Shown: positions 1 to 49,266 of the stretch, one piece after another | Position numbering within the stretch: the first letter of the stretch is position 1 | How the letters are laid out: each line of letters starts with the position of its first letter | Notes under the pieces: model-generated | Told to the model about the DNA's origin: nothing | The model's database searches: none | What the model saw: only the letters and a program-made list of their open reading frames with translations | Source of the DNA: Candidatus Fermentithermobacillaceae bacterium | Lineage (GTDB): Bacteria > Bacillota > Sulfobacillia > Fermentithermobacillales > Fermentithermobacillaceae | Assembly: GCA_012512325.1 (NCBI GenBank) | Contig: JAAZEL010000053.1 | Location: 1-49,266 of the forward strand | Direction: 5' to 3' | DNA: 49,266 nucleotides | Program-made: the position numbers and the translations under genes

Positions 1-179
1 CGTTTAGGCTTGCCGAGCTTGTAGGCAGTTTTGGAAACCAGGAGCCGTTCCCCGTCCATGAGAGTAGGTTCCATGGAGGGGCCGTGAACCACGAAGGTCT
101 CGACTATCAGGCCCCTTACCACCAACGCAATCAGAAACGCGACGACAATCACTTCAATGATGTCTTTGATCGTTTCCAT
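1..179 (-). CDS. lepB: Signal peptidase I, N-terminal part (runs off the window edge)
   Basis: Reverse-strand translation [59 protein letters not shown]-terminal TM followed by the SMEPTL catalytic serine motif; ATG overlaps the rplS stop (TGATG). Confidence 0.93.
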   Translation of the reverse strand, partial: METIKDIIEVIVVAFLIALVVRGLIVETFVVHGPSMEPTLMDGERLLVSKTAYKLGKPK

Positions 180-523
180 CATCTTCTCTTTTCAGGAATC
201 CTCGCTGACTTTCCTGACAATCCTCTCAGGTAGAAGAGTTTGGCCCGTCTTACCCTGCCCCTGCGGAGCACCTGGATCTTCTCGATCCTGGGTGAGTGCA
301 CCGGAAAGGTTCTTTCAACACCTATCCCGTAAGAAATCCGCCTTACCGTGAATGTCTCACGAATTCCGGCGTTTTGGCGCCTAATCACAACGCCGTCAAA
401 GGGCTGGACCCTTTCCCGTCCGCCTTCCACTACCTTGAAGAACACTCTAACGGTATCGCCCGGCCCGAAATCAGGCAGATCTTTTCTCATTTGGGCCTGT
501 TCAATTTGTCTTATGATGTCCAC
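179..523 (-). CDS. rplS: 50S ribosomal protein L19
   Basis: [67 protein letters not shown] is typical L19; likely GTG start at 523 after GAGGTGA. Confidence 0.95.
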
Positions 524-1274
524 AGTTATCACCTCTAGCCTCGCTGGCCTTTTCTTCGTCAATTACTTGCTCTAAGAGACACCGGTCCTCAAAGGTAAGG
601 CATGCCGTTTCCAGCAAGTCCGGTCGTCTCTTCAAAGTGCGTCTGATAGCCTCCTTACGCCGCCACCTGCTGATGTCCTCATGCCTGCCGGCGAGCAGTA
701 TTTCCGGGACTTTCATACCCCGGAACTCCGCAGGCCTTGTGTACTGGGGTCCCTCAAGCAGCCCGTCTGAAAAGGAATCCTGCAAAGCAGACTCCTTATC
801 TCCCAGCACCCCCGGGACGAACCGGATTGACGCATCGAGCACAACCATAGCCGCTAATTCCCCGCCGGTCAAGACATAATCCCCGACAGAAACCTCCATG
901 TGGGCCAGACAGCGTATCCGCTCATCGAAACCTTCATAGTGCCCTGCTATCAGCACCAGGTCCGGTTTTTGGGCCAATTGTCTGGCCAGGCCGGCACTGA
1001 AGCGCCGCCCCTGGGGGGTGAGAAGCACCACAAACGGCTCTCTCCCCAACTCCTGCTTAATCCAATCGACCGCCTCGTACACCGGCTCAGGCTTCAGCAC
1101 CATCCCCGGCCCTCCGCCATAGGGATAGTCGTCTACGGTTTTGTGGGCGTCTTTCGCAAAACCCCTGATATCAACCGTCCTGATACGAACAAGGTCCTGC
1201 TCCTGAGCCCGCTTTATGATGCTCGTGTTAAACACAGGCGGGAACATACCGGGAAACAAGGTGAGTATGTACAC
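501..1274 (-). CDS. trmD: tRNA (guanine-N1)-methyltransferase
   Basis: Motifs [10 protein letters not shown] and [16 protein letters not shown]; adjacent to rplS; GTG start after GGGGAGG. Confidence 0.95.
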
Positions 1275-1380
1275 GTCCAGCTCTCAGCCCTCCCCGGCCC
1301 CGCGCAGGCTCGCATCTGTTGCCTGCCTGCCCAGGGTTTCCGCTCCTACCTGGAAATCAGCAAACGGGTACAACAACGCC

Positions 1381-1638
1381 TTACAACCTCAGGCCAGGTT
1401 GCTCCAGGATTTCAACAGTGGCCCTCTTGCCTTCCTTGGCTGCAGCCGCCTGGACCAAAGCCCTTACCGCATGGATGACCCGGCCCTTCTTGCCGATCAC
1501 CTTGCCCATATCCTCAGGAGCAACTCTCAGTTCGAAGACCACTGCCCTTTCGCCTTCCACCTCGTTCACTTCAACCTGTTCAGGGTTATCCACAATGGAC
1601 TTAGCGATAAAGGTCACTAGCTCTCTCAACATACGCAC
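1381..1638 (-). CDS. khpA: KH-domain RNA-binding protein KhpA (YlqC)
   Basis: 85 aa with KH motif GKVIGKKGRVIHAVRALVQAAA; located downstream of rpsP. Confidence 0.9.
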   Translation of the reverse strand: MRMLRELVTFIAKSIVDNPEQVEVNEVEGERAVVFELRVAPEDMGKVIGKKGRVIHAVRALVQAAAAKEGKRATVEILEQPGLRL

Positions 1639-1649
1639 CCTCCTCGAAA

Positions 1650-1943
1650 CTAGTTATTCCCCTGACTCTTTCCCCGTGCACTCCGGGCCTCCTGCCATTT
1701 TTCAAGCACTCCGGCCCGCCTGAGTATGGTCCTGACTGTAGGTGTAGGGATGGCCCCCTTGTCCAACCATGATATGGCCCTTTCCTCATGGACCTTGAAG
1801 GTTACCGGGTCAGTAGTGGGGTCGTAGAACCCGATTTCATCGATTGAGCGTCCGTCACGCTGAGTCCTTGCATCGGCCACTACTATCCTGTAAGCCGGCC
1901 TCTTCTTCGCTCCCATCCTCTTGAGTCTGATTTTTACCGCCAA
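1650..1943 (-). CDS. rpsP: 30S ribosomal protein S16
   Basis: [46 protein letters not shown]. Confidence 0.97.
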
Positions 1944-1984
1944 GCTATCCTGTCTCCTTTCCTTTTATTGGAATGGCATACCTT

Positions 1985-3307
1985 CTAGAAAAACCGAAGC
2001 CTGCCAAATCTCTTGTCAGGGCCGCTCATCTGGAAAAGCATCTTCCTTGCCTGGTAGAACTGCTTAAGAAGGCGGTTGACGTCCTGGACCGTAGTACCGC
2101 TCCCCCTGGCAATCCGACGCCTTCTCGAACCGCTGATTATATCAGGGTTTTGCCTTTCCTCGGGTGTCATGGAATTGATAATCGCCTCAACCCGCGCCAG
2201 TTCCTTCGGGTCAACATCGAGGTCCACCTGCGCCCTGGCGAACCCCGGGATCATCCGCAAGAGATCACCGAAGGAACCCATCTTCTTGACCTCTTTCATC
2301 TGTTCCATGAAATCCTCCAGGGTGAACTGCTTGCGCCTGAGTTTCTCCTCCATTTCGGCGGCCTTCTCTTGATCGAAAGCAGCCTCGGCCTTTTCAATGA
2401 GGGTAAGCACATCACCCATTCCCAGGATTCTGGATGCCATCCGGTCCGGATGAAACACTTGGAAGTCGTCAAGCTTCTCGCCCAAGGACGCAAACTTGAT
2501 GGGTTTGCCGGTAACCTTTGCAATAGAAAGCGCCGCCCCTCCCCTTGCATCAGAATCCAGTTTGGTGAGGATCACGCCTGTGATGTCCACAACCCGGTCA
2601 AATTCCTGGGCAACCTGGCACGCTTCCTGGCCTGTCATGGCATCAACCACCAGCAAACGCTCCCGGGGGGAGCTTGCCTGGTTGATCCTCTGGGCCTCAT
2701 CCATCATTTCATCATCTATTTGAAGCCGGCCCGCAGTGTCCAGGATCACCACATTACAAGCTGACTCGATTGCCTTTTCAACACCCTTCTTGGCAATCAC
2801 TTCAGGTGAAACCTTGTCGCTCAAGGTGAAGAAGGACACCCCCGCCATCTCCGCCACGACCTCAAGCTGCTTCTGTGCGGCCGGCCTGTATACGTCACAT
2901 GACACCAGCAGCACTTTCCGGCCGCCTTTCTTGAGCTGCAGCGCAAGTTTGCCGGCAGCCGTGGTCTTACCCGAGCCCTGCAATCCGTACAAAGCGATGA
3001 CTGCAGGCGGAGGCCCCGAAATATCCAGGGGGTGAGTCTTGCCGCCCAAGAGGCTGATAAGCTCCTGGTGGACGATTTTGACGACCTGCTGTGCCGGAGT
3101 GAGGCTCTCCATTACCTCTGCATCCAAGCATCTTGCCCGTACGTTGCCGATGAACTCTTTGACCACTTTGAAGTTGACATCTGCTTCCAGGAGGGCAAGG
3201 CGGACTTCTCTCAACCCTTCGCTGATGTCTTTTTCAGATAGTTTCCCTCTGCCCCTAAGCTTCTTGAATGTGTCGGCCAGCCGCGAAGCCAAACCCTCAA
3301 ACGCCAT
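1985..3307 (-). CDS. ffh: Signal recognition particle protein Ffh
   Basis: MAFEGLASRLADTFKKLRGRGKLSEKDISEGLREVRLALLEADV; G-domain GLQGSGKTTAAGKLA, VDAMTGQ, TKLDSDARGGAALS. The supplied ORF is overextended at its N-terminus. Confidence 0.96.
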   Translation of the reverse strand: MAFEGLASRLADTFKKLRGRGKLSEKDISEGLREVRLALLEADVNFKVVKEFIGNVRARCLDAEVMESLTPAQQVVKIVHQELISLLGGKTHPLDISGPPPAVIALYGLQGSGKTTAAGKLALQLKKGGRKVLLVSCDVYRPAAQKQLEVVAEMAGVSFFTLSDKVSPEVIAKKGVEKAIESACNVVILDTAGRLQIDDEMMDEAQRINQASSPRERLLVVDAMTGQEACQVAQEFDRVVDITGVILTKLDSDARGGAALSIAKVTGKPIKFASLGEKLDDFQVFHPDRMASRILGMGDVLTLIEKAEAAFDQEKAAEMEEKLRRKQFTLEDFMEQMKEVKKMGSFGDLLRMIPGFARAQVDLDVDPKELARVEAIINSMTPEERQNPDIISGSRRRRIARGSGTTVQDVNRLLKQFYQARKMLFQMSGPDKRFGRLRFF

Positions 3308-3671
3308 CTTCCTTGTCACCCCCTGACCGCGCAGCTCTAAGCACCTTAACGATACGCTTTTGCATGTCCTCCCAATTGTGCCGGTCCATGTTCTCCGCGA
3401 GCTCCAAGGCGTGCTCAATCCGGGCCAATTGCTTCTTGAGGCCAAGTTTGTCTTCGTAGGAGTACAGCGCCCGCACACAACGCCTTACCGCATCATCGCA
3501 CCCTTGCCTGGAGATGCCCAGCCTCTGAGCTATCTCAGACAGGGAAAGATCCTCGTCAAACTTAAGGTAAGCTACCTGCCTCTGCCTCGGTGGAAGCAGG
3601 GCTTCGTATATGTCCCGGAGCATTATGATCTCGTGAATACGCTCAGGCGACTCATAATTGGTCTTCTTCAT
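3297..3671 (-). CDS. ylxM: YlxM-family DNA-binding protein (SRP-associated sigma70-r4-like HTH)
   Basis: LLPPRQRQVAYLKFDEDLSLSEIAQRLGISRQGCDDAVRRC; sits between ftsY and ffh. Confidence 0.9.
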   Translation of the reverse strand: MKKTNYESPERIHEIIMLRDIYEALLPPRQRQVAYLKFDEDLSLSEIAQRLGISRQGCDDAVRRCVRALYSYEDKLGLKKQLARIEHALELAENMDRHNWEDMQKRIVKVLRAARSGGDKEDGV

Positions 3672-3764
3672 GCCCTCACTGTCCGTTCTCCCTGTCTTGG
3701 TCAACACCTTTACACACGGATCGATTCTATACCAGGTGAGCTCCAGGGGTCAATATCCGGCAGG

Positions 3765-4691
3765 TCAATATCCGGAGTCGTCAAAACCGAACAAACTGTA
3801 GGCAAAACCGCGGGCATCGAAATCCCTCAGGTCGGAAGCTTGCTCACCCACACCCACAAGCTTCACCGGGATACCCAATTCGCCGGCTATGGCGACGGCT
3901 ATCCCTCCTTTGGACGAGCCGTCCAACTTTGTGATGCACAACCCGGTTATGGGAACTGCCTCGGCAAACACTCTTGCCTGAATCAACCCGTTTTGGCCGG
4001 TGGTACCGTCTATCACAAGCAGGACCTCGTGGGGCGCACCGGGGATTTCACGGGATATGACCCTTATTATCTTCTTGAGCTCTTCCATGAGGTTTTTCTT
4101 GGTATGAAGCCTGCCCGCAGTGTCCACCAACAAGAGGTCGGCCTTCCGGGCGATTGCCGCCCTTGCGGCGTCAAAAGCCACGGCTCCCGGGTCAGACCCA
4201 TGGCTGTGTCTGACCAGATCGGCACCTGTGCGCCTTGCCCAAACGTCCAGCTGATCCCCCGCCGCAGCCCTGAATGTGTCTGCCGCAGCAAGTATTACCT
4301 TCTTGTTTTGGCTGGTGTATCTATGGGCCAGTTTGGCAATGGTGGTGGTCTTGCCCGAACCGTTCACGCCGACCATGGCATACACCGTGGGCCCTTGGTC
4401 CGCAACCTGCAGAGGAGCATCCACTGTGGCGAAGATCTCAGCCACTTTTTCAGCCATGGCGCGATAGAGATCTTCCACCCTTTCAAAGGACTTGCCGCGG
4501 CTTTCTTCCCTGAGGCTGTCTATCAAGGCCGTGGTTGCCTCAACACCTACATCGGCCTGTATCAGCACCGCTTCCAACTCATCGAGAAATTCGTCGGTAA
4601 GAGCCCCCGGCTGGAAAATGCTTTGGATCTTGCTCCTGATGTTAGCAGATGTCTTGGCCAAACCTTGCTTGAGTTTTTGAAACAGGCTCAT
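3765..4691 (-). CDS. ftsY: Signal recognition particle receptor FtsY
   Basis: MSLFQKLKQGLAKTSANIRSKI; GVNGSGKTTTIAKLA, DTAGRLHTKKNLMEELKK, TKLDGSSKGGIA. Confidence 0.95.
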   Translation of the reverse strand: MSLFQKLKQGLAKTSANIRSKIQSIFQPGALTDEFLDELEAVLIQADVGVEATTALIDSLREESRGKSFERVEDLYRAMAEKVAEIFATVDAPLQVADQGPTVYAMVGVNGSGKTTTIAKLAHRYTSQNKKVILAAADTFRAAAGDQLDVWARRTGADLVRHSHGSDPGAVAFDAARAAIARKADLLLVDTAGRLHTKKNLMEELKKIIRVISREIPGAPHEVLLVIDGTTGQNGLIQARVFAEAVPITGLCITKLDGSSKGGIAVAIAGELGIPVKLVGVGEQASDLRDFDARGFAYSLFGFDDSGY

Positions 4692-4719
4692 CACAGATCT
4701 CTCCCTTCCCGGGTCTGGG

Positions 4720-7700
4720 TCAGCGATTTTCCAGACGCATGCTGAATACCTTGGACACCCCGGGCTCTTCCATGGTAATCCCATATATTATATCTGCAAC
4801 TTCCATAGTAGCCTCCTGGTGGGTAATTACAATGAACTGGGTCTGCTCTGAGTATCTTTTCAGAAACTGGGCAAACCGCGCCACATTAGCTTCGTCCAAG
4901 GACGAGTCAACTTCGTCCAAGACTATCACCGGCGAAGGCTTTGCTGAAAGGACGGCAAATATGAGGGCTATCCCGCAAAGGGATCTTTCCCCTCCTGACA
5001 GCAGGTTGAACTGCTTATGCCTCCTCCCCGGAGGCTCTGCAAACACTTCAACTCCCATAGTGCCTTCCACCAGGCTGAGTTTGCCCCGTCCTCCTCCGAA
5101 AAGCTCCTTGAAAATCACCTGGAAGTTCTCGTCGACTCTCTCGAAGGTCTCTATGAAACGCTTACGGATTTCCCGCCTGATGAGTTCACCCGCGCGGTTG
5201 AGCTCTTCTATGGCGTCTTCAACGTCTTTCATCTCACTGCGGATGTTGTCTATGCGTTGCGATAGTTCCTTGAAATCCTGTTCCGCTTTCAGGTTAACCG
5301 TACCCAGGATCTTGATGGACATTTCTATGCTCTCTATCCGGCTCAGGGCTTCCTCCCGGGCTATCCTTGGATGCTCGCAAGCGCCGGGATCCTCAATGCC
5401 GCACTTAGAGACGATTAGTTTCCTGGTATCTGAAAGCGCCGCCTCCAGGGATTCAAGCTCAAGCCGGCTGTCATCTATCCTGGATTTCAAGGATGCTTGC
5501 TCCAGTTTCAGCGACTCAATCCTGGCCGAAGACTGTTCCAGGAATTGCCTCAAGGAATCCGCCTCTGATGAAAGCCCGGACACCTGCGCGTTCAAGTCTC
5601 CCATCCGTCCTTCCAGGGATGCTATTGACTCCTCCAGGAATGATTGCTCTGAAACCAGCTCTTCCCTCAGCACCTCCAGCCTGGCCAGTTCCTTGGATTC
5701 TTCCTCAAGGTTCTTCCTTGTAGAGGCGGTTTCTCCCCTTATGTTCTCCAATTGGCTCATGAGAGAGCCCAGTCTCTGCTCCAATTCCTGCCTCTCGCGG
5801 CTCAAGGCTGCGATTTGTTCTGAATATCGTTGGTCTACATTGAGCCCGCTCTTGATCAGGCTCTCAAACTGTCTGAGTTCGGCTTCCTGCTCCGCCAATA
5901 TGCCGGAAACATGTTGTTCGGTAGCTGAAACCTCCTGGATCTGGGCGAGCAGCTCTTGTTCTGCAGACTTAAGGAGTTCTACCTGCTGTTGGTTGATGCT
6001 TATCTCTTCTTTGGCCTTCTCGAGGCCCTGCTCAAGTTGGGACGCCTTCTCAGCCAATCTGGCCACCGAAGTCATGGTCAACAAGACTTCTTCCCTGGCC
6101 TTCTCAAGATCTGAAGTGAGGGCTGCCAGCTTTTTCTCCAGGGAAAGGATTTCCGAGCGGACTGCGGTTAGCTCCCCGGTCACCTTGCCTAGTTCAGAGT
6201 CCAAAGACGCCAATTCCTGCTTCCTCAGGAAAATCCATTCGTGTCTTGGGGCTTCTCCTCCGGTTATGGCTCCGCCGGGTTGTATGTTTTCCCCTCCCAA
6301 AGTAACCACCCTGGCAACCCAGCCTGACTCCCTCATGAATGCAAGGGCATGATCCATGGTATCTGAAAGCACCACCCTGCCGAACAAGTACTCGGCACAT
6401 GGTTTGAGATCGTCGGTGTATCTGACCACGGAAATCAAAGGCCTGACCCCCGGTACCCTTGACAAAGCCTGCACTGCTCTTGGGCGTAGCTTGCCTGGCC
6501 TAAGCAAGTTCAAGGGTAGCAGGGTGCAACGGCCGCTCTTGTTTTGCTTCAGGAAGTCTATCGCCGCCTTGGCCGCCTCTTCGTCTGCCACCACTATGTT
6601 CTCCGCCGCCCCTCCTACCGCCGCGGACAAGGCAGGCACATATTGGGGATCGCACGAAAAAAGCTCTGCCACGGACCCGATGATCCCTTGTAGCGCCGAC
6701 TGCTCCCTGGCGGTCAGGATGGCCCGAGGGCCATTTCCATAACCTTCAAAAGACCTCTCCATTTCCTCCAGGAGCCGTTTTCTCGTAGCTAACCTTGTCC
6801 CCTGGGCTTCCAGCCGCTTCTGCGCCGCAACTTCCTCGCCCAGACTAAGCCTTATCTTGTTAACTTGCTCCTCAAGGATCCTGTAAGTTGCCTGGCTCAA
6901 CTTATGCTTATCTGCGTTGACCTTGAGGGCTGCCCTGGTTTCCTCAAGTTCCCGCTCAGATCGGGACACCTGCTCGTTGAGGGACATCAGACGCGCGTTC
7001 ATTTCAGCAGTTTCCCGACGTTTGCCCTCAAACCGTTCTCTGAGTTCATCCTTGTCCTGTTTCAGCCGGCCCAGCCTCGCTGTGGACGATGCCATGGTTT
7101 CCCGTATCGCAATCACTTTTTCGCTCAGAGACCGCCATTGGGATTCGTACCCTTCCCTCTCCTTCTCAAGCCCGTCAAGCTCTCCGCAAACAGCCTCAAG
7201 CCTGCCTGAAATGCTGTCACGCTGCTCCGCGAGTTCGGCTTGCCTGCGGGACAAAGAATCAATTTCGGCCTGGAGTACGTTTTGCCGGACCTTCCTGGTT
7301 TCTATCTCCCGGGATACCAGGGCAAGTTTGCCCCTGGCTGAGTCCCTGCTCTTTTCCAGATCAACCAGTTTGGAGGCCACTTCTTCCCTTTCGGCGATCT
7401 TGGACTTGAGCTCATTCTCAACGGCGCAAAGCCTGCTCTTTGCAGGCTCTATCTGCCCGGCCAAGGCCCGGCCAGCGGCGACGCAATCCTCCAATTCCTT
7501 GGTGTACCTGCTGATACGCCTTGCAACGTTTTGGACTCGCCTGGTTTCCTCTTGCTCCTGATGGAGCCACATGGCCAGTTCAATGTCGTTCCTCTCCTTT
7601 ACAAGCCGGTGATACTCCCGGGCCGTCGCCCAGTCGGCCTCCAGCGCTTTCTTGCGTTCCTCAAGCTCCACAAGGAGATCCGACAGACGGACCATGTCTT

Positions 7701-8283
7701 CCCTGGCGCTTCTCAGCCTATTCTCCACTTCCCTCTCGCGCAACCTGAACCGCGACACGCCCGAGGCTTCTTCTATCCAAGCTCTCCTGTCCTCAGGCTT
7801 GCCCCCTGCCAGCTCCTGGATGGTACCCTGCCCGATTACCACATAACCTGTATGGGACAGCCCTGTCCCCAACAAGCTTTCGTATATGTCCTTCCAGCGG
7901 CACACTTTATCGTCAATCCTGTACTCACCCGCACCATCCCGGGTAAAGCGCCTCATGAGCTCATGTTCCCCTTCGTCGAGTACACCCTCGAGCAGAAGCC
8001 TCACTTCGGCCATGCCCATGGCCTTGCGCCGCTTTGTCCCCGTGAACACGATCTCCTCGAGCTTGTTGCACCTTAGCAACCTGGGATTCTGCTCTCCAAG
8101 AACCCACCTCAGGGCATCAGCAAGGTTGGATTTGCCGCAGCCGTTGGGACCTACGATAGCCGTTATCCCCGCGCCGAATACCAGCTCAGTCCGATCGCAG
8201 AATGATTTGAGCCCCTGGATCGTCATTGTTTTCAGCAAGACCGGTAGCCTCCTGACACTATTTGTGTATCCATATTTATACAA
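4720..8283 (-). CDS. smc: Chromosome segregation protein SMC
   Basis: 1187-aa ORF: Walker A GPNGCGKSNLADALRWVLGEQ, long coiled coils, hinge, signature NLLSGGERSLCGIALIFAVL, VLDEVDSSLDEANV. Exact start uncertain (possibly GTG/ATG a few codons in). Confidence 0.96.
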   Translation of the reverse strand: MYKYGYTNSVRRLPVLLKTMTIQGLKSFCDRTELVFGAGITAIVGPNGCGKSNLADALRWVLGEQNPRLLRCNKLEEIVFTGTKRRKAMGMAEVRLLLEGVLDEGEHELMRRFTRDGAGEYRIDDKVCRWKDIYESLLGTGLSHTGYVVIGQGTIQELAGGKPEDRRAWIEEASGVSRFRLREREVENRLRSAREDMVRLSDLLVELEERKKALEADWATAREYHRLVKERNDIELAMWLHQEQEETRRVQNVARRISRYTKELEDCVAAGRALAGQIEPAKSRLCAVENELKSKIAEREEVASKLVDLEKSRDSARGKLALVSREIETRKVRQNVLQAEIDSLSRRQAELAEQRDSISGRLEAVCGELDGLEKEREGYESQWRSLSEKVIAIRETMASSTARLGRLKQDKDELRERFEGKRRETAEMNARLMSLNEQVSRSERELEETRAALKVNADKHKLSQATYRILEEQVNKIRLSLGEEVAAQKRLEAQGTRLATRKRLLEEMERSFEGYGNGPRAILTAREQSALQGIIGSVAELFSCDPQYVPALSAAVGGAAENIVVADEEAAKAAIDFLKQNKSGRCTLLPLNLLRPGKLRPRAVQALSRVPGVRPLISVVRYTDDLKPCAEYLFGRVVLSDTMDHALAFMRESGWVARVVTLGGENIQPGGAITGGEAPRHEWIFLRKQELASLDSELGKVTGELTAVRSEILSLEKKLAALTSDLEKAREEVLLTMTSVARLAEKASQLEQGLEKAKEEISINQQQVELLKSAEQELLAQIQEVSATEQHVSGILAEQEAELRQFESLIKSGLNVDQRYSEQIAALSRERQELEQRLGSLMSQLENIRGETASTRKNLEEESKELARLEVLREELVSEQSFLEESIASLEGRMGDLNAQVSGLSSEADSLRQFLEQSSARIESLKLEQASLKSRIDDSRLELESLEAALSDTRKLIVSKCGIEDPGACEHPRIAREEALSRIESIEMSIKILGTVNLKAEQDFKELSQRIDNIRSEMKDVEDAIEELNRAGELIRREIRKRFIETFERVDENFQVIFKELFGGGRGKLSLVEGTMGVEVFAEPPGRRHKQFNLLSGGERSLCGIALIFAVLSAKPSPVIVLDEVDSSLDEANVARFAQFLKRYSEQTQFIVITHQEATMEVADIIYGITMEEPGVSKVFSMRLENR

Positions 8284-8924
8284 ATCATGTAAAGGATTAT
8301 CCGGTTACGGCTATAACGCTATATGATGTTCATGTTATCACATCTGCCGGGAGTGAGACCCTCTTGTCTAGGATCAACCAGATGGCCCAGCTTGTACTGG
8401 CTAACCCAACTATAACAGCTAAGGAACTTGCGCAAAAGATGGGATACGCCGAACAGAAGTCAGTCTACTACTGGCTTGAAAAGGCCGGCTATCGGGGGAT
8501 GAAAGAGTTTAAGAAATCAGTGCTGTCAGGATGTTTCCGGTTTGGGACGGTCCAGGAAACTCCTGCCGTGAAAGACTCCAGAAAACTCCCTATACCCCTT
8601 TACGCCGGTGACAAAATGAAACGGGTAGACTGCTCTGAATATCTGGGATCTCACTTGGGGCCGGAAGCCTTCGCGATACAGCTTTCAGACGAGTCACCTG
8701 GACACCCGGCAGATAAGGGGAACATCCTCATAATAGATCCAGAGGCCTGCTGCAACCAGGGTAGTATCGTGCTGGTAAGCATCAAAGGCAGGGTCCACCA
8801 AGCCAGGGTGTACTATCTGCCGGATAAGTCTCCCATTTACGTAGATTCAGGTGACCCAAGCTCACTCCTGTCGCCCGATTTCGTCATCGGTAAGGTGGTT
8901 TTTGTCATAAGACGCGCCATCTGA
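8262..8924 (+). CDS. HTH plus LexA/S24-fold (peptidase-like) transcriptional regulator, probably catalytically inactive
   Basis: N-terminal HTH (MAQLVLANPTITAKELAQKMGYAEQKSVYYWLEKAGYRG) and C-terminal S24-like fold (EAFAIQLSDESPGHPADKGNILIIDPEACCNQGSIVLVSIKGRVHQARVYY...FVIGKVVFVIRR). True start probably internal (e.g. near 8382). Confidence 0.7.
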   Translation: MCIHIYTNHVKDYPVTAITLYDVHVITSAGSETLLSRINQMAQLVLANPTITAKELAQKMGYAEQKSVYYWLEKAGYRGMKEFKKSVLSGCFRFGTVQETPAVKDSRKLPIPLYAGDKMKRVDCSEYLGSHLGPEAFAIQLSDESPGHPADKGNILIIDPEACCNQGSIVLVSIKGRVHQARVYYLPDKSPIYVDSGDPSSLLSPDFVIGKVVFVIRRAI

Positions 8925-9611
8925 GTACCCGTTGCGGACCAGCCAATTTCTTGCGGCATCCTCTTCGGCCTCCTTCTTGGAAGACCCCTTTCCGGTGGAC
9001 ACTCGGCGCCCGTCAATTACGCAGGCCACTGTATACTCAGGCATATGGTCGGGGCCTGTCACATCCACCACCACGTACTCCAGTTTGGAGCCTGGACGGC
9101 TTTGTACTATTTCTTGCAGCATGGTCTTGGGATCGATAGGCGCGGCTCTTATCTCAGTGTCCAGCAGCAATTGTTCCGTCAAGGCCCGCACCTTATCCCA
9201 CCCGTGCCTGATGAAATACGCACCGAAAAAAGCCTCAAGGGCTCCCGCCAGGGTCTTCGGGCGCTCCCGGCCTCCTGTGAGTTCTTCTCCCCGGCCCAGC
9301 TTGAGATGCCGGCCTAACCCCACTGCTTTTGCGACCGCGGCCAGGGAGGTTCCTGAAACCAAGCTGGCTCTCATCCTTGTGAGATCCCCTTCGGGAACCT
9401 GAGGATGGTTCTCGTAAAGGTGCAGGGCCACTGCCAGGGAGATTACCGCATCGCCCAGAAACTCCAGCCTCTCATTGGAAGAACCTGTATCTCCCTGCTC
9501 ATTGGACCAGGAAATATGGGTAAAAGCTTGTGCCCTGAGCTCGGGCTCAAGGGAAGCTACCGCATGGTCGAATACAGTTCTCAGTCTTTGTATTTTTTCA
9601 GTACCAGGCAA
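8862..9611 (-). CDS. rnc: Ribonuclease III
   Basis: NERLEFLGDAVISLAV catalytic motif, KTLAGALEAFFGAYF, C-terminal dsRBD. Confidence 0.95.
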   Translation of the reverse strand: MPGTEKIQRLRTVFDHAVASLEPELRAQAFTHISWSNEQGDTGSSNERLEFLGDAVISLAVALHLYENHPQVPEGDLTRMRASLVSGTSLAAVAKAVGLGRHLKLGRGEELTGGRERPKTLAGALEAFFGAYFIRHGWDKVRALTEQLLLDTEIRAAPIDPKTMLQEIVQSRPGSKLEYVVVDVTGPDHMPEYTVACVIDGRRVSTGKGSSKKEAEEDAARNWLVRNGYSDGASYDKNHLTDDEIGRQE

Positions 9612-10822
9612 GCATTCTGCCCCCCGAAACCAAATGAATTGTTCAGCGCCACCTTGATTTTCCCGGATCTTGCCCTGTTAGGCACGTAATCAAGATCGCA
9701 CTCCGGATCAGGTGTCTCGTAGTTAATCGTAGGCGGCACGGTTTCGTGCTCAATGGTCAGGACGGTAGCTATGGTCTCCACGGCGCCTGCGGCCCCCAGC
9801 AAATGGCCGGTCATGGACTTCGTCGAAGAGATCATGATGTCATACGCCCTGTTACCCAACGCGGCCTTAATGGCCTGGGTCTCATTGGCATCGTTATACG
9901 GTGTGGAAGAACCGTGGGCATTTATGTAATCCACCTCTCCCGGATCTACCCCTGCATCCCTCAAAGCAGCTTCCATGGTCCGCCTGGCTCCTTCTCCTTC
10001 AGGGGCCGGCGCGGTCATGTGATAGGCGTCAGAGGCATTTCCATATCCCGCGATCTCCGCATATACCCTTGCGTTTCTGCTCAAGGCATGGGTAAGCTCC
10101 TCCAGGATGAGCACCCCGGCGCCTTCCCCGATCACAAAGCCGTCCCGGTGCTTGTCGAAAGGCCGGCAGGCTCCGGAGACAAGGTCGTTCCTGGTTGACA
10201 GGGCTTTCATGCTGCAAAAGCCCGCAATAGCAAGGGGCACTATAGGGGCTTCAGAGCCGCCGGCAACCATTACATCGGCATAGTTGCCTTGGATCATCCT
10301 GAAAGCTTTCCCGACGGCGTTAGCTCCGGAAGCACAAGCCGTGACTATGGCGCTTATGGGGCCTTTGAACCCAAAGGTTATCGATATCTGCCCCGCCGCC
10401 ATGTTTGGAATCATCATGGGGATGAAGAAGGGTGAAACCCTGTTGGGCCCCAGGGACAGGAACCTGTCGTATTGGCCGGTAACCGTCTCGATGCCCGCCA
10501 TCCCCGTCCCAATTATGACTCCTGCCCTTTCGGGCTTGAAGCATCCGGCAATGCCTGAATCCTCAATGGCCATGCGGGCACACGCCACGGCCATCTGTGT
10601 AAACCGATCCATCTTCCTGGCTTCCCTGCGATCTATGTACAGTTCCGGCTCGAAGTCTACCTCGCCTGCTATCCTGGAAGGGAGGCCGGTGGCATCAAAC
10701 CTGGTGATCTCCCTGATGCCCGATTTCCCTTCTATAAGGCTTTCCCAAAACTCAGACAGGCCCGTACCGACAGGGCTTATTACACCCATTCCCGTCACGA
10801 CCACTCGCCTGCTCCTATCCAT
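9581..10822 (-). CDS. fabF: Beta-ketoacyl-ACP synthase II
   Basis: MDRSRRVVVTGMGVISPVGTGLSEFWESLIEGKSGI; VTACASGANA active-site Cys; NAHGSSTPYND; STKSMTGHLLGAAG; NNSFGFGGQNA. Confidence 0.95.
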   Translation of the reverse strand: MDRSRRVVVTGMGVISPVGTGLSEFWESLIEGKSGIREITRFDATGLPSRIAGEVDFEPELYIDRREARKMDRFTQMAVACARMAIEDSGIAGCFKPERAGVIIGTGMAGIETVTGQYDRFLSLGPNRVSPFFIPMMIPNMAAGQISITFGFKGPISAIVTACASGANAVGKAFRMIQGNYADVMVAGGSEAPIVPLAIAGFCSMKALSTRNDLVSGACRPFDKHRDGFVIGEGAGVLILEELTHALSRNARVYAEIAGYGNASDAYHMTAPAPEGEGARRTMEAALRDAGVDPGEVDYINAHGSSTPYNDANETQAIKAALGNRAYDIMISSTKSMTGHLLGAAGAVETIATVLTIEHETVPPTINYETPDPECDLDYVPNRARSGKIKVALNNSFGFGGQNACLVLKKYKD

Positions 10823-10862
10823 CACCTGCCACCCGCCTGTCACTCCAAGACACCTCAAAAGG

Positions 10863-10890
10863 ACAAAAGGGCCTCACCCGGGAGGCCCTG
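10863..10890 (-). terminator. Intrinsic terminator or attenuator between acpP and fabF
   Basis: Minus-strand AGGGCCTC-CCGGGT-GAGGCCCTTTTG: GC-rich hairpin followed by TTTT. Confidence 0.6.
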
Positions 10891-10900
10891 TGCAATCCGC

Positions 10901-11143
10901 TCATTCTTTGAGGTGTTCCACCAAGTAGTCTACTGCATCTTGCACCGTAGACATGTTCTCGGCATCCTCGTCTGATATGGTAATTCCAAACTCGCTTTCG
11001 AAAGCCATTATCAGGTCAACTATCTCCAGAGAATCAGCACCCAGATCGTCGATGAACGAAGCTTCCAGGGTTACCAGAGACTCTTCAACACCTAGTTGAT
11101 CCACAATAGTCTTCTTCACCTTTTCAAAAATCTTGTCCGACAT
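10901..11143 (-). CDS. acpP: Acyl carrier protein
   Basis: [33 protein letters not shown] with the DSL phosphopantetheine site. Confidence 0.97.
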
Positions 11144-11169
11144 GCCAATTCACCTCCTTGCCCGAAACC

Positions 11170-11934
11170 CTATAAGATAAACCCGGAAGACAAACCTCCG
11201 TCAACGGGCAGGACCTGTCCGGTGATATAGCCGGCTTGTGGCGACGACAGGAAGGCCACGGCATAGGCCACCTCTTCAGGAGTTCCAGGCCTGCCCAGGG
11301 GTATCTGCCCCTCTAATGCCTCTTTGACGTCCGGAGGCAAGTTGTCGGTCATATCTGTAGATATGTATCCGGGTGCCACTACATTCGCTGTGATGCCATA
11401 TCTTGCCACCTCTTTGGCAAGGCTCACGGTGAAGCCAATTATCCCTGCCTTAGCGGCGGCATAATTGGACTGCCCCGGGTTGCCCCTCAAAGCCACTACC
11501 GAAGAGATGTTGACTATCCTCCCACTTCTTCTCCGGGCCATGCTCCTTACAGCCCACTTGGTGACATTGTACACCCCCTTCAAGTTGGTGTATATCACAT
11601 GGTCCCAATCATCCTCGCTCATCCGCATGAGCAGTGCATCGCGGGTTATGCCTGCGTTGCAAACCAGAACCTCGACCGGGCCCAGTTGTTCTTCTGAACG
11701 CAGGACAAGTTGCCTGGCAGCATCGTGTATGGATACGTCACACTGAAGCACCACAGCCCTGCCCCCCGCCTCCCCAACAAGCCTCACGGTTTCCAGGGCC
11801 CCTGCCTGGTCCGCAAGGTAGTTCACGGCGAGATCGAACCCGTTCCGGGCCAGTTCCACAGCACAAGCTCTCCCGATACCCCTCGATGCGCCTGTTACCA
11901 GAGCGACAGGACGATCGAGCATCATTCTAACCAA
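11170..11934 (-). CDS. fabG: 3-oxoacyl-ACP reductase
   Basis: SDR: ALVTGASRGIGRACA, NAGITRDALLMRM, YAAAKAG. Confidence 0.95.
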   Translation of the reverse strand: MVRMMLDRPVALVTGASRGIGRACAVELARNGFDLAVNYLADQAGALETVRLVGEAGGRAVVLQCDVSIHDAARQLVLRSEEQLGPVEVLVCNAGITRDALLMRMSEDDWDHVIYTNLKGVYNVTKWAVRSMARRRSGRIVNISSVVALRGNPGQSNYAAAKAGIIGFTVSLAKEVARYGITANVVAPGYISTDMTDNLPPDVKEALEGQIPLGRPGTPEEVAYAVAFLSSPQAGYITGQVLPVDGGLSSGFIL

Positions 11935-12866
11935 GCCTCCTTGTGAGAATCAAGCACCTCATCAACATCTTCAGGGGAGGCAAATCTCACAAACCCAACC
12001 CCCGGATCTATCCTCCGCCCGAACCCGGAAAGGGTCTTGCCCGGCCCCACTTCAACAAACAAGGAGGCGCCGTCGCGGATCATGTTCTCGATAGCAACTT
12101 GCCACAACACAGGAGACGTCACCTGCTGTATGAGCCCTTCCTTTATTTCCTCGGGTTCGGATACTGTCTTGCCCGAGACATTGCAGTAAACGGGAACGTT
12201 GGGAGGGTTTAGGCCCACGGTATCCAGGTCTCTTGCCAGTTTGAGGGCGGCAGGCTCCATGAGGGCGCAATGAAAAGGTGCGCTTACAGGAATCGGGACT
12301 GCCCTGCCACCCCTGTCCCGTACCGCCTTGCACACTTGATCCACGGCTCCGGCTTCACCGGAAATCACCACCTGCCCCGGACAGTTGTAATTGCCTACAG
12401 TGACCACTCCGTGTTTGGAAGCTGCGAAGCACAAGGCTTCCAGTTCAGCGTAGGGCATGCCCATGATGGCCGCCATGCCTCCTTTGCCTGGAGGACACAC
12501 TTCCTGCATATACAGGCCACGCTTGCGTGCAAGCAGCACCGCATCTTCAAAAGCCAGGCTACCTGCTACAACAAGGGCGCTGTATTCACCCAGACTGAAC
12601 CCTGCCACCATATCCGGCCTCAGCCCGTGGGATTCAAGCACTCTTGCCAACGCAACGCTTACGGCAAGTATGGCAGGCTGGGCGTTCTGGGTAAGAGTCA
12701 GCCGGTCCGCAGGGCCGTGGAACACAAGCTCCGACAACTTAAACCCCAAAACCTTGTCTGCGGTGTCGAACACTTCCCTTGCAACCGAATAACTGTCGTA
12801 AAGCTCCTTACCCATTCCCGGATACTGGCTTCCCTGTCCCGGAAATATCCATGCAACCCTGGTCAA
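11922..12866 (-). CDS. fabD: Malonyl-CoA:ACP transacylase (TTG start)
   Basis: (M)TRVAWIFPGQGSQYPGMGKELY; GFSLGEYSALV active-site serine. The start codon at 12864-12866 is CAA on plus, i.e. TTG on minus. Confidence 0.94.
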   Translation of the reverse strand: MTRVAWIFPGQGSQYPGMGKELYDSYSVAREVFDTADKVLGFKLSELVFHGPADRLTLTQNAQPAILAVSVALARVLESHGLRPDMVAGFSLGEYSALVVAGSLAFEDAVLLARKRGLYMQEVCPPGKGGMAAIMGMPYAELEALCFAASKHGVVTVGNYNCPGQVVISGEAGAVDQVCKAVRDRGGRAVPIPVSAPFHCALMEPAALKLARDLDTVGLNPPNVPVYCNVSGKTVSEPEEIKEGLIQQVTSPVLWQVAIENMIRDGASLFVEVGPGKTLSGFGRRIDPGVGFVRFASPEDVDEVLDSHKEAWLE

Positions 12867-12945
12867 TTGCTACACCCCATATGTCAATCGCCATACCCTA
12901 TCTGTCAGTTGCCACATGCTACCTGTCGATTGCCATGCCCTACCC
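12862..12945. repeat. Four-unit 21-bp tandem repeat upstream of and overlapping the fabD start
   Basis: Plus-strand units: gtcaattgctacaccccatat / gtcaatcgccataccctatct / gtcagttgccacatgctacct / gtcgattgccatgccctaccc, period exactly 21. Confidence 0.85.
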
Positions 12946-12951
12946 GCAAAA

Positions 12952-13809
12952 TCAGATACATCCGGCAGGAATGGCCAACAGGGCAAGGGTGCCAGGCCCC
13001 GTGTGGGTGCCGATGATAGCCCCGATTTCGGTTTCAAAATACCTGGTTACACTGAACGCAGCTTGCGCCCTCTCCTTGAGCAAGGCTGCTTCCTTGGGGG
13101 CGCTGGCATGTGAGATGCAAAGACACACTTCTGCTTCACCGGCCAGCCGCTCTTTGGCAATCTCCACCATCCTGGGGATAACCTTATCTTTTCCCCTGAC
13201 CCTCTCGGTAGCCGTTACGTAGCCTTCCTTGTCCAGGGAAAGCACAGGCTTCATGTTGAGGAGGGTACCCAGAAAATGCGCCGCCCTGCCTATCCTGCCG
13301 TTCCTGGCGAGGTAATCCAGGGTATCAACGCAGAACACGGTGACCGAGCTGTCACGCATGCGGCTCACGGAAGCAGCGATTTCATCCAAGGACTTGCCTT
13401 CGGCGGCCATTTCCCGAGCCAGGATAGCCATCATACCGTACATTCCCGACGCTGACCTCGAGTCAATAACCTCGATCCGCCTGTCAGGAAGCGCCTGCCT
13501 TGCTATGAGCGCCGATTGATAAGTACCGCTCAAGGCAGACGAAAGGGTAATCGTCAACACAGGCGAGCCGTCTTCTGTCAGTTTTTCAAAAACCTGTTGG
13601 AAGTCCCAAGGTGACGGTTGTGATGTACGTGCGATATGTGACGAAGACTCGAGTTTTTCATAAAACGCTTTGCCGCGCAGTTCGTAGCCGTCCTTGTAGG
13701 TTTCGTCTCCGAAATGCACGTTCAAGGGGACAACAGTGATCCCCAGGCTTTCCAGGAACTTCGGTTCAAAATCCTGGGCACTGTCGGTAACGATCTTAAC
13801 CTGAGCCAT
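12952..13809 (-). CDS. DegV family protein (FakB-type fatty-acid-binding)
   Basis: MAQVKIVTDSAQDFEPKFLESLGITVVPLNVHFGDETYKDGYEL; ARTSQPSPWDFQQVFEKL; TITLSSALSGTYQSA; IEVIDSRSASGMYG. Confidence 0.92.
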   Translation of the reverse strand: MAQVKIVTDSAQDFEPKFLESLGITVVPLNVHFGDETYKDGYELRGKAFYEKLESSSHIARTSQPSPWDFQQVFEKLTEDGSPVLTITLSSALSGTYQSALIARQALPDRRIEVIDSRSASGMYGMMAILAREMAAEGKSLDEIAASVSRMRDSSVTVFCVDTLDYLARNGRIGRAAHFLGTLLNMKPVLSLDKEGYVTATERVRGKDKVIPRMVEIAKERLAGEAEVCLCISHASAPKEAALLKERAQAAFSVTRYFETEIGAIIGTHTGPGTLALLAIPAGCI

Positions 13810-13849
13810 ATCCATATGCCCCTTTCCCATGAGATCCTCCGGGCCCCGA

Positions 13850-14878
13850 TCACGATTGGTCCCGGTGAATCTCTGATATGGTTTCACAGATAATCGAAGC
13901 CACGTCATTGGATATGAATTTGAGTGCCTGAGCTATTCCGTTTGCAATGGCCGTGGCACCGGATGAGCCGTGGCATTTCACCACACAGCCCTCCAAACCC
14001 AGCAGGGGTGCGCCTCCGTAGGAGGAGTAGTCAAGCACCTCTCCAAGCTTGCGGAACACAGGTTTCATGAGCAGGCCTCCCAACCTGGACCTCATGCTGC
14101 GGTCAACCTGCTCCCTTATGGTCTCCATTTGGAACAGCACGGTCCCCTCGCAAGTCTTGAGGAAAACGTTGCCGGTAAACCCGTCGGTCACCACCACATC
14201 AGCTTTTCCGAAAAACACGTCCCGGGCTTCCACATTGCCGACGAAATTGAGGGGAGCCGCTTGCATCAGGCTGTACGCCTTCCTCGCAGTCATGTTGCCC
14301 TTGCCTTCCTCCGCTCCGATATTGAGCAGGCCCACTGTGGGTTCGTCCCACCCCAATACGCGCTCCGCGTATATCCTGCCCATGAGCCCGAACTGCACCA
14401 GAGTCTCGGGGCGTACATCAGACGAAGCTCCCAAATCCACAAACAGCACGCCCGGCTTGCTCCGGGAAGGCAAGACCATCCCCAGGCAAGGACGGTCGAT
14501 GCCTTTGGCACGTCTGATGATCAGCACACCGCCTGCGACAAGAGCCCCGGTAGACCCTGCCGAGACAAAGCCTCCTGCTTGCCCGGCTTTCACGGCATTG
14601 AGCCCCCGCACGATTGTAGAATCCTTTTTGTGGCGTATGGCGCTCACAGGTGGGTCGTCGAGCGTAATCACTTGACTGCATTCGATTGTCTCAAGGTTCG
14701 GAGAATCACCGCGGCTCCTGAGCTTGGCAATCGCCTCTGCATCGCCCAGTGCCAGGATATGTGTGCCCTGTTCCAGGGCGGCCACACACCCCTCAATGGC
14801 CGCATCAGGGGCGTAGTCACCCCCCATGAGGTCCACGGCCACAGTGGCTGTGGTTCTTGCCTCCGTTCCGCTGTTCAC
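13850..14878 (-). CDS. plsX: Phosphate acyltransferase PlsX
   Basis: VAVDLMGGDYAPDAAIEG; VSAGSTGALVAGGVLIIRR; DGFTGNVFLKTCEG; LLGLEGCVVKCHGSSGATAI. Confidence 0.95.
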   Translation of the reverse strand: MNSGTEARTTATVAVDLMGGDYAPDAAIEGCVAALEQGTHILALGDAEAIAKLRSRGDSPNLETIECSQVITLDDPPVSAIRHKKDSTIVRGLNAVKAGQAGGFVSAGSTGALVAGGVLIIRRAKGIDRPCLGMVLPSRSKPGVLFVDLGASSDVRPETLVQFGLMGRIYAERVLGWDEPTVGLLNIGAEEGKGNMTARKAYSLMQAAPLNFVGNVEARDVFFGKADVVVTDGFTGNVFLKTCEGTVLFQMETIREQVDRSMRSRLGGLLMKPVFRKLGEVLDYSSYGGAPLLGLEGCVVKCHGSSGATAIANGIAQALKFISNDVASIICETISEIHRDQS

Positions 14879-15450
14879 TCCTGGCCCCCCCTCTCGTCTA
14901 ACGCGAAAACAAGAAACTTGCCTCGGAACACAAGCTCACCCCTGACACGGGTTTCCACCAGAACGACGAACTTCTGCCCTTTTTGTCTGATGACTTGCGC
15001 TTTGGCGATGAGTTTCTCACCCACCTTGGCCTGCCTCTTGAACTTGAGGTTGGCAATACCCGTAACCACGTTATCAGCATCGATCACGGAGATGGCAAGG
15101 GAATTGGCCTGGGCGAAGATATAGTGGCTCCTGGTAATCCCTGTGCGCTCAAAGGCCATGTCGGGGGTTATTTCCATGATTGAAATCCCGGACTTTCCAA
15201 GTTCAAGGTCTGCGAGTTCTCCCACAACCTCCCGTTGCCCCATGGACCTGAGTCTCTGATAGGCTCTTTCGGCAACCTGTTTTGTCCGGGTCCTCTGTCC
15301 TGGGATGCCGAGGGCAAGCCTGTCAAGGCGGATGGTCTGTACGCTTACGTCAAAATGTCGGGCCAGCCTCCGGTCAGGCAAGAACGGATTGGCGGTAAGG
15401 ATCTCCTTGAGTTGTTCTCTCCGCTGTTTAGGATCGTGCCCCATCAGCAT
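14875..15450 (-). CDS. fapR: Transcription factor FapR (malonyl-CoA-responsive fatty acid/phospholipid regulator)
   Basis: N-terminal HTH KEILTANPFLPDRRLARHFDVSVQTIRLDRLALGIPGQRTR plus C-terminal hot-dog domain; immediately upstream of plsX. Confidence 0.92.
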   Translation of the reverse strand: MLMGHDPKQRREQLKEILTANPFLPDRRLARHFDVSVQTIRLDRLALGIPGQRTRTKQVAERAYQRLRSMGQREVVGELADLELGKSGISIMEITPDMAFERTGITRSHYIFAQANSLAISVIDADNVVTGIANLKFKRQAKVGEKLIAKAQVIRQKGQKFVVLVETRVRGELVFRGKFLVFALDERGGQE

Positions 15451-15461
15451 TCACCCTGATC

Positions 15462-15480
15462 ATTAGCACCTACTACTAAT
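15462..15480 (-). promoter_or_regulatory. FapR operator
   Basis: ATTAGCACCTACTACTAAT closely matches the known FapR box ATTAGTACCTGRTACTAAT and lies just upstream of fapR. Confidence 0.85.
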
Positions 15481-15498
15481 ACCTTCATCTTAAGCTAG

Positions 15499-15527
15499 AG
15501 TATATAAGTCCGGGGAGTTATCTGCAA
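15499..15527 (-). promoter_or_regulatory. Putative SigA-type promoter of the fapR operon
   Basis: Minus strand TTGCAG-N17-TATACT; the FapR box would sit about +10 to +30. Confidence 0.5.
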
Positions 15528-15645
15528 CAACAAATCTCATAACTGGGTTCTGCGTTTTCTGACCGCTCATCGAATCTCGCAGGGTTTTGTGGCTGTTCAG
15601 TGAGTGCCGTGAGCAAAAAGCACTGTTAACAAGAACCACTGCAGA

Positions 15646-15681
15646 TAAAACGAGCACCATCGAACTCCAATCCGATGGTGC
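15646..15681 (-). terminator. Intrinsic terminator downstream of rpmF
   Basis: Minus strand GCACCATCG-10 nt-CGATGGTGC followed by TCGTTTTATC. Confidence 0.6.
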
Positions 15682-15901
15682 CTGGTCTTCTTCGCCTGAA
15701 AGGCTCGGTTCAGGAATGGACATGTCTTGCTGAGACTCTTCCAATAGGTCTCCGGACTGAATGCCCAACCCCAGGGTTAACCGCAGGGTTTCGCGGGCGC
15801 TCCGGGAACAGCTCCTTACTGCCGCACCCCGGGGCCCTACTGCTGTACCCTGATGACTTCCTGGCCTTCTTAGCCAGAAACGGAAAATTGCCTTGCCAGG
15901 T

Positions 15902-16090
15902 CTACTGCTGTGCCTTGATGACTTCCCGGCCCCTGTAGTACCCGCAATCAGGACAAACCCTGTGCGGCATGCGCAACGAGTGGCATCTCGGGCACTCTAC
16001 CAGGTTGGGAGCTGAAAGCCTTTTCTTCCAAGCATGAGCTCTCCTCATATCCCGCTTAGACCTAGACGTCCTTCTCTTTGGAACTGCCAT
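15902..16090 (-). CDS. rpmF: 50S ribosomal protein L32
   Basis: [58 protein letters not shown]; two CxxC pairs. Confidence 0.97.
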
Positions 16091-16643
16091 CTTCCTTGCC
16101 CCTTTCCCCTAAAGCTTCCAACAGTTTCCTGCCGAACAGTGTGGCTTGGCCTTCCAGCCCCGCACACTGACACTGCGTCTCATTCAGATTTGCGCCGCAG
16201 GCCGGACATAATCCCTTACATCGCTCTTCGCACAAGGGTTTCATGGGAATGCTCAGGATAAGTCCGCCCTGCACCATGTCGTCCAAAATACAATAGCCGT
16301 CAAACAAGGCATAGGTCTCCACATCATCTTCATCCTCATATTCCCGGGCATCGGGGTCGTCCACAAACCTGCCTTCGCAGTCAAACTCAATGGGCATGTC
16401 AAAATCCGCAAGGCACCTGGAACATGCAAGGCGCACGGTTCCCGTGACGTTAGCTTGAACGTATACCCCTTCACCGGTGGACGTGGCGACACCCTTAACC
16501 GTAAACGGATCCGGCGCAGAAATGTCGTTCTTCCCGTCCGCATCCAGCTCTATGGAGCCTGTTTCGAAAAACGGAATGCTGGCGCCGGGCTGTTCGATTA
16601 TCTCTGAGACGTCTATCTTCACACTCTGACCCTCCATTGGCAT
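16062..16643 (-). CDS. DUF177 / YceD-like protein
   Basis: [26 protein letters not shown]...[25 protein letters not shown]; upstream of rpmF, as is typical. Confidence 0.88.
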
Positions 16644-16675
16644 AAAGGGATTATACCCACACCGAGAAGCGGGTG

Positions 16676-17428
16676 TCAAGAATTGCCGCCTGAGGAAAGC
16701 ACCCTTATCGCCTCCTCAACGGTGTCAACACCGTACACTTCCATGTCCCCGGCAAAGGGCAAAGCCTCTTGGAGGTTCTGCCTGGGAACCAGGAATATCT
16801 CGATGCCCTCTTCTCTGCACGCTATGGTTTTTTGAGCCACTCCCCCTACGGGCAGCACCCTGCCCTCAGAATCCAGAATACCCGTGCCGGCAATCTTCCG
16901 TCCCATCACCATATCCTGGTCCATTCTGGTTACGATTTCAAGGGCAAACACCAGCCCCGCAGACGGGCCCGCCACCTGTCCGGGCCTTATGGTTGCCTTC
17001 ACAGGAAACGGCCCCTGGGCAGGTACATTCATTCCGTGTATGGTCAACGCAACGTAGGCGGCAGTCACTTGGCTCTCGTGCATCAGATCGCGGTTGGCCT
17101 CCAGGTATTCTTCAACGCTTCTTCCGCCGAGCACCTGACGTTTGGACCAAAGGGCCAGGTCACGGTCTAGGGCGGCCCTGAAACACTGCAGGATGGTGGC
17201 CTCCTTTGCCACAACCGAAACCATGTAAAACGAAGCGTCTTGAGAGGGGTACCCTTCGATCTCCACGACCTCGGACAGGTGGATCACCGGGCCGGGGGAA
17301 ACCACAAGATAGCCTGAAGGAACATGGTTCAAGGTCCAAACCAGGGCCACCAAAGCGGCGGCAAGGCCTATTCTTTTCCACCTGGCCTTGTTTTGTCTGA
17401 CCAAATCCGAATACCCCTCCCTCTTCAT
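16676..17428 (-). CDS. YlbL-like secreted/membrane Lon-domain (S16) protease, apparently without PDZ
   Basis: N-terminal TM; S16 domain PGQVAGPSAGLVFALEIVTRMDQD and GTGILDSEGRVLPVGGVAQKTIACREEGIEIFLVPRQN (Ser/Lys dyad present). Confidence 0.85.
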   Translation of the reverse strand: MKREGYSDLVRQNKARWKRIGLAAALVALVWTLNHVPSGYLVVSPGPVIHLSEVVEIEGYPSQDASFYMVSVVAKEATILQCFRAALDRDLALWSKRQVLGGRSVEEYLEANRDLMHESQVTAAYVALTIHGMNVPAQGPFPVKATIRPGQVAGPSAGLVFALEIVTRMDQDMVMGRKIAGTGILDSEGRVLPVGGVAQKTIACREEGIEIFLVPRQNLQEALPFAGDMEVYGVDTVEEAIRVLSSGGNS

Positions 17429-17438
17429 CCATATAGAT
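17409..17438 (+). promoter_or_regulatory. Putative SigE-type sporulation promoter of ylbJ
   Basis: GAATACC-N14-CATATAGAT, compared with SigE consensus kmATATT-N14/15-CATACAnT; about 30 nt upstream of the ylbJ start. Confidence 0.35.
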
Positions 17439-17466
17439 TGATGGTGGGCAAAGGAGGCTTCCCAAT

Positions 17467-18753
17467 ATGGATTACTTCGCCATCATCCTTGCCGTTGTTT
17501 TCATTGCATATGTCAGCTTGTGGAGGCCGCGGAAAGACGCGCTCTTGTCTGCCTTTCTCGCCCTCCTGGTGGTAATACTTGCCGCTTCAATGATACTCTT
17601 TCCTGAACCTTCTTTCAAAGCGGCGGAAAGGGGTTTGACCGTATGGTGGAACATAGTCTTGCCTGCGCTCCTACCTTTTTTCATTGCCGCCGAGCTGCTC
17701 ATGGGGATGGGAGTAGTCCACTTGGTAGGGGTATTGATGGAACCCCTGATGAGGCCCTTGTTCAATGTGCCGGGTGCCGGAGCTTTCGTCTTGGCTATGG
17801 GGATAGCCTCCGGGTATCCCCTTGGGGCAGCCTTGTCAGCCAGGCTCAAAGATGACAAGCTCGCAACTAAGACCGAGGCTGAAAGGCTAATGTGCTTTTG
17901 CAATACGTCTGATCCCCTGTTCATGACGGGCGCCGTCGCGGTGGGGATGTTCAGGCGCGCCGACCTGGCGGGGGTAATAATAGCGGCTCACTACCTGTCC
18001 GGGCTCACCATTGGGATTTGCATGAGGTTCTGGCGGAGGGAAGAACACAGGAAGCAGCTTAAGGCCGAGACCCAGATGCATAAACAGCTTGACCCGCCTC
18101 TGACACGTGCATTCCGGGCCATGCGGCAAGCCCAACGAGAAGCTAACAAGAGTCTGGGCGAACTTCTGGGAGAGTCGGTCAAGCGATCAGTTGACACTCT
18201 GCTGATAGTCCTAGGCTTCATGGTGCTGTTTTCGGTGATCTTCGAAATCCTCACCCTTGCCGGAGCCACCGATTACATCTCCCGGATGATCTCGAAAGCG
18301 GTACCTGAATCCTTGTTGCCAAGAAGCCTGCATCAGTCTGTGGTGAGCGGGCTTTTCGAGATAACCATAGGTACCTCCCTGGCCAGTCAGGCTGATGCCC
18401 CACTCATAGCAAGGGTGGCTGTATGCAGCGGGATTATCGCATGGAGCGGATTGTCGGTTCACGCCCAGGTAGCCGCAGTGATACAACCGTCAGGCCTGTC
18501 CATCCGGCCGTATTCCATTACCAGATTTGGCCAGGCAGTGCTGGCCGCAATCTATACCGTCCTCATAATGAGAATCGACGGGCCCAGGTGGGCACTCCCG
18601 GCTTTCCAACCGGTACTTGCCGAAACGAGCTGGTTCCACAGCCTTGGCGCCTCAACCAAAGCATGCATTTGCTGGATCTTGTTGATGGGCGCGGCAGCTT
18701 TGGTCCTTGCCGCAGGAGACAGGCTCAAACGGGCCTGGAACAACCGCCGTTGA
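17467..18753 (+). CDS. ylbJ: Sporulation integral membrane protein YlbJ
   Basis: Multi-TM: LTVWWNIVLPALLPFFIAAELLMGMGVVHLVGVLMEPLMRPLFNVPGAGAFVLAMGIASGYPLGA; RBS AAAGGAGG. Confidence 0.9.
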   Translation: MDYFAIILAVVFIAYVSLWRPRKDALLSAFLALLVVILAASMILFPEPSFKAAERGLTVWWNIVLPALLPFFIAAELLMGMGVVHLVGVLMEPLMRPLFNVPGAGAFVLAMGIASGYPLGAALSARLKDDKLATKTEAERLMCFCNTSDPLFMTGAVAVGMFRRADLAGVIIAAHYLSGLTIGICMRFWRREEHRKQLKAETQMHKQLDPPLTRAFRAMRQAQREANKSLGELLGESVKRSVDTLLIVLGFMVLFSVIFEILTLAGATDYISRMISKAVPESLLPRSLHQSVVSGLFEITIGTSLASQADAPLIARVAVCSGIIAWSGLSVHAQVAAVIQPSGLSIRPYSITRFGQAVLAAIYTVLIMRIDGPRWALPAFQPVLAETSWFHSLGASTKACICWILLMGAAALVLAAGDRLKRAWNNRR

Positions 18754-18758
18754 CCCTG

Positions 18759-19349
18759 TTAATCCCTGCCGTGATTCCACAGAAACCTGCGGGGCTGGGC
18801 AGGTTCATCGTCGTCCTCGGAGTCCTCCCATTCGTCTGTCAAATGTGCCTCATCCCGGGGTCCGGGATTATCGAACTCCTGCTCCAAGTCGTCCTTTTCC
18901 TGGGGTTTATGGACACCAAGTTCACTTCTGTTGCTTCTTACCCTTTCCAGCAGTTCGACAAGGAAATCTTCCACGCTTTTCATGAGTTCGTCAGCATATT
19001 CCCTGGCACCCAGGTGTATTTCCCCGGCCACGGCCTTGGCTTGTTCTATCAGCTGTTCCGCCTGAACCCTGGCTTCCTTGGTGATCACATGTTCAGATGC
19101 CCGGGCTGCTATCTGGCTCTGGGCATCCCTGATTATTTCCTGGGCTTCCTTTCTGGCTTCCTGGAGTATCTGCTCTCTCTCTTTCAACACCCAGTTAGCG
19201 CGCTCAAATTCCTGAGGAATTGCAGCTTGAAGTGCGTCGATGAGGTCAAACACCTCGTCTTCGTCCACTACAATCTTCCCGACCAAAGGCAGGCGAGAGC
19301 ATTCTTGCAGGTATGTATCAAGCCGTTCAAGCAGGTTCAGCACTTCCAT
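18759..19349 (-). CDS. Coiled-coil (DivIVA/V-ATPase subunit H-like) protein, conserved next to coaD in Clostridia
   Basis: MEVLNLLERLDTYLQECSRLPLVGKIVVDEDEVFDLIDALQAAIPQEFERANWVLKEREQILQEARKEAQEIIRDAQ; acidic C-terminus. Confidence 0.75.
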   Translation of the reverse strand: MEVLNLLERLDTYLQECSRLPLVGKIVVDEDEVFDLIDALQAAIPQEFERANWVLKEREQILQEARKEAQEIIRDAQSQIAARASEHVITKEARVQAEQLIEQAKAVAGEIHLGAREYADELMKSVEDFLVELLERVRSNRSELGVHKPQEKDDLEQEFDNPGPRDEAHLTDEWEDSEDDDEPAQPRRFLWNHGRD

Positions 19350-19383
19350 TGTCAGAGCCCCCCAATCTTGAGATAATCCAAGC

Positions 19384-19869
19384 CTATCTCGGTTTCTTGA
19401 ACTTGCTCAGGAGTTTCCGTTCAACGCTTGGAGGAACCAGATCCTTGACACAACCGCCATAGGCCGCCACCTCTTTCACCAAGCTTGAACTCAAGTAAAG
19501 ATACTCAGACGATGTCATCATGAATAAGGTCTCTATCTCAGGGGCCAGTTTCTTGTTCATCAGAGCCATCTTGAACTCATAATCGAAGTCGGAAACTGCC
19601 CTCAATCCTTTAACCAGTACTTTGATCCCGTGTCGTCTGGCAAAATTTACAAGCAGGCCCTGGGAAGATATTACTTCAACATTGGGCAGGTCCTTGCACT
19701 CTTCCCTGATCATCTCTACCCGTTCTTCCATGGTGAACAAGGGTTGTTTGGACGGGTTTTCAAATACGGCTACATACAGTTTGTCGAAGCAACGGGAACT
19801 GCGTTTAATGATGTCCATATGGCCGTTGGTTAAGGGATCGAAACTTCCGGGATAAGCTGCAATCAACAA
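19384..19869 (-). CDS. coaD: Phosphopantetheine adenylyltransferase (likely TTG start)
   Basis: [65 protein letters not shown] precedes the TTG. Confidence 0.93.
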
Positions 19870-19935
19870 TAAACCAACCCCCTGTCTTTGTGCAATATCA
19901 TACGCCAAATTTCGCCTTCAGTGTATAATTCGGAA

Positions 19936-20054
19936 AGATTTCGCCCATAGTACCTAAGGAGAGTCAGGGCGCAGTCGTGAGATTGCCCCTTACAGGCTCT
20001 TCCTCCGGTTTCTCCTCTCCCAATGCCGCTTCCGGAAAGAAGCGGCATTTTTTT
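19936..20054 (+). ncRNA. Candidate structured small RNA ending in an intrinsic terminator
   Basis: Hairpin AGGGCGCAGTC-GTGA-GATTGCCCCTT (GNRA loop, 10 of 11 pairs), distal pairing GGAGAG/CTCTCC, terminator AATGCCGCTTC-CGGAAA-GAAGCGGCATT-TTTTT; TATAAT at 19924-19929 but no clear -35. Confidence 0.35.
20022..20054 (+). terminator. Strong rho-independent terminator
   Basis: 11-bp perfect stem AATGCCGCTTC/GAAGCGGCATT followed by a T run on plus. Confidence 0.8.
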
Positions 20055-20068
20055 CGCGATACCCCGGG

Positions 20069-20509
20069 CTATGCCGGCTCCTTGAGCAACAGGTAAGCTC
20101 CTATGATGAAAATCACCACTCCCACTGCCTTGGTTATGTCTATATCGGCCTTTCGCCCTGTAACGCCCAGACAATCAAGGGCCAGGGCCGTGAGGATCTG
20201 CACCGTAAGTATCGCAGTGGTGGCCGAAGCGGCGCCTACCTTTGCGATACTGGCAAGCACTCCCCATACGATGATAACACTTAAGGGACCCCCAAGGAAC
20301 CCAAACCATGGCGCCGAACCGATGTTTCTGATATTCCCGCCTGCCAACCCCAGCATCAATATGACCCCAAGTAGCGCCGTAGCTATTACGTGAACCACGA
20401 AAGTAGCCTCGATTTCCCCTATCTTCTCGCCGAGTATCGAGTTGAGCACGCCCTGAACCGCCATGGAGCCTCCTGCAAGCCCGGCTATAACCAAAGGCCA
20501 GATGCTCAA
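20069..20509 (-). CDS. DMT-family (YdcZ/DUF606-like) membrane transporter
   Basis: Five hydrophobic segments; IAGLAGGSMAVQGVLNSILGEKIGEIEATFVVH; PWFGFLGGPLSVIIVWGV. Confidence 0.85.
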   Translation of the reverse strand: MSIWPLVIAGLAGGSMAVQGVLNSILGEKIGEIEATFVVHVIATALLGVILMLGLAGGNIRNIGSAPWFGFLGGPLSVIIVWGVLASIAKVGAASATTAILTVQILTALALDCLGVTGRKADIDITKAVGVVIFIIGAYLLLKEPA

Positions 20510-20615
20510 ACCGCCACCCCCAACCGGAACTGAACCCGTACATAAGCGCGCTTATCCTTTGGGTAGTATAGCACTCGGAACAGTAAATCAAACCTAGCAG
20601 AGACAGGTGATGACG

Positions 20616-21551
20616 ATGCGTTGGCTGAATTGGGATAGGACTGACTTGGCAGTTGAACGCGCAGCCGTGGTAAGGGAACGGACGGGGGAGCTTCCCGGAT
20701 TGGAAAGCTCCCAGGAACACATAAACGGGATACAAATCACCAGGGTGCAGGTATCCACCCCATACGCCGCAAGCCAGGTAGGTAAACCTCCCGGCCGTTA
20801 TTTTACCCTGGAATGCCCCGAGCTCAAGTACAGAAACAGGACTCTTCTCAAAACCGTGGCTCAGATCGTAGCTGAAGAGCTGACGGTGTTGGCGGCGTTG
20901 CCAAGACAAAACGACATACTCGTAGTGGGGTTGGGTAACTGGCAGGCAACCCCCGACGCCCTTGGGCCGAGAGTGGTCTCCCAACTCATGGTGACCCGGC
21001 ACATAAGAGATTACATCTCACAGGACTTGGGCGGACGCTTGTATCCTGTGGCCGCGATTTCCCCCGGCGTATTGGGGATAACAGGAATGGAAACCGTAGA
21101 CATCGTAAGGGGCATCGTAGATCGGATCAAGCCCGAGTTAGTGATAACCGTGGACGCCCTTGCAGCCAGGTCCCCTGCGCGGCTGTTTTCAACAATCCAA
21201 ATAGCGGACACAGGCATACAACCTGGTTCAGGGGTCGGCAACAAACGGCCCGGCCTTAATCGCGAGAGCTTGGGCGTACCCGTTGTCGCCCTTGGGGTGC
21301 CCACGGTGGTATCAGGCGCTTCAATAGCCGTTGACGTGCTTGAAGACTATTTTTCCAGCTTCAATCCCCATGCCAGGCCCACGCTGGATTCCGTGCACGA
21401 CTTTTTGTCCCAGCACCTGCTGGACTTGCTTGTGACCCACAAAGACATTGACATGCAAATTATGGAAATATCCAAGTTGCTTGCGGGTGCCATTAACAAG
21501 GCAACCCAGCCGGCCATCACGGAAGAAGAGATGCTGGATTATTTGCAATGA
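20616..21551 (+). CDS. gpr: Germination protease GPR
   Basis: NWDRTDLAVERAAVVRERTGELPGL; VVGLGNWQATPDALGPRVVSQLMVTRH; VITVDALAARSPARLFSTIQIADTGIQPGSGVGNKR. Confidence 0.95.
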   Translation: MRWLNWDRTDLAVERAAVVRERTGELPGLESSQEHINGIQITRVQVSTPYAASQVGKPPGRYFTLECPELKYRNRTLLKTVAQIVAEELTVLAALPRQNDILVVGLGNWQATPDALGPRVVSQLMVTRHIRDYISQDLGGRLYPVAAISPGVLGITGMETVDIVRGIVDRIKPELVITVDALAARSPARLFSTIQIADTGIQPGSGVGNKRPGLNRESLGVPVVALGVPTVVSGASIAVDVLEDYFSSFNPHARPTLDSVHDFLSQHLLDLLVTHKDIDMQIMEISKLLAGAINKATQPAITEEEMLDYLQ

Positions 21552-21563
21552 CAGGCAAGCTGA

Positions 21564-21591
21564 AGGGGCGGCCCTGCCCGGCCGCCCCTGA
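21564..21591. terminator. GC-rich hairpin between convergent gpr and sasp
   Basis: AGGGGCGGCC-CTGCC-GGCCGCCCCT between the two stop codons. Confidence 0.5.
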
Positions 21592-21604
21592 TGTTCAATT
21601 GTGC

Positions 21605-21859
21605 TTACTGAAGCCTCTGTTGCTGTTGCTGCTGAACACCTGTCGGGAACCTTCCCTGAGCCAGGTTGTGCTGTGCAAACTCAATCATCCGCCTTACCAT
21701 GTGGCCGCCGACCGCCCCACAAGTCCTGGATGGGATATCTCCCCAGTAATCGCCAGGAGGTTGTATACCCAGTTCGTTGGCTACTTCGTTCCTAAAGGCA
21801 TCCAACGCGGGCCGGGCTTGGGGTACCACTGCGATGTTTCTGCGTTGTCCTTGACCCAT
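21605..21859 (-). CDS. Small acid-soluble spore protein, alpha/beta type (Q-rich C-terminus)
   Basis: FRNEVANELGIQPPGDYWGDIPSRTCGAVGGHMVRRMIEFAQ; GGAGGTG RBS. Confidence 0.95.
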   Translation of the reverse strand: MGQGQRRNIAVVPQARPALDAFRNEVANELGIQPPGDYWGDIPSRTCGAVGGHMVRRMIEFAQHNLAQGRFPTGVQQQQQQRLQ

Positions 21860-21886
21860 TCAGCTGATCACCTCCTTTTCACGAGT

Positions 21887-21915
21887 TATTATGTTCACCG
21901 AAAACTGTTGTATGC
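21887..21915 (-). promoter_or_regulatory. SigG-like forespore promoter of the SASP gene
   Basis: Minus strand GCATA-N17-CATAATA, compared with SigG/F-type -35 and CATAMTA -10 with 17-bp spacing, about 28 nt upstream of the start codon. Confidence 0.6.
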
Positions 21916-22150
21916 TGGTATGTTATGGCGCGGCAGCTTAAGTAAACCTGTGGTATTGGATGAGATATGGGCTCTGCCTGGGGATATACAAATATGTCAT
22001 GAGGTTACATAAGTTTTCAAAAATTGAAATTCATTTTTTCCAAACTAGGGTGTCCTCATCCGGCAGTGCACTGATTCCGGAGGGCGCAGATTGGGCGAAA
22101 CCGGCCGTGAAACGACGGCCCTATTCCAGGGAGGGCGCGGATACACCTGA

Positions 22151-24217
22151 TTATCTGGACCGGGCGTGCATGAGCAAGTTGCCGAACCTCGCGTTAACCT
22201 TGGACAAGAGGGACGACAGTTCGAAGGGCGGTTGTACCCCTCCTTCAAGTGAGTCAACCAGATTCTTGGCTTCCTGCCTTGCTGCGTACAAGATATCTTC
22301 AGAGACGCCCAGGTCTTGGATGTTGATTTCGCCCGCGCCATGCTGCTTCAGTCCGAAGAATTGACCCGGCCCCCGCTGGCGCAGATCCAGTTCGGCGACG
22401 GAAAAGCCGTCGTGGAGGGTCTCAAGCGCCTTGAGCCTTTCAGCGGACTCGCCTTCTGCTTCGCGGGAAGAAATCATGAAGCAGTACGATTGCCGGTCAC
22501 CACGCCCCGCGCGGCCCCTTAGCTGATGTAACGTTGCCAACCCGAAGGATTCGGCGCCTTCAACCACCATACAGGTGGCATTTTTCACATCCACGCCCAC
22601 TTCTATCACCGTGGTTGCTACAAGCACCTGGATCTTACCGTCTACGAAGCCCTGCATGGTCTCGGCAAGCTTGTCCCTGGGCATATCCCCGTGGGCCAGT
22701 CCGATGGAGAATCCTCGTAAGTATCCGGTTCTGAGTTCATCGAAGACTTCCTGGGCAGACCTGCGCCCGGACTTGCCTTCCCGTATCAGGGGACACACCA
22801 CATAAGCCTGACGGCCCGCGGCCAGTTCCTTCCTAACCCTTTCATAGGCCAAGTGCCTTGACCCCTCTTCAAGTACCCGGGTACGCACGGGCTTCCTACC
22901 CTGGGGCAGCTCATCTATCACTGACAAGTCCAGGTCCCCGAACAGGGTTATGGCCAAAGACCTTGGGATCGGGGTAGCACTCATAACAAGCATGTGGGGA
23001 GCGTCGCTGTCGTACGAAAGACGCAGGCGCTGCCTTACGCCGAACCTGTGTTGTTCGTCGGTTACCACCAGGCCCAGCTTTGCCCACCTGACATCAGGTT
23101 CCAGCATGGCATGGGTCCCAACCAGGATATCAATGGAACCCCCAGCCAGTTCCTGGAGGGTCAACCGCTTCTCCCGTGTGCCTTGGCTACCCGACAAGAA
23201 CCCTACACGGGCCATACCACGGGTGAACTCCTCTACGGTCTGGAAGTGCTGCCTTGCCAGCACTTCAGTCGGGACAAGCAGTGCCCCTTGATAGCCGTTG
23301 GCCACTGCGGCCAGGAGAGACCATACGGCCGCCACCGTCTTTCCGCTTCCAACATCCCCTTGAAGCAGTCGATTCATGGTTCTGCCGGAAGCCAAGTCAT
23401 TCCGGATTTCGTCTATGGTGCGCACTTGGGCATCTGTGAGCCGGAAAGGCAAGCTTCGGACAAACGCTTCAGGCAGGTCAAATCTTGAGTAAGGCTTTGT
23501 AGGTTTCGCCTCTTGGTTTTGGCGTTTCATGAGGAGCAGTGCAAGCTGCAGAAACAACACTTCCCTGAAGGCCAGAGTCTTCCTCGCCTTTTCCCATATC
23601 TCGGCGCTGGGCGGGCAGTGGATGTTCACATATGCTTGCCTCTGACTCAACAAACCTTGCCTGCGGACAAGCTCGCCGGGTATGCACTCGTCAATGAGAT
23701 GGGCATAGATGCTCAAGGCCTGGCGGACGATCCTGGAAATAGTGGCCGAACTGAGCCCGGCTGTAGTGTGGTAGATTGGGACGATCAAGTCGCCTGAAGA
23801 CAGCTCACCGGTTGCTTCCCAGCGTGGGTGGGCCATTTCCCAGCTGTTGCGCCTCCACTCAACCTTCCCGGAAGCCACTATCTGCTGCCCGCGGTAGAAC
23901 TGCTTAGAAAGGTAGGTCATGTTGTACCATACCAGATAGCAAGTCCCGGTACCGTCGGAAACACCCACGCGCAAAGCGCGCCCGCGCATACTTGGAATGA
24001 CGGCAACGGAAAATACCCTGCCCGCCACAGTCACCTTTTCTTCGGGTTCAAGATGCCGTAGCTTGCGAATGCGGGAAAAATCGTCGATCCTGAAGGGGAA
24101 CAAGTCAAGCAGGTCCTGTACAGTCCTAACCCCCAGGGCGGCAAACATCTTTGCCCTTCTGGGGCCTACGCCTTTCAGGTATCGCACATCATCTTGCAGG
24201 GACAGACCGTGTGACAT
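22151..24217 (-). CDS. recG: ATP-dependent DNA helicase RecG
   Basis: LLQGDVGSGKTVAAVWSLL, VTDEQHRFGVRQR, VMSATPIPRSLAITLFGDLDLSVIDELPQGRKP, QLRGRAGRGDRQSYC. Confidence 0.97.
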   Translation of the reverse strand: MSHGLSLQDDVRYLKGVGPRRAKMFAALGVRTVQDLLDLFPFRIDDFSRIRKLRHLEPEEKVTVAGRVFSVAVIPSMRGRALRVGVSDGTGTCYLVWYNMTYLSKQFYRGQQIVASGKVEWRRNSWEMAHPRWEATGELSSGDLIVPIYHTTAGLSSATISRIVRQALSIYAHLIDECIPGELVRRQGLLSQRQAYVNIHCPPSAEIWEKARKTLAFREVLFLQLALLLMKRQNQEAKPTKPYSRFDLPEAFVRSLPFRLTDAQVRTIDEIRNDLASGRTMNRLLQGDVGSGKTVAAVWSLLAAVANGYQGALLVPTEVLARQHFQTVEEFTRGMARVGFLSGSQGTREKRLTLQELAGGSIDILVGTHAMLEPDVRWAKLGLVVTDEQHRFGVRQRLRLSYDSDAPHMLVMSATPIPRSLAITLFGDLDLSVIDELPQGRKPVRTRVLEEGSRHLAYERVRKELAAGRQAYVVCPLIREGKSGRRSAQEVFDELRTGYLRGFSIGLAHGDMPRDKLAETMQGFVDGKIQVLVATTVIEVGVDVKNATCMVVEGAESFGLATLHQLRGRAGRGDRQSYCFMISSREAEGESAERLKALETLHDGFSVAELDLRQRGPGQFFGLKQHGAGEINIQDLGVSEDILYAARQEAKNLVDSLEGGVQPPFELSSLLSKVNARFGNLLMHARSR

Positions 24218-25887
24218 TATTCCGCTGATACCAGGTAGTAATATAGGGGTTGCCCGCCGCGGTAAACCTCAACCTCACACTTGCCGTCAACCCAAGCCTC
24301 GAGCATATCTTGCAAGCCCGCTGCCGTGGAATCGTCAATGTCTTCGCCGTAATACACAGTCACTACGGAATGATTCTTCCCCACCATTTTTCTGACTATT
24401 TCCCCGAGCACTTCCTCGGAGTTCTCGCCCACAGCCTCTACCCTGCCGTCTACCAGCCCGATAATATCTCCCTCTCGCATTACATGCTTCCCAAACTTGC
24501 CGTTTCTGGCGGCAAAGGTCACTTCTCCCGTCTTTACGCTGCGCGCGGCTTTGCCCGCCTTCTTAAGGTTCTCCCTCATGCTCTCATTGGGGTTTAACGC
24601 CAAGAGGGCGGCAATCCCCTGGGGCACTGTCTTCGACGGCACTATATACATGTTTCTGCCTGTGAGTCTCTTGGCTTGTTTGGCGGTCAGGAAGATATTC
24701 CCGTTGTTCGGCAAGAATATGACCTTTTTCGCGCCTACTGACTTGACGGCCTCTACAAGGTCGCTTGTTGAAGGGTTCATGGTAATCCCGCCGTCCATCA
24801 CCAAATCGCAACCCAGGCTCCTCATTATTTCCTGGATGCCGTCCCCCGTAGCAACGGAAATGATACCTACCTCTTTTACCTGGGCCTGCGCCGAGGGCTT
24901 GGAGATTGTCCCTTGAGAGGCAGCAGGTTCCGTGGCCTTCCTGCCCACCTGCGCCTGTTTGGACTGCTCTATCATATTATCTATGGTAACCTGGGAAATC
25001 CGGCCGTATTTCAGACATATGGCCAGGACCTCATGGGGCACCTCCGTATGGATGTGGACCCTTACCACTTCGCCCGACCCCACTACCAGAAGAGAGTCCC
25101 CCAAAGGCTCCAAATCGGCCCTTATTTCATCAATAGGGAGCCCCGTGCCTAATATGAGCAGCTGGGTATCGTAGGGGTTATCCATTACTTCAATATCTGC
25201 TTCATCCACATGTACAAGCTGGGATTCAGGGTATAAGGCGGAGTCAGCCAGGGCAATGCCTGCGTCAGGCCCGTAGCAGCGGAGAAACCCCTCTACGATA
25301 TACACCAAGCCCTTTCCGCCTGCATCGACTACCCCGGCTTCCTTCAAAGCAGGAAGCATGTCAGGGGTCTTGTCGAGTACCTCCTGGCCTTTGGCCAGGC
25401 ATTCCCGGAGCACATCGGGAATCGTGACGCCGGGCACCGCCGATGCCACCTGGGCTGCATCCCGCATACCCCGGAGCACTGTCAGGATTGTGCCTTCAAC
25501 GGGCTTCATCACTGCCTTGTACGCCGTAGATACAGCCTCCTCGAAAGCCTGGGCCAAATCTTTGGGGTCAGCGGATTCCTTGCCTGCAAAACTCTTGGCA
25601 ATACCCCTGAATATCTGGGACAGAATGACGCCTGAGTTTCCCCTTGCCCCCATGAGCGCACCCATGCTGGCAGTTTCGGCAACTGCACCCAGGGGAAGCC
25701 CTTGCTTGCCTTTGAGGCTGTCGGCGGCCGAAGAAAGGGTAAGGTACATATTTGTGCCTGTATCTCCGTCAGGAACCGGAAATACATTCAGGGAATCAAC
25801 TTCCTTCTTGCGTTCAGAAAGGTATCTTTGAGCCATGATTACCAGTTCTCGAAACCTGTCGCCGTCTAACACCGAAATACGAACCAT
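24217..25887 (-). CDS. fakA: DhaL-domain fatty acid kinase catalytic subunit (YloV/FakA)
   Basis: MVRISVLDGDRFRELVIMAQRYLSERKKEVDSLNVFPVPDGDTGTNMYLTL; GARGNSGVILSQIFRG; C-terminal GGQPLYYYLVSAE. Confidence 0.92.
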   Translation of the reverse strand: MVRISVLDGDRFRELVIMAQRYLSERKKEVDSLNVFPVPDGDTGTNMYLTLSSAADSLKGKQGLPLGAVAETASMGALMGARGNSGVILSQIFRGIAKSFAGKESADPKDLAQAFEEAVSTAYKAVMKPVEGTILTVLRGMRDAAQVASAVPGVTIPDVLRECLAKGQEVLDKTPDMLPALKEAGVVDAGGKGLVYIVEGFLRCYGPDAGIALADSALYPESQLVHVDEADIEVMDNPYDTQLLILGTGLPIDEIRADLEPLGDSLLVVGSGEVVRVHIHTEVPHEVLAICLKYGRISQVTIDNMIEQSKQAQVGRKATEPAASQGTISKPSAQAQVKEVGIISVATGDGIQEIMRSLGCDLVMDGGITMNPSTSDLVEAVKSVGAKKVIFLPNNGNIFLTAKQAKRLTGRNMYIVPSKTVPQGIAALLALNPNESMRENLKKAGKAARSVKTGEVTFAARNGKFGKHVMREGDIIGLVDGRVEAVGENSEEVLGEIVRKMVGKNHSVVTVYYGEDIDDSTAAGLQDMLEAWVDGKCEVEVYRGGQPLYYYLVSAE

Positions 25888-25889
25888 CG

Positions 25890-26270
25890 TCAACTCCCCG
25901 AGTTCTCCTGAAGCCTTATACTTTCCACGCTTACAGTCACTTTGCTGACTTTGAGCCCTGTTATTTTCTCTACCGTATAGCGGACCTTGTCTATGATCAT
26001 CCTGGCCACTTCGGAAATCTTGACCCCATATCCAAGTATGACAAACAGCTCGATGTTGAGTTCGTCGCCGTCTATTGACACTGAAACGCCTTTGGCAAGA
26101 TTCTCCATACCCAAAAGCTCCGACAAGCCGTCGGTCATCTTGCGACCTGCCATGCCGACGACGCCATAGCACTCTATTGCGGCCGCACCTGCAATGGTAG
26201 CGATAGCCTCTTCAGACAGCACCAGTTTACCCATTTCAGTCTTGATCTCTTTCCCGGTCAACTGAAACAC
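25890..26270 (-). CDS. Asp23/Gls24 family protein (YloU)
   Basis: GKLVLSEEAIATIAGAAAIECYGVVGMAGR; immediately upstream of fakA. Confidence 0.92.
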   Translation of the reverse strand: MFQLTGKEIKTEMGKLVLSEEAIATIAGAAAIECYGVVGMAGRKMTDGLSELLGMENLAKGVSVSIDGDELNIELFVILGYGVKISEVARMIIDKVRYTVEKITGLKVSKVTVSVESIRLQENSGS

Positions 26271-26494
26271 TCCAGTTTTCTAGCGCTCCCTCTATATTGC
26301 CACAACAACCCGTTTCAGGGAAGCTTTGCTGCAGTTCCCGCCGAGACCTCTTTATAGTTAGAGCCTGGATAACGAAATACCTCCTTCACTTCCACCTTTC
26401 TTGTTGTGCCTGCTTTTCCCCGGACGGTACTTCCCCTTTGCAGGCGTTGTGTGGTAGGATAGATCCGTTACAAGCTGGAAGGAGGTTTCGTGAC

Positions 26495-26686
26495 GTGCCC
26501 AAGTGCGAAATATGTGGCAAGACAAGGACAACGGGACACAAGGTCAGCCACTCAAACATCAAGACCAAGAGAAAGTGGTCCCCTAACGTTCAAAAAGTGA
26601 GGGCAGTGGTAGGCAATACCACCAAGCGAATATATGTGTGCGCCCGCTGCCTGCGGAGCGGCAGGATTAAGCGTCCCGCGTTCTGA
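26495..26686 (+). CDS. rpmB: 50S ribosomal protein L28 (GTG start, zinc-ribbon form)
   Basis: (M)PKCEICGKTRTTGHKVSHSNIKTKRKWSPNVQKVRA...CARCLRSGRIKR; RBS GGAAGGAGG. Confidence 0.96.
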   Translation: MPKCEICGKTRTTGHKVSHSNIKTKRKWSPNVQKVRAVVGNTTKRIYVCARCLRSGRIKRPAF

Positions 26687-26713
26687 GAAACTATGACCTT
26701 ACGGCCGAAATAG

Positions 26714-26753
26714 CACACCTCTCAAAGGTCATCGCCTGAGAGGTGTTTTGATC
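26714..26753 (+). terminator. Terminator downstream of rpmB
   Basis: ACACCTCTCA...TGAGAGGTGT followed by TTTGATCTTT. Confidence 0.65.
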
Positions 26754-26764
26754 TTTGCGGGCTT

Positions 26765-26848
26765 TCACGGCCTGTAGCCTAACAGGCTCATGAGTATCCT
26801 GACCAAACCCGAAAGCAACTTGGGCACCCTTATAACTCGTACCGTCAT
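26765..26848 (-). CDS. spoVM: Stage V sporulation protein M (SpoVM), 27 aa (or 30 aa from ATG at 26857)
   Basis: MTVRVIRVPKLLSGLVRILMSLLGYRP aligns with B. subtilis SpoVM MKFYTIKLPKFLGGIVRAMLGSFRKD; canonical position between rpe and rpmB; below the ORF-track size cutoff. Confidence 0.88.
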   Translation of the reverse strand: MTVRVIRVPKLLSGLVRILMSLLGYRP

Positions 26849-26866
26849 CCGCAACATCCCCAACCT

Positions 26867-27034
26867 TTACCTGTTACCAAGAAGTATAACCACGCCACCG
26901 GCCAGCATTGCAGAGCCCAACAAGGCCCAAAGCATCCAACCGGGCAATGCCGCTAAGAGGATGCCCAACCCGCATATCCCCAAACCTGCCGAAAACGCAA
27001 TACGTCGGTTATGTTTGCGGGAACGTAATCTCAC
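26867..27034 (-). CDS. 55-aa double-TM small protein upstream of spoVM (GTG start)
   Basis: MRLRSRKHNRRIAFSAGLGICGLGILLAALPGWMLWALLGSAMLAGGVVILLGNR; RBS GAGAGGGG about 6 nt upstream; not in the supplied ORF track. Confidence 0.75.
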   Translation of the reverse strand: MRLRSRKHNRRIAFSAGLGICGLGILLAALPGWMLWALLGSAMLAGGVVILLGNR

Positions 27035-27086
27035 CGTGGACCCCTCTCGCGCTGTTGTGTGTTACCGCCTCGCTATGACAGTATAT

Positions 27087-27764
27087 TCAGCAATCGGTAA
27101 TTGTGCATCTGCGGAGGGCCTGAATAGCGGAAGGTATATCCTCACTCGAGAAAATGTAACTTCCTGCTACGAGAATGCTTGCGCCCCTATCAACCACTGC
27201 CCTGGCATTGCTTGCAGAAATGCCCCCGTCAACTGAAATCTCCACAGGAAGCCCCGAGTCGCTGACAAGCCTCCTTACTTCCTCTATCTTAGGCAGCATG
27301 GCGGGGATAAAGCACTGGCCTCCCCAGCCGGGATTGACGGCCATAACCAAGACCAAGTCCACATTCTCCATCACGTACTTGAGAACCTCGGGGGAGGTGG
27401 ACGGGTTTAGCGAGACGCCGCTCTTACACCCCTTTTCCCTGATAAGCCGCAGCATCCTGTCTAGATGAGGGGTTGCTTCAGCGTGAACCGTGAGGTAATC
27501 GGCGTAGGGGGCAAAAGCTTCTATTCCCCAATCAGGGTTTGAAACCATCAAGTGGATATCCAGCGGGATGCCAAACTGCTTCAGGGCTTTGGCAAGAGCC
27601 GGCCCAAAGGTAAGGTTAGGCACAAAATGCCCGTCCATTATATCAAGGTGGAGCAGATCGGCTCCGGCGTCTACCACCTGGCGCACCTGGCCACCCAGAT
27701 TCAGGAGGTCAGCAGATAGTATTGAGGGCGCCACTTTGATGTGCCGCACGGCGGGATCATTCAT
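27087..27764 (-). CDS. rpe: Ribulose-phosphate 3-epimerase
   Basis: VAPSILSADLLNLGGQV, LHLDIMDGHFVPNLTFGP, VLVMAVNPGWGGQCF, VDGGISASNA. Confidence 0.96.
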   Translation of the reverse strand: MNDPAVRHIKVAPSILSADLLNLGGQVRQVVDAGADLLHLDIMDGHFVPNLTFGPALAKALKQFGIPLDIHLMVSNPDWGIEAFAPYADYLTVHAEATPHLDRMLRLIREKGCKSGVSLNPSTSPEVLKYVMENVDLVLVMAVNPGWGGQCFIPAMLPKIEEVRRLVSDSGLPVEISVDGGISASNARAVVDRGASILVAGSYIFSSEDIPSAIQALRRCTITDC

Positions 27765-28626
27765 ATCTTCTCCTCGCCCTTTCTGTCAGTTCTTCCAGAA
27801 ACATCAGGTAATTGTGGTAGCGTTCCTGAGAGATCTCGCCCCTGTTCAGGGCTTCCAGGACCATGCACCTGGTCTCAGTCTTGTGGAGGCACCTGGGGAA
27901 ATGGCATGACATTGCATGTTCCCTAAATTCAGGGTACAGGAGGCTAAGTCCGTAAGGCTCAATATCCACGAGATCGAGCCGGGAAAACCCGGGCGTATCG
28001 GCTACGTAGCCGTCTCCGGGGGTCCGGATCAAACTCACCCACTTGGTGGTATGACGCCCGCGCACTCCCTGGGAAAGATCGCCTGTAAGGAGGTTTACGC
28101 CCATGAAGGCGGATATGAGTTTGGACTTGCCCACACCGCTTTGCCCCGCAAACACAGTTACCTTGCCCCGGAACAGTTCGCCCAGTTTATCCAGGCCGTA
28201 GCCTGTGACCGCTGACGTCACTACGCATTGGTATCCGGCGGCGGAATATATGCTCAGGACCTTGGATATTTCCTCTTCGTCCTCCACATCCTGTTTGTTT
28301 ATGCACAATACCCCTTGGATCTCTTCATACTCCAGCTGGATCAGGAGCCTGTCGATATAAACGAGGTCCAACGGAGGCTGGGTGATCGCCGTTACCACTA
28401 TGGCTTGATCCACGTTGGCAACAGGCGGACGCCTGAGTAAGTTTTTCCTCTCGGCGATGCCCTCAATGACACATGCATCCCCCGACCGGGATACACGTAC
28501 TATGTCTCCGGCGTGGACTTGGGCATCATCCATTCTGAGCCGCCCCCGGAAGGCACACGAAACCACTTCTTCCCCGAGAGCAACTTTGCATTCAGAAGAA
28601 TGTACAGCTAGTACTCTGCCGATCAA
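27757..28626 (-). CDS. rsgA: Ribosome small subunit-dependent GTPase RsgA
   Basis: VFAGQSGVGKSKLISAF, RGRHTTKWVSL, VADTPGFSRL, C-terminal zinc motif CHFPRCLHKTETRC. Confidence 0.95.
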   Translation of the reverse strand: MIGRVLAVHSSECKVALGEEVVSCAFRGRLRMDDAQVHAGDIVRVSRSGDACVIEGIAERKNLLRRPPVANVDQAIVVTAITQPPLDLVYIDRLLIQLEYEEIQGVLCINKQDVEDEEEISKVLSIYSAAGYQCVVTSAVTGYGLDKLGELFRGKVTVFAGQSGVGKSKLISAFMGVNLLTGDLSQGVRGRHTTKWVSLIRTPGDGYVADTPGFSRLDLVDIEPYGLSLLYPEFREHAMSCHFPRCLHKTETRCMVLEALNRGEISQERYHNYLMFLEELTERARRRYE

Positions 28627-28646
28627 GCCCGCGCATCACCGACTTT

Positions 28647-30479
28647 CTATGGTCCGATCCTCTGTTGATATGCCAATTCGCCGTCGAAGTACACCTTGAT
28701 GATGGCGAAGTCGCCTTTGTACCTGAACGATAAGGTCAAGGTATCCCCCGGTGCCTCGTTTCTGTTATGGCGCACTGATTCCCCGTCAAGGTCCGTCACG
28801 GTAAGCCGTACGTGAACGGGACGCCCTTTGTCGGCGACCTCAATCTTGATCGTGTGGGAACGCACTGCGCCTTCGAGGCCCATGGAGACGACGATATCAA
28901 CCTTGGTCCTTACCGGGACCTCTTCCCCTTCCTCAGGGGTTTGAGCGATTATCGTGCCCGAGGGTTGATCAGACGGCGCCCCGGTCACATTGCCCAAATC
29001 GAGCAAGCTGTCGTTGAGCACCGCCAAAGCCTGTGCTTCCGTCAGTCCCAACAAACCGGGGACTATGGTAGTCTCAGGTTCGACCCCCTTAGATACTACC
29101 AGATCCACCCTGGTGCCTATCGCAACCGATGTGCCCTCCCTGGGGTTTTGCGATATCACGAGGTCTTTGGGTACGGTGGCATCAGGTATCTTATCCACGT
29201 TCCCTAGTTGAAGCTGGTGGTTCTCCAGCTCAAGCTGGGCTTCCCTGAGGCTAAGCCTGCGGACATCAGGCACGTCCACATACTCTTCTCCCTTTGAGAG
29301 AGTGTAGTAGATTTCCCTGCCTACCTTGACTTGTTCGCCGCCAAGGGGACTTTGGGATATCACCGTGCCTGCAGGGTAGTTCTTGTCGTACTTCTCCGCA
29401 GAAAGCCTGGGGATAAGCCCTTTTTCACGAATCAAAGCCTGTGCCTGGATATGAGGCAACCCCACAATATCGGGAACCTCCACTATGGGTACGGCCATCC
29501 ACTTGTAGAACGAATATACGGCGTATGCAGCCACTGCCAGCCCCAGCACTACAAATACAGCGAGTATCTTGACAGCCGTCGGGGTTGACCGCCTCCTTCT
29601 ACTGCGCTTAGCCATTGGTTCATCACCTTTTGGAGAAAACTCCGGCTCGGCCCTATACAACAAAGCTGACCTGGACTTTCTTATGGCTTGTAGCATCTCA
29701 CCCGCGGATTGGAACCGCTCGCCCGGATCCTTGGCAAGCGCCTTGGAAATCAGGTTTTCGATCTCAACGGGTATATCAGGAACCGCCCGGCGCACAGACG
29801 GCACCCGGGCTTCCACATGCTGCAATGCCACGGCCACCGGGCTGTCGCCTGTAAACGGCAGCTTCCCCGTTATCATTTCGTACAGGACAACCCCCAGCGA
29901 ATACAGGTCAGACCTGGCCGAAACCTTTCCGTTCCTGGCTTGTTCAGGAGACAAATACGAGGCAGACCCGACCACAACGTCTGTGGAGGTGGTTGACACC
30001 CCTCCCAGGGCCCTTGCAATCCCGAAGTCGGCTACCTTGACGTGGCCAACTTCTGTAAGCAGGATGTTCTGAGGTTTGATATCCCTGTGGATGATATTGT
30101 TGTCGTGGGCATGGGCAAGGCCTAAGCATATCTGGGCGGCAATGTTCAACGCTTCCTCCGGCTGGAGCCTGCCTTCCCTGTTGAGTCTGTCCCTCAGGGT
30201 TTCCCCCTCGACCAATTCCATCACAATGAAGTGCAAGCCTTGGTCTTCTCCAACATCGTAGATGCTCACTATGTTGGGATGGGACAAAGATGCCGCCGCT
30301 TTGGCCTCCCGCCTGAACCTCGACACGAAGTCATCGTCTTCGCTCATTTCAGGCCGCAAAATCTTGAGGGCCACATACCTGTCCAGCACGAGGTCGTTGG
30401 CTTTCCACACGACACCCATGCCACCGCTGCCGATGCGTTCAACGATTTTGTACCTGCCTAAGATCTTTCGGCCTATCAT
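28647..30479 (-). CDS. prkC: Ser/Thr protein kinase with PASTA domains (PrkC/Stk)
   Basis: MIGRKILGRYKIVERIGSGGMGVVWKA; HRDIKPQNILL; DFGIARALGG; TM segment; three PASTA repeats. Confidence 0.96.
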   Translation of the reverse strand: MIGRKILGRYKIVERIGSGGMGVVWKANDLVLDRYVALKILRPEMSEDDDFVSRFRREAKAAASLSHPNIVSIYDVGEDQGLHFIVMELVEGETLRDRLNREGRLQPEEALNIAAQICLGLAHAHDNNIIHRDIKPQNILLTEVGHVKVADFGIARALGGVSTTSTDVVVGSASYLSPEQARNGKVSARSDLYSLGVVLYEMITGKLPFTGDSPVAVALQHVEARVPSVRRAVPDIPVEIENLISKALAKDPGERFQSAGEMLQAIRKSRSALLYRAEPEFSPKGDEPMAKRSRRRRSTPTAVKILAVFVVLGLAVAAYAVYSFYKWMAVPIVEVPDIVGLPHIQAQALIREKGLIPRLSAEKYDKNYPAGTVISQSPLGGEQVKVGREIYYTLSKGEEYVDVPDVRRLSLREAQLELENHQLQLGNVDKIPDATVPKDLVISQNPREGTSVAIGTRVDLVVSKGVEPETTIVPGLLGLTEAQALAVLNDSLLDLGNVTGAPSDQPSGTIIAQTPEEGEEVPVRTKVDIVVSMGLEGAVRSHTIKIEVADKGRPVHVRLTVTDLDGESVRHNRNEAPGDTLTLSFRYKGDFAIIKVYFDGELAYQQRIGP

Positions 30480-30508
30480 CTGTTTCGGGTCCAACCTGTT
30501 TTCACCCC

Positions 30509-31243
30509 CTAGCCGGTTACCGCCTGGGGCCAAAGTACGACCACTGTTACGTTGTCATAGCCGCCCCGTTGGTTAGCAAGGTCCACAAGTTCGCCTGCAA
30601 CCCGGTCCCTGTCGTGGGTAACCAAGGCACGGGAAATCTCGTCGGGAGACACAAGGCTGGTAAGACCATCTGTGCACAAGACCAATATATCGCCCGGACG
30701 CAGAGCTTCCTCGTAAATGTCCACGTCCACGGTATCCTGGGTGCCCAACGCCATGGTAAGCACATTTCTCCCAGGATGCCGCATTGCATCTTCTTCCGTT
30801 ATGGTACCGTTCCTGACCAGTTCTGCTGATACCGAATGATCTTCCGTTACACGCCTTATTTTTCCATCGGAAACTATGTATGCCCGGCTGTCCCCTACGT
30901 GGCCCACAAAAGCCCTTGACATATCAGAGGTAATAAGGACACATGTGACCGTGGTCCCCATTCCCGGAACGCCCCTGTGACTTGCGGCGCTTTCACGGAT
31001 CTTGCCGTTGCCGTACAGGATGGCTTCCTTTAACACTTGTCCCGGATCGCCGCCCAAAAAATGCTCTGCAACGTACTGCTGGATACAGCTTACCGCCAAA
31101 GCTGACGCGATTTCGCCTCCGTCGTGCCCGCCAAGCCCGTCTGCTACCATGGCAAGCCATCCATGGGGAAGTCCCACCACCGACCAGGAATCCTCATTCT
31201 TGGGCCTAACCAACCCCCGGGATGTCTCAGCTCTCCACTCCAA
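30509..31243 (-). CDS. prpC: PP2C-type Ser/Thr phosphatase (PrpC/Stp), likely TTG start
   Basis: EWRAETSRGLVRPKNEDSW, VADGLGGHDGGEIAS, GDSRAYIV, CTDGLTSLV; AGGAGGGG RBS before TTG. Confidence 0.93.
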   Translation of the reverse strand: MEWRAETSRGLVRPKNEDSWSVVGLPHGWLAMVADGLGGHDGGEIASALAVSCIQQYVAEHFLGGDPGQVLKEAILYGNGKIRESAASHRGVPGMGTTVTCVLITSDMSRAFVGHVGDSRAYIVSDGKIRRVTEDHSVSAELVRNGTITEEDAMRHPGRNVLTMALGTQDTVDVDIYEEALRPGDILVLCTDGLTSLVSPDEISRALVTHDRDRVAGELVDLANQRGGYDNVTVVVLWPQAVTG

Positions 31244-31406
31244 GGCGATTCCCCTCCTGCTCAACAGCCATGCCCATCTTGCTCCGACTCCGGCTACAGT
31301 CCCAGCAGCCTCTAGTCCTGGGACGTACTGTAACTGCGACCCGGTTCCACCCCCCTCGGCACTCACTCGCACCGAACCTTCACATCCCCTTCAAAATCCT
31401 AGCAAC

Positions 31407-32741
31407 TTAGCCATGCCGTTTCAACGCTTTGGCTATGAAAAACCCATCAGTGCCGTGGACATGGGGCAATAAATAACCGTAGCCTATGGCCATATCGAGG
31501 GCTGCCCCGTTGTCAAAGGTCACCCTTTCGCCGACAGGAACGAACTCCCTGTGGCCGTCAAGGAAGCGCAGCCACACATCTTGGTTTTCTTCTCTGGTGA
31601 GGGCACAGGTACTGTAGACCAAGGCCCCGCCCGGCTTCAAGAACCGGGCGGCTGTATCCAGCAGGAGCGTTTGCCTCCTGGCCATTTCAGGTATGTCAGC
31701 TTCCCGGCGCATCCACTTGATGTCCGGATGCTTGGCTATAACCCCAAGTCCTGAGCAAGGCGCGTCTACCAGCACTTTGTCAAAGCACATGGGAAGGCGT
31801 GCCCGCTCAAAGGCGCCTGCAGTCGCACCCGGATCCGTGGCATCGAGTACTGCGGTGAGTACGTTGTCAAACCCCAACCGCTTGCTTGATTGGGTGATCA
31901 GGGCGATACGGTCCCTTGACACATCGGTGGCGACTACAACTCCCCCATCTGATGCCATTTCCGCTATGTGCATAGTCTTACCACCCGGGGCGGCACACAC
32001 ATCCCATACAAGATCTCCCGGTTCAGGGTCCAGTACCATGGTTACGATCATTGCCGCTTCAGCTTGCACAGCAAACCAACCTTCGTTGTAGCCGGGAAAC
32101 CCGCTCACCGTCCTCCCGCCGACCACCTTGATTGATATGCCCAGCTTGCCTGGCTCGGCTGAAAATCCCGCTTGACGAAGGATTTCCAGCAACCTGCCAC
32201 GGTTTGTCTTGGACGTGTTCACCCTCAGAGTTACGGGAGGAGGGGAATTTTGGACCTTGAGCAGGGAAAGGGCATCCTGTATTCCAAAGGACTCGAAGTA
32301 GCGGCTCACAATCCAATCCGGAAAGGAATACCGTATACCTGCATATTCCTCCGGGCCGTCGTCTATGGAAGGCATTTCTACGTGCCCCTGGTTTCTCGCC
32401 AAAGCTCTTAGCACTCCGTTGACAAACCCTCGATGGGACTTGGCCCTTAGGCATTCAACCACCGAGTTAACCGCTGCGTAAGCAGGAAGCCCCATAAACA
32501 CCAGCTGGTAAGCTCCGAGCCTGAGGGCGTTCAGCACTTCCGGCGCGAGTTTCCCGAGGGACCTGTGGGAGAAGGCGGAAATATACCAGTCCAAGAGGCG
32601 TTTCCATCTCTCTGTGCCGGTGACAAGTTGTTTCACCAGTGCTCTGTCTCTTTCATCAAGGCCGGCAAAACCGTCATGGGCACCCGGAGGTGTTCTGGTT
32701 CCCATGATATCGAGAGCAACCCTCCGGGTGCTTTCAGACAA
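31407..32741 (-). CDS. rsmB: 16S rRNA (cytosine-967-C5)-methyltransferase
   Basis: N-terminal NusB-like domain; VCAAPGGKTMHIAE, VDAPCSGLGVIAKHPDIKW, YSTCALTREEN. Confidence 0.95.
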   Translation of the reverse strand: MSESTRRVALDIMGTRTPPGAHDGFAGLDERDRALVKQLVTGTERWKRLLDWYISAFSHRSLGKLAPEVLNALRLGAYQLVFMGLPAYAAVNSVVECLRAKSHRGFVNGVLRALARNQGHVEMPSIDDGPEEYAGIRYSFPDWIVSRYFESFGIQDALSLLKVQNSPPPVTLRVNTSKTNRGRLLEILRQAGFSAEPGKLGISIKVVGGRTVSGFPGYNEGWFAVQAEAAMIVTMVLDPEPGDLVWDVCAAPGGKTMHIAEMASDGGVVVATDVSRDRIALITQSSKRLGFDNVLTAVLDATDPGATAGAFERARLPMCFDKVLVDAPCSGLGVIAKHPDIKWMRREADIPEMARRQTLLLDTAARFLKPGGALVYSTCALTREENQDVWLRFLDGHREFVPVGERVTFDNGAALDMAIGYGYLLPHVHGTDGFFIAKALKRHG

Positions 32742-32743
32742 GC

Positions 32744-33418
32744 CTAATCACGCCTTCCCCTCAACATGAACAGCCTCAAGAACTGGGCCACAGCCATGGC
32801 CGTAGCAGCTACATAGGTAAGGGCCGCCGCATTTAGTACGTTGCCAACCTGCACCGATTCGTTCCCTGAAACGCAACCTGACGATTCCAGCATGTTGAGG
32901 GCACGTCTTGAAGCGTCAAACTCAACGGGCAGGGTGATCGCTTGGAAGAGCACTGCGCCCAGGAAGAACAGGAGCCCGAGGTCCATGAGGGTTCCCGACC
33001 TCATCAATAACCCTACAAAGAACAGAGGAATGGCGGCATTTGACGCAAAATTCACCACCGGCACCAGACTGTTCCGTACAGCCAGGGGGGCGTAGCCTAT
33101 TCCATGCTGTACCGCGTGGCCCACTTCATGGGCAGCGATCCCCAAGGCAGCCACTGAAGCGCTGTCGTACACGCCTGCCGACAGACGCAGCACTTTGGAC
33201 CTGGGATCGTAATGATCCGTGAGAACTCCCGGAGTCCTTTCTACCCTGACATCTTCCAACCCCGCGTCACGGAGCAAAGCCGCGGCTACAATATAGGCCG
33301 GTTGCCCTGCTCGGGCATATACCCTGGAGTAGCTTTCATAGGCAGACCGTACCCTGGCCTGGGCCCACAGGGCAAATATGAAAGCCGGCAGCACGAAAAA
33401 GACGTAACCTAAATCCAT
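32744..33418 (-). CDS. Zinc metallopeptidase, YugP type
   Basis: AAHEVGHAVQHGIGYAPLAVRNSLVPV with TM segments. Confidence 0.93.
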   Translation of the reverse strand: MDLGYVFFVLPAFIFALWAQARVRSAYESYSRVYARAGQPAYIVAAALLRDAGLEDVRVERTPGVLTDHYDPRSKVLRLSAGVYDSASVAALGIAAHEVGHAVQHGIGYAPLAVRNSLVPVVNFASNAAIPLFFVGLLMRSGTLMDLGLLFFLGAVLFQAITLPVEFDASRRALNMLESSGCVSGNESVQVGNVLNAAALTYVAATAMAVAQFLRLFMLRGRRD

Positions 33419-33445
33419 GTGATCCCCCTCCTCAGCAAGAGATTG

Positions 33446-34942
33446 TCAGCCAAACCTTTTTTCTCTATATTGCCTGCCTACTAGGAAGGCCTTGGCAGTC
33501 ATAGCGGTTTTGCCTGCCGGTTGTACCTCCAAGACTCCGATTGTACCTTTGCCGCACTTCACTACAGCCATTGTACCATCAATCCCAACTACCGTACCCG
33601 GGACCGTGTCGTCCGGAACTGAAGAGTCCTGGGACGGCAGGAGCTTGGCCCGCCATATCTTCGTACGTTCAGTCCCGAATCGGGTAACTGCGCCCGGTTC
33701 AGGAGACAGCGCCCGTACCAGGTTATGAATATCTTCTGCAGGTGCCTGCCAGTTGATTACCTCTTCGCCCGGCCTCAAACGGGGCGCATAAGTGGCCTCG
33801 TCTTCATCTTGTGGCGTTCTCCTTGCAGAGCCCGTGTACACAGAACACATGGCTTCAACAAGGGCCTGGGCTCCGACAACCCCAAGGCGTCGCTCCAGGT
33901 CTCCGTAAGTTTCGTCAGGATCTATGTCGATCACCTTTTGCAGGCAAATATCTCCTGCATCCATACGTTCACTCATGTATATGATCGACACGCCGCTCTT
34001 CTGTTCCCCAGCCATGATCTGTCTTTGGACGGGATTGCCCCCTCGGTATTTTGGTAGCAGGGACGGATGAACGTTCAAACACGCATACTTGGGAATCTCA
34101 AGCACTTGGGCAGGAATTTTCTGCCCGTAAGCGGCAACGGCTATGAAATCAGCTTCCACCGCCCGGAGCCTCTCAATTGCTTCAGGTGCGCCTATAGCTT
34201 CAGGGGCAAACACCTCTATCCCCAATTCCATGGCCCTCTGCTTCACGGGCGTGGGCGCGATGATCTGCTTCCTGCCGCACGGGCGATCGGGTTGGGTGAC
34301 CACCAGCCTGACATCGGCACCTGCTTCGACCAGGTGTTCCAATGAGGGCAATGCAAACTCGGGACTGCCCATGAACACACATGTCACGCCTGAAAGCCCT
34401 TGGCCCTCTTCGCCATCCTCGTCAACTTCGATGATGGACTTGGCCCTGTCTATGAACAACACCCCGTCCAAGTGATCCAGTTCATGGCATAACGCCCTGG
34501 CCAACAACCCCTCACCTTCGACCCATATTTCACGGCCGTCGCGGTTCAGGGCTTCGACACACACCTTCACAGGACGCTCAACTTCCCCCAGATAACCCGG
34601 AAAACTCAGGCAGCCTTCCCACTTGGTTTCCGTCTCTTCCGATTGGGATACGATTTCAGGGTTAACGAGGAAGTGGGGCCCTTCCCCAACGTCTATTACG
34701 ACCATGCGCTTGGAAATACCAACCTGGGGCGCGGCAAGCCCCACACCGGACACGGCCCTCATGGTTTCCAACATGGCATCAAGCTGCTCGCGAATCCTGT
34801 TATTGACCTTGCGCACGGGCTTGGCCTTCTTTCTCAACACCGGCGCGTCAAATGTATATATCTCAAACCGTGACAAAAAAGCACCACCCTTTGTCAGATC
34901 CACATCCGGGTATACTCTGATTATATCATTCAACCATATCAT
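33446..34942 (-). CDS. Peptide deformylase / methionyl-tRNA formyltransferase fusion (Def-Fmt)
   Basis: Single 498-aa ORF. Def motifs [26 protein letters not shown]; Fmt [49 protein letters not shown]. Junction near residue 180-186 (about 34387-34405). Confidence 0.9.
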
Positions 34943-34959
34943 TTACGGAGCAGATACCG

Positions 34960-37014
34960 TCACCCTATACCGAAGGGCTCTTCAGTGTCCACGGTTATCC
35001 TGACCTGGCTCTGGGACACCCCGTCCATTACCTGGCTGACCACCTGAGACAATTCCTGCTTGCTCCGGGACTTGAGCACCACGATCCACCTGTAGCGACC
35101 GCGCACCCTGGCTTTGGGCGCGGGCCCCGGCCCCAGCACCCGGATGTCCCCTGAACGGGCCTCCACCTCTCGGGCGAATTCCTCAGCAAGCTGCTTCACC
35201 TTGTCCTGGTGTTTCCCGGAAAACTCAAGTTTGAAAAGGGAACCAAAGGGCGGGTAGCTCAGCACCGCCCTGTTCTCAGCCTCAACGGTGTAGAAGGCCT
35301 CAGGGTCTTGCACACCTCTAACGGCATGATGTTGGGGGTTGAGGGTTTGGACCAGGAACTGCTTTTGAGGATTCCCGCCTGAGCACTTGAGCAGGTGCAC
35401 AAGATCCATGAGGAGTTTGAACACCTGTTCCGGAGCGCTGTAATCGGGGAAACTGAGCAGGCTGTCGCAAGAAACCACTCCCAGCCCGGTAAAGGGAGGC
35501 AGCTCGAATCCGAGCACCATCTGAGTGCATAAGAGACATGAAGGTTCCGATGAACCGAATCGGGCAACCGCATCTTCTGGCGCCTTGGTATCTTGATCCA
35601 GCAGGAAAATGGGCACTCCAGGAAAACGCTTCTTAAACTCCGACTCCATTCGGTCTATGCCATATCCCACCTGTCTCCAGGTGAACCCGCGGCACACGGG
35701 ACACTCCAATGGAGGGGGCTCCCTGTAACCGCAAGTATGGCATACCATTAGGGTTTCCCGGGCATGGTATGCAAGGGACACTGAACACCTGGGACACATG
35801 ACCGTACTGCCGCAGTCGCAGCAGACCAGCGCCGAGGACGTACCGCGCCTGTTCAGGAACAACACCGCCCTTTCGCCGTCGTGGAAAATGTCCCTGAGGG
35901 CGAGGTGCAGGTGCTTGCTGATGGTAAGCCCTCGCTTGGTGCCCAACATGCTTACGACCTGATAGGTAACGCTTGCATCCGGACAGGCTGACAAGCCTTC
36001 AGATGTTGGCCTGTCCGCCCACGGCGATGTATCCTCCCATGTTGGTTCAGCCCTACATGGTGATTTGGCCTCGCATCTCGATATGGCCGCAGGTGTCCCA
36101 TGATGGCCTGTATTCTTGAGCTCCCCTTTGCTCATGTAATAGTGGATTCGCACCGAGGGTACGAAAGACCCCAGGAGCACTTGGCAGCCCTGAAGGTTGG
36201 CCCGTATTCTCGCCACGGTTGCCGCGTTGAACCTCGGAGACTCCTCGGCCTTGTACAAATGGGACTCTTCCTCATCCACAACGATTAGCCCCAGATTCCT
36301 GACCGGGCTGAAGACCGCACTGCGGCTGCCCACTGCGATGCCGGACCTACCTTCAAGGAGTCTCAACCAGTTCTCCCGCCTCGTTGAGCCTCTGAGGTCT
36401 GAGTGGATTACCGCGACAGGGCCGAACCGTGACTCTAAGTGCCGGACCGCGCTGCCAAGTTTTCGTATGTCAGGCACGAGCACTATCACACCCAGCCCCG
36501 AGCTTAGAGCGTGTTCCATCCGCTCGAAGTAATATTCCCATCTGGAAGCAGCAGGCCCTTGCACGAACACGCTTCGGGCAAAGGAATCAAGTTCTGTCAG
36601 TTCCGGGGCCTTCCAGGCACCCACCGTACCCTGGCCTGCTGAGATAGGCCGGCCGAGAACCATGCCGGGTTCAAGCCGCTTGCGCCGGACCAGGGGAGGC
36701 CACAAGTAGCGCCAGAAGGATGCAACGGAGGAAACGTAGTATTGCTTGAGCGCCTTTCCCAAGTCCAACAGCTCGCCGGGTGGCAGAAATCTCAAATCGT
36801 AAACCGCAGACACGCTCTTTACGTCGAAATCAGGCTTATCCCTGCCGCGGCCCACAACATACCCCTCTGCCTGCGTCCGGCCGAAAGGTACCTGAACCTT
36901 GGCGCCATAGGGCAAATGGCATGCGCACGGAAGCTCGTAGGTGAATCGACGGTCACCTACGGCGGGGATGTCCACCACTACTTCTACGTAAGGGAACATA
37001 TCCGGGTCAACCAA
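34960..37014 (-). CDS. priA: Primosomal protein N' (PriA), apparently degenerate helicase
   Basis: PriA 3'-binding domain, zinc region CCDCGSTVMCPRCSVSLAYHARETLMVCHTCGYREPPPLECPVC; position beside coaBC and def. Confidence 0.9.
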   Translation of the reverse strand: MVDPDMFPYVEVVVDIPAVGDRRFTYELPCACHLPYGAKVQVPFGRTQAEGYVVGRGRDKPDFDVKSVSAVYDLRFLPPGELLDLGKALKQYYVSSVASFWRYLWPPLVRRKRLEPGMVLGRPISAGQGTVGAWKAPELTELDSFARSVFVQGPAASRWEYYFERMEHALSSGLGVIVLVPDIRKLGSAVRHLESRFGPVAVIHSDLRGSTRRENWLRLLEGRSGIAVGSRSAVFSPVRNLGLIVVDEEESHLYKAEESPRFNAATVARIRANLQGCQVLLGSFVPSVRIHYYMSKGELKNTGHHGTPAAISRCEAKSPCRAEPTWEDTSPWADRPTSEGLSACPDASVTYQVVSMLGTKRGLTISKHLHLALRDIFHDGERAVLFLNRRGTSSALVCCDCGSTVMCPRCSVSLAYHARETLMVCHTCGYREPPPLECPVCRGFTWRQVGYGIDRMESEFKKRFPGVPIFLLDQDTKAPEDAVARFGSSEPSCLLCTQMVLGFELPPFTGLGVVSCDSLLSFPDYSAPEQVFKLLMDLVHLLKCSGGNPQKQFLVQTLNPQHHAVRGVQDPEAFYTVEAENRAVLSYPPFGSLFKLEFSGKHQDKVKQLAEEFAREVEARSGDIRVLGPGPAPKARVRGRYRWIVVLKSRSKQELSQVVSQVMDGVSQSQVRITVDTEEPFGIG

Positions 37015-38215
37015 TGATACTCTTCACCTTATCAAGAATGGCCATGGCGATTTCATACTTGGGCGCAGGGCCGATCTCTTCAAGGCTGCCGTCAGGCATG
37101 ACTATGCTTATGGCGTTTGTGTCTGACCCGAACCCCCGGCCGGGAACGCCTACCCGGTTGGCGCACACGAAGTCAAGGTTCTTGTGTATTACTTTCTTAA
37201 TGGCATTTTCCACGACGTTTTCCGTTTCTGCGGCAAAACCCACCAGGATCCTCCGTCCCTTATCCTTTCCAAGGGTTTTCAGGATATCCGGGGTTTCACG
37301 CAAAGCAAGCCGGAGCATGCCCCCTGATTTCTTCATCTTCTGCCCAGCCACTGTCTCCGGTTGGAAATCTCCGGGAGCAGCGGCCCCTATTACCACGTCC
37401 GACTCCGGATAAAACTCCAGGCATGCATCGAGCATCTCCTGGGCCGTTTCCACCTTCTTCAACACAATCCCCGGAGGCGCCTCAAGGGCAACGGGGCCCG
37501 ATACAAGGTACACGGCAGCACCTCTTCTGACAGCGGCGGCCGCAAGGGCGTAGCCCATCTTGCCCGCAGACGGATTGGATATGTACCTTACCGGGTCAAT
37601 CCACTCCCTTGTGGGTCCGGCGGTGATGAGGATCCTAAGCCCTTCCAAGTCCTGTTGCGGCAACAATATGGCTACAATTTCCCGAACTATCCTTTCGGGA
37701 TCCGGCAACCTGCCCTTACCGACTGCCCCCGATGCCAAGCGGCCTGAGTCGGGCTCCAAGATGTGGTACCCCAGTTCCCTCAAGCCTGCCAGGTTCCTCT
37801 GGACAACGGGGTTCATATACATGTTGTGGTTCATTGCCGGACAAATCAATATCGGAGCGGTGCACGCCATAATCGACGTAGTGAGGAAATCATCTGCAAT
37901 GCCGTTGTAAATCTTGCCTATGACATTGGCTGTCGCGGGGCACACAAGGAACAGATCGGCAGCTTCAGCCAAGGCAATGTGTTCTACGTTCCACTGTTTG
38001 GGTTCCTCGAACATGTGCACTACCACAGGGTTGTTGGATATGGTTTGAAATGTTATGGGAGCCACCAGTTTGGTGGCATTTTCAGTCATCACCACCCGGG
38101 TCTCGGCCCCGAGCTTCCTCAGCCTTGATATGACTTCAAGGGTCTTGTAGGCGGCTATTCCGCCTGTCACTCCCACTACCACGGTGAAACCCGACAGCAA
38201 AGCCAGCCACCCCAA
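37007..38215 (-). CDS. coaBC: Bifunctional phosphopantothenoylcysteine decarboxylase/synthase
   Basis: VVVGVTGGIAAYKTLEVISRL, ICPAMNHNMY, ITAGPTREWIDPVRYISNPSAGKMGYALA. Confidence 0.96.
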   Translation of the reverse strand: MGWLALLSGFTVVVGVTGGIAAYKTLEVISRLRKLGAETRVVMTENATKLVAPITFQTISNNPVVVHMFEEPKQWNVEHIALAEAADLFLVCPATANVIGKIYNGIADDFLTTSIMACTAPILICPAMNHNMYMNPVVQRNLAGLRELGYHILEPDSGRLASGAVGKGRLPDPERIVREIVAILLPQQDLEGLRILITAGPTREWIDPVRYISNPSAGKMGYALAAAAVRRGAAVYLVSGPVALEAPPGIVLKKVETAQEMLDACLEFYPESDVVIGAAAPGDFQPETVAGQKMKKSGGMLRLALRETPDILKTLGKDKGRRILVGFAAETENVVENAIKKVIHKNLDFVCANRVGVPGRGFGSDTNAISIVMPDGSLEEIGPAPKYEIAMAILDKVKSIIG

Positions 38216-38229
38216 TCGAATCTGTTCTC

Positions 38230-38264
38230 AAAACCCCAAGGCACCCTGAGCCGGGCGCCTTGGA
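38230..38264 (-). terminator. Terminator-like hairpin between rpoZ and coaBC
   Basis: Minus strand CCAAGGCGCCC-GGCTCA-GGGTGCCTTGG-GGTTTTGA. Confidence 0.5.
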
Positions 38265-38266
38265 CA

Positions 38267-38470
38267 TCAACTTGCGGCATTGTTTTTCCAGCGATACTTG
38301 ACTTTACCGCTGCATATCTCTTCTATGGCAATCGCCACTGGTTTCTCGGCGGCCAGCACATCGCCTTGCTGCTCGACTACAAGCTGTCTCGCCCGCTTGG
38401 CCACTGCCAGCACCAGAGTGTACTTGGAACCGGTCTTCGTTATCACATCTCTCAGAGATGAGTTTGCCAT
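38267..38470 (-). CDS. rpoZ: DNA-directed RNA polymerase subunit omega
   Basis: SKYTLVLAVAKRARQLVVEQQGDVLAAEKPVAIAIEEICSGKVKY. Confidence 0.94.
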   Translation of the reverse strand: MANSSLRDVITKTGSKYTLVLAVAKRARQLVVEQQGDVLAAEKPVAIAIEEICSGKVKYRWKNNAAS

Positions 38471-39071
38471 CCCTTGCCCCCCTCTGAACCTTACCGGCTA
38501 TAAGGCCACGTCGTGCCCTTTCTCCTAAGGATATGGCAACAAGCCTATCTGTGGCTCTTTCAATGTCTTCATTGATAATAACATAATCGAAACCGGCGAG
38601 ATCAGCAATCTCCCTGCGCGCGCTGTCAAGTCGTACACGCTGTTCCATATCATTTTCAGTCCCGCGGGTTCTAATCCGCCGTTGCAGTTCCTCAAAGGAA
38701 GGCGGAAGAATGAAGATGAAGATACCGTCAGGATAGGCTTGCCGTAAGGTTCGGGCGCCCTGCACATCCTTCTCAAGCAAAACTACATGGCCTTGCTCCA
38801 ATGCCTGCTCCAAGTCTTCTCTGGGTGTTCCGTAATAGTTGCCGTATACTTCGGCCCACTCGACGAATTGATCGCGTTGCTTTCTCTCCATGAACTCTTC
38901 AACGGACACGAATATGTAGTCAACTCCGTCAATTTCCCCAGGCCTCTGGGGCCTGGTTGTAACTGAAGGGCAGAACTTGATGTCAGGTTGCTGAGCTAGG
39001 AGAGCCCTCCTCAGGGTGCCTTTCCCGCAACCGGAAGGAGCAGTTATGACAAACAAAAGACCTGGTTTCAT
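38304..39071 (-). CDS. gmk: Guanylate kinase with C-terminal extension overlapping rpoZ
   Basis: MKPGLLFVITAPSGCGKGTL, SVTTRPQRPGEIDGVDYIFVS, FVEWAEVYGNYYGTPRE. Confidence 0.94.
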   Translation of the reverse strand: MKPGLLFVITAPSGCGKGTLRRALLAQQPDIKFCPSVTTRPQRPGEIDGVDYIFVSVEEFMERKQRDQFVEWAEVYGNYYGTPREDLEQALEQGHVVLLEKDVQGARTLRQAYPDGIFIFILPPSFEELQRRIRTRGTENDMEQRVRLDSARREIADLAGFDYVIINEDIERATDRLVAISLGERARRGLIAGKVQRGARDGKLISERCDNEDRFQVHSGAGSGQAGETACSRAARRCAGRRETSGDCHRRDMQR

Positions 39072-39113
39072 TTGTAATACTGACTGCCTCTCCCTGTATA
39101 ACCACGGTTCAGT

Positions 39114-39422
39114 TTACTTGTCCATGAACCGCGCCAGAAGCGCCTGCTTCTGCCTTGAACCCAGGCCCTGGACCCGCCTGGATTCGTTGATGCCGACCTC
39201 CTGCATGATCTTTTCAGCTTTGACTTTGCCAACTCTCGGTAAGGACCTCAGCAGGTAGGACACTTTCATACGTGCCACAACCGGATCGTCCCGATTCAGG
39301 ACTTCCTCAAGCTTGACTTCGCCCTTCTTGAGTTGCTCTCTCAGTTCAGCTCTGGCCTTTCTCATAGCCTGAGCCTTCTCCAACGCATTTTTCTTTTCCT
39401 CTGCGGTCAGGCTTGGAAGCAT
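39114..39422 (-). CDS. mihF: Integration host factor, actinobacterial type (mIHF-like)
   Basis: MLPSLTAEEKKNALEKAQAMRKARAELREQLKKGEVKLEEVL...VSYLLRSLPRVGKVKAEKIMQEVGINESRRVQGLGSRQKQALLARF. Confidence 0.9.
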   Translation of the reverse strand: MLPSLTAEEKKNALEKAQAMRKARAELREQLKKGEVKLEEVLNRDDPVVARMKVSYLLRSLPRVGKVKAEKIMQEVGINESRRVQGLGSRQKQALLARFMDK

Positions 39423-39459
39423 GCCATTCTCCCTCCTCATCTTGATCATTGCGTATTCC

Positions 39460-41589
39460 CTAAAACTCCTGGAAACAGGTCCGCTTTGGGCGATATTCGC
39501 CCTGGACAGCAGAATTCCTCCTTTTTCGTCGAATTCTTGGTAATCGCGGTTTAGCATCGGGCACGCTTTCCGCCTGCATAAGTGCAACCAGATCTACGTA
39601 AGCCGAATGGGACCACGCCAGGGGGGCAACTGACAGGGGCTCGCCTGTTAGGCCGTTTATCTGCTCAGCCAGTACGCCCGAGCCTGAAGCGTTGGCGCGG
39701 AACCAGGCCAACCACGCCAGGATGTCGTGCTTTCCCAGTTGCTTCAGCAGGTACCCTGAGCTCAGATACCATGCCGTAGTCACAAACCACGGATTCCCCG
39801 GAAGATGCTGGGCTCCTTCAGGCCGGCAATACCAATCGCCTGTATACCTCGCAATCCCGTTTGGTTCAGGGCCGGTTTGCACCAAGAGTGCCTGCTCCAA
39901 ACGCTTCCATGTGATTACACTCCTTGGCCTTAGGAGCTTCAACAACTGTCTCACCCGCCGCACTGCGGCCGAACCCGGCATCTTGTGACATAACTCCTCA
40001 ATCCTGGCGAGGAACACCGGGACCATGAAGAGGCTTGCGTCTTCGGTCCGGTCGTGAAGACAAGGGGCCAAACCCATCCCCCGGAAAAATCCGGACCTGT
40101 CATCTGACAGGTCCGAGTAGAGCCCCTCAAGGAGTTCACAGGCGGCTTCGCAGAAGCCGGTGCAATCCGGCTCCTGCAGTACCCAGGCAATCCTTGCAGA
40201 TGCCATTAGGGCAGCTGCCGAAACAGCCTGGGTAAAGCAAGAGATGCCACGGCGCTCCTCCCACAGATCAAATGACGGCCTTACCAGCCGTCCCTCTTGG
40301 GTCCGGTATTCCCGGATGAACCCCGCCGCCTTCTTCACAAAGGGAAGATAGATCTCATGGATGAAATCAAGATCCCCGGTTCGGTCCAGGTAGTCAAGGG
40401 CCGTGAGGAGAGAAAGAGCTAGCTGATCCTCCTGGATGGGCAGCTCTCCCGGCGGAAGGTTCGGGCTGTGCCACCCGGACCCCCTTGTCCCGTCGGGCCT
40501 GTACCTTTGCCAGGAGAACCCCTTGGGTGACACGATTTGGGCACAGAAGGCCAGGTACCGCCTTGCATACTCCGGCAATCCGGCCTTGATAAGGGACGAC
40601 GCGCACATGGCTGCGTCCCTGGGCCACACGTACCTGTAGTGGTCCTTGAAGCCCCCCATGATGTCCGTGTCGCAGGAAGCCACAATCCCGCCGCCCCGGT
40701 CGCAATGGGCGGCAACCAGCTTAACTGACGTCGCGTAGAAGCTGCCCTGCATGTCTCCGCCCAGTCTGCTGTCCCAATACCTGGAGGAACGCCTGTAAAC
40801 CCCCTCAAATCCCAACTGCAGCCCTTTGCCTAAGGTAAGGCCGGCTTCATCCTCGGTGGCGCCAAAAGCCAAGAAAAATGTGACTTTCAGAGCATTGAGG
40901 GTCGTCCCCCCGTACCCCTCACATGTCACTTGATAGATGCTATCGATCAACCCGTGATCCATTGATTGCCCGGAAATCCCACCTGTTTCAGGGAAAAGCC
41001 TGACCCCGCCGTCCCGCACCTTGGCAACTGCCGCGCCAGTGGTGCACTGCACCCTTCGGCCGCCGGGAGCACCTTCCAGGATTGCGGTTATCGCCACCCA
41101 ATACGGCCCCTTGTAGTGATATAGGCGCCCGCTGTCTGCATGGAAAAACCCGCACTCGCCCACCTGGTTCTCGCCTAAGCTAAAATTCTGCTTGAAGTAC
41201 AGCCCCAGTCTGCCCGTGTTCCTGCAGTTCAGCGTCACCGTCCTTACCCACAGTGGATTGTAAGGATCCACGCAATCGGACATGTCCACTGACAAAGGGA
41301 GAGTCTTATGCCTGAATGACCAGTCAAACCTCATGCCCCTTCCATATCTCCCCTGGGTGTGCCACGCTTCCCCGCCAATCCGGTGGAAGGTGCCGTCATA
41401 CCAGATAAGACAAGCGTTGTCAGCGCTCTCCCTCACGTGGTTTGTAAGTCCCACCACGGGCCAGAACATCTCCCTGGTCCTCGCTTCAGGATCGAAACCA
41501 AGGAACAGCTTACCGTTTCCAAGCACGCATGGCCTCATGCAATGACTCCCAAAGGCAACCCCCGAATAAAATGAGAGGTTATTCCTCAT
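39460..41589 (-). CDS. Glycoside hydrolase family 15 (glucoamylase-like)
   Basis: GSHCMRPCVLGNGKLFLGFDPEARTREMFWPVVG; YVWPRDAAMCASSLIKAG; LPIQEDQLALSL; FDLWEERRGISCFTQA; LPGNPWFVTTAWYL. Confidence 0.88.
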   Translation of the reverse strand: MRNNLSFYSGVAFGSHCMRPCVLGNGKLFLGFDPEARTREMFWPVVGLTNHVRESADNACLIWYDGTFHRIGGEAWHTQGRYGRGMRFDWSFRHKTLPLSVDMSDCVDPYNPLWVRTVTLNCRNTGRLGLYFKQNFSLGENQVGECGFFHADSGRLYHYKGPYWVAITAILEGAPGGRRVQCTTGAAVAKVRDGGVRLFPETGGISGQSMDHGLIDSIYQVTCEGYGGTTLNALKVTFFLAFGATEDEAGLTLGKGLQLGFEGVYRRSSRYWDSRLGGDMQGSFYATSVKLVAAHCDRGGGIVASCDTDIMGGFKDHYRYVWPRDAAMCASSLIKAGLPEYARRYLAFCAQIVSPKGFSWQRYRPDGTRGSGWHSPNLPPGELPIQEDQLALSLLTALDYLDRTGDLDFIHEIYLPFVKKAAGFIREYRTQEGRLVRPSFDLWEERRGISCFTQAVSAAALMASARIAWVLQEPDCTGFCEAACELLEGLYSDLSDDRSGFFRGMGLAPCLHDRTEDASLFMVPVFLARIEELCHKMPGSAAVRRVRQLLKLLRPRSVITWKRLEQALLVQTGPEPNGIARYTGDWYCRPEGAQHLPGNPWFVTTAWYLSSGYLLKQLGKHDILAWLAWFRANASGSGVLAEQINGLTGEPLSVAPLAWSHSAYVDLVALMQAESVPDAKPRLPRIRRKRRNSAVQGEYRPKRTCFQEF

Positions 41590-41662
41590 ATTTAGTTAGA
41601 GCCGGTCGATTCAACCAGAAGCTTTTTCCGATTTTAGCCTGACGGGAGGAATACTATTCACA

Positions 41663-42598
41663 ATGTGGATTCTTGCGGCAGCAACGGCCATCCTAGTGCT
41701 TGCGCTTGCGTTTTTCCGTTTCCGCCAGAGGGCTGAGGCGCCTTCCGAAACGCCCCGTACTGACATGGAGGTTTCCACGGAAATCGGCGTCCCGCCGGAG
41801 GAAATCGACCCAAGCAAAGCCGGCCAGGCTGACAGGCATGCGGGCGTAACCCTTCCGCGTATCCCCCCGCCCAGGCAAGATAGGGACGACGGTTCTCTGA
41901 GGTCAGCGAGCTTGCGGAAGACGGACCTACCCAAAGAGGTGGAACTTGCGTGGGAAGCAGGCGGGCTCATCGAATTTCAGAAGGGAGCTTGGGCGGTTCC
42001 CAAAGACCCGTCTGAGTACTCAGGCCAGGAGGCCCAAGATGAACCCATCGGACCTAAGCCCGTTGAACACAAGCCCACGGAAGACAAATCCGTCGCCCAC
42101 AAGCCGTTGGGTACAACCATGGAGGAGCCTTACACGCTCCCCCAGCGTTACGGGTTTGACAGGCTGGTACTCATAGCCAGAGATCCCAATTGGGTGTACG
42201 CCTACTGGGAGATAACCCACGAAAAGTACAGGCAGATGTATGAAAAATACTTGCGTGACTGGGGGCTGTCCCGTCCTGTGCTCAGGATCTATGACCTGAC
42301 CTCAGGCCCGGACAGACGGAAAGCAATGGATGTGTTCATAAGTGACCGCGCGGACAACTGGTACATCAACATCTCCAAACCGCGGCACACCCTCATGGCT
42401 GAGTTGGGGAGGCTCTTTCCGGAAAACAACTTCGTAAGCTTCCTTACGTCCAATGTAATCACCCTGCCTGCAGACACCCTTTCAGACATGATAAGCCCTG
42501 AATGGCCGCCTATCGGCTGGCCCGAGGGGTACCCCGAATCCGCCGCAAAAATCGGAATCAGTTCGCCGATGAACCGGGGGAAGGGCGCAGATGGCTAA
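41663..42598 (+). CDS. DUF4912 domain protein with N-terminal TM
   Basis: YGFDRLVLIARDPNWVYAYWEITHEKYRQM...PVLRIYDLT...WYINISKPRHTLMAELGRL. Confidence 0.88.
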   Translation: MWILAAATAILVLALAFFRFRQRAEAPSETPRTDMEVSTEIGVPPEEIDPSKAGQADRHAGVTLPRIPPPRQDRDDGSLRSASLRKTDLPKEVELAWEAGGLIEFQKGAWAVPKDPSEYSGQEAQDEPIGPKPVEHKPTEDKSVAHKPLGTTMEEPYTLPQRYGFDRLVLIARDPNWVYAYWEITHEKYRQMYEKYLRDWGLSRPVLRIYDLTSGPDRRKAMDVFISDRADNWYINISKPRHTLMAELGRLFPENNFVSFLTSNVITLPADTLSDMISPEWPPIGWPEGYPESAAKIGISSPMNRGKGADG

Positions 42599-44195
42599 AG
42601 GTTTTCTCAGCATTGTGCTCCACGCACACCTGCCTTTCGTGAGACACACGGACACCCAAGACTGTCTGGAGCAAAGGTGGCTGTTTCAGGGGATCACAGA
42701 AAGCTACATCCCTCTGCTGAACAGCCTGTCCAGGCTTGCAGAAAGCGATATACCGGGCAGGATCACGGTATCCCTGTCTCCTCCCTTGCTCGAAATGCTC
42801 CAGGACCCTTTACTCCAAGAGCGCTACATAAGGCATCTTGATCACCTTATAGAGCTGGCCGACAAGGAAACCTTGAGGGTCAGAGGGGATATCAACCTGG
42901 AACCCCTGGCCAGAATGTACCTGAGCAAGTTCAAGCAGACTTACCTTGATTACGTGGACAGGTTCAAATGCAACCTGGTACAACCCTGGGCCGCCCTTGA
43001 GTCCGAAGGCTACGTGGAACTGATCACGTCAGCCGCTACCCACGCTTACCTGCCCTTGATGCTCACCGACGCTTCCATCAGGGTCCAAGTGAAGACGGGG
43101 CTCAATGCCTTCAGGCGCCATTTCGGCCACACTCCGAAAGGTTTCTGGCTCCCCGAGTGCGCATACATCCCCCATGTAGAACCCGTACTCAAGGCAGAAG
43201 GCGTGGAATACTTCATCTTGGAAACCCACGGGTTGCTCTTCTCCACCCCAAGGCCAAGGTTCGGGTATCACGCGCCTGTGGCCACACCCAACGGCTTGCT
43301 CGCTTTCGCCAGGGACCCGGATTGCTCCAAACAGGTGTGGAGCGCAGACGAAGGTTATCCCGGAGACCCGTGGTACAGGGAGTTTTACAGGGACGTAGGA
43401 TATGACTTGCCTTTGGATTACCTGGGCAAAGCGCTACCCGACGGCACCAGGGTACCCCTGGGGATAAAGTATTACAGGGTAACCGACAGGAAAAGCGACT
43501 ACAAGGATTTCTACCGTCCGGATGTGGCTAAGCACAGGGCATGGGAACATGCCGGCAGTTTCATGTTCTGGCGCAACAAGGAAGCGGAATACTGGAACGA
43601 AGTGTACGGCAGAAGGCCCATCATGGTTGCCCCGTACGACGCCGAGCTTTTCGGACACTGGTGGTACGAAGGACCCCTGTGGCTTGAGAACCTCATCCGG
43701 CGCATGGCCCGTGAGAGGCAGAGGGTGAAGCTGATATCCCCATCCCAATACCGCGAGCATTATCCTGTCAACCAGCCTGCCGAACCGGCGGTTTCCGGCT
43801 GGGGTTACAAGGGCTATCACGAAGTATGGCTTGAACAATCAAATCACTGGATTTACAGGCACTTGCACCACTGCGAAATGCGGATGGCCCGATTGTCGGA
43901 AGATTTCAAACATGCCAAGGGCCTTGCGCAAAGGGCTTTGAACCAGGCGGCCCGAGAGCTAATGCTCGCCCAGGCTTCCGACTGGCCGTTCATAATGAAA
44001 GCGGGGACTGTGTATCAATATGCAGTTAACCGCTTTGTGACTCACATAGGGAGATTTCTCAGGCTCGCCGAGCAAATCCAGACAGGTGCCGTAGACCCTG
44101 TATTCCTAAAGCACCTGGAGCAAGCCGACACCATATTTCCTGATCTTGATTTCCGGGTCTTCGGCCCCGGTACCGTGGGTGCCGCGAGTGTATGA
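42591..44195 (+). CDS. GH57 1,4-alpha-glucan branching enzyme-like protein (DUF1957 C-terminus)
   Basis: GFLSIVLHAHLPFVRH; GFWLPECAYIPHVEPVLKAEGVEYFILE; PYDAELFGHWWYEGPLWLENLIRRM; WSxxDWPFIMKAGT-like C-terminus. Confidence 0.92.
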   Translation: MAKGFLSIVLHAHLPFVRHTDTQDCLEQRWLFQGITESYIPLLNSLSRLAESDIPGRITVSLSPPLLEMLQDPLLQERYIRHLDHLIELADKETLRVRGDINLEPLARMYLSKFKQTYLDYVDRFKCNLVQPWAALESEGYVELITSAATHAYLPLMLTDASIRVQVKTGLNAFRRHFGHTPKGFWLPECAYIPHVEPVLKAEGVEYFILETHGLLFSTPRPRFGYHAPVATPNGLLAFARDPDCSKQVWSADEGYPGDPWYREFYRDVGYDLPLDYLGKALPDGTRVPLGIKYYRVTDRKSDYKDFYRPDVAKHRAWEHAGSFMFWRNKEAEYWNEVYGRRPIMVAPYDAELFGHWWYEGPLWLENLIRRMARERQRVKLISPSQYREHYPVNQPAEPAVSGWGYKGYHEVWLEQSNHWIYRHLHHCEMRMARLSEDFKHAKGLAQRALNQAARELMLAQASDWPFIMKAGTVYQYAVNRFVTHIGRFLRLAEQIQTGAVDPVFLKHLEQADTIFPDLDFRVFGPGTVGAASV

Positions 44196-44224
44196 GGGGC
44201 CGGTGGGCCGCACCGTAGACCCCG

Positions 44225-45055
44225 GTGACTTTATGGACATACCTATGTGCAATTGCACCGGAAAGGACTGATTGTGTGGGAACGCCTGAGCAGCTTGAAG
44301 CAGGCAAAGCGGGAGCGGTTAAGGAATTCGGCACGGTCAGCTTGTCCTACGGACACTCTGAGATTCTTTGCCTGCCCATAATCGGACAAATCGAAGGGCA
44401 CATCGTGCTTCCCTCCCAAAACAAGACCACCAAGTACGAGCACGTCTTGCCTCAGCTGGTGGCCATAGAAGAAAACCCCGACACCGCAGGGCTCTTGGTG
44501 CTGCTGAACACCGTGGGCGGAGACGTAGAGGCCGGCTTGGCCATAGCCGAACTGATACGAAGTATGTCCAAACCCACCGTCTCTTTGGTGCTGGGGGGCG
44601 GCCACAGTATCGGCGTCCCCATAGCCGTAGCGGCTAAGTATTCCTTGATCACAGATACTGCCACCATGACGGTACATCCTATCAGGCTTGCCGGAACCGT
44701 CCTGGGCGTTCCCCAGACCTATGAATACCTGGAGAAAATGCAGGATCGGGTGATCAGGTTTGTCGTGAACAACTCCAAGATCTCCGAGGAGGTTTTCCGG
44801 GAAATAATGTTCAGGACAGGAGAGCTTGCCCGGGACATAGGTACGATCCTCGTTGGAAAGGAAGCGGTGGAGCTAGGCTTGATCGACGGCGTGGGCGGCT
44901 TGCAGGAGGCCGTTGAAAAACTCAAGCAGATGACAGATGGAACGCAGGACAACGAAACATGCGGGAATGCACAGCCGGCGCCTTCGGCGGCGAACCATAA
45001 CGACGGGCAAACACATGAACCCACACCGCCGGATGCGCCGCAAGAAACCCGGTAA
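44225..45055 (+). CDS. ClpP-fold protease TepA/YmfB-like (translocation-enhancing)
   Basis: [68 protein letters not shown]. Start uncertain. Confidence 0.9.
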
Positions 45056-45097
45056 ACAAGAAGACTTGGACGTGGTAACACAGGAGGTGGCCTGCCC

Positions 45098-45313
45098 TTG
45101 GTGCTCTACACCATCTACCCGCAAGAAACAATCTTCCAGGTTGAAGAAGCTCGCAACTACCTCACGGTAGAGGTGGATAACAGGGTGTTTGTCATAGAAC
45201 TGACAGACGGTCAAGCCCGGATCGTGCGGCTGATCTCTCACGATCCCCGTGATTATCTCAACCCCCACTGGCAGCCGGGGACCAAACTGAACTTCACAAT
45301 CCCCGGGAAATGA
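45098..45313 (+). CDS. YlzJ-like protein
   Basis: VLYTIYPQETIFQVEEARNYLTVEVDNRVFVIELTDGQARIVRLISHDPRDYLNP; follows tepA as in Bacillus. Confidence 0.85.
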   Translation: MVLYTIYPQETIFQVEEARNYLTVEVDNRVFVIELTDGQARIVRLISHDPRDYLNPHWQPGTKLNFTIPGK

Positions 45314-45491
45314 GTGTGCCTGCAAGCAGAAACATCAAACCGTGAAGATTGCGGTTACCCGTCTCATTTCCATCTCCTGCACCATGCAGGTGCCATGTGA
45401 ATCTACCGGCATCCGGACGGAGCAAGAAGGTTTTCGTAAGCCGGTTGCGAAAAGGGATATACCCAAGGGAGACGCAGAAGGGAGAATTTGG

Positions 45492-47024
45492 ATGCCTGCA
45501 AGACGTAACCGAATCCTGCAACCGGTAGGATGGCTCTTGGCGTTTTGCCTCTTGCCGGGAGTGCTGTGTGCCGCGACCCAGCGGCCGGTGATGGCTCAAG
45601 CTGTTTCAGAGATCCCTGTCAGCGTGGTTCCAGAACAACCACCTTATGCCAATGTCCTGCTTGACCTGGCCCCGGTGGAATTTCCTGTTAAGCCGTATGT
45701 AGAAAACGGGGTTACCATGGTACCCCTGCGAGCGCTGGGCGAAGCTGTCGGGGCTCAAATCGGATGGGATGAAAGCCTGAACGCGGCCACATATTCCAAG
45801 GATGGGCTCGCCCTGATAATCAAGATCGGAAAGAGCACAGTGAGCACCTCAGACGGACAGGTTATTCCCATGCCTCAACCGACTGTATTGGCAGGCGGGC
45901 ACACCATGGTGCCCTTGAGGCTGTTCACCGAAATCCTGGGATACGCTGTCAGGTGGGACGAGGCCACCTGCACCGTATACATATCCTCACCTGAGACACG
46001 CACCCTGTCCGGCCTTTGGGGATTCTACGCCTTGGGCTCGGTTACCTACTCAAGCTGGTCAGACGTGTTTGGGGCCAAGTACCCTTACTGCAACAATGAT
46101 TGCGCGGCTGACAAGATGGAAGGCCTGTTCCTGGGATGGTTTGCGGTGGACGAAGGCGGGAAGCTCACATCCGGGCCCAATCCCACGGGATTCCAAAAAC
46201 CCGATGGCTGGCCTTTAGTGATCCTGCAGGCCAGATTGCATGGAATGAAGCTGTTCTCCATGTACTTTGCGGATCGGGGGTCGCAGCTAGCCTCGCTCTT
46301 GGACGACGAGGCCGCCAGACTGCGGCTGGCTTTGGATATCGCAGCCACCGCGGCAACCGAGTATGACGGGGTGCTCATTGATTTTGAAGGCCTGGGCTTG
46401 GACCAAGCCACCGCTGAACTGGACAGGGCTAATTTCAATGACTTCCTCACCAAACTCAAAAGCTACCTGGATAACAAATCCCTTGCCGTAGCCGTCCCTC
46501 CCCCGACCGGCCCGTTCAAAGGTTACGATCACGGGTATATTGGGGAGATTGCCGACTTGGTAGTGCTCATGGCTTACAATTTCCAGGATCCAAACTGGCC
46601 GTCACCTGTGGCGCCCTTCAAACAAGTGGACAATGCCATAAGGCAGGAGTGCCAACTGGTGAACCCCGACAAGATAATCCTGGGGATTCCTGCTTACGGC
46701 GTGCTTTACAGGGTATCTGATGAAGGCCGCGCCTCTATGGTTGCATTACCTCCCTCCAAAGACGGCGCTGCCGGTTTCCCGGACTATCCAGACGTTTCAG
46801 CCACGGACACCGCCTTTCACGAGGGCGACATATGTCCGGTGTTTGTCCCGGAGTATCTGTGTAATTACGTTGAATGGATAGGCGGGGGCCACTCGTACAC
46901 GGCTTACTTCGAAGACACACTATCACTGGAAGTCCGTGCAATGATGGCGCAAAGGTATGGGCTGAGAGGTGTGGCAATCTGGCGGCTGGGGCTCTTGCCC
47001 GACAACTGGTGGGCTGGCCTGTAA
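45492..47024 (+). CDS. Secreted GH18-family glycosidase with N-terminal copper-amine-oxidase-N-like domain
   Basis: Signal peptide MPARRNRILQPVGWLLAFCLLPGVLCA; GVTMVPLRALGEAVGAQIGWDES / HTMVPLRLFTEILGYAVRWDEA; GH18 motif YDGVLIDFEGLG. Confidence 0.88.
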   Translation: MPARRNRILQPVGWLLAFCLLPGVLCAATQRPVMAQAVSEIPVSVVPEQPPYANVLLDLAPVEFPVKPYVENGVTMVPLRALGEAVGAQIGWDESLNAATYSKDGLALIIKIGKSTVSTSDGQVIPMPQPTVLAGGHTMVPLRLFTEILGYAVRWDEATCTVYISSPETRTLSGLWGFYALGSVTYSSWSDVFGAKYPYCNNDCAADKMEGLFLGWFAVDEGGKLTSGPNPTGFQKPDGWPLVILQARLHGMKLFSMYFADRGSQLASLLDDEAARLRLALDIAATAATEYDGVLIDFEGLGLDQATAELDRANFNDFLTKLKSYLDNKSLAVAVPPPTGPFKGYDHGYIGEIADLVVLMAYNFQDPNWPSPVAPFKQVDNAIRQECQLVNPDKIILGIPAYGVLYRVSDEGRASMVALPPSKDGAAGFPDYPDVSATDTAFHEGDICPVFVPEYLCNYVEWIGGGHSYTAYFEDTLSLEVRAMMAQRYGLRGVAIWRLGLLPDNWWAGL

Positions 47025-47117
47025 CATGCGGGCCCTGAAACAGTCCACCATATACCGGTACGGTCGAGCCCCGCTATCGTCCCGAAACCGCCGCAACTCT
47101 CCCCTGTCTTGCCACCC

Positions 47118-48311
47118 TCAGAACTTGTCGTACAACAACCCTGCAAAGCACATAAGGGCCAACTTGATGCCTGGGATCAGGGAATCGATGTATAGGAACT
47201 CGCTGGTCTTGTGGGCGTCGCCGGACAGCTTGAACCCCATGGTTACTGCAGGCCATCCTCTGGAAAGGGGGATGTTGGAATCCGTGCTCGCAGCCCCGAC
47301 GTTGAGTTCATGCCCCAGTTCCTTTCCCAGCGCCATCAGTCCCTTTAGGTAGGGCGAGTTGTCTGGTAACTTCCCTGCCGGCCTGTCCCCAACCACCTGG
47401 AACTCATATTGGGTACCGGTAGCTCGGGCGGCCTTGTCCAAGACCACCATTACCTTGTTCTCCAGACGCGACAAAGCTTCCTGGCACACAGACCTCATAT
47501 CCAAGAGCATGCTTGCTGTTTGGGCTATGGAATTCACGGAATGGCCCCCTTGAACCACACCTACATTGTAGGTGGTCTTTGGATCCTCAGGTACCTGGAT
47601 CTTGGCGATGCCGGCAATGGCGGTGCCGAGCCCATGGATGGCGCTGGAATTGCCGAAATCCGCCCAGCTGTGCCCGCCTTTGCCCTTGAACTCAATGCGG
47701 AGCCTGCGGCTTCCAACGCCCTGGCTCGTGATCTGCCGCATGTCCCCGTCGATATTGAGAAACACCAGGTTATCGGGGTTCATCCGGAAGCCGCCAAAAT
47801 CGTACTCTTCAACATGATCGCAGAAGTACCGGGCCCCTCTCAAATCCCCCAGGCCTTCCTCACCCACATTTGCCACCAGCACAACAGGATGGGGCAAAGG
47901 AAGATGGCTCAAGAACACTTTGCCCAGGAGGAGCATGCAGGCGACTGAAGCGGAGTTGTCGCTCACCCCAGGCGCCGCGAGGATATTGCCGTCCCGCTTC
48001 ACCGAAAGGTCGGTATCCATGGGAAACACGGTGTCTATGTGAGCCATGCTCACAATCACCCTTGAACCATCTTCCCCGGGGAAGAACCCAAGCACGTTTC
48101 CCACTTCATCAACCCGCACCACAGGGAAACCCATGGATTCCATCTTATCCTTGACCAGTCTCGTCCTCAGTTCCTCTTGATTGCTCGGAGCTGGCACCCT
48201 GGTTATCTCCGTTATCAGGTCAACATACTCTTCCAGGCAGGTTTCCAAGTACTCCAGGCCCTGCCGCACAAGGTCTTCCTTCATCAACGCTTCTGAAATC
48301 ATCGGCCACAC
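47118..48311 (-). CDS. M20-family metallopeptidase
   Basis: VIVSMAHIDTVFPMDTDLSVKRDGNILAAPGVSDNSASVACML; NVGEEGLGDLRGARYF; GASTDSNIPLSRGWPAVTMG. Confidence 0.92.
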   Translation of the reverse strand: MWPMISEALMKEDLVRQGLEYLETCLEEYVDLITEITRVPAPSNQEELRTRLVKDKMESMGFPVVRVDEVGNVLGFFPGEDGSRVIVSMAHIDTVFPMDTDLSVKRDGNILAAPGVSDNSASVACMLLLGKVFLSHLPLPHPVVLVANVGEEGLGDLRGARYFCDHVEEYDFGGFRMNPDNLVFLNIDGDMRQITSQGVGSRRLRIEFKGKGGHSWADFGNSSAIHGLGTAIAGIAKIQVPEDPKTTYNVGVVQGGHSVNSIAQTASMLLDMRSVCQEALSRLENKVMVVLDKAARATGTQYEFQVVGDRPAGKLPDNSPYLKGLMALGKELGHELNVGAASTDSNIPLSRGWPAVTMGFKLSGDAHKTSEFLYIDSLIPGIKLALMCFAGLLYDKF

Positions 48312-48415
48312 CCCGTCCTTGAATGGTAGTTGTCACCTTCTCCATGGGATCAACCCTGTCAGCTAGTATTCGTCATCGTCCTGCTGCAAACCTTCGGGAA
48401 ACAGACGATTAGTGG

Positions 48416-48421
48416 TATAAT
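48416..48421 (+). promoter_or_regulatory. Putative -10 element of the ECF S-component gene
   Basis: TATAAT with a weak TTCGGG -35 at 17-bp spacing (48393-48398). Confidence 0.4.
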
Positions 48422-48573
48422 CCCCTTGACGGAATCGGGTACAGGTCAAATAACATGAAGCGGCATCCCCGTTCCGAGACCGCCTACAAAGAGCAAACCC
48501 GGCAGTCCGGGAGGCTGCCAAACCAAAGCACCATGTCAGGACGCGTTGTCAGAGTCATAGGAGGTCGTTGTAG

Positions 48574-49080
48574 ATGAAAGCAAGCCATGCGTCTTCGCCC
48601 CTTCTCAGCTTGGTAATCCTGAGTCTGCTGACTGCGCTGGTGCTGGTTGCCACCATGTTCTTGAAGCTGCCGACCGCCACAGGTTACATCCATCTGGGTG
48701 ACGGGATAATTTTTTCGGTTTCTTTGGCCCTCGGAGGCTTGACAGGAGCCACCTCCGGGGCGCTGGGCTCCTTTCTCGCCGATATCCTGGGCGGGTACCC
48801 GGCGTGGGCACCCTGGACCCTTGTGATAAAAGGCGTTGCAGGCTATATTGTCGGAAGACTCGGCCACACAAAAGCCAGGAGCCGTCAACTGGTCGCAACG
48901 GTCCTGGCGTCTTTGTGGATTATCGTCGGCTATGCCGTGGGCACTGCAATCATGTATTCACCCAAGGCCGTTTGGGGAGAGATCCTCGGCAACCTGGTCC
49001 AGACGGGCTCAGGGGTGATAATAGCCACGGTCTTGACTCCGGTACTTGAATCAGCCTTTGCCCATATGAACCGGGCCTGA
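48574..49080 (+). CDS. ECF transporter S component (substrate unknown)
   Basis: Multi-TM with TGYIHLGDGIIFSVSLALGGLTGATSGALGSFLADILGGYPAWAPWTLVIKG. Confidence 0.9.
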   Translation: MKASHASSPLLSLVILSLLTALVLVATMFLKLPTATGYIHLGDGIIFSVSLALGGLTGATSGALGSFLADILGGYPAWAPWTLVIKGVAGYIVGRLGHTKARSRQLVATVLASLWIIVGYAVGTAIMYSPKAVWGEILGNLVQTGSGVIIATVLTPVLESAFAHMNRA

Positions 49081-49120
49081 CGTAGCTTCACGGGCATGAA
49101 CCCCGGCCCGGAGCCGGCGT

Positions 49121-49266
49121 CTACTCCGCCCGTCGGAATCTCGCCGTGAAGTGCCTCATCACCGGAGCCTGGTATACGAGCTTAAGCCCCTTAATCGAAG
49201 ACGCGCGTTCCTTCACGGCTTTCAGAGCCCGGGCCGCCATCATCATGTGCCTGTCGGTATACACCC
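49121..49266 (-). CDS. C-terminus of an unidentified protein (runs off the window)
   Basis: Reverse strand open to the edge: VYTDRHMMMAARALKAVKERASSIKGLKLVYQAPVMRHFTARFRRAE-stop. Confidence 0.55.
   Translation of the reverse strand, partial: VYTDRHMMMAARALKAVKERASSIKGLKLVYQAPVMRHFTARFRRAE

Follow-up and report, generated by a model that had tools for sequence, protein, structure and literature searches.

The analysed window, the whole stretch of 49,266 nucleotides, comes from a draft assembly that is 96.65% complete, and carries on its reverse strand a frame (33446-34942) open over 498 codons, with no stop codon inside, in which two complete enzymes, a peptide deformylase (Def) and a methionyl-tRNA formyltransferase (Fmt), succeed each other without interruption (Table 1). 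The gene neighbourhood comprises gmk, rpoZ, coaBC, priA, def-fmt, a zinc peptidase gene, rsmB, and genes for a PP2C phosphatase and a PASTA kinase. This is a familiar Bacillota gene cluster, so that the locus corresponds to the usual def-fmt locus minus a stop codon, with no added gene. At the gmk/rpoZ end of the cluster (38267-39071, reverse strand), the gmk frame overlaps most of rpoZ, which lies in another frame, over 167 nt (38304-38470), and a long gmk/rpoZ overlap is also present in a relative (L033).

Table 1. Positions of the def-fmt fusion gene, its parts and its upstream neighbour in the window.
Feature	Position	Strand	Basis or remark
PriA with eroded helicase core	34960-37014	-	directly upstream of def-fmt
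Shine-Dalgarno region of the fusion gene (AAAGGGTGGTG)	34880..34895	-	pairing and conservation in members of the order
def-fmt fusion gene	33446..34876	-	Pfam and NCBIfam matches; conserved start codon and Shine-Dalgarno
Peptide deformylase domain (PF01327)	34436..34864	-	Pfam match; catalytic Q, C, H, E, H present
Linker	34388..34435	-	about 15 residues between homology domains, partly acidic
In-frame GTG at the former Fmt Met1 place, proposed internal start	34385..34387	-	not conserved
Methionyl-tRNA formyltransferase (PF00551 and PF02911; TIGR00460)	33473..34387	-	catalytic N, H, D present

A preliminary description of this DNA had reported a def-fmt fusion in a single open reading frame, with all three Def motifs and a complete-looking Fmt, and the profile searches bear this out, since PF01327, PF00551 and PF02911 are matched in one open frame. 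In the numbering of the 498-residue frame, the Pfam Pep_deformylase domain covers residues 27-169 (E 2.4e-51, 173.9 bits against a cut-off of 22.8), Formyl_trans_N residues 207-364 (E 4.4e-40), and Formyl_trans_C, the C-terminal tRNA-binding domain, residues 389-490 (E 2.7e-25). Both parts also exceed the cut-offs of the NCBIfam models, namely, TIGR00079 (pept_deformyl, 151.7 bits versus 103.95) and the fmt equivalog TIGR00460 (279.3 bits versus 201.5), the latter being matched over model positions 3-305 out of 315. All the motifs quoted in the preliminary description were found. The Def part harbours three motifs with the metal ligands and the catalytic Glu (Q; EGC.S; HE..H), while the Fmt part carries the catalytic Asn, His and Asp and the SLLP..RG loop; its aspartate motif reads MDAGD, in which we take the first D of D.G to be the catalytic residue. 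The columns of the Def Q, C, H, E and H, and of the Fmt N, H and D, are invariant in 72 out of 72 aligned fused homologues. An AlphaFold model of the fusion, obtained from 4 sequences with a pLDDT of 39.5, was set aside.

With regard to the translation start, the frame had initially been drawn from 34942, but the ATG found there lies too far upstream, and the TTG at 34876, located behind AAAGGGTGGTG, is the likelier start in view of the conserved codon and Shine-Dalgarno (SD) region, giving a product of 476 residues and about 52 kDa. Homology to other genera begins at residues 19-27 of the 498-residue frame. Pairing with the anti-SD sequence at this TTG amounts to -9.8 kcal/mol; in nearly all of the 17 members of the order examined, the aligned start codon is TTG or GTG with a strong SD upstream, and pairing before it ranges from about -6.9 to -11.8 kcal/mol.

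In relatives outside the clade, a single stop codon often separates def and fmt, and one base error could hide such a stop. The preliminary description had raised the case of a stop codon or frameshift concealed at the junction, the fusion then being an assembly or sequencing artefact made of two ordinary genes. The fused relatives rule this out, and we consider its probability negligible: each of the 16 further genomes of the order carries it too (17/17 with the source genome), G006 being assembled as a single contig, and one-contig genomes show the fusion elsewhere in the class-level group, in other families (G038 and G142). When contigs were scanned using the whole protein, the only matches were to near relatives, to one unfused pair and, in two cases, to def alone.

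The class-level group comprises 154 genomes, in 126 of which the def/fmt locus was read. Seventy-three of these loci are fused (25 families), 40 are adjacent but separate (19 families), and 13 have no def beside fmt, as judged on the stretch read, some of them being at contig ends. None of the families read mixes fused with adjacent-separate loci. In a phylum sample of 399 genomes, the stop-free matches spanning both domains all come from this class. The statement that def and fmt are adjacent but separate elsewhere in Bacillota also stands, all 20 loci read outside the class having def and fmt in one frame with a stop codon between them; because pairs sharing a frame are favoured by the E-value filter, 20/20 should not be taken as a census of gene arrangements. 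Same-frame pairs separated by a single stop codon are found within the class as well (G018, G054, G056-G059 and G103), which makes the step to fusion a small one, and in the unfused relatives the two genes lie a few bases apart. A near-fusion is seen in family f34 (loci L073 and L080-L082; genomes G056-G059), where a single TAG parts same-frame def and fmt, and the Def tails are long and acidic. Other peculiarities concern individual loci. In L027, L051, L055 and L058 (family f24) and in L052 (f30), about 27-35 extra residues interrupt the Fmt match near its C-terminal end, so that the domain is hit in pieces. The Def part of the fusion at L031 (G030) is spread over two neighbouring frames, owing to a frameshift or an assembly error. 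An apparent priA-def-fmt triple fusion in G073 (an open frame of 1707 aa) was rejected, PriA being encoded in another frame and ending just upstream.

The linker of the fusion is the counterpart of the Def C-terminal tail in unfused relatives. Across the class, linkers share little conserved sequence and are variable, often acidic or rich in Pro/Gly; the gap between domain hits is 6-10 residues in 40 fusions (15 families), and varies up to 70 residues in the others. A variable linker of such composition might be cleaved after translation to release ordinary Def and Fmt, but we hold this to be highly improbable, because the 6-10 residues available in 40 of the 73 fusions leave little room for a conserved site, and no conserved cleavage motif was seen in the linkers.

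Another route to free Fmt would be an internal start, a single gene then giving two products, the fusion and Fmt alone. The GTG at 34387, to which the preliminary description had attributed this role, does exist with AAGGG 9 nt upstream, and it lies exactly at the place of the Fmt Met1; further, some in-frame ATG, GTG or TTG occurs near the junction in 59 of the 73 fused genes. Its function as a working start did not hold up, however, since the codon is unconserved and the pairing weak. The five members of the genus carry GTG, GTG, CTC, CTT and CTG at this place, i.e., GTG in just two of them, and ATG, GTG or TTG occupies the former Fmt Met1 place in 9 of the 73 fused genes, having been lost in 64. 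Anti-SD pairing before the GTG is -4.8 kcal/mol versus -9.8 at the def TTG, and the median best pairing is -4.4 in fused versus -7.65 in separate genes. In addition, chance Val codons occur at the Fmt Met1 place in these genomes. Codon conservation and anti-SD pairing thus rule out the internal GTG start as a conserved feature, and the production of free Fmt from this codon or from another internal start appears very unlikely. We read the GTG as a remnant or a chance Val codon, with no working start.

The domain matches, the catalytic residues, the conservation throughout the order, the gene arrangement in unfused relatives and the precedent of the Exiguobacterium fusion described below argue strongly for a bifunctional enzyme, composed of an N-terminal peptide deformylase, a short linker and a complete methionyl-tRNA formyltransferase, which very probably arose when def lost its stop codon. 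In such a scenario, a tandem def-fmt pair would come to yield one polypeptide, the Fmt start codon decaying after the fusion. The two domains would form separate active sites acting on different substrates, the Fmt domain formylating Met-tRNAi with 10-formyl-THF before initiation, and the Def domain taking the formyl group off the nascent chain. Def and Fmt would be made in a 1:1 ratio, and the equal stoichiometry put forward in the preliminary description follows from the single chain. We infer both activities, the mechanism of origin and equal dosage as the only consequence from the sequence.

With regard to the number of origins, a tree was built from the Def and Fmt domains joined together, with linkers left out. 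It requires 12 changes between the fused and separate states, at least three of which are forced by well-supported branches, but a constraint that groups every fused row in a single clade is not rejected by the AU test (p 0.485). The 17 fused sequences of the source's order form one well-supported clade in this tree. The fusion is the sole PF01327 match in the source genome. Among the 73 fused genomes, 15 have two PF01327 matches, but in G030 both matches come from one gene broken by a frameshift; this leaves 59 genomes, mostly drafts, without any other detected, or back-up, deformylase.

The retention of the fusion across 25 families, usually as the sole deformylase detected (59/73), may point to selection for coupling, for instance by keeping both enzymes near the ribosome or by tying formylation to deformylation capacity. 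We regard this as unlikely, given that a neutral, seldom reversed fusion predicts retention equally well, that the domain gap can be as short as 6 or as long as 70 residues and its sequence is poorly conserved across the class, and that Def and Fmt, according to established biochemistry, act at different steps and exchange no intermediates. The corresponding broader view, namely, an old, widespread and selected fusion making the lineage dependent on one polypeptide for a formylation–deformylation cycle that would be coupled, by placement or dosage, beyond what separate enzymes offer, is doubtful to the same degree. With a second deformylase usually absent, the lineage would rely on one chain for this drug-targeted cycle, and the fusion provides natural material for asking whether tethering matters in N-terminal formylation.

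Fusion of def and fmt has been described in the four Exiguobacterium reference genomes, which have a second deformylase gene as well; an E. coli mutant deleted for def-fmt is able to grow again when it receives the fused gene (PMC12690207, Mol Biol Evol 2025, msaf311). Within the literature that we searched, no def-fmt fusion is reported beyond this one. Both systems join def and fmt in a single gene, but the activities were shown by complementation in Exiguobacterium and are read from sequence here. Moreover, Exiguobacterium belongs to the Bacillales and always has a second deformylase, whereas the present fusion occurs in a different, uncultured Bacillota lineage and is the sole deformylase detected. 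In view of the Exiguobacterium report, the present fusion represents a new, broader occurrence of a known arrangement, and the surprise is limited because both the fusion type and its function were already published. What is new is the breadth, the occurrence in a Bacillota lineage that is largely uncultured, and the fact that a second deformylase is usually missing, a one-genus fusion now being extended to dozens of families. Compared with the tandem def-fmt operon (priA-def-fmt-rsmB cluster of Bacillota), the enzymes, their order and their neighbours are the same, but the stop codon that would part def from fmt is absent, and fmt lacks a conserved start codon of its own. ArnA, 10-formyl-THF dehydrogenase and other fused formyltransferases likewise have an Fmt-like domain joined to another enzyme; their partner and substrate differ, and the Fmt part of the present protein is above the fmt equivalog cut-off but falls far short of that for ArnA (165 versus 777).

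The neighbouring PriA may hold more interest than the def-fmt fusion. In the source protein, Walker A GVTGSGKTE is replaced by QG-PAASRW, DEEH by DEEE and SAT by SFV, and GRAGRG is lost, while the 3'BD DNA-binding, zinc ribbon and C-terminal domains remain. The helicase motifs (Walker A GSGKT, DEEH, SAT and GRAGR) are also lost in 13 out of 13 readable relatives of the order, with one PriA copy per genome. As a precedent, PriA from Deinococcus radiodurans is a demonstrated pseudohelicase, with a milder Walker A change (Lys to Arg in GKT) compared with the broader motif loss seen here (PMC4504706). The PriA of the present order looks like an order-wide pseudohelicase, more eroded than that of Deinococcus. 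The motifs are intact in G018, G073 and G142, and are eroded also in G151, which belongs to another family.
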